Below are positions 1 to 36,938 of a DNA stretch of 36,938 bases, one piece after another. Both the position numbers and the translations under genes were made by a program. The stretch covers positions 1 through 36,938 of the forward strand of contig JAHEDH010000017.1 in assembly GCA_024641285.1 (NCBI GenBank), written 5' to 3'. Position 1 is the first letter of the stretch; every line of letters starts with the position of its first letter. The notes under the pieces were generated by a model that worked only from the letters and a program-made list of their open reading frames with translations, searched no databases and had not been told where the DNA came from. The DNA comes from a bacterium (lineage in GTDB: Bacteria > Actinomycetota > Acidimicrobiia > Spongiisociales > ZC4RG35).

Positions 1-1159
1 CACCCTGACCGCCTCCACCGCAGAGGGCGGCCGCACCGATGCCGCCGCCGCGTGCTCTGAGCGCATGGATGAGCGTGACGACCAGTCGCGCCCCTGTGCA
101 ACCGATTGGATGTCCGAGTGCTACTGCTCCGCCGTTCACGTTCACCTTCTCTTTCGGGATGTCCAACATCTGCGCCGACCACAACGCCACGGCGGCGAAT
201 GCCTCGTTGATCTCGACGAGATCGAGATCCGAGGCTTCCAGCCCGGCCCGCTTGAGTGCCACTCTGAGTGCTTCGGCCGGGCGCTCGTGCAGCGTCGGGT
301 CGATCCCGCCGATCTGGCCGTATGCCAGGATCTCTGCCAGGACCGGGGAGCCATTTGCATCGGCCGCCTGCCGGTCGGCCACCATCACGGCTGCGCCGCC
401 ATCGGAGATCTGTGAGGCGTTGCCTGCGGTGATCGTGCCGTCGGGGATGAAGGCCGGCTTCAACCGACCAAGCGAATCGGCGGTGGTGCCAGGCCGGATG
501 CCCTCATCGGTGTCCATGACGACCGGGTCACCCTTGCGCTGGGGGACAGGCACTCCGATGATCTCGTCGGCGAACCGCCCCGACTCCGAGGCGGCCAGTG
601 CCCGGTCGTGGCTCATTGCCGACCACTCGTCCTGTTCTTCTCGGGTGATCCCGAGTCGTGCGTTCTTGTGGTCGGATGACTCGCCCATCGTGCAGTGATC
701 GAACGCACAGAACAGCCCGTCATGTGTCATCACATCGACGAGCGTGGCGTCGCCCAGGCGGGCACCCCAGCGAAGCTCGTGGAGGACGTGTGGGGCGTTT
801 GACATCGATTCCATCCCGCCGGCCATCACGAAGTTCGCCTCGTCGAGTCGGATCGCCCTCGCCGCCATCCCGATCGCCGCCATTCCCGACAGGCAGACCT
901 TGTTGACGGTGATGCTCGGCACCGTCATGGGGAGACCGCCACGAACGGCGGCCTGTCTGGCGGTGATCTGGCCTTCGCCCGCTTGGAGCACCTGACCGAA
1001 GATCACCTCGTCGACGGCCCCCGGGTCGACTCCGGATCGCTCGGTAGCCGCGGCAATCGCCGCACCACCGAGATCGACCGCTCGGAGTGGGCTCAACCCG
1101 CCCCCGTATTTTCCGATCGCGGTGCGAGCCGCACCGACGATGACAGCGTTCTCAGACAT
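1..1159 (-). CDS. acetyl-CoA C-acetyltransferase (thiolase), 3' end cut by window edge
   Basis: The minus-strand reading frame starts at ATG 1159 (MSENAVIVGAARTAIG) and runs off the left edge after about 386 codons, so only the last few residues are missing. It is a degradative/biosynthetic thiolase that condenses or cleaves acyl-CoA in the cytoplasm. Visible landmarks are the acylated Cys at residue 89 in NKVCLSGMAAIG, the GGMESMSNAP block, NEAFAAVALW, the catalytic His in GGAVALGHPIGCTGAR, and the start of the C-terminal CGGGGQG loop. Residue content and order match full-length family members of about 390 aa. The gene is divergent from the secreted protein at 1346. Exact chain-length preference (acetoacetyl-CoA or longer 3-ketoacyl-CoA) cannot be told from sequence alone. 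Confidence 0.93.
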   Translation of the reverse strand, partial: MSENAVIVGAARTAIGKYGGGLSPLRAVDLGGAAIAAATERSGVDPGAVDEVIFGQVLQAGEGQITARQAAVRGGLPMTVPSITVNKVCLSGMAAIGMAARAIRLDEANFVMAGGMESMSNAPHVLHELRWGARLGDATLVDVMTHDGLFCAFDHCTMGESSDHKNARLGITREEQDEWSAMSHDRALAASESGRFADEIIGVPVPQRKGDPVVMDTDEGIRPGTTADSLGRLKPAFIPDGTITAGNASQISDGGAAVMVADRQAADANGSPVLAEILAYGQIGGIDPTLHERPAEALRVALKRAGLEASDLDLVEINEAFAAVALWSAQMLDIPKEKVNVNGGAVALGHPIGCTGARLVVTLIHALRARGGGIGAAALCGGGGQG

Positions 1160-1172
1160 GGGTCGACACTAC

Positions 1173-1200
1173 TTGACGTGTCAGGCCCTGCGCCTACAGA
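1173..1200 (+). promoter_or_regulatory. possible sigma-70-type promoter in the thiolase / secreted-protein divergent region
   Basis: TTGACG at 1173-1178 and TACAGA at 1195-1200 are separated by 16 bp, facing the secreted Cys-rich protein at 1346. The leader would be about 140 nt. This is a pattern match only, in GC-rich DNA where such boxes also occur by chance. Confidence 0.3.
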
Positions 1201-1345
1201 GGACGTCGCCGACGCATTGGACAATGACAGTCGGAGTGGACCGACTCGAGCCTGCTCTAGATCGAGGGCCATCGCAAGGGACTTCCGACCCTGGTGCCGG
1301 GGGGGAGGCCCGACTGTGTCCTCGGTCGAAAGAGAGGGGAAGACC

Positions 1346-1996
1346 GTGTTGTCCTCGTTGAAATCAGGGCGACTGAACAAGGCTGTCGCCTTGTTTGCGG
1401 CGATGGCGGCGCTTGCCGTGTTGATCATTCCAACCGCGGCATTCGCTGAGAAGCCCGAGAATCAGGACCTTGTCAGAGTGGTTCGATCGTCAGATGGCTA
1501 CGACCTCGTTCGCAGGTACGTCGACCAGAAACCGGCAGCCGTGCAGGAGATCGACGAGGCGACCTCGCTGGTGATCTACGACTTCAAGACTTGGCCCGGG
1601 AAGAGCGATGACTTTCAGGGCTTCCATCCATACGTCATGTTCTTCGTAGACAACGAAAGCAACGCGGTCGAGGGGTTCCTCGCCGTTCCTGACGCCGACG
1701 GGCGCGCAGATCCAGTGCCACTCACCATTGAAGCTCTATCCGAGGTCGGACCGGATGTAGTCCAAGCTCAATCGGTCGTGGCCACGGCGACATGCTGGTG
1801 GTGCAGTGAAACCACCTACATACCGGGCCACATGTCTAGCAACACTGGGTACAACGCCTGCACGGCGGCGTGTGCGGTGGCAGGGGGGTCGTGGCCCGTG
1901 AGGGCCGCATGTATGGCCGCCTGCTGGGGCCTGTACTACGTGCCGGGTCACACTGTCTGCACTGAGTGGTCGTCGGGACCTCCTTGTCCCGAATGA
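1346..1996 (+). CDS. secreted protein with halocin C8-like Cys-rich C-terminal domain
   Basis: 216 aa. I chose GTG 1346 because a purine-rich AGAGGGGA at 1333-1340 lies 5 nt upstream and because it places a signal peptide at the N-terminus (Lys/Arg-containing n-region, hydrophobic stretch about residues 13-30, AFA|E cleavage near 34). Residues 35-145 are Cys-free and acidic. The last ~67 residues carry eight cysteines (150, 153, 172, 176, 189, 193, 205, 214) in the order CxxC, CxxxC-xxAGG, CxxxC, C, C. The CTAACAVAGG core resembles CTIGCSAAGG of the archaeal peptide antibiotic halocin C8, whose precursor also fuses an N-terminal immunity region to the peptide. Secretion and disulfides are visible expectations; antimicrobial activity is inference. 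The next gene encodes a small membrane protein that could be an accessory or immunity factor. Confidence 0.75.
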   Translation: MLSSLKSGRLNKAVALFAAMAALAVLIIPTAAFAEKPENQDLVRVVRSSDGYDLVRRYVDQKPAAVQEIDEATSLVIYDFKTWPGKSDDFQGFHPYVMFFVDNESNAVEGFLAVPDADGRADPVPLTIEALSEVGPDVVQAQSVVATATCWWCSETTYIPGHMSSNTGYNACTAACAVAGGSWPVRAACMAACWGLYYVPGHTVCTEWSSGPPCPE

Positions 1997-2011
1997 GATT
2001 TCGCGATTGAT

Positions 2012-2046
2012 CCGGAGTCGGCGGCCCGCAGGCCCGCCGACTCCGG
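2012..2046 (+). terminator. strong hairpin after the secreted Cys-rich protein
   Basis: A perfect 13-bp inverted repeat (CCGGAGTCGGCGG at 2012-2024, complement at 2034-2046) with a 9-nt loop begins 15 nt after the stop codon at 1996. There is no T run, so it may be a factor-dependent or attenuating terminator or an mRNA-stabilising end. It immediately precedes the ATG at 2053, which argues for the downstream start at 2077 for the next gene. Confidence 0.65.
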
Positions 2047-2076
2047 AGTTGAATGGGAGTTGCATCAGGAGTTCAG

Positions 2077-2469
2077 ATGGAGGGACGCTCAACCCAATCA
2101 GATCCGCTCCCAGGTCGGTCACGCGCGGCGCTCGTTGGCTACTCGGCCATGATCATCGTCGGTGGAATCCTGATGGGACGTCGGTTCGGCTACGCCCCGA
2201 GCGCCGAAGTCGGCGCCGGAGCTGGGCTCTTTCTGGCGATCGGCGGGTTGGCGTTGGTTTCTTGCCTGGTCGATCGGCGCACATTGGTCCCGGTTGGAAT
2301 TGCACTTGCTGGAGGAGTCGCAGGAGCGTACGCGGCCTACTGGGGGCTCGACGAGCCAGCACCGACCGTCTACAGCTTTGCATTGACAAGCGCCGCTAGC
2401 TTGTTCATGGCCGCGGATGCGATTCGCATGCTGTTCCGGGTGCGTCGAGCGGATACGGCACAAACCTGA
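2077..2469 (+). CDS. small four-helix membrane protein
   Basis: 130 aa of unknown family. The start at 2077 has AGGAG at 2067-2071 with 5-nt spacing; an in-frame ATG at 2053 sits next to the terminator-like hairpin and is less likely. Four hydrophobic segments are visible, roughly residues 18-37 (LVGYSAMIIVGGILMG), 44-66 (AGLFLAIGGLALVSCLVD), 70-92 (LVPVGIALAGGVAGAYAAYWG) and 98-115, ending in a short basic tail. No catalytic motif is seen. It lies 80 nt downstream of the halocin C8-like gene in the same direction. A role as immunity or export partner is a hypothesis from context only; an unrelated housekeeping membrane protein is equally possible. Confidence 0.65.
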   Translation: MEGRSTQSDPLPGRSRAALVGYSAMIIVGGILMGRRFGYAPSAEVGAGAGLFLAIGGLALVSCLVDRRTLVPVGIALAGGVAGAYAAYWGLDEPAPTVYSFALTSAASLFMAADAIRMLFRVRRADTAQT

Positions 2470-2543
2470 TAACTCGCCTGGCGTGGGCCGGGTCTGCTAG
2501 TTCTGCGTTTGCCGAAGTTCGTAGGCGGGCATGCTCCACACCC

Positions 2544-3749
2544 ATGACCCGTCTCGCCACACCGACCTTGCCCGAAGCCGTCGACTGGACCGCCGAGTAT
2601 CTCGGGCACCTGACGTGCGATGCAGTGGCGAAGTCGGGGCGGTTCACCGGCGGGCAGCAGGTCGCCGATGAGGCACTGGCAGCGTTCGACGTCAGCGGCT
2701 ACGCATCGAAGCGCAACGAGGTGTGGCCCGAGTCACGACGAGGTGCCTCTGCGCTCAGCCCCTACATCCGTCACGGACTGCTGCAGCTCCCGAGGGTGTG
2801 GGATTCGGTGGCGGGCGGGCCATCCCGCGACGTGAAGAAGTACCGGGACGAGCTCAACTGGCAGGAGTATTCGCGCCACCTCTACGCTCGGTTGGGGACG
2901 GCGACGCGGGATTGGATCAGATACTCCGTCGAGTCGACCGAGGTCTGGGATCAGGAGCCGTGGTGGCGTGAGATGGCATGCGTGGATCTGGTCGTCTCGG
3001 AGCTCGAGAACGACGGCTGGCTGGTCAACCAGACCCGGATGTGGCTGGCGTCACAATGGGTCAACCGTGGGGACGGGTATTGGCGTGATGGCGAGGACCG
3101 GTTCTTCCGGCATCTGCTGGACGGCTCGCGGGCAGCGAACCGGCTCGGATGGTTGTGGACGACCGGAGGCGGGACCGGTAAGCCCTACGGCTTCAGCCGA
3201 TGGCAGGTCGAGAAACGCGCAGAGGGTCTCTGCGAAGGCTGTCAGCTCAACACCAACTGCCCGATCCAGGAGTGGCCGAGTGATCCGAGGGTCGAAAAGG
3301 TGTCCGAGCCGGCGGGCCTGCGAAGTGACCCGGATCCGGACGCCACCGGCGGGCCGATCGACGTCGACCGCCGCGCACAGCCCGATGTGGTCTGGCTCAC
3401 CGCTGAGTCCCTCGGGGACGACGATCCGGCGTTGGCGGCCAACCCCGGCCTTCCGGCGGTGTTCGTGTTCGACGAGCCGCTCCTCGACAGACTGCGGCTG
3501 TCCGGCAAGCGATTGGTGTTCCTGGCCGAGACGCTGGCAGATCTCGCCGAACGGCGAGACGTCGAGGTCCATCTCGGCCGTCCCGTCGACGTACTGGCCG
3601 GCCGGGCGCCCGCCGTCACGTTTGCGCCGGTGCCCGGCTGGCGGCGCATCAGCGGGCAGTTCGACCTCGCCGAGATCCATCCATTTCCGTGGCTGCGTCG
3701 CCCTAGGGGAGGTTCGGTGGCATCCTTCTCGCAATGGCTACGAAGTTGA
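2544..3749 (+). CDS. photolyase/cryptochrome-like flavoprotein with permuted domain order
   Basis: 401 aa. Residues about 30-240 match the FAD-binding (catalytic) domain of DNA photolyases and cryptochromes: GRFTGGQ, SALSPYIRHGLL, YRDELNWQEYSRHLYARLG, ENDGWLVNQTRMWLASQWVN, DRFFRHLLDGSRAANRLGW and WTTGGGTGKPYGF. A short Cys segment, CEGCQLNTNCPI, follows. Residues about 280-395 then resemble the Rossmann-like antenna domain (VVWLTAESL, DDPALAANP, LPAVFVFDEPLL, RLVFLAETLADLAERRDVEVHLGRPVDVL), which in ordinary photolyases is N-terminal. The order is therefore FAD domain first, antenna domain second. FAD binding is well supported; repair substrate (CPD, 6-4, or none) is not. The gene's last 16 nt overlap the following protease gene. 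No clear ribosome binding site precedes ATG 2544. Confidence 0.8.
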   Translation: MTRLATPTLPEAVDWTAEYLGHLTCDAVAKSGRFTGGQQVADEALAAFDVSGYASKRNEVWPESRRGASALSPYIRHGLLQLPRVWDSVAGGPSRDVKKYRDELNWQEYSRHLYARLGTATRDWIRYSVESTEVWDQEPWWREMACVDLVVSELENDGWLVNQTRMWLASQWVNRGDGYWRDGEDRFFRHLLDGSRAANRLGWLWTTGGGTGKPYGFSRWQVEKRAEGLCEGCQLNTNCPIQEWPSDPRVEKVSEPAGLRSDPDPDATGGPIDVDRRAQPDVVWLTAESLGDDDPALAANPGLPAVFVFDEPLLDRLRLSGKRLVFLAETLADLAERRDVEVHLGRPVDVLAGRAPAVTFAPVPGWRRISGQFDLAEIHPFPWLRRPRGGSVASFSQWLRS

Positions 3750-5356
3750 TCTCCGCCGAAGGTATCGGATTCCGGACCTTCGGTTTCCCAGTCACCATCA
3801 ATTGGTTCCACTTTCTGCTGCCGGCGCTGTGGCTGAGCGGGATCGACTTCGCCAACCTCAGGCCCGGTGTTTCGGCCGCGGGCATCGTCGCTGCCCATGT
3901 CGGCGCGATCGTCATCGGTGTTCTGGGACACGAGTTGGGCCACGCGTTCGCTGCTCGGTCGATCGGCGCCGAAGCCAAGATCGACCTCATCGTCTTCGGC
4001 GGGCTGACGACGTGGTCGACCGGAAAGCCGATCACTGCGCCCCAGCGTCTTCGGGTCTCGCTTGCCGGTCCGATCGTCGGCGTGATGCTGGGTGGTCTGT
4101 CATGGCTGATCGCCCAGTCGATCCCAGGCGTCCGAATCGAGATCCAGGTGTTTCTGGACCTCCTCACGCAGGTGGCGATGATCTGGGGCATCTTCAACCT
4201 GGTGCCCTTCCCCGGGTTCGACGGCGGACACAGCCTCGACGCCGCACTCGAGATCTTCGCTCCGTCGCGGGCGGCGCGGCTCGGCGCGGTGATCAAGGGT
4301 GTCGCCGCCGTGTTGGGTGTCGCCGCCGTCTGGTACTACTTCAGCCTCTTCTCGGCCTTGATCCTTCTCTTCTTCGTGTTCCGGGGTGGCAGTTCGCCAC
4401 TGCAGGAGTACCGCAAGAGCTTCGACACCGATCACGAGGCAGCGATCAACGGGGCCGTGCAGCTCGCCCGGGCCGGCCGGCTCGACGATGCCCTCGAACG
4501 GCTGGACGGCACGGCCGGGTCGCCCCGCTCGCGTGACCTGCAGCGCAGCATCGACAGCCTCAGGGCGACCCTGCTGTTCTGGACTCGACGGTGGGACGAG
4601 CTCGTCGGCATGCCCGAGGGGGTGGTCGACGACAAGACGCGGGGCATCGCCCTGATGCGAGGCGGGAAGCTGGCTCAGGCAGAAGTCGTGTTCCGCTCCG
4701 CCCCGTCTGGGGGAGTGCGCGACGCCCTCCTGGCCGAGGCCCTCGCCCGTCAGAGTGTCGAGATCCGACAGGATGACGAGATCGACGAGGCATCGGCCGA
4801 TGCGCTCGTCGAGCGGGCCCGCCAGTTGGCCGGCAGTGACCCCGAGGTGGCAGCTCTCCTGGCCGAAGCCGCGATCGACTCGCCGGCGCTGTCGGCGGCC
4901 AATCGCGTCGTGGCGCTAGTGATCGCCGGTCGGCTCGACGACGCCAGGGTCGTAGCCGGAGACATAGGTCCCGACGCTGCGTGGTTCGCCGAGACGGTCA
5001 GGACTGCGATCGAAGGTGGTGATCTGGAGCCGCTCCTGGCCCAGACACGTTCGCCCGACGTGATGGGGTCGGCTCAGGTGCTCCTGCACCAGCTCGGGCA
5101 GTACGAGCCGGCGATCACGGTTGGTCGCCGAGCTCTCGATTCCGGTGGTGACATGTCGGTGATCGGATTCAATCTCGCCTGCTCCGCAGTGCGGCTCGGC
5201 GACACCGAAACCGCTCTGACCCTCATCGAGGCGCTCGTCGCGGACGGGCTCGACGTGACCCGGATCATCGCCGATGACGACCTGGCCCCATTGCGCGGCA
5301 CCGACGCGTTCGCCGACGCGCTGGCAGAGCCCGGCCCGGTAGGGTCCGGCTCATGA
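3734..5356 (+). CDS. site-2 protease family (M50) membrane metalloprotease with TPR-like C-terminal region
   Basis: 540 aa. The zinc motif HELGH is at residues 66-70 in the second hydrophobic segment, and the third ligand region NLVPFPGFDGGH (Asp 163) lies about 95 residues later, as in the M50B/SpoIVFB-like rhomboid-independent intramembrane proteases. About five hydrophobic segments fill residues 20-220. Residues 225-535 are soluble, Ala/Leu/Asp-rich and helical, with repeated motifs such as ARAGRLDDALERL, ALMRGGKLAQAEVVF and ACSAVRLGDTETAL that look like degenerate TPRs. The M50 part resembles compact family members; the long TPR-like tail is extra and suggests a cytoplasmic partner-binding module. 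Translation is coupled at both ends (16-nt overlap upstream, ATGA overlap downstream). The substrate is unknown. Confidence 0.85.
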   Translation: MATKLISAEGIGFRTFGFPVTINWFHFLLPALWLSGIDFANLRPGVSAAGIVAAHVGAIVIGVLGHELGHAFAARSIGAEAKIDLIVFGGLTTWSTGKPITAPQRLRVSLAGPIVGVMLGGLSWLIAQSIPGVRIEIQVFLDLLTQVAMIWGIFNLVPFPGFDGGHSLDAALEIFAPSRAARLGAVIKGVAAVLGVAAVWYYFSLFSALILLFFVFRGGSSPLQEYRKSFDTDHEAAINGAVQLARAGRLDDALERLDGTAGSPRSRDLQRSIDSLRATLLFWTRRWDELVGMPEGVVDDKTRGIALMRGGKLAQAEVVFRSAPSGGVRDALLAEALARQSVEIRQDDEIDEASADALVERARQLAGSDPEVAALLAEAAIDSPALSAANRVVALVIAGRLDDARVVAGDIGPDAAWFAETVRTAIEGGDLEPLLAQTRSPDVMGSAQVLLHQLGQYEPAITVGRRALDSGGDMSVIGFNLACSAVRLGDTETALTLIEALVADGLDVTRIIADDDLAPLRGTDAFADALAEPGPVGSGS

Positions 5357-5763
5357 AGCTCCTGAATCTGGACCACGTCGGTATCGCCGTGCACGACCTG
5401 GACGCCGCGCTCGAGGCCTATCGGAACCGGTACGGGGTCGATCCGCTGCACCGCGATCGAGTCGAGGCGCAAGGGGTCGAAGAGGCCATGATCCCCGTCG
5501 GCGGCTCGTTCATCCAACTGCTCCAGCCGCTGGGGCCGGACACACCGGTCGGAAGGTTCCTCGCCAAGAACGGCGAAGGGCTCCACCACGTTGCATATGT
5601 GGTCGCCGACATCGGGGCTGCTTTGGCGCATCTCGAAGAGACCGGCGCGCGGCTCATCGACCGGGAGCCGCGTGTCGGCGGGCGGGGAGCCAAGATCGCG
5701 TTCGTTCACCCGGCCGATCTCGCCGGTACGCTCATCGAACTCGTCGAACTGAGCGAAGCATGA
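5353..5763 (+). CDS. mce: methylmalonyl-CoA epimerase
   Basis: 136 aa, a single glyoxalase/VOC-fold protein. The N-terminal LNLDHVGIAVHDLDAALEAYRNRYG with its metal His, the FIQLLQPLGPDTPVGRFLAKNGEGLHHVAYVV segment (conserved Gly-Leu-His-His) and the C-terminal GTLIELVEL Glu are diagnostic. It interconverts (S)- and (R)-methylmalonyl-CoA in propionyl-CoA metabolism. Its start overlaps the protease stop as ATGA, and its own stop overlaps the next small gene the same way. A carboxylase epsilon-like peptide directly downstream fits a propionyl-CoA to succinyl-CoA route. Confidence 0.92.
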   Translation: MKLLNLDHVGIAVHDLDAALEAYRNRYGVDPLHRDRVEAQGVEEAMIPVGGSFIQLLQPLGPDTPVGRFLAKNGEGLHHVAYVVADIGAALAHLEETGARLIDREPRVGGRGAKIAFVHPADLAGTLIELVELSEA

Positions 5764-5975
5764 CAGCGGTGCGCATCACAGGGGGAGCAGACGAATACCA
5801 CACCGCGGCGATTCTCGCCGTCATCCAACATGTCGAGGCCGAGACCGCGGCGGTGAGAAGACCCAAGAACCCGAATGCCCAAAGTGCTTGGCTGCGCAAG
5901 GGGCGGTACGGGCCACTCGGTCGCTTCCAGCCGCCCATCGACCCCGACCCCGGGCTCAACTGGGTGGAGCGCTGA
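5760..5975 (+). CDS. small protein, probable acyl-CoA carboxylase epsilon subunit-like
   Basis: 71 aa, translationally coupled to the epimerase (ATGA at 5760). It begins MTAVRITGGADEYHTAAILAVIQHVE and ends with a Trp/Arg/Pro-rich segment (SAWLRKGRYGPLGRF and a terminal GLNW). Actinobacterial AccE-type epsilon subunits are similarly short, with an N-terminal beta-strand followed by an eELAALvAvl-like helix and a C-terminal W/R-rich motif. The match is by pattern and by its place after methylmalonyl-CoA epimerase, not by a strong signature, so the assignment is tentative. No carboxylase alpha or beta subunit lies in the window. Confidence 0.55.
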   Translation: MTAVRITGGADEYHTAAILAVIQHVEAETAAVRRPKNPNAQSAWLRKGRYGPLGRFQPPIDPDPGLNWVER

Positions 5976-6060
5976 CTCATCCCGCATCAGCGGGCCTGTT
6001 TCCCGGATCAGCGCCCGGCGTTCGGCGTACGCTGTCGATACATGTGCAAGGAGGACCACC

Positions 6061-7080
6061 GTGAAATCGATTCCTGAAGCGCCATCCGGGCCGTTCGGAA
6101 CGGTATTCGGTGACTCGTTCAGTGTCGTCGAATGGGCCAACGGTGCCTGGGGCGAGCCCCGGATCGGACCGATCGAGCCGTTCTCGTTCCACCCGGCCAC
6201 CCACGTGCTGCACTACGGGAGCGCGTGCTTCGAGGGACTCAAGGCGCACCGGGGAATCGACGACGTCGTGCGGATCTTCCGCCTGGAACGTCATGTCGAG
6301 CGGATGCAGCAGTCGGCGCGGGTTCTGCGGCTCCCGGTCCCCGACACCGACCTCCTCTCGAAGATGATCGTCGACACCGTGACCGACAACACACACCTCG
6401 TGCCGGCCTCACCCGGTTCGCTCTACATCCGCCCGACCCTGATCGGTACCGAGCCCAACATCGGGGCGGCGGCCGCACCGTCGAAGACCGCCTTGCTCTA
6501 TGTGCTGCCCAGCCCCGTCGGCGACTACTTCAAGGGCGGAATCCGTCCGCTGAAAGTGAAGGTCGAGACCGAGCAACCGCGCAGCACGCCGGCGTTCGGC
6601 TCGGTGAAGACCGGTGCGAACTATGCAATGGCCCTCGGGATCACCCTCGACGCCAAGGCCGAATTGGGGATCGACCAGGTGTTGTTCGCGCCCGACGGCG
6701 ACGTGCAGGAGACGGGAGCCTCGAACTTCCTGTTGCTCCGGGACAAGGAGATCCTGACCAAAGGGCTCAACAGCTCGTTCCTGCATGGCGTCACCCGGGA
6801 TTCGATTCTGACGCTTGCCAGGGACATGGGGTATCAGGTCCACGAGCGCGACTTCACGGTCGACGAGATGATCGAATGGGCCGATGACGGAGAGGCCGCA
6901 CTGTCGGGGACTGCGGCGGTTCTGGGCGGCGTTGGATCGATGATCGTCGACGGCGAGGAGATCGTCTTCGGCTCGGGTGATGTCGGCCCGACCACGCTGG
7001 AACTCCGTCAGGCGCTCACCGACATCCACGTCGGGAGTGCCGAGGACCGCTACGGGTGGACGACCGCCGTCGAGTCGTGA
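6061..7080 (+). CDS. ilvE: branched-chain amino acid aminotransferase
   Basis: 339 aa from GTG 6061, chosen because AAGGAGG at 6048-6054 lies 6 nt upstream; the open frame extends further but lacks such a site. It is a class IV PLP aminotransferase of the IlvE type: HYGSACFEGLKAHRG, RHVERMQQSARVLRLP, SLYIRPTLIGTEPNIG, the PLP Lys in FGSVKTGANYAMAL, DGDVQETGASNFLLL, and LHGVTRDSILTLARDMGY. It exchanges the amino group between glutamate and Leu/Ile/Val keto acids in the cytoplasm. Length and motif order are normal for the fold-type IV enzymes with the extended N-terminus seen in actinobacteria. It is coupled to the next gene by a GTGA overlap. Confidence 0.95.
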   Translation: MKSIPEAPSGPFGTVFGDSFSVVEWANGAWGEPRIGPIEPFSFHPATHVLHYGSACFEGLKAHRGIDDVVRIFRLERHVERMQQSARVLRLPVPDTDLLSKMIVDTVTDNTHLVPASPGSLYIRPTLIGTEPNIGAAAAPSKTALLYVLPSPVGDYFKGGIRPLKVKVETEQPRSTPAFGSVKTGANYAMALGITLDAKAELGIDQVLFAPDGDVQETGASNFLLLRDKEILTKGLNSSFLHGVTRDSILTLARDMGYQVHERDFTVDEMIEWADDGEAALSGTAAVLGGVGSMIVDGEEIVFGSGDVGPTTLELRQALTDIHVGSAEDRYGWTTAVES

Positions 7081-7532
7081 GCGAGCCCTACATCCTGCGA
7101 GCACATGAGTCGATTCGACCGCTCGGCCCGTTTCGTCTCCTCGTGGACGGTCCGACGAGTGGTGGCCGATTGACCCTCTATGAGGGTGCGCTCCCCGTCG
7201 GCGGTCCACCGTTGCACATCCACGACTTCGATGAGGTCCTTCTGGTCATCGAAGGCAAGGTCGTCGTGCTACTCGGTGACACGCGGGATGAGCTGCGCTC
7301 GGGCGATTTCGCATGGTTGGCAGCCGGGCATGCGCACACCTTCGCCAATCCCGGACCTGGAACGGTGAGAGCGATCGGTCTGGCGATCCCGAGTGGGATC
7401 GAAGACCTCTTCGATCAACGTGGCCGGTATCTCGCGTCGCTTTCCGAGGCCGAGACCCCCGACCTCGAGAGCATGGCGGAGATCTACGCGACGCACGCCA
7501 GCCGTGTGCTTGGGCCGCCACTCGACATCTGA
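7077..7532 (+). CDS. cupin-domain protein
   Basis: 151 aa from GTG 7077, overlapping the ilvE stop. It is a small single-domain cupin: GGRLTLYEGALPVGGPPLHIHDFDEVLLVIEGKVVVLLGD contains the metal-binding HxH...E pattern of cupin motif 1, and GDFAWLAAGHAHTFANPG contains the His of motif 2. The C-terminal 45 residues are helical. The metal site looks intact. Substrate cannot be predicted; cupins next to amino acid genes may be dioxygenases, isomerases or binding proteins. It ends 2 bp from the converging murJ gene. Confidence 0.85.
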   Translation: MSEPYILRAHESIRPLGPFRLLVDGPTSGGRLTLYEGALPVGGPPLHIHDFDEVLLVIEGKVVVLLGDTRDELRSGDFAWLAAGHAHTFANPGPGTVRAIGLAIPSGIEDLFDQRGRYLASLSEAETPDLESMAEIYATHASRVLGPPLDI

Positions 7533-7534
7533 GG

Positions 7535-9091
7535 TCAGCTCGACCGCCGGATCCTGCGAACCAGCCCGGTCACCACGTCCCAGACCTCATCGATGGCGAA
7601 CAGGCGCGCCAGGCCGAGATACAGCAGGCCGGCGACGGCGGCTCCCATCAGGCCGGCTACCTCGACCGGTAGGGCATCGTCGAGCAACCGGGATGTGGTG
7701 AGCGAGATCACGCCGGCGATGGCGGCCGCCGCTGTGACCTTGGCAGCGAACCAGGCGAATCCGGCGAATTCCCGTCCTCCACCCTCCCGCAGCCACGCCG
7801 CCGTGATGACGATGGCGTACAGCGCGACCCCGAAGGTGGACCCCGCGGCGATGCCGTCGCCTCCGTTGCGGTCGGTCAGAAAGAAGAGCACGGGGATCGT
7901 CACCGCCGTCGTGAGGGTCCCGACGACGACCGGCAGCCACATGCGTTGCTGGGCGTAGAACGCGCGACTCACCACCTGATGCATCGCCCAGAAGGGAATG
8001 GACAGCGAGAAGAGCGCAAGCAGGCTCGCCACCGTGTCCGTGTCAGCCGCGGTGAACTCTCCGTACTGGAAGATCGCCCGGACGATGGGTGTGGTCAAAG
8101 GCAGGATGAGAGCGGTGGCGAGTGCGCCAACGGCCAGCCCCGACCGCAGTGACACCGTGACCGTGTCACGCATCTCGTCGTGCCGGCGCTCCGAGAAGAG
8201 ACGCGCCATGAAGGGGAAACTGGCGACACCGGCGGTCTGCGCGATGACGCCGACGGGCAGCATGTTGAGACGCCTGGCGAAGTTGAGGCCTGCAGTGGTT
8301 CCGGTCTCGGCGAACTGGCCGAAGTATCGGGGCCACTGCTCGTCGAGAGCCACCACGGTCTGTCCGACCATCAGGGGCAGTGCCAGTCGAAGATATCGTC
8401 CCGTCGCGGGATGGGATCGTGGCACCCCACGGACCAACCGGATGCCGAGCCGATGCGCTCCCCACCATTGAAGACCGAAGCTCCCTGCGGCGGCGCCGAT
8501 CAGCCCGCCGACCAGGAACCACATCGGAGTCGGCTCAGCCGCCAACGTTCCGATCAATCCCCCGACGATGATCCCGCCGTTGTAGAACAGCGGACCGAGA
8601 GCAGGGATCGTGAATCGCTTCTCGGCGTATTGCGCGGCGGTGAACAGCCCGCCGAGGAGGAAGAAGGTCTGAAGCCCGATCGCCACTCTGGTGAGCGGGA
8701 CCAATCGGTCGATCAGGCCTGCGTCGAGTTGGTTGAAGACGAGCTCGACGAGCTGCCGGGCGAACACGAGCCCGGCGGTCAGCAGCACGAGTGCGATCAC
8801 TGCCACCGCCCGGAAGACGGCGGTGAAGCTCCGGTTCAAACCCGCATCGTCATCGGCGGCACGGTGTTCGGTGAGGATGGGGACGAGCGTGATGGCCAGA
8901 TAGCCGCCTGCCAGCAGGAAGTAGAGATAGTCGGGCAGGGTGAAAGCGTTGACGTAGAGGTCGGTCTCGACTGTTCGTCCGAGCACCGCGCCGATGACCT
9001 GCTCTCGGACGACGCCCAGCAGCCGTGACAGCAGGATGCCCGCCGAGACGATGGCCGCCGCCTGGCCGAGCGAGGCGGAACGGCGAGTCAT
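7535..9091 (-). CDS. murJ: lipid II flippase MurJ/MviN family
   Basis: 518 aa from ATG 9091 (MTRRSASLGQAAAIVSAGILLSRLLGVVREQ); the open frame further upstream is Arg-rich and lies over the PHP gene. It is a polytopic membrane protein with about 14 hydrophobic segments. Family hallmarks are the N-terminal SRLLGVVREQVIGAVLG, DLYVNAFTLPDYLYFLLAGG (in place of the usual aDaF..a..lPnllr.l...g), and ARRLNMLPVGVIAQTAGVASFPFMARL in the middle. It flips the peptidoglycan precursor lipid II across the cytoplasmic membrane. The C-terminal pseudokinase of mycobacterial MviN is absent. Its start overlaps the PHP gene stop (ATGA), implying co-translation. Confidence 0.9.
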   Translation of the reverse strand: MTRRSASLGQAAAIVSAGILLSRLLGVVREQVIGAVLGRTVETDLYVNAFTLPDYLYFLLAGGYLAITLVPILTEHRAADDDAGLNRSFTAVFRAVAVIALVLLTAGLVFARQLVELVFNQLDAGLIDRLVPLTRVAIGLQTFFLLGGLFTAAQYAEKRFTIPALGPLFYNGGIIVGGLIGTLAAEPTPMWFLVGGLIGAAAGSFGLQWWGAHRLGIRLVRGVPRSHPATGRYLRLALPLMVGQTVVALDEQWPRYFGQFAETGTTAGLNFARRLNMLPVGVIAQTAGVASFPFMARLFSERRHDEMRDTVTVSLRSGLAVGALATALILPLTTPIVRAIFQYGEFTAADTDTVASLLALFSLSIPFWAMHQVVSRAFYAQQRMWLPVVVGTLTTAVTIPVLFFLTDRNGGDGIAAGSTFGVALYAIVITAAWLREGGGREFAGFAWFAAKVTAAAAIAGVISLTTSRLLDDALPVEVAGLMGAAVAGLLYLGLARLFAIDEVWDVVTGLVRRIRRSS

Positions 9092-9936
9092 GCGGGAACG
9101 GCGAAGTGACGCAGGTCGTCGAGGATCTCGTCGGGCACCGCAATCCCCACCCGTCCCAGGCCCAGCTCGACATCCGACTTGTAGGTGCCGTGGTAGTCGG
9201 ACCCACCCGACGCAAGCAGACCGAACCGGCCTGCGAGCGCCACCATGCCCGATCTGCCCTCGGCGAGATAGCTCCCGTAGTGGCACTCGATGCCGATCAG
9301 GCCGTGATCTCGGAGATCGGTGAGCAGGTCGGCCATCTCGAACCGGTTGTCGATCGCGAGCGTGTGTGGGTGGGCGAGGATCGGCACGCCCCCGGAGGCT
9401 CTCGCCAATTGGATCGCCTCTCTCGGGCCGAGTCGATCCCTGGAGACGTACGCCGGCGCCCCGTTGCCGAGATACTGGGCGAAGGCCTGCTCCATCGAAT
9501 CCACGTGGCCATGGCGCACCATGACGGCGGCGATGTGCGGCCGGCCGACCGAGCCCTCGCCGGCCTGCTCGAGTACCTCGGCGAGGTCGATCGGTATGCC
9601 GAGTTCGTCGAGCCGCTCGACGATCCGGGCGTTGCGCTCGTCCCTGCCCATCTGGAGGCCAGCGAGGCGGTCCTGAAGAGGCCCGGGCACCGGCTCGAGC
9701 CAGAGCACCAGGAGGTGCATACCGCCCTTGTCGTAGTCGAGCGAGAGCTCGACTCCTGGGATCAGCTCGATTCCCTTACGGTCGGCGGCCACCTTCGCTT
9801 CGGCGACTCCTTCGAGCGTGTCGTGGTCGGTGAGCGCCACGGTCCGTAGGCGCATCGCCGCCGCGCGTTCGATCAGCTCGGTGGGGGTGTCCGAGCCATC
9901 CGAGAACGAGCTGTGCGTGTGCAGGTCGATCGCCAT
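9088..9936 (-). CDS. PHP-domain phosphoesterase (YciV/RNase AM-like)
   Basis: 282 aa from ATG 9936, giving the canonical start MAIDLHTHSSFSDGSDTPTELI; an in-frame ATG 45 nt upstream would add a Pro/His/Arg-rich leader and is less likely. PHP metal-binding motifs are visible: HTHSSFSDG, LTDHDT, the Glu in GIELIPGVELS, GRPHIAAVMV, ILAHPHTLA, and SGGSDYHG near the C-terminus. The family includes the 3',5'-nucleotide bisphosphatase and 5'-3' exoribonuclease TrpH/YciV/RNase AM, using two or three divalent metals. The substrate here is inferred from family only. It is the upstream partner of murJ. Confidence 0.88.
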   Translation of the reverse strand: MAIDLHTHSSFSDGSDTPTELIERAAAMRLRTVALTDHDTLEGVAEAKVAADRKGIELIPGVELSLDYDKGGMHLLVLWLEPVPGPLQDRLAGLQMGRDERNARIVERLDELGIPIDLAEVLEQAGEGSVGRPHIAAVMVRHGHVDSMEQAFAQYLGNGAPAYVSRDRLGPREAIQLARASGGVPILAHPHTLAIDNRFEMADLLTDLRDHGLIGIECHYGSYLAEGRSGMVALAGRFGLLASGGSDYHGTYKSDVELGLGRVGIAVPDEILDDLRHFAVPA

Positions 9937-10105
9937 CGACGCGAGGCTAGGCGAGCGGTGGGCGGGCCTGGTGTGATCCACCCACGGCTGGGGCGCCCGT
10001 GCCGATAGCCGAGGTGGCTTCCGACGGGGTGGTTCGCCGAGTGTTTGGTTTCGCGCCTGTGGGTGATTTGTCGGCTTGCGGTGCCGGGTTACGGGCGAAA
10101 TGAGC

Positions 10106-10141
10106 CTCGCCCCTACGGATCAGTGTGGCTCGTCCCTACGG
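10106..10141 (+). repeat. imperfect direct repeat in the PHP/cyclophilin intergenic region
   Basis: The 13-mer CTCGYCCCTACGG occurs at 10106-10118 and 10129-10141, separated by 10 bp; the second copy overlaps the cyclophilin stop codon. The rest of 9937-10135 shows no gene. It may be part of a dispersed intergenic repeat, but a single window cannot show that. Confidence 0.4.
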
Positions 10142-10909
10142 CGCGATCCGGATCGTCTCGATGTATGCGGTCTCTGTGGGTTTGCTCTTCTCGCGGGTGG
10201 TGCCGCGGATGGTCTCGATGGCGGCGATCCGATCGATCGTGTCCATGCCGGAGACGACCCGCCCGAGGACATTGAAGGTCGGCGAGAGGTTCGCTCCTTC
10301 TGAGCCATCGATGATCATGAACTGACTGCCGTTCAAATTGCTGGCCGGGGTCTTGGCCAGGGCAACGACGCCCTCGTCGTAGATGAAATCGTCACTCGGG
10401 AACTCGTTTGGGATGCTGTAGCCGGGTCCACCTAAACCAGAGGCCAGCGGGTCACCGCCCTGGATGAGGAAATCGTCGGCGACCCGGTGGAAGACGGTGC
10501 CGTCGTAGAAGCCCTGCTCGGCAAGCCATGCGAACGAATTGACCGACAGCGGCGATGTGTCGACATCGAGTGCGATGACGATCTCACCGCAGGATGTGAC
10601 CAGTGTGGCAGTGGCGCCCTCACTGAGCCCAGCATCGCCGGCGGCGTCGTAGTCGACGAGCTCGCTCGCCGGAGGCTGGTCCGCTCCGCAGGCGGTCGGC
10701 TGATCACGGAATGCCTGGTAGTCGGGTGGAAGGCCCTCCTCGCCGTTGGTGAGGGCGGGAACGACGATCAGAACCAACGCCACGAGGAGGCCGAGCCCGA
10801 GCGCGGTTCGAATCCGCCGGAAGGTCTCTTTGCGCTGCGCAGCCTTGCGCTCGGCTTCGCGCTTCGCCTGTCGGAGTTCTTTCTGTCGTTGCTGTTTCTC
10901 GCTGGCCAT
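10136..10909 (-). CDS. membrane-anchored peptidyl-prolyl cis-trans isomerase (cyclophilin type)
   Basis: 257 aa. Residues 1-33 are highly basic and helical ([23 protein letters not shown]), followed by one transmembrane helix ([17 protein letters not shown]) and a short linker with a Cys pair region. The cyclophilin domain occupies about residues 95-255: [59 protein letters not shown] (a Q is kept at the active-site GSQF) and [16 protein letters not shown]. The enzyme accelerates prolyl isomerisation, here tethered so the domain is probably extracytoplasmic. It is divergent from lysC with 81 bp between starts, so the two share a promoter region. Confidence 0.92.
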
Positions 10910-10990
10910 CGGTCGGTCAGCGTAACCGGCCCGGCGGATTCGGAGTTCGGCGCCGTCGTCGTATCCTTTCGACGAACTGATCAGGATCCC

Positions 10991-12220
10991 ATGCTCATCG
11001 TCCAGAAATACGGCGGCACCTCCGTCGCTTCACCAGAGAGAATCTCGGCGGTCGCCGACAGGATCTGCGCTACCAAAGCCGGTGGCCACGACGTGGTCGT
11101 CGTCGTGTCCGCCATGGGCAAGACGACCGACGAGTTGATCGCTCTCGCCTCCGCCGTCAATCCGGACCCGCCCGCTCGGGAGATGGACATGCTGCTCACG
11201 GCGGGCGAGCGCATCTCGATGGCGCTCACCGCGATGGCGATCCATCGGCGCGGCGTCGAAGCGGTGTCGTTCACCGGATCGCAGGCCGGCATCCTCACCG
11301 ACGCGGCTCACGGTGCTGCGAAGATCACCGAGATCCGGGGCACCCGGGTGAGAGAGTCCCTCGCCGAAGGCAAGGTCGTCATCGTCGCCGGGTTTCAGGG
11401 TGTGGATCCCGAGTCCAGGGAGATCACGACGCTCGGCCGCGGGGGCTCCGATGCCACGGCGGTGGCACTGGCTGCGGCACTCGGGGCAGATGCCTGTGAG
11501 ATCTTCACCGACGTCGACGGTGTGTTCACGGCCGACCCGAGGATCGTCGCCGACGCAAGGAAGCTCGACGAGGTCTCGTTCGAGGAGATGCTCGAGCTCT
11601 CCGCGTCCGGTGCCGGTGTCCTCATGAGCCGCTCGGTCGAGTTCGGCCGCCGTTTCAATATTCCGATACATGTTCGCTCGTCGTTCAACGACAATCCAGG
11701 GACCTGGGTGAAGGAGACCACCATGGAACAGGCCGTCATCAGCGGGATCGCCCATGACACATCCGAGGCCAAACTGACGATCCGCGGTGTTCCCGACACC
11801 CCGGGAATCGCCGCCCGGCTGTTCGAGCCGATGGCATCCGCCGACATCAACGTCGACATGATCGTCCAGAACACCTCGACCGACGGGACCACCGACATCT
11901 CATTCACCGTTCCCAAGTCGACGCTGGCAGAGGCCCGGGACATCGCTGCCGAGATCGCCGAAGCGATGGAGGCGAGGTCGGTCGACGTGGACTCCGCGAT
12001 CGGCAAGGTCAGCCTCGTCGGAGCCGGGATGAAGTCCCACCCCGGCGTGGCGGCGGGTGTTTTCCGTGCGCTCGCCGACGCCTCGATCAACATCGGCATG
12101 ATCTCCACGTCGACCATCCGGATCTCGTGCGTCGTCGCCGAGGCCGACACCGAGCGCGCCGTGCAGGTTCTGCACGAGCGGTTCGACCCGCCAAACATCT
12201 CTCAGGAGGTCGGAGCATGA
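10991..12220 (+). CDS. lysC: aspartate kinase (alpha form; internal start for beta)
   Basis: 409 aa from ATG 10991; the reading frame is open further upstream, but that region lies over the cyclophilin gene. The N-terminal kinase domain begins [17 protein letters not shown] and includes [69 protein letters not shown] and YTDV-like [16 protein letters not shown]. Two C-terminal ACT domains start near residue 265 ([21 protein letters not shown] and [20 protein letters not shown]) and normally bind Lys/Thr for feedback control. It phosphorylates aspartate as the first step toward Lys, Thr, Met and diaminopimelate. The stop overlaps the asd start (ATGA), forming the classic actinobacterial lysC-asd operon. 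Confidence 0.96.
11711..11725 (+). promoter_or_regulatory. internal ribosome binding site and in-frame start for the LysC beta subunit
   Basis: AAGGAG at 11711-11716 precedes an in-frame ATG at 11723 by 6 nt, exactly at the kinase/ACT boundary. In Corynebacterium and Bacillus the regulatory beta subunit of aspartokinase is made from such an internal start; translation here would yield a 165-residue two-ACT polypeptide. Confidence 0.7.
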
Positions 12221-13242
12221 ATCCATTCAACGTGGCAGTGGTCGGGGCCACCGGTGCGGTCGGCCGCACGATCCTCTCGATCCTCGCCGAACGTCAGTTC
12301 CCCGTGAAGGAGATCCGTCTGTTTGCGTCGGCGCGGTCGGCAGGCTCGGTGGTCGAGACCGCCTGGGGTGCGATCACGGTCGAGGACCTCACGACCGCCG
12401 ACCCCGCCGGCATCGACATCGCCTTGTTCTCGGCGGGCGGCGATCGATCACGCGAGTTCGCACCCAAGTTCGCCGCCGCCGGTGCGGTGGTCATCGACAA
12501 CTCGTCGGCATTCCGCATGGACCCCGACGTCCCCCTGGTCGTCGCCGACGTCAACGACGAAGCGATCGTCGACCGTCCGCGAGGGATCGTCGCCAACCCC
12601 AACTGCACCACGATGGACCTGATGATGGCGGCCGGGCCGCTTCACCGGGCCGCGGGGCTTCGTTCGATGGTCGCAACCTCGTACCAATCCGTCTCCGGCT
12701 CGGGAATGACCGGCGTCGTCGAGCTGCTGCGCCAGATCGACGTGCTTCGTCCGAACCCCGATGCACTCCGCGAAGGCGGCTTCGAGGATCCTGGTTCCGA
12801 CGTCTACGTCGCCCCGATCGCCTTCAACGTGATCCCATTCGCCGGATCGGAGAAGGAGCTCGGGTACACGGACGAGGAATGGAAGCTGGTTTACGAGAGC
12901 AGGAAGATCCTCGACGCTCCCGGCATCGAAGTCGAGCCGACCTGCGTTCGCGTCCCGGTCGTCACCGGCCATGGGATCGCCGCCACGATGTGGTTCGAGC
13001 GCGACCTCGACGTCGTCGAAGCCAAAGAACTGCTCGATGCTGCCCCCGGCGTCGAGGTCTGGACCGATGACGTCCCGACACCCCTGGATTCGGCAGGCAT
13101 CGACGACGTGCTCGTCGGTCGGCTTCGCAACACGGTGGGCGTCCCCGGGGGGATCAACCTGTGGGTGGTCGGCGACAACCTTCGCAAAGGCGCCGCACTC
13201 AACGCAGTCCAGCTCGCCGAGCTGGTCGCAGCGGAGCGCTGA
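12217..13242 (+). CDS. asd: aspartate-semialdehyde dehydrogenase
   Basis: 341 aa from ATG 12217 with AGGAGG at 12204-12209. The N-terminal NADP-binding motif is [34 protein letters not shown] and [23 protein letters not shown] follow, then the catalytic Cys in [14 protein letters not shown] and the substrate-binding [13 protein letters not shown], with the active-site His in [11 protein letters not shown]. It reduces aspartyl-phosphate to aspartate semialdehyde with NADPH. It is coupled to lysC by a 4-nt overlap, so the two first steps of the aspartate family pathway are co-expressed. The gene converges on the CAP protein with 16 bp between stops. Confidence 0.96.
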
Positions 13243-13258
13243 GCGCTGAGCCGAGCCC

Positions 13259-13957
13259 TCAGACGATCGTCGGGCCCGCAGTCACCCAGACGTATTGCTG
13301 GAGCATCGAGGCCATCGGATCCTCGGTGGCCTCATCAGAAGTCAGTGAGTCCAGCGACGTGGTGAGGATGGCTGTGATGAGCCCCATCAGATCGACCTCG
13401 ACGACTGGGCCTGCTGCGTGGACAGCCGCCGGGGCGACAGGCTTCGTTTCGGCGCTCGTCGGAGCCGGGCTCGATGAAGCCGGGCTCGACGGCGCCGGAG
13501 ATGGAGCCGGAGCGGGGCTCGGGGTGGGAGCCGGAGCGGGGTCGGGCGCGGGTGCTCCGGCGCCGACGCAGAACACGACGGACACGTACTGCCTGCCGTC
13601 GGCTCCTTCGGCCACACCGGTGCCCATCGACGTCCACCCTGGGTCGGTGAGTTTCGACCAGTGATTCGGGCTCGCGCGGAACCCGGCGAAGATCAGGTCG
13701 ATCGACGGTCCGGCGCCGACGATCTCTGCTGCCCGTGAGCAGACCGAGGTGAGGTGACCGATCGACGCGTGGCTCACCGACTGGGCGCCGGCCTGCCGGG
13801 CTGCCGACGAGTTCGCCGTGGCCTCGGCATCGGATTGGATGGCCAGGCCCGAGCCGCGGGCCCCGGCGACCGCGGAATCGACCGCGTCGGCGGACGCGGG
13901 GAGGGCTCCGAAACACAGCACGAGGCAGAGCAATGCGGCGAGGGGGGCGAGTCGCAC
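13259..13957 (-). CDS. secreted CAP (SCP/PR-1) domain protein with Pro/Ala linker
   Basis: 232 aa from GTG 13957, chosen because it places a signal peptide first (VRLAPLAALLCLVLCFGALPASA|DA). The frame stays open upstream but then crosses the tRNA-Pro gene, so the long version is not real. Residues 30-135 resemble the CAP domain core: SAARQAGAQSVSHASIGHL, EIVGAGPSIDLIFAGFRASPNHWSKLTDPGWTSMGTGVA and QYVSVVFCVG. The usual catalytic-like His of SH and the H of NHW are present. A low-complexity PAPDPAPAPTPSPAPAP-type linker (about residues 136-170) leads to a ~60-residue tail of no known fold. CAP proteins are extracellular, and their bacterial roles are mostly unknown. Confidence 0.8.
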   Translation of the reverse strand: MRLAPLAALLCLVLCFGALPASADAVDSAVAGARGSGLAIQSDAEATANSSAARQAGAQSVSHASIGHLTSVCSRAAEIVGAGPSIDLIFAGFRASPNHWSKLTDPGWTSMGTGVAEGADGRQYVSVVFCVGAGAPAPDPAPAPTPSPAPAPSPAPSSPASSSPAPTSAETKPVAPAAVHAAGPVVEVDLMGLITAILTTSLDSLTSDEATEDPMASMLQQYVWVTAGPTIV

Positions 13958-14093
13958 GATATGCGATCCTAGGCCTGGAGACCTATACGGGCAAAGGGAT
14001 CCGACCCACTTCGGTCTGATCGAGCCGAAAATGGTCACTCGCATAGTCCTCCATTGGATGGACCGCCGTGGACCGGGTATCCTCGGCGGACAT

Positions 14094-14170
14094 CGGGACG
14101 TGGCGCAGCTTGGCAGCGCGCAGCGTTCGGGACGCTGAGGTCGTGGGTTCAAATCCCACCGTCCCGACCA
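14094..14170 (+). tRNA. tRNA-Pro (anticodon CGG), CCA encoded
   Basis: 77 nt fold as a standard cloverleaf. The acceptor stem CGGGACG pairs with CGTCCCG, the D-stem GCGC pairs around AGCTTGGCA, and the anticodon stem CAGCG/CGCTG carries loop TTCGGGA (anticodon CGG). The variable region is AGGTC, and the T arm GTGGG-TTCAAAT-CCCAC is followed by discriminator A and encoded CCA. It reads CCG codons. A decayed integrase gene converges on its 3' end, so this tRNA has been an attachment site. Confidence 0.97.
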
Positions 14171-14843
14171 GAGAAACCCCAGGTCAGGGCCGCCCTTCGG
14201 GGCGGCCCGCTGGTTTGGTACCCGTTTCCATCGCGCGTCCATCGCGCGTCAGATGAGGCCTCTTCCGCTGTCGTGGTCCTTTTCGGGAGGAATCGGTCGC
14301 CGTGGCGGTCCGCGGCGTGGCGGTCGGCTTCGGTGCTGGCTTGGGCGTAGATACCGAGTGTGAGCCTCGGGTCGGTGTGACCGAGTCGGGTCTGGGCGGT
14401 ATTGATGTCGATGCCTTCGAGTACGCGGCATTCAGGACCGCGGCGAGTGTCTGGTAGACCCGACGCACCGACCGTGGCGCCAAACGCTGGGACCAGTCGT
14501 TGACGCACTGCTGGATGTCGGAGGGGGTGAGTGACCCGATCGGCCTGTCTCCGAGAGCGGGGAGGATGTGGGTTCGGAGTGCCGACTCGTCGCAGGCTCG
14601 TGACGATGGACGTTTGGCGGGGTTGGAGTCGAGCCACTGGGCGGCGGCGGCCCGGAGCGGCTCCTCCGCCCGACGGGGATCCAGCCAGGATCCCCGACGT
14701 CGGCTCGCTCGCTCGTCGGCTTCGAACGCCTCTGCTTCACGTCGGGTTCTGAAGGTTCTCGTATAGACACGGCCGGATGGGTCGCGCAGACGGAGGTCGT
14801 ATCGTCGGGCACCATCTTTGGTCCACCGCAGGTGAATGCTCAC
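14149..14843 (-). pseudogene. internally deleted tyrosine recombinase (integrase) abutting tRNA-Pro
   Basis: From GTG 14843 the frame encodes an Arm/SAM-like N-terminus: VSIHLRWTKDGARRYDLRLRD, RTRREAEAFEADERASRRRG, then the core-binding region (RACDESALRTHILPALGDRPIGSLTPSDIQQCV and YQTLAAVLNAAYSK). Near 14414 the frame breaks. The other minus frame then encodes the very C-terminus of the catalytic domain: GIDINTAQTRLGHTDPRLTLGIYAQAS, with the LGH and the Tyr nucleophile region. The intervening catalytic part with the conserved Arg, Lys and HxxR is gone, so roughly 150 residues were deleted with a frame change. The C-terminal frame stops at 14149, inside the T loop of tRNA-Pro, the arrangement left by integration into a tRNA 3' end. 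The product cannot be active. Confidence 0.85.
14187..14208 (+). terminator. hairpin downstream of tRNA-Pro
   Basis: GGGCCGCC (14187-14194) pairs with GGCGGCCC (14201-14208) around a CTTCGG loop, 16 nt after the tRNA. Only a weak T-rich tail follows. It is positioned to end tRNA-Pro transcription and lies inside the integrase remnant. Confidence 0.6.
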
Positions 14844-14994
14844 CCTGAGCCGTCGGCGACCGACTCGGCCACCGGACTTCGGAGCTGGGTCACGAACTCG
14901 ACGACGGCTCGGCTTTGTCGTTGGGCATACACCACGGAGGTTGAATCCGACCCCATCGTTGACCAACCAGCTGGGTTGATCCCGCCGATGACGT

Positions 14995-15266
14995 TCAGAC
15001 GAAATGGGCGAGCCATCGCACCAGCACGAAACCTGGCAACACGAGCAGGCTGACATAGGCAATGAACCGAAACCGGCGACTCGACAGTGGCAGTTGGTGC
15101 GCCGCCACCACACCTATCAAACCGACGGGACCCAAGAAAAGAAGCCAACCGTCCCGTTCCTGATAGCAGTGTCAGTGAAACCGATGTCCGCAATCGGCGA
15201 TCCAGCCCAGCACGCAAACACACCCCCGACTCCCACTATGAATCGTGCTGGCCGTGTGATCTCCAT
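14995..15266 (-). pseudogene. frameshifted small membrane protein
   Basis: Starting at ATG 15266 the frame reads MEITRPARFIVGVGGVFACW followed by AGSPIADIGFTDTAIRNG. It then loses coding character and meets a stop, while the neighbouring frame continues as GWLLFLGPVGLIGVVAAHQL, a basic patch and FIAYVSLLVLPGFVLVRWLA before TGA at 14995. Joined, this gives a ~90-residue protein with three hydrophobic helices. The total span (272 nt) is not a multiple of three, consistent with a single indel around 15150. I do not recognise the family. It could be a decayed accessory gene or a sequencing error. Flanking stretches 14844-14994 and 15267-15437 show no gene. Confidence 0.45.
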
Positions 15267-15437
15267 CTCAAGAAGGTCCTTCGTGTTCCCCTGGCGACGA
15301 CGGCGCTTGCTTGGTGCACCCTCCCGATAGTCTCCCATGTTGCCTCTCAGATGACGGTGGTGATGCCGTCGCCTCATGGCCCCGGATGCTCTGAACCCGC
15401 ACATATCGCCAGATCAGGCGCCATATCGCACGTCTTG

Positions 15438-15483
15438 CCGGGTGTCCCCGAGCGGCACGTCGGCTCTCGCGTGCGGTGGGTCA
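15438..15483 (-). repeat. TA-cassette repeat, copy 1 (3' of vapC)
   Basis: This sequence ends in the vapC stop codon and includes a block related to copies at 16166 and 16872 (17/21 identities to copy 3 over 15438-15458). Reading from the stop, it contains GCACG...CGTGC, able to form a small hairpin, as in copy 2. Confidence 0.55.
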
Positions 15484-15897
15484 GATCACTTCGATTGGGC
15501 ATCTTGTGCCGGGCGCCCGAGAGAGCCGGTTGTCTGCAGTGAGGAAGTTACAGCCGAGAGTCTCTGCCAGAGCGATGTAGCAGGCGTCGTAGGCGGTGAG
15601 GTTGTCACGTAGCTGCCAGCTGCGAAGCAGCAGCGGCGCGGTGGGATACACGGTGATGGGAAGGTCGAGGAGATCGGTCACCGCCTGTTCGGCTTGGGTG
15701 GCGTCGATGGTTCCGACGTGGAGCTGGCGACGGATCACCGACAGGACCTCGATGCGAAGCAGATCAGGTGCGGCGATCTGCTCCCCGTGAAGTCTTTGCC
15801 GGTGATGGATGCCGTCGGGCCCCCCGTCGGCTACCGCCGGCGCGATGACCGAGGCGTCAACGACGAGCACGTTCGGATTCGAGAGCGGCGATGGCAT
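15481..15897 (-). CDS. vapC: PIN-domain toxin, VapC family
   Basis: 138 aa from ATG 15897; a GTG at 15870 would give the shorter VLVVDASV start. PIN-domain acidic residues are visible: the first Asp in VVDASVIAP, the Glu in LLRIEVLSVI, the Asp in NLTAYDACYIALAE and the final Asp in FLTADNRLSR. VapC toxins are Mg-dependent endoribonucleases, often cutting tRNA. The gene overlaps the upstream antitoxin by 41 nt (14 nt with the GTG start), the usual coupling for vapBC. All four acidic positions are kept, so the toxin looks functional. Confidence 0.9.
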   Translation of the reverse strand: MPSPLSNPNVLVVDASVIAPAVADGGPDGIHHRQRLHGEQIAAPDLLRIEVLSVIRRQLHVGTIDATQAEQAVTDLLDLPITVYPTAPLLLRSWQLRDNLTAYDACYIALAETLGCNFLTADNRLSRAPGTRCPIEVI

Positions 15898-16087
15898 CTT
15901 CTCCGCTCAATCGTCCTTTGCTGCGGTGTTCAATCCTGTCGAGAACTTCGTCGATGGTCGGGGTGGTCGCAATCAGTGCCAGTTTCGCCGCCAGGTACTG
16001 CTGGAGCGACTGGCCCGCTAGTTCCGCCTGACGGACCAGGGCTTCGTGGACTTCTTCGGGTACGTCCCGGACCTGCACATTGGGCAT
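15857..16087 (-). CDS. ribbon-helix-helix antitoxin (FitA/VapB-like)
   Basis: 76 aa from ATG 16087. The N-terminal MPNVQVRDVPEEVHEALVRQ followed by AELAGQSLQQYLAAKLAL is a ribbon-helix-helix DNA-binding unit of the FitA/VapB type. The C-terminal ~35 residues (PTIDEVLDRIEHRSKGRLSGEDAIAALESERARR) would wrap the toxin. It neutralises VapC and represses its own promoter. A promoter with a -10 box only 6 nt before the ATG and an overlapping inverted repeat suggest a leaderless, autoregulated transcript. Confidence 0.88.
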   Translation of the reverse strand: MPNVQVRDVPEEVHEALVRQAELAGQSLQQYLAAKLALIATTPTIDEVLDRIEHRSKGRLSGEDAIAALESERARR

Positions 16088-16122
16088 GCATGCATAATAC
16101 ATGCAGCCGGCTGGAGAGGCAA
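16087..16122 (-). promoter_or_regulatory. vapBC-type promoter with overlapping inverted repeat operator
   Basis: On the minus strand TTGCCT (16122-16117) and TATTAT (16099-16094) are spaced by 17 bp, and the -10 ends 6 nt before the antitoxin ATG, which predicts a leaderless mRNA. TGCATG/CATGCA (16087-16092 and 16100-16105) form an inverted repeat around the -10 box, a likely operator for the RHH antitoxin. Confidence 0.65.
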
Positions 16123-16165
16123 TAGGGAGCTTCGAACCAAATATCGTGCAGAAACGCACCTTCCG

Positions 16166-16205
16166 TCGAGTGCTCGGGATCGGCACGTCGGCGTGCGGTT
16201 GGTCA
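16166..16205 (-). repeat. TA-cassette repeat, copy 2 (3' of relE)
   Basis: This repeat ends in the relE stop codon. The block 16166-16186 matches 16872-16892 at 17 of 21 positions, and the part next to the stop matches copy 1 (TGACC-ACCGCACGC, then CCGACGTGCCG). GCACG/CGTGC can pair as a hairpin. Confidence 0.6.
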
Positions 16206-16478
16206 GCGGGGTCGGTAGACGTCTGCCCGGTGGTCGAGGTAGATGACTCGAACTGTCCGGCTGCCTTCATCGATCTCGTAGACGATGCGGTAGGCCCCAA
16301 CCCGCGCCGAGTGAAGTCCGATTAGGTCGCCCCGCAGTGGTTTGCCGACTCGGTGTGGGTTCTCGAGTAGGGGACCGACGAGGTAGTCCAAGACCGCGAG
16401 GGCGATCTTCTCCGGGAGCCGGTCGATGGCTCGCCGCGCAGGCCCGGCGACGACCAGGTCCCAGGGCGTTTCTGTCAC
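16203..16478 (-). CDS. relE: RelE/ParE superfamily toxin
   Basis: 91 aa from GTG 16478, overlapping the antitoxin stop (GTGA). The sequence is a standard RelE fold: WDLVVAGPARRAIDRLPEKIALAVLDYLVGPLLENPHRVGKPLRG, the L-x-G-x-H-S-A-R-V-G-A-Y-R-I-V-Y-E-I core, and the final VIYLDHRADVYR. The basic residues of the beta-sheet face and the terminal HRADVYR typical of mRNA-cutting RelE toxins are present. It cleaves mRNA at the ribosomal A site in characterised relatives. It is co-transcribed with the Phd-type antitoxin directly upstream. Confidence 0.92.
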   Translation of the reverse strand: MTETPWDLVVAGPARRAIDRLPEKIALAVLDYLVGPLLENPHRVGKPLRGDLIGLHSARVGAYRIVYEIDEGSRTVRVIYLDHRADVYRPR

Positions 16479-16762
16479 GCTGTCTTGGAGCGAAGCTGGC
16501 TACGCAGCGCCTCGATGTCGTCCTTGGTGACCACGTCGCCGCTGGCGATCGCTGCGCGACCTTGCTGGATCTCGCGCATCGCCGCCGGGTCTGAGAGAAT
16601 CGCCAAAGTCTCTTCGATGGCCTCCAGGTCGTTTGTGCTGAGCACAACCGCTACTGGGCGTCCGTTTCGGGTGACGGTGACACGTTCCTGTGTGGTGACG
16701 ATCTCGTCGATGACCTCTGAGAGTTTGGCTTTGACTTCGGAGAGCGGAAGCGTCTTCGACAT
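16475..16762 (-). CDS. Phd/YefM family antitoxin
   Basis: 95 aa from ATG 16762; ATG 16768 is also in frame but touches the -10 box. The N-terminal half, MSKTLPLSEVKAKLSEVIDEI then TTQERVTVTRNGRPVAVVLSTNDLEAIEETLAIL, is the Phd/YefM dimerisation and DNA-binding fold. The C-terminal third (MREIQQGRAAIASGDVVTKDDIEALRSQLRSK) is the toxin-wrapping tail. It binds and inhibits RelE and represses its promoter. The start lies 7 nt after a consensus -10 box, predicting a leaderless transcript. Confidence 0.92.
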   Translation of the reverse strand: MSKTLPLSEVKAKLSEVIDEIVTTQERVTVTRNGRPVAVVLSTNDLEAIEETLAILSDPAAMREIQQGRAAIASGDVVTKDDIEALRSQLRSKTA

Positions 16763-16769
16763 GACCATA

Positions 16770-16797
16770 ATTATAGTCTGATCGTGGTCCCGGTCAA
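16770..16797 (-). promoter_or_regulatory. consensus promoter of the phd-relE module
   Basis: On the minus strand TTGACC (16797-16792) and a perfect TATAAT (16775-16770) are spaced by 16 bp. The ATG at 16762 is 7 nt downstream of the -10 box, so transcription should start at or next to the initiation codon. Confidence 0.75.
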
Positions 16798-16871
16798 CCT
16801 GTCTTTGACGAGGCTGTCTCAGCCAAGCCAGCGCCTGTCGCCAAGTCGAGTACACGAGAGCGACCATTCCA

Positions 16872-16892
16872 CCGAGTGTCCAGGATCGGCAC
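16872..16892 (-). repeat. TA-cassette repeat, copy 3 (upstream of phd)
   Basis: 17 of 21 positions match both copy 1 (15438-15458) and copy 2 (16166-16186). The three copies are spaced by 728 and 706 bp, each interval containing one complete toxin-antitoxin module with its promoter. The hairpin part next to a stop codon is not recognisable here. Confidence 0.55.
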
Positions 16893-17250
16893 TCCTAGGA
16901 TCGGCTTCGGCCGGCTCGCTGACACGCCAACTACACCCAGAGATGTTGGACGGTCGGTTCCTTTCCCCCTTCGTATTACGAGCTTCGATGCCATCCTCCC
17001 CTGAGCGATTCGAACCCTCCTGAAACCCACGCCGCGGACGCTCTGCCGAGTTCTAGTCTCAGCGGATGCGGCACGATTCGGAACGGTTCTTCGGGGCTCT
17101 CGACAATTCCGGCTCCAGCGATGTCGTTGGTGGGGACTGCTTCGTTCGCGCGTCGGTCCGCTTCGACCGCGTAGGGACAACCGGTAGAGGGCGCAACGGA
17201 GCCAGACCCATCGCCGGGCCGATCGACTGCGCCACCAAGCGGCACGGCTC
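16893..17250 (+). other. no gene recognised (358 bp)
   Basis: Open frames here are Arg/Ser-rich on both strands and do not look coding. A TTCGAA-containing segment near 17005-17030 resembles a T-arm, but no cloverleaf can be built around it. It is probably residue of rearrangement between the toxin-antitoxin modules and the next gene. Confidence 0.5.
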
Positions 17251-17862
17251 GTGAATGGACTCGCCCGTCGGGTGAGCCGGACCGAGGTCGTTGCTCTTGC
17301 GGTTGCCCTACCGGCGGGACTCTCGGCCGGAGCACTCGCCGAGCGCGGCGACACGTTCTCGCAATGGACCAGTCAATTGGGCAGCCAAGGCGGAGTCTGG
17401 TTGGTTGCATCACTCGTGGTCGGGCTTGCCTCGCCATCTCCGCGGTCGTCCATTTGGAACGCGATCGGCTTCTTCGCCGGTGTGACCGCCGGCTACTACG
17501 GGCTGACTGCTTGGACGGTGGGTGGCGTGAACGCACAGCTCGTAGTCTTCTGGATGGCGATGGCGATCGTCGGGGCACCCGTCCTTGCTTGGGCTGGGCA
17601 CGATGCGCTCCACAACGGATACCGGGGCTCGGTCGTCACGGCCCTTTCAGCGGGCGGGTTGCTTGCCGAGGCGCTCTACGTCGGTTCGGTCCAGGTCAAC
17701 CTGGAGAGGTGGGCGCCGGTCGTCTTCGACACTGTCTCGGCAGCCGCCATCGGTCTCTGGCTGGCCACGAGTCCGATCGCAAGTCGACGTCTCGTCCTGG
17801 TGGTGTTCTTCGGAGCGGGACTCGGCTGGATCCTGTTGGCCCTCATCCGTTTCGTCACATGA
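17251..17862 (+). CDS. DUF6518-type integral membrane protein
   Basis: 203 aa from GTG 17251. About six hydrophobic helices are visible (ALAVALPAGLSAGALAE, GVWLVASLVVGLAS, IGFFAGVTAGYYGLT, LVVFWMAMAIVGAPVLAWAGH, VVTALSAGGLLAEALYVG, LVLVVFFGAGLGWILLALI). The GaWLlvaflvG, agyYgl, gpvlgwaGh and gGlLaEalY-like pattern agrees with the actinobacterial DUF6518 family as I remember it. Function is unknown. It is intact and well coded, unlike its neighbours on either side, and stands alone between remnants. Confidence 0.7.
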   Translation: MNGLARRVSRTEVVALAVALPAGLSAGALAERGDTFSQWTSQLGSQGGVWLVASLVVGLASPSPRSSIWNAIGFFAGVTAGYYGLTAWTVGGVNAQLVVFWMAMAIVGAPVLAWAGHDALHNGYRGSVVTALSAGGLLAEALYVGSVQVNLERWAPVVFDTVSAAAIGLWLATSPIASRRLVLVVFFGAGLGWILLALIRFVT

Positions 17863-17930
17863 GGAAGGCATGTCCGCGGGCGCTCCGAGCCTGCCTACCG
17901 ATCGCACGCGCTCGCGCTGACTGATCGCGG

Positions 17931-18165
17931 TCAAAGCAGCGTGTCGGCTGATTGGATCACTTCCTCGGGTCGGATCAGACAACCAGTGTCGGCTTCTATG
18001 CCGGTCTCGATGCCGAGTTCGAGCGTGGTCACAGCTTCTTGGCCTTCGGATGTCTCGTCTGTGGTGGCGAGGTAGTGCGTCCGGCCAGGCCTCGAGATGG
18101 TCTTCGGAGAGGCGGGTCATCTCGCTGGCCATCTCTTCGATCTCCGCCTGTGAATGGATCGGCAT
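17931..18165 (-). pseudogene. frameshifted small hypothetical gene
   Basis: From ATG 18165 the frame reads MPIHSQAEIEEMASEMTRLS then EDHLEAWPD. Coding character then jumps to the next frame, which continues RTHYLATTDETSEGQEAVTTLELGIETGIEADTG and CLIRPEEVIQSADTLL to TGA 17931. The span is 235 nt (one base over a multiple of three), consistent with a single-base indel around 18080. Joined, the product is an acidic, soluble protein of ~78 aa that I do not recognise; its length and acidity would suit an antitoxin-like or regulatory peptide. The rest of 17863-18299 shows no other gene. Confidence 0.4.
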
Positions 18166-18299
18166 CGGCGTACCTGCCGAATCGGCGACCCACAGAACCC
18201 AAACGAGAGATTCACCAGTGCAACGCGCAACCAGCGCACATTGCGCTGGTGATGGCTGACGGTGGTGACAGGTCGGTCTCGGTCGAGCTGGGGCTCGGC

Positions 18300-19103
18300 T
18301 CACTCCCAGCGGAAGAGCCTCACGGCGACAGTCGTGCAGATCACGAGAACGCCGACGAGCACACCCGTTTCGAGGAGCAGAGACCCCCATCGCTCGCCGA
18401 ACCAGAGCCCACGGAGAAGCCGAACCACATACGTCAGCGGCAGATAGTTCGAGATCGTTCGGACAGATCCGGGCATCACTTCCAGTGGTATTCCCGCACC
18501 CGACAAGAACAGCATCGGGTAGAGCACCACCATGCCGATCACCTGGGCGACCCTGGCGTTCGGCGCCAACCCGGCGATGAGGTAGCCGACGGCGAACATC
18601 GCAGTACCCGACAGCATGACGGCAAGGAACACGAGAACGGCGTTGCCTTCGAACTGCACGTCGTACAGCAGCCATCCGACTCCGACCACGCCCACCATCC
18701 CGGCCAGCGTCATGAAGAGATTGGCGATCACGTCGGCGGCGATATAGGCGAGCGGTGACAGGGGGGTCATGCGGAAGCGCCGAAGGATGCCCGCCTCTCG
18801 GTAGCTACTCGTGTTGATGGCCACACCGAGGAGCCCGACCGAACCCAGGATGAGGGCGGTGTAGGAGGGCATCGAGATGTCCATGGAGCCGAGCCCCTCG
18901 AACATGTCCTGCGGTTCGTTCCCGTAGATGGTCCCGAAGATCAGAACGAGCATGACCGGAAAGGCCAGGGTGAAGAAGGCGCCGATCGGCTCTCGCACGT
19001 AGAGCTTCAGATTGGTGACGACCAGCGCCGTCAGCCCCCGAAGCTCGACAGACCCTCCGCGAGGCATCGCGGTCAGGTCTCGCTGCAACTCGCGATTGGT
19101 CAT
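18300..19103 (-). CDS. ABC-2 type transporter permease (DrrB-like)
   Basis: 267 aa from ATG 19103. Six hydrophobic segments and the ABC-2 permease signature order are visible: an N-terminal amphipathic stretch (TALVVTNLKLYVREPIGAFFTLAFPVMLVLIFG), GVAINTSSYREAGILRRFRMTPLSPLAYIAADV, the central helices, and LFLSGAGIPLEVMPGSVRTISNYLPLTYVVRLLRGLW. Such permeases form homodimers with a separately encoded ATPase to export drugs or lipids. The upstream ATPase gene, which overlaps the start (ATGA), survives only as its last ~40 codons, so this permease lacks its partner in this window. Confidence 0.88.
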   Translation of the reverse strand: MTNRELQRDLTAMPRGGSVELRGLTALVVTNLKLYVREPIGAFFTLAFPVMLVLIFGTIYGNEPQDMFEGLGSMDISMPSYTALILGSVGLLGVAINTSSYREAGILRRFRMTPLSPLAYIAADVIANLFMTLAGMVGVVGVGWLLYDVQFEGNAVLVFLAVMLSGTAMFAVGYLIAGLAPNARVAQVIGMVVLYPMLFLSGAGIPLEVMPGSVRTISNYLPLTYVVRLLRGLWFGERWGSLLLETGVLVGVLVICTTVAVRLFRWE

Positions 19104-19222
19104 TCCCTCATCTCCCGGCCGGTCACGGACAGAAACACGTCCTCCAGGTTCGGCTGCTCGGTGCGGAGGTCGGTGAAGGCCACATCCAACCCCCATATCG
19201 AGGGACATCTCGTCCGGTCACC
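19100..19222 (-). pseudogene. 3' remnant of the ABC transporter ATPase gene
   Basis: This minus frame, between TAG at 19223-19225 and TGA at 19100-19102, ends in LDVAFTDLRTEQPNLEDVFL followed by SVTGREMRE. The LxxxxPxLEDVFLxxTGRxxR pattern is the standard C-terminus of DrrA-type exporter ATPases. Its stop overlaps the permease start, as in intact operons. Walker A, signature and Walker B parts are absent; just upstream the divergent F420/PPOX gene begins at 19252. A deletion or insertion has therefore removed most of the ATPase. Confidence 0.75.
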
Positions 19223-19251
19223 CTACGGTGGTGACTTCGAGGAGATCGAGG

Positions 19252-19656
19252 ATGGACACGTCGGAAGCCTGGCGAAGGGTACACAACAGCCCGAGCGGTG
19301 TGCTCGGCACGATCGACAAGGAACACGGGGTTCATCTCGTGCCGGTCGTGTACTCAGTGGTCGGTGACTCCGGTGTGTTGATTGCAGTCGATTCGAAGCC
19401 GAAGCGGTCACGGCGCCTCAGGAGGCTGGCGAACATCGAGGCCGATCCCCGGGTCACGCTCCTCGTCGACCGCTACACCGACGACTGGAGCCGGTTGTGG
19501 TGGGTCCGGCTCGAAGGCCGAGCCTCGGTGAGACCCTCGGTCGACGCCGCCGTCGAACGAGCCCATCGTGAGCGGTACCCCCAGCTCGATGGGCACGCTC
19601 TCGGCCCGTGGATCGACATTGCCATCGAGCGTGTTTCAGGCTGGTCTGCTTCCTGA
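19252..19656 (+). CDS. PPOX-class probable F420-dependent protein (Rv0121/TIGR03668-like)
   Basis: 134 aa from ATG 19252; GAGGAG at 19239-19244 lies 7 nt upstream and favours it over the GTG at 19228. It is a small split beta-barrel flavin/F420-binding protein: RVHNSPSGVLGTIDKEHGVHLVPVVYSV, IAVDSKPKRSRRLRRLANIEADPRVTLLVDRYTDDWSRLWWVRLEGRASV, then a C-terminal helix with RERYPQL. The KPKR-x5-L-x-N-I-x-x-x-P and DDW-x-x-LWWVR-x-x-G motifs are typical of the Rv0121c-type group. It probably reduces an unknown substrate with F420H2 or binds the cofactor. It sits where the body of the divergent ABC ATPase gene should be. Confidence 0.85.
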   Translation: MDTSEAWRRVHNSPSGVLGTIDKEHGVHLVPVVYSVVGDSGVLIAVDSKPKRSRRLRRLANIEADPRVTLLVDRYTDDWSRLWWVRLEGRASVRPSVDAAVERAHRERYPQLDGHALGPWIDIAIERVSGWSAS

Positions 19657-19756
19657 ATGCCTTGAGAGCCCTGCTGCATCCAGGTCGAGGGCCGTCGCGC
19701 CTGTCCTCAACTGAGACATGGCATTCCTGCAGGCGTGGCTGCCAGTAGCGCGCCGC

Positions 19757-20560
19757 TCAATGAACTCGACTTGGTGGGTCCAGGGCAACGGCGCCACGGC
19801 TCCTCAGCACAGCCAGCTTGGCTGCTCGGTCGAGATCTCCTCCGACTCGCCAGCCGTTCCGGATCAAATCGACGAGCAACGCGTCGAACGAGCGCACTTC
19901 GTCCAGCCGAGACCTTGTCGTCTCGACGAGATCGAGGTCGCCCGTCTGACCGGCATCCGCCAGCGCAAGACCGATGCGACCCTGTGTCGTTCGGACCCAA
20001 CCACGAATGGCCCTGAGATGCTCCGGAGTGAGTCGGTCGGCATCGACCAGGACTTGGAATGTGCCGCTGCGAGTGGAGAGATGCCACACGACGGGATGGC
20101 CCGCCGACAGTTCGACGTGGCGTTCGAAGAAGCAGTTCTCCAACCAGCCGTGCAGTTGCCAGGCCGAGATGCGCCCGCCCAATACGGCGCGAAGCCCCCG
20201 GTCGACGGCTTCACTTCTGAACGGTGCATCGAGCTCGAGCCTCAACGCAAGTGTCTCGGCGGCGCTCGGCTCTTGGTCTTCGAGGGTGATCAATGCCAGG
20301 CCTGGCGGAGCCGAGTCCGCCAAAGCCGCATCAACGGCGGAGTCCGCCGCACCGAGCATCATGACAACCTGGTTGACGAGATAGCGTTCGGCTTCGTCGC
20401 GATCGTACGAAGAGGCATCACGATCGTCGATGACCAATTCGAAACCGAGATCCGGCTGCGTCGCACCGTTGTTCCCCACCCAATCGACTTCCTCCCGTGT
20501 CGCAGGACCGACGTGGCGGTCAGGGTCACTTCTCAGGTTTCCGTCGAGAGCGGGTGATCG
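19757..20560 (-). pseudogene. C-terminal fragment of a PglX/Eco57I-type DNA methylase-like protein
   Basis: The minus frame ending at 19757 has convincing coding character only over its last ~265 codons. Recognisable pieces are LHGWLENCFFERHVELSAGHPVVWHLSTRSGTFQVLVDADRLTPEHL, RAIRGWVRTTQGRIGLAL and ETTRSRLDEVRSFDALLVDLIRNGWRVGG. The order of a FF-x-x-H-V segment, a (V/I)WHLS strand, a LV-x-x-x-RLT motif and a coiled LDEVR-x-FD helix resembles the C-terminus of large adenine methylases of the PglX/Eco57I type found in BREX and type IIG systems. The catalytic NPPY part and everything N-terminal to it are missing; upstream the frame turns into Arg/Pro-rich noise. It is best read as the tail of a lost defence gene. 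Confidence 0.5.
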
Positions 20561-21191
20561 ATACTCGAGCTGCGATTGCGGAGGGTTGTGGCCATCTGTC
20601 GGAGGCGGCGTGGTGCGTCCCTCAGACAGCTCGAGGGTCAGGTCCAGTGCGTTGCTCGAGTGCCGGTCGCTCTTGTGGATCTCATCGGTGACGGGCAGCC
20701 GATCTGGCCTCGTGGCGCCCGAGAGGGCCTCGTGGCGCCCGTTGGCGCCCGAAGCCTCGACTGTGGCGCCGTCGCTCGGCCACTGAGCACGTGGTGCCAG
20801 GCCTTGATCGCCCAGGCGTTCCTCGGACTCTGGCCCCAGGGCCGCCGCGGGTGGCGAGTGGTCGCCTTGATCCTCCCGATGGCGGGGAAGAGGGCCCACC
20901 TGCCCGACTGCCGAGGTTTCATCCGAACCATCGGGCGGCGAGAGCAACTCCTCGTCGCGCATGACGAGATCCGACCGGTCGGCTCGATGCCGACCAGAGC
21001 CACGAAGGCCTCCGAGTTTCGGAGCTGCAGCGCCGCGCTTCTTCGAATGTCGCCCCTTTGACCAGCCCATCACAGCAGTATCCCACACTCGTGAGGAGTC
21101 CGCTCTGTGGAAGACGACAGCCAGGGAACTCGAGGACATGCGGGCGCGGCCTGGATTGCGACCGGAGCAGCTGGAGCGACACGTTCGAGCT
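20561..21191 (+). other. no intact gene (631 bp); short tandem repeat inside
   Basis: Frames on both strands are open but low in coding character. A 16-bp unit (GGCCTCGTGGCGCCCG) occurs at 20707-20722 and again at 20726-20741, with related GGCGCCCG copies after it. This is the junction between the methylase remnant and the sugar operon. Confidence 0.5.
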
Positions 21192-22568
21192 TCAGAGCTC
21201 CACGACCTCCAAGCCCAGCTCCGCTGCTGCAGATCGGAGTTGGTCGGTGCCGTCGCCGTACGCGAGACCGTAGTGGTGCTCGAGGCCCTCGCTGATGATC
21301 GTGTCGAGTACTTGTCGAGCGGGCCTCGAGAACCTGAGGGTTCCGGCGGTGCCGCTGAAGGGTCGCGGCGCCTCCACCATCTGGCCCAGGCCGATCGCCA
21401 AGCGGGTCCTGCCTCTCGACTGGCTCAGCCGGGAGACGGTCACCTGGCCGCCCGCCAGCGCGAATTCGCTCACCAGCGGCAGTTGCCGGTTCGAGTGGAC
21501 CGTTCCCGTTGGTCTGACGCCCGGCGCAGCCATGTCGAAGGGCGCCAGGCCACAGTGCCAGACGACAGCCGTGTCAGTGTCGAAGTCGATGTCGACCAGA
21601 TCGGCGGTGAACGCCACCGACCCCGTCGCCCATTGGAGCATCAATGCGGTGATCGCCCCATATGCGTCGGCCTCGCACTGTGCCGGAACGCCCAGCGTCG
21701 TGAGGAGCCCCTGCGCCGAGCAGGCGGCGCCTCCGAATTCGGTGAAACACTCCGGCCAGCATCGCGTGGCGACGGCACTCCACTCCTTCTCCCGACAGAT
21801 CTGCCTCAGGCCGGCGTGGAGCCGCACCGACGGCTCGATGGGATCGCGACCGAGGCCGTTCAAGTCCATCCTCGCCTCCAGATCGGCGGTGACGGTGGCG
21901 ATCACATCGGAATCGATGGCTCTCGCCACGTCGAAGAGCTCATCGAGGGCGATCTGCTCGATCCTGACTCCCGTGTCTCGCAGCGTCTGCTCGGCGTCGT
22001 ACCCACAAGGCTCGAATCCATCGGGCCGGCGGCCGACCACGCCGATGCGGGCACTGGAGAGCCGCTCGGCGATCATCCCGGAGCCGGCCGGTGCCTCATC
22101 GATGGGCAACGAGCCGGCCCGCTCGAGCGGCGAGGTCAACGCGGTAGCGAGTCGGCCGCCGAGCTGGGGGCCGGAAGGGTCGGCATACACGTACCGGTAG
22201 TCGCGGCCGTCGGCGGCCAGTCGAAAGGCGGCGAGGTTGATGCCACACAGCGAATTCCGCCGCAGACGGCCCCCGGTTCGGGGCTCTGGCGCTCCCCACA
22301 GGACAACCGGAGCTTCGGTGGTCGCAGCTGCGGCCGCCACCAGGGTCGAGTCGGCGAACGTCGCCTGGAGCACGACGAGGGCGTCGATCGGGCGATCGAT
22401 CCAGGCGATGGCCATCGTATCGACATCGGATTCGCTCATCGCCAGATCCGACGTGCCGAACGCCTCCAACCCAGCCGCCTCGACGGCGGCGAACCCGGCA
22501 TTGGCGAACTCGGCGGCGAACCGGGTGTCGAACGTCGGGCGGGCGATGGCGATGAACCCGACTCGCAT
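21192..22568 (-). CDS. L-fucose/L-arabinose isomerase-fold sugar isomerase (candidate sulfoquinovose isomerase)
   Basis: 458 aa from ATG 22568 (MRVGFIAIARPTFDTRFAAE); ATGA overlap with the aldolase stop. Family features include IDALVVLQATFADSTLV, PVVLWGAPEPRTGGRLRRNSLCGINLAAF, EWSAVATRCWPECFTEFGGAACSAQGLL with its metal-binding Glu, and GVPAQCEADAYGAITALMLQ with Glu and Asp. The length and order fit the fucose isomerase superfamily, which converts aldoses to ketoses with Mn2+. It is the last gene of an operon with a kinase and aldolase closest to the E. coli sulfoglycolysis enzymes, so the likely reaction is sulfoquinovose to sulfofructose. YihS, which does this in E. coli, belongs to an unrelated fold. 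The substrate is inference from neighbours. Confidence 0.75.
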   Translation of the reverse strand: MRVGFIAIARPTFDTRFAAEFANAGFAAVEAAGLEAFGTSDLAMSESDVDTMAIAWIDRPIDALVVLQATFADSTLVAAAAATTEAPVVLWGAPEPRTGGRLRRNSLCGINLAAFRLAADGRDYRYVYADPSGPQLGGRLATALTSPLERAGSLPIDEAPAGSGMIAERLSSARIGVVGRRPDGFEPCGYDAEQTLRDTGVRIEQIALDELFDVARAIDSDVIATVTADLEARMDLNGLGRDPIEPSVRLHAGLRQICREKEWSAVATRCWPECFTEFGGAACSAQGLLTTLGVPAQCEADAYGAITALMLQWATGSVAFTADLVDIDFDTDTAVVWHCGLAPFDMAAPGVRPTGTVHSNRQLPLVSEFALAGGQVTVSRLSQSRGRTRLAIGLGQMVEAPRPFSGTAGTLRFSRPARQVLDTIISEGLEHHYGLAYGDGTDQLRSAAAELGLEVVEL

Positions 22569-23590
22569 CAGTCGAACCCCGGGTACGTCCGGCGGAACGT
22601 CGAGGTGGGGTCGTCGAGGGCGGGGCCGTCCTGTCCGTAGCTGCGGTGTTCGAACCACGGGAGCGCAGCCTCGGCGGTGAGGGCGTTCAACTCATCGACG
22701 TAGCGAGCACCTGAGGTCGCCAGCTCGCTCCGGAAGCCTTCCAAGTCGGGAAAGCGCTGGAATCCGTCCCACCAGATCGCACGTCCAGCCAGGAATCCGC
22801 TGGCGCCGGCGGCATAGGCGTGCTCAAGCACGTTGAGGAACTCCTCCGGCCGTGCTCCGGCTGACAGCATCACCCATGGCCGGGACGACGCCTCGTCCAG
22901 GCGAGCGAATGCCTCGGAGATTCGGGCGGATGCGGGCTTGCCGTGAGCGGGAACCTCGGAGGGGAGGATCGGGCTCTCCAGCTTGAACAGATCGACCCCG
23001 AACCGGGGGTCGGCGAACGCTTCGACGCTGGAAACGACGCGGTCGACTCGGGTGCCGGCTGTGGTCTCGTCGTCCGTTCGCATCGGATAGTCGAGAAGCT
23101 CGAAGACGAACGGGATGTCGAATCGGCGGCACGCCTGCCCGATTCCCTCGACGAACGCCTGTTGATGGTCGATCGTCTCGACCGGGCCATCTGGGCGAAA
23201 CCAGGCGAGAGCCTTGACGGCATCTGCCCCAGTGCGCTTGATCTTCTCCACCGACCAATCCTCGATCTCCGAGGAGCGCCTTCCCGAGTCGTCCTCGGAG
23301 AACCGTGAGCTTTCGAGGGTCAGGAGCAGGCCCCGGGCCGGGTCGATCACGTCGCAGGCCGCCGGGAACCCGTAGTACGGGTCGATGAGCACCGCCGACG
23401 TCCGGCGGGCGAACTGCTCGACGATGATGCGCTTGACAGCCGCGACGTCACGCCACGGTGCCTCGCCGCCCCTTCGCTCGGACACGAAGTTCTCGATCGG
23501 GGGTCTCTGGTCGGCGGCGACGATGGCGAACCGCCCGTCGGCGTCGGCGATCCTGCGAAGGCCCCAGAGTTTTCCTGCTGTCAGCTTCAT
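22568..23590 (-). CDS. class I aldolase, YihT/LacD family (candidate sulfofructose-1-phosphate aldolase)
   Basis: 340 aa. The TIM-barrel aldolase opens with GRFAIVAADQRPPIENF (compare AxxAVDQR in YihT and ALAFDQR in LacD). The Schiff-base Lys is predicted at residue 203 in GVDLFKLESPI, and the phosphate/sulfonate end has WVMLSAGARPEEFLNVLEHAYAAGASGFLAGRAIW, very close to YihT PWVILSSG...AGASGFLAGRAVW. It would split the phosphorylated ketose into DHAP and an aldehyde (sulfolactaldehyde if the sugar is sulfofructose). LacD-type tagatose-bisphosphate aldolase is the alternative. It is coupled by ATGA overlaps to the kinase upstream and the isomerase downstream. It is about 45 residues longer than YihT. 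Confidence 0.82.
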   Translation of the reverse strand: MKLTAGKLWGLRRIADADGRFAIVAADQRPPIENFVSERRGGEAPWRDVAAVKRIIVEQFARRTSAVLIDPYYGFPAACDVIDPARGLLLTLESSRFSEDDSGRRSSEIEDWSVEKIKRTGADAVKALAWFRPDGPVETIDHQQAFVEGIGQACRRFDIPFVFELLDYPMRTDDETTAGTRVDRVVSSVEAFADPRFGVDLFKLESPILPSEVPAHGKPASARISEAFARLDEASSRPWVMLSAGARPEEFLNVLEHAYAAGASGFLAGRAIWWDGFQRFPDLEGFRSELATSGARYVDELNALTAEAALPWFEHRSYGQDGPALDDPTSTFRRTYPGFD

Positions 23591-24492
23591 CGATTCTCCA
23601 ATCGCTCTGCCAGAAATCGTTCCAACTCGTCACGCGTCGGGATGCCGCCGCGTCCTCCGAACCGTGTGCACTTCAACGCAGCCGCCGCCGAGGCGAACTC
23701 GATGGCATGGCGGGTGCTCATGCTCTCTGCCGATCCGAGAGCGAAAGCCCCGTGGAAGACGTCGCCCGCACCGAGCGTGTCGACGGCGTCCACCTCGAAG
23801 GCATCGACGTGCTCGATTCGATCCTCCTCCAGCCACCAGGCTCCCTCGCCGCCGGAGGTGACCGCCACCCACGCATCGAGGCGACCGGCGGCCACCGCCA
23901 AGGCGCCCTCCGGGTGGTCGACGCCAGTCCAGGCCGCGAGTGTCGAACGGCCGAAGATCACATGCGTCGCCTCCTCCAGGATCCCGGGAGCACTGTCGGG
24001 GTCGTGGTCGCAGTCGACGATGCCAGGCACACCGAGTGCACGCGCCGATGCGAGAGCCGTGATGGCGCCGCGGCGCCATCGCATGTCCGCCAGGACGACG
24101 TCGGGTCGGCCGATCGTGGAGCTGTCGGGAAGCGCAGCGACGTCGAACAGGTCCGGCGACGAGTGGTTCACGATCAGCCGTTCACCAGTGGAGTCCACCA
24201 GCACTACGGACTCCGGTGACAGCCGGCCCGGGGCCACCTCGATCATCGAGACGTCGACACCCTCGACCGCCAGCGACTCGGTGATCTCGAGTCCGGCGGT
24301 GTCGTCACCTACGACGCCGAGAAACCGTGCCGTGCCACCGAGCCGGGCCACGGTCACGGCGGCGTTGGCTGCCACCCCGCCGCCTGCGACGGTCCGGTCC
24401 GCGGCTCGATACTTGCCCGGCGCGGTCGGGTGCCGATCAACGGCCAGGATGCGGTCGAGGGTCGCGATCCCGACGCAGAGCACGGTCTTCAT
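23587..24492 (-). CDS. PfkB-family sugar kinase, YihV-like (candidate sulfofructose kinase)
   Basis: 301 aa from ATG 24492 (MKTVLCVGIATLDRILAVD). The ribokinase-fold landmarks are GGGVAANAAVTVARLGG and the C-terminal DTLGAGDVFHGAFALG with catalytic Asp. The whole sequence tracks E. coli YihV closely: PTAPGKY, GERLIVNHSSPDL, VVLADMRWRRGA and ALKCTRFGGRGGIP have direct counterparts. Lys27, Asn108 and Arg137 align with YihV Lys27, Asn109 and Arg138, which I recall as the sulfonate-binding residues. It would phosphorylate sulfofructose at C1 with ATP. It is the first gene of the kinase-aldolase-isomerase operon. A sugar-specific kinase of another kind cannot be excluded without a tree. Confidence 0.85.
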   Translation of the reverse strand: MKTVLCVGIATLDRILAVDRHPTAPGKYRAADRTVAGGGVAANAAVTVARLGGTARFLGVVGDDTAGLEITESLAVEGVDVSMIEVAPGRLSPESVVLVDSTGERLIVNHSSPDLFDVAALPDSSTIGRPDVVLADMRWRRGAITALASARALGVPGIVDCDHDPDSAPGILEEATHVIFGRSTLAAWTGVDHPEGALAVAAGRLDAWVAVTSGGEGAWWLEEDRIEHVDAFEVDAVDTLGAGDVFHGAFALGSAESMSTRHAIEFASAAAALKCTRFGGRGGIPTRDELERFLAERLENR

Positions 24493-24603
24493 CTGCGAGC
24501 GACCCAGGTGAACGGAGGCACCCGGCCATCGTATGGGCCGCGTGACGCCCACACGTGAGCCATTCGTCACAGGCGCCAGGGCCGAGAGCGGTATTCGGCG
24601 CCC

Positions 24604-24846
24604 TCACGCGTCGATGCCGACCCTGTCCAACCAGCGACGGTCGCCCGTCGTGTCGAGCGCGCCGGTCGACTCGAGACGCTGCCGTTCATCGTCGATCGCT
24701 CGCAGGGCGAGATGCAACTCCCAATGCGCGCCGGCGAGGATCGATACGTCCTTGGGGGAGCGTCGGGCCGAGTGATATCGCTCGGCGGCAACGGCCCGCC
24801 TCCGATATAGGGACCCTCGAACGATTCGGGGATCACGCCTGCGCGC
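24604..24846 (-). other. 80-codon open frame continuing in frame after the CNNM/CorC gene stop; no start codon
   Basis: Directly after the TGA of the 24847-26145 gene, the same frame stays open for 80 codons to TGA 24604. Its second part has normal coding character: AVAAERYHSARRSPKDVSIL, AGAHWELHLALRAIDDERQR and LESTGALDTTGDRRWLDRVGIDA, with GC-rich third positions. No ATG or GTG occurs in this frame; the only TTG codons lie too far in to make a sensible start. It could be a remnant of a lost gene, an extension reached by readthrough of TGA, or a gene with a non-standard start. The family is unknown. The remaining 24493-24603 shows nothing. Confidence 0.4.
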
Positions 24847-26145
24847 TCACATCCCGGCGCCCTCGACCGGACCTGTCGGGGCGATGGCGGTCACTTGGAG
24901 GCGATCGATGCGCCGTCGATCCATGCGGATGACCCTGAAGACGAAGCCGTCGATCTCGGTCTCCTCGCCTGCCGACGGGATGCGGCCGGCGAAGGCGAGG
25001 TACAGGCCGCCGACAGACGAATACGGTCCATCTGGCAGCTCGCAGCCCAGTGCCAGTTCCAGATCTTCGACCGGCACCCTCCCCTCGACGACCCACTGGT
25101 CGTCGCCCATGAAGATGATCGTCGGCTCCTTCGGGTCGTACTCATCCTGGATGTCCCCGACCAACTCGGCGATCAGGTCCTTCACCGTGACGATGCCTTC
25201 GACCCCGCCGTGCTCGTCGACAACGACACCGAAGCTGATCTTCTGGCGGCGGAGTTGCTGGAGCGCCGAGAGGACCGGTGTCGACTCGGGCACGAACACC
25301 GGCTCTCGGAGGAATCGGTCGATCTTGCCGTCCGAGGGTTGTCTCACCATGTCCTTCATGTAGAGGATGCCGACGACGTCGTCGAGGGTGCCGCCGGTCT
25401 TGACAACGGGGAACCGGCTGTGAGCGTGGATCGTCACCGCCTGACGAGCCGTCCTCTCGGCGTCACCGGCCTGGAGCGCGATCACTTCGAGACGGGGTGT
25501 CATGACGTCCCGGACCGGCCGGTCTGCCAGTGCGAACAGCGACTCGAGGATCTCCCGCTCGGCGGCGTCGATCTCGCCTGCCTCGTGCGACATCGCCGCC
25601 AGCGCCATGATGTCCTGCTCGGTCGCAACCGAAACCGCGTCGGCGTTGACACCGACGAGTCGGAGGATCCTCCGGCTGATCCCGACGAAGATCTTCGCAA
25701 CCGGGTCCAGGACCTTGCCGAGCCACCAGATGGTGGGTGCGACGAAGAGGCCGAACTCCTCGGGCCGGCGAGAGGCCAGGGTCTTGGGAGTGATCTCGCC
25801 AACGACCAGGATCACGGCCGTGACTACCAGGGTCGACACCCACGGGCCGAGGGCCTCGCCGGTGCTCGATCCCATGACGGCGCCGACGAAGTCGATGGCG
25901 AGTGTGGTCGCGACCGAGGCGCCGAGGATGTTCACGAAGTTGTTGGCGATGAGGAGGGTGCCGAGCGTCGAATCGGTGTCTGCGACGAGGGCTGCGAGCC
26001 TCCGGCCCCGGGTCCCTCGCACCGACAGCTGCGTCGCCCGTTCGCGCGGGAGCGCGAAGATCGCCGTCTCGGACCCCGAGAAGAAGCCGGACGCTCCGAC
26101 ACAGACCGACAGGATCACGACCAGGACGATCTGTAGACCGGTCAC
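24847..26145 (-). CDS. HlyC/CorC family protein (CNNM, CBS pair, CorC_HlyC domains)
   Basis: 432 aa from GTG 26145. Residues 1-180 form the CNNM (DUF21) membrane domain with SGFFSGSETAIFALPRERATQL, LLIANNFVNILGASVATTLA and VVGEITPKTLASRRPE. Then come a linker (EAGEIDAAEREILESLFALADRPVRDVMTPR), two CBS motifs (ending in VVGILYMKDMV and GVEGIVTVKDLIAELVGDI) and the C-terminal transporter-associated domain (WVVEGRVPVEDLELALG, YSSVGGLYLAFAGRIP, FRVIRMDRRRIDRLQV). Relatives handle Mg2+/Co2+ export or regulate such transport. It ends VEGAGM before a TGA that is followed by an open extension in the same frame. The response-regulator gene lies 7 bp upstream in the same direction. Confidence 0.92.
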   Translation of the reverse strand: MTGLQIVLVVILSVCVGASGFFSGSETAIFALPRERATQLSVRGTRGRRLAALVADTDSTLGTLLIANNFVNILGASVATTLAIDFVGAVMGSSTGEALGPWVSTLVVTAVILVVGEITPKTLASRRPEEFGLFVAPTIWWLGKVLDPVAKIFVGISRRILRLVGVNADAVSVATEQDIMALAAMSHEAGEIDAAEREILESLFALADRPVRDVMTPRLEVIALQAGDAERTARQAVTIHAHSRFPVVKTGGTLDDVVGILYMKDMVRQPSDGKIDRFLREPVFVPESTPVLSALQQLRRQKISFGVVVDEHGGVEGIVTVKDLIAELVGDIQDEYDPKEPTIIFMGDDQWVVEGRVPVEDLELALGCELPDGPYSSVGGLYLAFAGRIPSAGEETEIDGFVFRVIRMDRRRIDRLQVTAIAPTGPVEGAGM

Positions 26146-26152
26146 ATCCGAC

Positions 26153-26530
26153 TCAGTTCGAGGCCTCCGGAAGGAGATGTGACATCACTTCGCGGAGTTG
26201 TTGAGAGGTGAACGGCTTGATGAGATGGGCATCTGCCCCGGCCCGCTTGGAGAGGAAGACGTCGGCGCTGCGATCGAGGAGCAGCACGATCGGGGCGCGC
26301 TCGATCTCACCCCGGAAGATGGCGTCCTTGAGTAGGCGCACGGTCGCCATCCCGCCCGTCGAGGCGATCTGCATGTCGACTGCATACAGGTCGAAGCGCC
26401 GATCACCGGCGACGGCGACGACGCCGGCAGGGTCGTCGAGCACGGTGAGTGTGGTCGACGGGTCGACGATCGCGGCTGCGAAGTCGTTGCGTACCCATTC
26501 GTCGTCGGCGATCAACAGAAGTGCGGCCAT
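26153..26530 (-). CDS. receiver-only response regulator
   Basis: 125 aa from ATG 26530; an in-frame ATG at 26596 would add a Pro/Arg-rich leader. The CheY-like fold is complete: the acidic pair D9/D10 (LLIADDEWVRND), the phospho-acceptor Asp 52 in FDLYAVDMQ, APIVLLLDRSADV, and Lys 105 in HLIKPFTSQQLREVM. The usual switch Thr/Ser at the end of beta-4 is replaced (LLLDRSAD), so signalling may be altered. No output domain follows and no histidine kinase is in the window. It lies just upstream of the CorC-like gene, 7 bp apart, so co-transcription is likely. Confidence 0.88.
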   Translation of the reverse strand: MAALLLIADDEWVRNDFAAAIVDPSTTLTVLDDPAGVVAVAGDRRFDLYAVDMQIASTGGMATVRLLKDAIFRGEIERAPIVLLLDRSADVFLSKRAGADAHLIKPFTSQQLREVMSHLLPEASN

Positions 26531-26625
26531 GGCCCGCCAGGCTAGCGGGGGGTCGGGCGGCGATCGATTGGAGGGCTGCGGTGGCCGAATTCGCATGAGA
26601 GCGGTCCCGGTAGAATCGAACTCTC

Positions 26626-27891
26626 GTGAAGCACCTTCTTCGACTGGTCTCGATCTCCGCGTTCGTCGCGGCCCTTCTCGTGTCTTCGGTCGCCGTCGCT
26701 CAGACCGACACCAGGACTGCCGATGTGATCGACCTGTCCGGGGTCTGGGACCAACGGATCATCAGCTTCGCCATCGACTCGATCGAAGCGGCCGCGGCGT
26801 CGGGAAGTGTCGAGTACGTGATTCTGGCGATCGACTCCGAAGGGGTCGTCGCCGGCCGAGACGAGCTCGCAGAGCTCGCTGCGCTCGTCGCCGAGCCCCC
26901 CCTCCCGGTCATCACGTGGATCGGGGCCGCACCGGCCAGGGCGTATGGAGGCGCGGCCCAGGTGGCGCTTGCCGCAGATGTCGTCCTCGCTGCTCCGGGG
27001 TCCGAGATCGGATACCTCGAGCCGACGATCGCAGGTGATCCGTCGAGCTCACCGGTGATCGATCTCGCCCCGTTCGGGGATCTGCTCGACCGCGCCGGCT
27101 TCGTCGATGACACGGCGTTGTTCGACGAGGTCGGGCCGGCGACTGCAGCTCCCCGACAGGTCGGCCAGTTTCTCGATGGCCGCGACGTGGCGACTGCCGA
27201 CGGCATCGTGACGCTCAGGACCGTCCGTGACTTCGAGGGCGGAGTGACCAATCTGGAGACTGTCATTCGTGAGCCGAACGTCGTCGACCAGTTCTTTCGG
27301 CTGGCGGCGAGCCCCGAGGCGGCGTTCTTCTTTCTGGTTGCCGGCTTGACCATCGCCGCGTTCGAGTTCTACGCGATCGGTCCCGGTATCGCCGCGGGCA
27401 CCGCAGCGGTGTCTCTGGTCCTCGCCGGCTACGGGCTGGCAGTCCTTCCGGTGAGGTGGTGGGCGGTGATCACCGTGGTCCTGTCGGTGTTGTTGATGGC
27501 GTGGTCGTATCAGCGCGGCGGGATCTTCCTGTTCACTGTCCTGGGGTTGCTCGGCCTGACGGTTGCCGGCTTCTTCTTCACCGACGCCGCACCCCAGATC
27601 GCACCGGGGATTCCCGGTGTCCTCTTGACGATCGGGTCCGCAGCGTTCTTCTTCCTGCTGGCGATGCCGACGGTCGCCCGGGCGCGCTTCTCGACCCAGA
27701 CGATCGGTCGTGAGGGGCTCATCGGGCGGGTCGGTGCGGCGGTCACGGCGTTGACCCCCGACGGCGAGGTCGACATCGACGGGGCGGTCTGGCGGGCGAC
27801 GTCGCATCGGGAAGCCGGGATCTCACCGGGCGACCCGATCGAGGTCATCGGGGTCGAGGGATGGTTTCTCGAGGTCGACGTTCCTTCTTGA
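26626..27891 (+). CDS. NfeD-family membrane protein with degenerate ClpP-class (STOPP) domain
   Basis: 421 aa from GTG 26626. A signal-like N-terminus (LLRLVSISAFVAALLVSSVAVAQ) is followed by a ClpP/crotonase-like domain (residues 30-200: YVILAIDSEGVVAGRDELAELAALV, LPVITWIGAAPARAYGGAAQVALAADVVLAAPGSEIGYLEP). Then come four to five transmembrane helices (230-345) and a soluble OB-fold NfeD domain (GREGLIGRVGAAVTALTPDGEVDIDGAVWRATS...GDPIEVIGVEGWFLEV). In active family proteases the motif is A-x-S-A-G; here it is RAYGGA, so the nucleophile Ser is Gly, and no obvious catalytic Lys follows. It is probably a scaffold near flotillin-like proteins rather than a protease; no flotillin gene is visible here. 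Confidence 0.88.
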   Translation: MKHLLRLVSISAFVAALLVSSVAVAQTDTRTADVIDLSGVWDQRIISFAIDSIEAAAASGSVEYVILAIDSEGVVAGRDELAELAALVAEPPLPVITWIGAAPARAYGGAAQVALAADVVLAAPGSEIGYLEPTIAGDPSSSPVIDLAPFGDLLDRAGFVDDTALFDEVGPATAAPRQVGQFLDGRDVATADGIVTLRTVRDFEGGVTNLETVIREPNVVDQFFRLAASPEAAFFFLVAGLTIAAFEFYAIGPGIAAGTAAVSLVLAGYGLAVLPVRWWAVITVVLSVLLMAWSYQRGGIFLFTVLGLLGLTVAGFFFTDAAPQIAPGIPGVLLTIGSAAFFFLLAMPTVARARFSTQTIGREGLIGRVGAAVTALTPDGEVDIDGAVWRATSHREAGISPGDPIEVIGVEGWFLEVDVPS

Positions 27892-28201
27892 GCTCGGGCC
27901 TGCGCCCTCGCCGCTTTCAGCTGTCGGCTGTCGGCGATCAGCTTCACTGACCGGTCGGCGAGCTGAATCGGGAGTTCGATTGTTGCGCAGTTGCCCGGCT
28001 CGGGTGTTCTGATCGGTTGCGTCCCGGGACGTCGAGTTGATTGCGGTGGGTTCACCGCAACGAGGCCCCTTCGGGTCTTCGCGATCGAATCATGAACGGC
28101 GTGTGAACATTTTTCGTGGATTTCCAGATATTTCCTGGGCAATACTGGAAGGGCTTTCTAGATTCCGTTGCGCCCCGCAACAACGGAGTTGGAGGAAATC
28201 C
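27892..28201 (+). repeat. intergenic stretch with CTGTCGG-type repeat and whiB leader
   Basis: 27914-27943 holds two tandem CTGTCGG units (consensus GCTGTCGGCTGTCGGCGATCAGC-like in two parts), related to a stretch at 28497-28528 on the other side of whiB. A 6-bp hairpin (GTTGCG 28167-28172 / CGCAAC 28176-28181) lies just before the whiB ribosome binding site GGAGG (28191-28195). No gene is seen. Confidence 0.5.
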
Positions 28202-28441
28202 GTGAACGACGAATGGCAGCCCAAAGGCTTGTGTAGAGGTAACCACGCACACCTCTTCTTCCCTCCCCCCACGTTCGAACGCAAGGACGATCGTGAGCGT
28301 AGGGAAATGCGTGCCAAGGCCATCTGCAACGTGTGCCCGGTCCAGGATCCGTGCGCCGATTACGCACTGGCCATCAGCGAGCCCTATGGCATCTGGGGTG
28401 GCACCAGCGAACAGGACCGCAAGGCCCTCGTCGCCAGCTGA
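28202..28441 (+). CDS. WhiB-family iron-sulfur transcription regulator
   Basis: 79 aa from GTG 28202 with GGAGG 6 nt upstream; the longer open frame is not needed. The four cluster-binding cysteines are at 11, 42, 45 and 51 (GLCRG...AICNVCPVQDPC), followed by ADYALAISEPYGIWGGTSEQDR with the family GIWGG turn. WhiB proteins are confined to Actinomycetota (and their phages). They carry a 4Fe-4S cluster and bind the primary sigma factor to control development, redox or antibiotic responses. The usual basic C-terminal tail after the GIWGG turn is short here (only RKALVAS), so the DNA-contacting part is minimal. The gene is monocistronic, closed by a clear terminator. Confidence 0.95.
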   Translation: MNDEWQPKGLCRGNHAHLFFPPPTFERKDDRERREMRAKAICNVCPVQDPCADYALAISEPYGIWGGTSEQDRKALVAS

Positions 28442-28465
28442 ACCCACACCGAGCGAACCACGGGA

Positions 28466-28488
28466 GGCGGGCAGCGATGCCCGCCTTT
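28466..28488 (+). terminator. intrinsic terminator of whiB
   Basis: GGCGGGC (28466-28472) and GCCCGCC (28479-28485) form a perfect 7-bp stem with a 6-nt loop, followed by TTTCGT. It starts 24 nt after the whiB stop. Confidence 0.8.
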
Positions 28489-28496
28489 CGTCATGT

Positions 28497-28528
28497 CTGC
28501 TGTCAGCCGTCGGCCATCAGCTCTCAGC
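28497..28528 (+). repeat. CTGTCAG/CCGTCGG intergenic repeat
   Basis: A run of variants of the same unit (GCTGTCAGCCGTCGGCCATC then AGCTCTCAGC) mirrors the stretch at 27914-27943. Both copies flank the whiB gene in intergenic DNA. Such simple-sequence blocks look like a dispersed intergenic repeat. Confidence 0.5.
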
Positions 28529-28554
28529 ACCGTCAAACACGAAGCGTGGAGCGC

Positions 28555-30327
28555 TCAGCGCTTCCGGCGGGTGTCTCCGGTTCTCACCGTGCGACCGGTG
28601 TCGTCGGCCCATTCGAGGAACGGCACCGCGTACTTGCGCGACAGGCCGGCCCGGTCCTTGAAATCCGAGACGCCAAACGGTCCCTCGAAGCCCTCGATCA
28701 CGGCCAACAGTTCGTCGATCTGGCTGGGGAGGTAGACGAAGTCGGCTGAAACCTGGATCAGATCGCCTGCGCGGATGGCCGCATGCAGGAGCTTGGCGTC
28801 GATGCCGAGCTCGGAAACCCGGGGGACGTTCGCGGTGCCGGCCTCCCGGAGCCGTTGGGCGACCCCGTCGATCACCGACCGCTGCTCGGGGCTGAAGCTC
28901 ACCGAGAATGCACTGCTCGATGCGAACGCTCCGTTCACCTCGACCCCGTCCAGTGTGGCGATCAGCGCCGTGACCGTTCCCGGCGCCAGACCGACGCTCT
29001 CGGCCAGTTCGGCGACACCGATCCCCGGCCGTAGCGGATGTCGGCCGTGATACTCCTCGATTGCGGATCGAATCCGCCTGCCGACCTCATCCCGCCGCCG
29101 TCCACTCAACGAGATGCCACCATGCCCGAAGGCATCGACCGGGCTTCCGCCTCCCGTGTGTGCCGAAAGCCGGGTGTCCGAGTCGGCACCCCGGAACTCC
29201 AGCAGGGCTTGAGCCCGCTCGTCGGCGCCGGCGTCGAGCGCTGCGCTCAGTCGATCGACCCAGGCCTCGTCGAAGCGACTGGGGCGCGGAGGGGCGGGAT
29301 CGAGCACCCTGCCTCCACCAACCACCAGCCGTCGGCCCGAATCGCGGAGGATGAACCGGTCGCCCATCGTCACCGAGATCGCCTCTTCGAGGTCGATGCG
29401 AACGAGCCGTTCCCCGAATCGGCGAATCCTCACGGGCCACGAGCCGCTGCCGAGGTGCAGGTGGTAGGCGCCGCGATCGGTGAGCTCATCGACGTAGCGT
29501 GCGGCGCGGATGGTGCCGACGAACTGAGAGGTCTCGGCCCACTGACCCGGTCGGCCCAGCATGGAGCCGCGCCGCACCTGGGATCGATCGATGCCGGTGA
29601 CGTTCACGGCGACCCGGAAGCCGGGCTCGACGGTGTCGCGCTCTTGTTCGTGAGACTGCAATGCGCGCACCCTGATCCGGGTGGCGCCTGGTGTCGTCAC
29701 CAGCTCGTCTCCGACGCTCAGGCCACCGTCGAGGAGCGTTCCGGTTACGACCGTACCGGCACCGGAGATGGAGAACGACCGGTCGATCCACAACCGCGGC
29801 CTGGTCCCATCGCGCCGGGGAAGCCCCGCCACCAACTCGTCGAGGGCTGCGACGAGTGTTTCGATCCCGGCGCCGGTGTGAGCCGAGACGGGGATGATTG
29901 CGGCACCCTCCAGAGCCGTGCCCTCCAGGTGCTCCTCGATCTCGAGGGTGGCCAACTCCACGAGATCCGGCTCGACCCGGTCGATCTTGGTGAGGGCGAC
30001 GACACTGCGATCGACCTCGAGGAGATCGAGGACGGCGAGATGCTCCTCGGACTGCGGCATCCACCCCTCGTCGGCCGCGACGACGAACAGGGCGACGTCG
30101 ATCGCCTCGACCCCGGCAAGCATGTTCTTGATGAAGCGGTCGTGGCCGGGCACGTCCACGAAGCTGACCTCGGTGCCGCCCGGCAGATCCATCCAGGCGA
30201 ACCCGAGATCGATGGTCAGGCCGCGTTCTTGCTCCTCCTGCCAGCGATCCGGCTCCCGACCCGTCAGCCGCTTGACCAGGGTCGACTTGCCGTGATCGAC
30301 GTGGCCCGCCGTGCCTATGACCGGCAT
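28555..30327 (-). CDS. selB: selenocysteine-specific elongation factor SelB
   Basis: 590 aa from ATG 30327; the longer frame upstream overlies selA. The GTPase domain has GHVDHGKST (residues 8-16), the ERGLTIDLGFAWM switch with no Thr-rich EF-Tu type, DVPGHDRFIKNMLAG, and a G4 motif TKIDRV. Domains II and III follow (RSFSISGAGTVVTGTLLDGG, MLGRPG). The C-terminal ~230 residues are helical winged-helix repeats (GVAELAESVGLAPGTVTALIATL; FGVSDFKDRAGLSRKYAVPFLEWADDTGRTVRTGDTRR), which bind the SECIS hairpin in mRNA. SelB delivers Sec-tRNA to in-frame UGA codons. Its start overlaps the end of selA by 13 nt, giving a coupled selA-selB operon. Confidence 0.96.
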   Translation of the reverse strand: MPVIGTAGHVDHGKSTLVKRLTGREPDRWQEEQERGLTIDLGFAWMDLPGGTEVSFVDVPGHDRFIKNMLAGVEAIDVALFVVAADEGWMPQSEEHLAVLDLLEVDRSVVALTKIDRVEPDLVELATLEIEEHLEGTALEGAAIIPVSAHTGAGIETLVAALDELVAGLPRRDGTRPRLWIDRSFSISGAGTVVTGTLLDGGLSVGDELVTTPGATRIRVRALQSHEQERDTVEPGFRVAVNVTGIDRSQVRRGSMLGRPGQWAETSQFVGTIRAARYVDELTDRGAYHLHLGSGSWPVRIRRFGERLVRIDLEEAISVTMGDRFILRDSGRRLVVGGGRVLDPAPPRPSRFDEAWVDRLSAALDAGADERAQALLEFRGADSDTRLSAHTGGGSPVDAFGHGGISLSGRRRDEVGRRIRSAIEEYHGRHPLRPGIGVAELAESVGLAPGTVTALIATLDGVEVNGAFASSSAFSVSFSPEQRSVIDGVAQRLREAGTANVPRVSELGIDAKLLHAAIRAGDLIQVSADFVYLPSQIDELLAVIEGFEGPFGVSDFKDRAGLSRKYAVPFLEWADDTGRTVRTGDTRRKR

Positions 30328-31667
30328 CGCTCCACTGCTTCGGAGATCGACCGAGCGAGGACCTGGTCGATGGAGCGGTGCACGGCTCGAAGGTCGATCA
30401 GCAGTCGACCCCGCTCTCGCCGGCTCACGACGGGTACCCGGCCGGACAAGAGCTCCAAATAGAGCCGATCCGTGTCGGCGACGCCGAACGCCAGCACCCG
30501 GCTGGGCACCTCGGACCCCGGAACGCTGCCGGCTCCGACTGTGGAGTTGGCGTCGATGACCTCGCATTCGGCGTCGACCACATCCGCAACGGCCCGGCAT
30601 CTCCGATCCAGCTCTGCGGGCTCGAGAGTGGCCATCTGCCAGAACGGCAGATCGCCGGCGCGCCCGTCCGCGTAGAGCTCTGCGGTGATGGCGAGGGCGT
30701 TCAACGAGGCGCCGTCGAGACGCATCGCCCGCGAGACCGGATGGCGCCGAAGCCTGTCGACGAGCTCTTTCCGGCCGACGATGACCCCTGCCTGAGGGCC
30801 TCCGAACAGCTTGTCCCCGGAGAACATGGCGATGTCGACCCCCGCTTCGACCGATTGCCGAACGCCGGGCTCGTCCGAGAGCCATTTCGGCGGTGGGCCC
30901 TCGAGCCACGGAGTTCGGTCGTCGATGAGACCACTGCCGATGTCGAACACCGTCGGGATGCCCGACTCCTCTCCGAGCGTGACGAGCTCCGAGAGGCTCG
31001 CCTCCTCCGAGAACCCCGCGACCCGGTAGTTCGATGGGTGGACCTTCAGGAGCATCGCGGTTCGGTCGGTGATGGCCGCCCGGAAGTCGCCGATCCGGGT
31101 TCGATTGGTGGTGCCGACCTCGACCAATCGGCACCCGGAGGCCGCCATCAGCTCGGGGAGGCGGTAGGAGCCTCCGATCTCGATGAGCTCGCCACGTGAG
31201 ACCGGGACGTCACGATCGCCGGCGATCGCCATCAGTGTCAGGAACAGTGCGGCGGCGTTGTTGTTGACGGCCAGCGCCGCCTCGGCGCCGGTGATCGTTG
31301 TGATCAGCGCTTCGAGATAGGCGGTCCTTCCACCCCGGCCCCCGTCGGCGAGATCCAGTTCGACGTTCGAATATCCCGTTGCCGTCCACGCGGCGACATC
31401 GGCCGCCTTCGGATGGATGGGAGCGCGTCCGAGGTTGGTGTGGAGCAGGACTCCCGTGGCGTTGATCACCCCTCGTGGCCGCGCCCGGTCGAGGGTGTCG
31501 GCCACCCGGCGGGCGATGGTGGCGGCATCCGCCTCGCCGCCGGCGAGGATCGCGCTGCGAGCTTCGCCGATGGCCGCTCGGGCGATGTCGGTGAGGACCG
31601 TCCGGGGAAGGTCCGGCGTGAGTTCGCCGACGAGTCGGTCGACCGACGGGAGGTCACGGAGGTCCAT
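30315..31667 (-). CDS. selA: L-seryl-tRNA(Sec) selenium transferase SelA
   Basis: 450 aa from ATG 31667. The PLP-dependent fold type I enzyme has the N-terminal SVDRLVGELTPDLPRTVLTDIARAAI helical domain, GVINATGVLLHTNLGRAP, YSNVELDLADGGRGGR, AVNNNAAALFLTL, and the PLP Lys 286 in MFSGDKLFGGPQAGVIVG. It converts Ser-tRNA(Sec) to Sec-tRNA(Sec) using selenophosphate, usually as a decamer. It is full length and precedes selB in an overlapping pair. The selenophosphate synthetase and tRNA-Sec genes are not in this window. Confidence 0.97.
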   Translation of the reverse strand: MDLRDLPSVDRLVGELTPDLPRTVLTDIARAAIGEARSAILAGGEADAATIARRVADTLDRARPRGVINATGVLLHTNLGRAPIHPKAADVAAWTATGYSNVELDLADGGRGGRTAYLEALITTITGAEAALAVNNNAAALFLTLMAIAGDRDVPVSRGELIEIGGSYRLPELMAASGCRLVEVGTTNRTRIGDFRAAITDRTAMLLKVHPSNYRVAGFSEEASLSELVTLGEESGIPTVFDIGSGLIDDRTPWLEGPPPKWLSDEPGVRQSVEAGVDIAMFSGDKLFGGPQAGVIVGRKELVDRLRRHPVSRAMRLDGASLNALAITAELYADGRAGDLPFWQMATLEPAELDRRCRAVADVVDAECEVIDANSTVGAGSVPGSEVPSRVLAFGVADTDRLYLELLSGRVPVVSRRERGRLLIDLRAVHRSIDQVLARSISEAVERCRS

Positions 31668-31719
31668 CCCGGGAGCCTACCGGCGGTCCTGGGGTCCGCA
31701 CTCAGGCTGGGATACACGC

Positions 31720-32883
31720 TCAGGCCAGGAGGTCGGCCTGGTTCGGAGCGGGGAACCGTGTGCGGAACCGCGTCTCGCCGAGTACGTCGGCCAGCCGTGC
31801 GATCTCGACCGCCAGCATCTCGCGGTGGCTCGCGGAGATCGTGCGGTTGAGCTCGGTTGCGATCGTCCCGTCCGGGCGTTGGGCCCATCCTCCGACGATT
31901 CGCCCGTCCGCCCAGATCGTCGGTCCGATGTTCCCGTTCCGCTCGACGACGCGTTCCGCCGTCGCATCGTCCAGGTACCAGGCCCGCTCCTTCCATCCCA
32001 TCGCCGTTGGATCGAGCCCCGGCAGCAAAGCAACCCACTGACCCGGGTCGTCCACCCCGACGGGGTCCGATTCGAGGACGTAGCCGACCGATCCGCCCGA
32101 GAGTCCTACTTCCACCGCACCCACGTCCTCGAGTGCATGCCTTGTCTTGGTCGCGGTCCAACCGGTCCACCATCTGAGATCCGTCTCGGTACCCGGACCG
32201 AACGCCTGCAGCCATCGCCGGACGATCTCCGCAGCGGCCGGTCGGCTGGGACCGTCGGCGATCGGGCGGCCGAGCCAGCTCACGGTCTCGTGCCAGGCGT
32301 ACTCGGAGGAGATCCACGAGCCGCTGGGGCGCCCGCGCACGATCTTCGCCTCGAAACCGGCGTGGAGCAGCAGTCGGGTGTGGGTGGCGATCGACGCCGG
32401 GTTCCTGGTCCCGGCACCCAGGGTCACGCGCTCGGTCAGATCGGGACGAAGGACGCCGATCTCCCGGGTCGTGATCGGGCCCTCGCGGGCGATGAGCTCG
32501 ACGAGTTCGTTGATCGAGTCTTCCATGAACGCCTCGGTCCATCCGGCCGCCTTCATGGTTCGCTTCCGTTCGGTGGAAGCGATCCTCTGGGTGTTGGCAG
32601 CGTGGGCGTCGATCGCCGTCTCGACCGGCATCACCCACATCGTTCTGCGCATGGCGTGATGACGGACGAGCACACGGTCGTCGTAGAGCGCGGCCTCCAG
32701 CGGTTCGAACGAGCCGTTGCGCTGGCGGGCGGCCACCGACAGATACACCGAGACCGGATCGGACGAATGCAGTGCCACGAGCGAGCGGGCGATCTCGTGC
32801 GGATCGTCTGTTCGCGACGTAGGAGCGAGCCGATGCCGGCCCGCCAGCCTCGCCCTCCGTTGAGCATCTTCGATCTCGATCAC
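31720..32883 (-). CDS. winged-helix DNA-binding domain protein (HTH_42, YcaQ/AlkX-like)
   Basis: 387 aa. Family motifs include the N-terminal EDAQRRARLAGRHRL, then ARSLVALHSSDPVSVYLSVAAR, VLVRHHAMRRTMWVMPVE, HTRLLLHAGFEAKIVRGRP, FGPGTETDLRWWTGW, LLPGLDPTAMGWKERAWYL and GPTIWADGRIVGGWAQR. HTH_42 proteins include the YcaQ/AlkX-type DNA glycosylases that unhook interstrand crosslinks; there the catalytic residue lies in a QxQ motif after the LGLLQ helix. I do not see that exact motif here, and the HSSDP turn takes its place, so glycosylase activity is uncertain. It is divergent from fxsA, 38 bp apart. Confidence 0.85.
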   Translation of the reverse strand: MIEIEDAQRRARLAGRHRLAPTSRTDDPHEIARSLVALHSSDPVSVYLSVAARQRNGSFEPLEAALYDDRVLVRHHAMRRTMWVMPVETAIDAHAANTQRIASTERKRTMKAAGWTEAFMEDSINELVELIAREGPITTREIGVLRPDLTERVTLGAGTRNPASIATHTRLLLHAGFEAKIVRGRPSGSWISSEYAWHETVSWLGRPIADGPSRPAAAEIVRRWLQAFGPGTETDLRWWTGWTATKTRHALEDVGAVEVGLSGGSVGYVLESDPVGVDDPGQWVALLPGLDPTAMGWKERAWYLDDATAERVVERNGNIGPTIWADGRIVGGWAQRPDGTIATELNRTISASHREMLAVEIARLADVLGETRFRTRFPAPNQADLLA

Positions 32884-32921
32884 ACTGTGCTCCGGCCGCG
32901 CATCGCGGGACCGACGGTAGG

Positions 32922-33290
32922 GTGACGCGGGTGTGGAAGTATGTGATCTTCATCGGGATCCCGATCGCCGAGATCTTCGTGCTGGCACAACTGAGCGACG
33001 TGATCGGGGTGCTCCCGACGATCCTCATCGTGATCGTGACGGGCATCGTCGGCGCCCGGATGGTCGTCTCCCAGGGGCGGATCGTCTGGCAGTCGTTCAA
33101 ACTGAGATTGGCATCCGGCCAGGTTCCGGACACGGAGGTCGCTCACGGTGCGATGCTCATCTTCGCCGGGGCCGTCCTCCTCACGCCCGGAATCATCACC
33201 GACGTCATCGGCCTCGTCCTGCTGGTCCCGTCCATCAGGGAGTTTCTCCGCATTCGGTTCCTCAAGACGATGCGCATCTTCGTCCGATGA
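32922..33290 (+). CDS. fxsA: FxsA family membrane protein
   Basis: 122 aa from GTG 32922; GTG 32931 is an in-frame alternative with equal plausibility. The sequence has the FxsA pattern: VIFIGIPIAEIFVLAQLSDVIGVLPTILIVIVTGIVGARMVVSQGRIV, then GAMLIFAGAVLLTPGIITDVIGLVLLVPSIREFLR. About three to four membrane helices are visible. FxsA in E. coli interferes with T7 phage exclusion by the F plasmid; its normal role is unknown. It is the first of three tightly overlapping genes (ATGA with the Nudix gene). Confidence 0.9.
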   Translation: MTRVWKYVIFIGIPIAEIFVLAQLSDVIGVLPTILIVIVTGIVGARMVVSQGRIVWQSFKLRLASGQVPDTEVAHGAMLIFAGAVLLTPGIITDVIGLVLLVPSIREFLRIRFLKTMRIFVR

Positions 33291-33946
33291 GCGTTCCCCG
33301 GCCGGCATCGACGGTCATCGTGATTCGACAAGCCACCGGCGGAATCGAGGTGCTGCTCGGCCGGCGCCCACTCGGTCAAGCCTTCGGCGGCGCCTGGGTG
33401 TTCCCGGGAGGGGTGGTCGATCCCGAAGACCACGAGCGCCAACTCACCGGGATCGACGGCCCCGATGCCGCGTGGCGGGCGGCGGCGCTTCGGGAGGTCG
33501 CCGAGGAGGTCGGGCTGTTCATCACCGACCCCGGTGTCATGAGCGACGTCGTGCTCGAAGGGCGGGCCGTCCACGAGCACGTACGGCGGAGCGGAGCCAC
33601 CTGGATGCCCGATCGGCTCTCGTATCTGTCGAATTGGGTCACCCCCGAGGGGCTGCCCAAGCGGTTCGACACCCGCTTCTTCCTGGCGGTCGTGGAGAGC
33701 GAGGTGATCGGACCGATCAGCGCCGAACTCGAGATCGTGGAGTGGATGGACCCGGGCGTCGCACTCGAGCGCTACGAGGCCGACGAGATCGAGTTGATCA
33801 TGCCGACGATCGCCCACCTTCGGATGCTCCTTCCCTTCTCGAACGCCTCCGACGCGGATGCTCACGCCAGATCGCAGACGCAGGTCGACCCGGTCCAGCC
33901 TCGGATCGTCCGCCGCGACGGCAAGATCGACATCGAGATTCCGTGA
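33287..33946 (+). CDS. Nudix hydrolase (NUDT19-like)
   Basis: 219 aa. The Nudix box is extended between its Gly and Glu parts: WVFPGGVVDPEDHERQL followed 20 residues later by WRAAALREVAEEVGLFI, giving the REVAEEVG metal-binding helix. RFDTRFFLAVV and EIVEWMDPGVALERYEADEIELIMPTIAHLRML match the CoA-diphosphatase-like NUDT7/19 group. It probably hydrolyses a nucleoside diphosphate derivative such as a CoA ester. It is coupled on both sides: ATGA with fxsA, GTGA with the MBL gene, an arrangement that recurs in actinobacteria as far as I remember. Confidence 0.9.
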   Translation: MSVPRPASTVIVIRQATGGIEVLLGRRPLGQAFGGAWVFPGGVVDPEDHERQLTGIDGPDAAWRAAALREVAEEVGLFITDPGVMSDVVLEGRAVHEHVRRSGATWMPDRLSYLSNWVTPEGLPKRFDTRFFLAVVESEVIGPISAELEIVEWMDPGVALERYEADEIELIMPTIAHLRMLLPFSNASDADAHARSQTQVDPVQPRIVRRDGKIDIEIP

Positions 33947-34734
33947 TCGACCGGCTTCGAATCGAACGGGTGCTCGCACCCAACCCCGGCCCCTACACCG
34001 GGCCGGGAACCAACACCTGGGTGGTCGGTGACGACGAGACCGTCATCGTGCTCGACCCCGGACCCGTGATTCCCGGACACGCCGATGCGATCCTCGGAGT
34101 CGTGGGGGACAGGGAGGTCTCGGCCGTCATCGTCACTCACACCCACGAGGATCACGCTCCGCTCGCCAATCCGCTCGCCCGTGATCTCGATGTGCCCGCG
34201 GTCGGATACGCCCCCGGGCCGGAGTTCGAGCCCGACCTCAGGGTGGAGGACGGCTCGGTCATCTCGATCGCACGCACCGAGCTGATCGTGGTCCACACGC
34301 CGGGCCATGCCGAGGACCATCTCTGCTTCCGGCTCGGCGACAGCCTCTTCACCGGAGATCACATCATGGGCGGATCCTCGGTCATGGTCGAGGACATGGG
34401 CCCCTACCTCGCCTCGCTCGAGCGCATCCACCACACCGGCCTGGTGCGGCTCTACCCGGGGCACGGCGATGTCATGGATGATCCTGACGCGGTGATCTCG
34501 TGGTACCTGGAGCATCGGCTCGAGCGCGAGCGCCAGATCCTCGCTGCCATCGCCGGCGGCGCCGGTTCGATCGGCGAGATCGTCGAGACGGTCTACGCCG
34601 ATGTCGACACCGCGCTGCATCCGCTGGCGGCCAGATCGGTGGTCGCACACCTCAGGAAGCTCGGCGACGAAGGCAGGGTCGTGCGGTCAGGAGACGAGTG
34701 GGGCGACGCGGTCTCATGGGTGGCGGACGGGTGA
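33943..34734 (+). CDS. metallo-beta-lactamase fold hydrolase (LACTB2-like)
   Basis: 263 aa from GTG 33943, overlapping the Nudix stop. The MBL metal ligands are visible: VTHTHEDH (HxHxDH), the His in VHTPGHAEDHLCFRL, the Asp in LFTGDHIMGG, and the His in LYPGHGDVMDD. A C-terminal winged-helix region (AGSIGEIVETVYADVDTALHPLAARSVVAHLRKLGDEGRV) follows, as in LACTB2-type endoribonucleases and related enzymes. N-terminal NPGPYTGPGTNTWVVG is also shared with that group. The substrate may be RNA or a thioester. The operon ends here, before a structured region with a strong terminator. Confidence 0.9.
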   Translation: MIDRLRIERVLAPNPGPYTGPGTNTWVVGDDETVIVLDPGPVIPGHADAILGVVGDREVSAVIVTHTHEDHAPLANPLARDLDVPAVGYAPGPEFEPDLRVEDGSVISIARTELIVVHTPGHAEDHLCFRLGDSLFTGDHIMGGSSVMVEDMGPYLASLERIHHTGLVRLYPGHGDVMDDPDAVISWYLEHRLERERQILAAIAGGAGSIGEIVETVYADVDTALHPLAARSVVAHLRKLGDEGRVVRSGDEWGDAVSWVADG

Positions 34735-34904
34735 GTGACTAGTTCGTTCGGAACCGCTCAGAATGGGATAGCGGCGATGTCTCCGATCGGCCATCATGGC
34801 GGTGTGTCCGAAGGGCGGGCTGGGAGGCTTTTCCGACGTCAGAAGGCACACAAACGACACACAAGTTTCGAAGCCCCGTTATCCCCCTTTCAGGGCTTCG
34901 ATTT

Positions 34905-34945
34905 GCACGAGAGCCTGGCTTCCCCCGCTGGCTCTCGTGCTTTTT
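34905..34945 (+). terminator. strong intrinsic terminator
   Basis: GCACGAGAGCC (34905-34915) pairs perfectly with GGCTCTCGTGC (34930-34940), 11 bp with a 14-nt C-rich loop, followed directly by TTTTT. It terminates transcription coming from the fxsA-Nudix-MBL operon or a small RNA. Confidence 0.9.
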
Positions 34946-34990
34946 GTGGGCTGGTTCGGCCTGGCGGCCTCACGCTCTTGGCTCTTGGCC

Positions 34991-35018
34991 AATAGCCAAT
35001 AGCCAATAGCCAATAGCC
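34991..35018 (+). repeat. tandem heptamer (AATAGCC)x4
   Basis: Four perfect copies of AATAGCC at 34991-34997, 34998-35004, 35005-35011 and 35012-35018, preceded by GGCC. The AT-rich, non-coding unit stands out from the GC-rich surroundings. Its length could vary by replication slippage. It lies 20 bp from the end of mrp. Confidence 0.9.
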
Positions 35019-35037
35019 GTGAGGGCGCCGGCCCGAG

Positions 35038-36177
35038 CTACACCGGGACGTCGAGGTCGGCGAGAAGTTTGGCGATGCGGCCGGTGCAGGTTTCGTCGGC
35101 GGCGGGCGGCAGGAGTTCCACCAGCCGAGCGGCGATCTCGGTGAAGGCCACGGCGGCAGGGTTCTCGGGATGGCCGGCCGTAACCGGAACGCCGTCGTCG
35201 CCGCCACCGACCACAGCGGGGTTCAACGGGACGTTCCCCATGAGCGGGACGTTGAGGTCGCTTGCGAGTTCGCCACCACCGCCTGATCCGAACAGGTCGT
35301 AGACGTCCCCGTGCTCGCAGGTGAATCCCGACATGTTCTCGATGACGCCGATGATCGGCATGTAGGAGCGTCGCGCCATGTCTGCGACTCTGATCGCCAC
35401 TTTCTGGGCAGCCCGCTGCGGTGTGGTCACCACCACCATCTCTGCCTGCGGGAGCAGCCGGGACAGAGCCATCTGGATGTCGCCCGTGCCTGGTGGCATG
35501 TCGATCACCAGATAGTCGAGCTCACCCCAGGCGACCTGTCCGAGAAACTGCTCGAGCGCCTTCGACAGCATCAGGCCCCGCCACATCAGCGCAGTCTCCT
35601 CCGAGTCGATGATGAGCCCGGTCGACACCACCCTGATCCCGTGGACGGTCGCCGGCTCGATGAGTTTCGTTTCGGCGTCCGCCTCGAGCCGGGCTTGTGC
35701 GCCGAGCGTGCGCGGAATGGAGAACCCCCAGATGTCGGCGTCGAGCAGGCCGACGCGAAAGCCCTGACGCTGGAGCGCAACGGCCAGGTTGACGCTCACC
35801 GACGACTTCCCGACACCGCCTTTTCCGGAGCTGACGGCGACCACGCGGGTCAGTGGCGAGACCTGGGTCGGCTCGGCTTCCTCACGCGCCCGCATACGGA
35901 CGCCGCTCATCAACTCCGCCCTCTGCGATTTCGTCATCGCAGTCGTCGTGATGGTGACGTCGGTGACCCCGGGGATCGCCTTGATCTTGCGAGTCGTGTC
36001 GGTCTCGATCTGGTTGCGCATCGGGCACTCGGCGATCGTCAGGGCGATACCGACATCGACATGGCCGTCGGGATCCACGGCGACGGAGGAGACCATGCCG
36101 AGATCGACGATGTTCCCCCCGAGCTCGGGGTCGATGACGCCTCTCAAGGCGTCCGTGATCTGAGCTTCGGTCGGCAT
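35038..36177 (-). CDS. mrp: Mrp/ApbC-type P-loop iron-sulfur carrier ATPase with MIP18 domain
   Basis: 379 aa from ATG 36177 (MPTEAQITDALRGVIDPELGGNIVDLGMV). Residues 1-85 are the MIP18/DUF59 domain with IAECPMRNQIE carrying its Cys. The deviant Walker A is SSGKGGVGKSSVSVNLA, followed by GLLDADIWGFSIPRTLG, LDYLVIDMPPGTGDIQMAL and IGVIENMSGFTCEHG. Mrp proteins carry 4Fe-4S clusters between two subunits through a CxxC; here the corresponding place reads TCEHGD with a single Cys, as in some actinobacterial homologues I recall, so cluster transfer by the usual motif is doubtful. The gene is monocistronic, ending just before the tandem heptamer. Confidence 0.92.
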   Translation of the reverse strand: MPTEAQITDALRGVIDPELGGNIVDLGMVSSVAVDPDGHVDVGIALTIAECPMRNQIETDTTRKIKAIPGVTDVTITTTAMTKSQRAELMSGVRMRAREEAEPTQVSPLTRVVAVSSGKGGVGKSSVSVNLAVALQRQGFRVGLLDADIWGFSIPRTLGAQARLEADAETKLIEPATVHGIRVVSTGLIIDSEETALMWRGLMLSKALEQFLGQVAWGELDYLVIDMPPGTGDIQMALSRLLPQAEMVVVTTPQRAAQKVAIRVADMARRSYMPIIGVIENMSGFTCEHGDVYDLFGSGGGGELASDLNVPLMGNVPLNPAVVGGGDDGVPVTAGHPENPAAVAFTEIAARLVELLPPAADETCTGRIAKLLADLDVPV

Positions 36178-36257
36178 CTGACCAGCGTACCGACGGCCCT
36201 CGGTTAGCCGTACACCTGGGCGCAAGAGGAGCCGGGCGGGCTCGGAGCGGAGCAGTT

Positions 36258-36938
36258 CTACGGTGCCAGACCTCGTTCGAGAAAGGCCGCCATCTGGGCT
36301 CTCGTCACGGGATCATCGGGACAGAACAGAGTCCCATCGGGATTGCAGCCCTTCGTGATCCCGGCGGCGGCCACCGTTTCGATGTCGTCCTCGAAGATGC
36401 TTCCGTCGTCGTCTCTGAACCGATCCCCGCCGGTGGCGGGCGTCAGGTTCAGTGCGCGAACGAGGAACGCTGCCATCTGGGCTCTCGTCACGGGATCATC
36501 GGGACAGAACAGAGTCCCGTCGTCGTTGCAGCCCTTCGTGATCCCGGCAGCAGCGAGTCGCTCGATGTCAGACTCGAAGGGTGAACCATCGTCGTCGACG
36601 AACGTATCGGACACGCCTGGGTCGGACAGGTGCAGCGCTCGAGAAAGGAATGCAGCCATCTGGCCGCGGGTCACGAGATCATCGGGGCAGTACCGATTGG
36701 ATGCACATCCGCGCGTGATGCCGTGTTGTTCGAGCCAGATGATGTTCGCTCTGAAGACGCTCGCACCGGTGTCGGTGAACGGTGAACGGGGCAGCGAGAC
36801 GACGAAGACGTCCGAGAACGGGTTGGTGTCCACTGGTGTGAGATTGCCTGCGGCAGACCCAAACGCCACAACGAGCCCATCGGCTGAGAATCCGACGCCG
36901 GTCACCTCACCATCGCCTCGCCGGCCTCCTGGATCGAG
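36258..36938 (-). CDS. surface protein with beta-propeller-like part and three SLH domains, 5' end outside the window
   Basis: The frame enters at the right edge and encodes 226 residues. It begins with GVGFSADGLVVAFGSAAGNLTPVDTNPFSDVFVVSL, which resembles a PD40/TolB-like propeller blade. Three S-layer homology repeats follow, each with a FxDxxxS.F..dI..laa.GITkGC core and a CPDDxVTRxQMAAFLxRAL end (about residues 48-100, 112-162, 173-222). SLH domains attach proteins to cell-wall polymers. Each repeat has a Cys pair (GC...FC) that could form a disulfide, a feature of actinobacterial SLH versions. Repeats 2 and 3 share a 47-bp identical DNA block (36289-36335 and 36472-36518), so they arose by recent duplication or are kept alike by gene conversion. 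Confidence 0.9.
   Translation of the reverse strand, partial: LDPGGRRGDGEVTGVGFSADGLVVAFGSAAGNLTPVDTNPFSDVFVVSLPRSPFTDTGASVFRANIIWLEQHGITRGCASNRYCPDDLVTRGQMAAFLSRALHLSDPGVSDTFVDDDGSPFESDIERLAAAGITKGCNDDGTLFCPDDPVTRAQMAAFLVRALNLTPATGGDRFRDDDGSIFEDDIETVAAAGITKGCNPDGTLFCPDDPVTRAQMAAFLERGLAP

Follow-up and report, generated by a model that had tools for sequence, protein, structure and literature searches.

The window (36,938 nt) contains a two-gene locus consisting of gene A, coding for a predicted secreted precursor, and gene B, coding for a membrane protein, with an inverted repeat between them (Table 1). Gene A begins with a GTG codon preceded by a GAGGGGA-like ribosome-binding site, and its coordinates include the stop codon. 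The N terminus of its product carries a predicted signal peptide with K/R residues in the n-region and a hydrophobic core at residues 14–32 (mean hydropathy 2.4); as read from the sequence, this peptide is Sec-type, since a twin arginine is absent. A stretch of about 115 aa (residues 35–149) contains no Cys, and all eight Cys (residues 150, 153, 172, 176, 189, 193, 205, and 214) fall within the final 67 residues. Translation and Cys positions confirm the initial annotation, which described a 216-aa protein with a signal peptide, a middle lacking Cys and an eight-Cys tail of about 67 residues.

Table 1. Features of the A–B locus, in coordinates of the window.
Feature	Position	Strand	Basis
Gene A, 216-aa secreted precursor (predicted)	1346..1996	+	translation, ribosome site, signal peptide, N-domain periodicity
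Signal peptide of A, residues 1–34, predicted cut between AFA and EKP	1346..1447	+	read from sequence
Cys-free N-domain of A, residues 35–145, candidate pro-part	1448..1780	+	
Cys-rich tail of A, residues 150–216, candidate peptide	1793..1993	+	
A–B intergenic inverted repeat, arms of 17 nt	2011..2047	+	
Gene B, 130-aa membrane protein, candidate self-protection protein	2077..2469	+	ORF, four hydrophobic segments
Segment missing at the matching site in same-genus genome G001	about 1190..2520	.	flank alignment; ends approximate

It is very improbable that A is a spurious ORF created by GC-rich sequence rather than a gene. Long spurious ORFs are present in the GC-rich DNA here, no homologues of A were found and the codon use of A is not informative; this explanation is opposed by the signal peptide, the ribosome-binding site, the coding periodicity of the N-domain (GC1/2/3 = 0.69/0.35/0.70, with GC2 only 0.35), the clustering of Cys in a patterned spacing, and a 1.3-kb segment that would otherwise be unexplained.

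Gene B lies 80 nt downstream of A on the same strand. Its start at 2077 is preferred to a less likely one at 2053 owing to the presence of AGGAG at about 2068, just ahead of the former. The predicted product contains four hydrophobic segments (residues 17–35, 47–65, 69–87, and 98–116) and is encoded behind a strong hairpin, as the initial annotation had it. The arms of the hairpin are 94% paired, and the 87-nt region has a predicted folding energy of -40.4 kcal/mol (z = -3.75); no T-run follows it. This inverted repeat is a possible terminator, attenuator or RNA-stabilising hairpin and could separate A from B transcriptionally. A sigma-70 promoter scan gave no match, and no dedicated protease or transporter gene adjoining the pair was identified among the ORFs read.

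At the matching site in G001, the one same-genus genome compared, there is no trace of A or B: the matching flanks are 238 bp apart, versus 1379 bp here. The thiolase and photolyase-like neighbours are found in G001 in the same order, with flank DNA identity of 83% and 77%, and the A–B segment showed no direct repeats. Among 34 genomes of the family, just 2 gave a hit to the photolyase/cryptochrome-like gene (2544–3749, PF03441) with a cut-off of E ≤ 1e-40. Since these two are the genomes compared, gain of A and B here and their loss in G001 are indistinguishable, while the codon use of both genes, atypical relative to their neighbours, leans towards gain. Paired absence in G001 together with atypical codon use is typical of exchangeable conflict genes. 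Elsewhere in the window, an ORF on the minus strand (14187–15113) contains the N-terminal and central domains of a phage-type integrase (PF14659, PF22022) with no match to the catalytic domain and lies next to 13262–14242, which has no Pfam match; this is possibly a broken or frameshifted integrase.

The Cys spacing of the tail of A is 2-18-3-12-3-11-8. Its core, C3C-12-C3C-11-C, occurs once in the window and in none of 100 shuffles, and the pattern C2C-18-C3C-12-C3C is absent from all others of 50 related genomes. The motif C-x4-Y-[IV]-P-G-H occurs twice, one copy on either side of the CxxxC/CxxxC core, which suggests a pseudo-symmetric or metal-binding element. The close resemblance to halocin C8 claimed earlier for the CxxC...CxxxCxxAGG pattern proved weak, the canonical family spacing being 2-7-3-7-13-7-8-8-5 with ten Cys and A having eight. 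From a divergent archaeal sub-type of the TIGR04449 family (2-19-3-12-3-11-7-5), A differs by a total deviation of 2, the minimum being taken across 13 member spacings, those of L059–L064 not among them, and every subset of eight Cys. A deviation as low as this was reached by 5 of 2520 reorderings of A's own spacings, 62 of 20000 random loop sets with the motifs kept, and 0 of 20000 random Cys placements. Compared with the full range of the sub-type, 2-(18..19)-3-(11..13)-3-11-7-5, A fits save for the absent Cys3 and Cys10, with the inter-Cys residues adding no support, and the fit includes the CxxC element and the subsequent spacings as well as the CxxxC/CxxxC hairpin. All p-values for A against the halocin C8 family are generous, because halocin C8 had been picked from the Cys pattern in the first place.

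Searches with curated profiles, which the initial annotation had set as its own refutation test, were negative. TIGR04449 and NF040679 gave no match above cut-off to A, its tail or the whole genome, and PF22862 (the halocin 8-like N-terminal domain) matched neither A nor its N-domain. The positive control L033, which we take to be halocin C8, its tail being identical to the halocin C8 sequence used as query, scored 57.6 bits with TIGR04449 and 164 bits with PF22862; the latter domain is also missing from sub-type members L045, L061, and L063. In the phylum of the window, 396 genomes were scanned and none contains a TIGR04449 match over the cut-off. Weak actinobacterial hits to TIGR04449 and A3 (L015, L050–L053) are out-of-frame or unrelated ORFs. 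No known domain matches A. No homologues of A were found in GTDB contigs by a scan with near-exact peptide words, whose reach is limited to close relatives, nor in viral contigs, plasmids, phages or PDB sequences, nor in 99 relatives and 395 genomes of the class; weak hits in the last two sets look, on inspection, like frame or composition noise.

Against a profile of all family tails A scores 7.5 bits, which 11 of 3000 shuffles reach; with Cys held fixed, the tail score is reached by 347 of 3000 shuffles, so the inter-Cys residues contribute little. Taken by itself, the sub-type tail profile does not support A (162 of 3000 shuffles as good). These results bear on the possibility that A is a true, very divergent halocin C8-like homologue by descent, carried into an actinobacterium without Cys3 and Cys10 of the sub-type, which we consider rather unlikely; it concerns ancestry rather than function and overlaps with the explanation favoured below. 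Common descent is opposed by profile–profile comparison (hhalign probability 0.2% for A versus 13 full-length members), by a larger full-family profile (p of only 0.035 for A), by an N-domain profile (168 of 3000 shuffles match A's score), by the curated models, all without a match, and by the lack of bacterial intermediates, none having been found between A and the archaeal proteins. In its favour are the Cys spacing, weak colinear matches of the N-helix and tail of A to a family HMM (p = 0.016, one comparison), the closest pair, L063 (BLASTP E = 0.007 for this pair alone, out of about 21 compared), the N-helix of A, VVRSSDGYDLVRRYVDQK, set by eye beside VIKNSDALSELRQTVSEK of L063, and the common downstream membrane gene. 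By these comparisons formal membership of A in the halocin C8 family is not shown.

The gene layout was compared with that of archaeal TIGR04449 family members, 21 loci being used for the count; these include close relatives, so the numbers are not fully independent. The sub-type spacing, with or without additional Cys, occurs in L035, L040, L043, L045, and L063; L059 and L062 have sub-type tails with slightly longer spacings, and in L061 and L064 two of the Cys have been lost. Sub-type members score at or near the TIGR04449 cut-off. A small membrane partner (≤150 aa, ≥2 predicted TM segments, start ≤150 nt downstream on the same strand) directly follows the precursor in 13 of the 21 loci. The same scan gave 2 of 18 after other ORFs of ≥200 aa in those loci and 0 of 27 behind probable genes from the window and from G001 (2 of 45 together). 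The partners lie at -20 to +132 nt 3' of the precursors in L031, L032, L035, L038, L039, L043, L045, L046, L059, and L061–L064. They tend to be 55–70 aa with 1–2 predicted TM segments in canonical-tail members and are mostly of 93–136 aa with 3–4 TM in the sub-type, except in L035 and L043 (2 TM) and L040 (none found). Gene B, a small same-strand membrane gene directly downstream of A, fits the 3–4 TM kind. It has no significant resemblance to the partners of L045 and L063; where B matches the L032 partner locally (2 of 500 shuffles as good), the shared part is a hydrophobic stretch.

Like L035, L040, L043, L045, L059, L062, and L063, A has the build of a secreted precursor with a Cys-poor N-part and a tail comprising CxxC, a CxxxC-12-CxxxC core and then an 11-residue spacing, with a membrane protein gene immediately downstream as in most of them. 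Unlike them, A is bacterial, has eight Cys and no profile match, and similarity outside the Cys is not significant. Halocin C8 itself (HalC8/ProC8) shares with A a one-gene precursor with a signal peptide, a Cys-free N-part and a Cys-rich C-terminal peptide of about 70 residues. It differs in having ten Cys, a PF22862 N-domain and Tat export, the predicted route of A being Sec-type, and no small membrane partner was found at its locus in the scan.

Single-sequence AlphaFold2 models were of low confidence (pLDDT 49 and 56). The N-domain was modelled as strand-helix-four strands and the tail as strand-helix-helix-strand, with each CxxxC within a helix. The structure prediction proposed in the initial annotation yielded a tail model that fits a stapled hairpin but is not proof of one, and Foldseek searches with the models produced no significant match. 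Luffin P1, a plant alpha-hairpinin, appears among the weak Foldseek hits of the tail with an E of 9.5, which is not significant. Alpha-hairpinins, which are plant antimicrobial peptides and protease inhibitors, form a CxxxC-(10..15)-CxxxC helical hairpin, as A may; they are eukaryotic, 30–45 aa long and have only four Cys, whereas A has an additional CxxC and C-x8-C. Hairpins of this CxxxC/CxxxC type are a simple scaffold recurring through convergence, and the likeness of the tail to alpha-hairpinins is regarded as convergent.

A could instead be a secreted protein whose disulfide-rich domain is structural or inhibitory, such as a binding protein, a cell-surface protein or an inhibitor of proteases, with B an unrelated membrane protein that follows it by chance. 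The Cys pattern being the sole sequence signal, the Luffin P1 hit and the strong hairpin between the genes are consistent with such a role, which is the main alternative, though a somewhat doubtful one: A matches no known domain, A and B were gained or lost as one unit, and the CxxC element and later spacings fit the archaeal sub-type as well as the hairpin does.

A function like that of halocin C8 is favoured by the sub-type spacing match, the existence of 3–4 TM partners of B's size and the absence of A and B from G001. We give an even chance to the proposal that A and B are a putative bacteriocin-like precursor and its membrane self-protection partner. The signal peptide of A, its Cys-free middle and the confinement of all eight Cys to the tail also speak for it. 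This functional part of the earlier suggestion of a halocin C8-like bacteriocin locus is favoured, while family membership is unproven and fails on formal criteria. The missing family profile match, the low hhalign probability, the small contribution of the inter-Cys residues, the lack of significant resemblance of B to the L045 and L063 partners, the hairpin between the genes and the failure to identify an adjoining protease or transporter gene among the ORFs read count against the proposal. The product of A would be exported through Sec with removal of the signal peptide, and an extracellular protease would release the C-terminal approximately 67 residues. The active parts of halocins C8 and H4 are likewise C-terminal fragments freed by proteolysis (PMC12893001). 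The released peptide would form a disulfide-stapled helical hairpin, with CxxxC facing CxxxC, flanked by the CxxC element and the C-x8-C end, and would act on the envelope of related competitors. In halocin C8 the immune peptide, HalI, is reported to be the N-terminal part of the precursor (PMC11509114), in agreement with the initial annotation; the Cys-free N-domain of A could similarly hold the tail inactive or aid self-protection, and the membrane protein B would shield the producer cell.

The two-gene feature is confirmed and its functional interpretation is reasonable; the locus is a candidate of interest but falls short of a discovery. If the interpretation is right, an archaeal peptide antibiotic has a bacterial counterpart here, accompanied by a candidate immunity gene open to testing. 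The more specific reading, in which A is a relative of halocin C8 exported through Sec by a bacterium and yielding an eight-Cys helical-hairpin peptide, and B is its dedicated immunity protein with four TM segments, is unlikely and is put forward tentatively; if true, it would bring actinobacteria into a superfamily of archaeal peptide antibiotics and suggest that the 3–4 TM partners are its immunity proteins. Since the N-part of the precursor itself is credited with immunity to halocin C8, the recurrent archaeal membrane partners raise the question of their role. Studies by Makarova (mBio, 2019) and Mei (J Bacteriol, 2008) reportedly bear on archaeocin partners and HalI.

Genome G775, which contains L040, also holds L065, where only a tail end nearly identical to the L040 tail is present, followed by a 3 TM ORF running off the locus. 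No such partner was seen at L040 itself, and L065 may represent a second copy that is broken or incompletely assembled.
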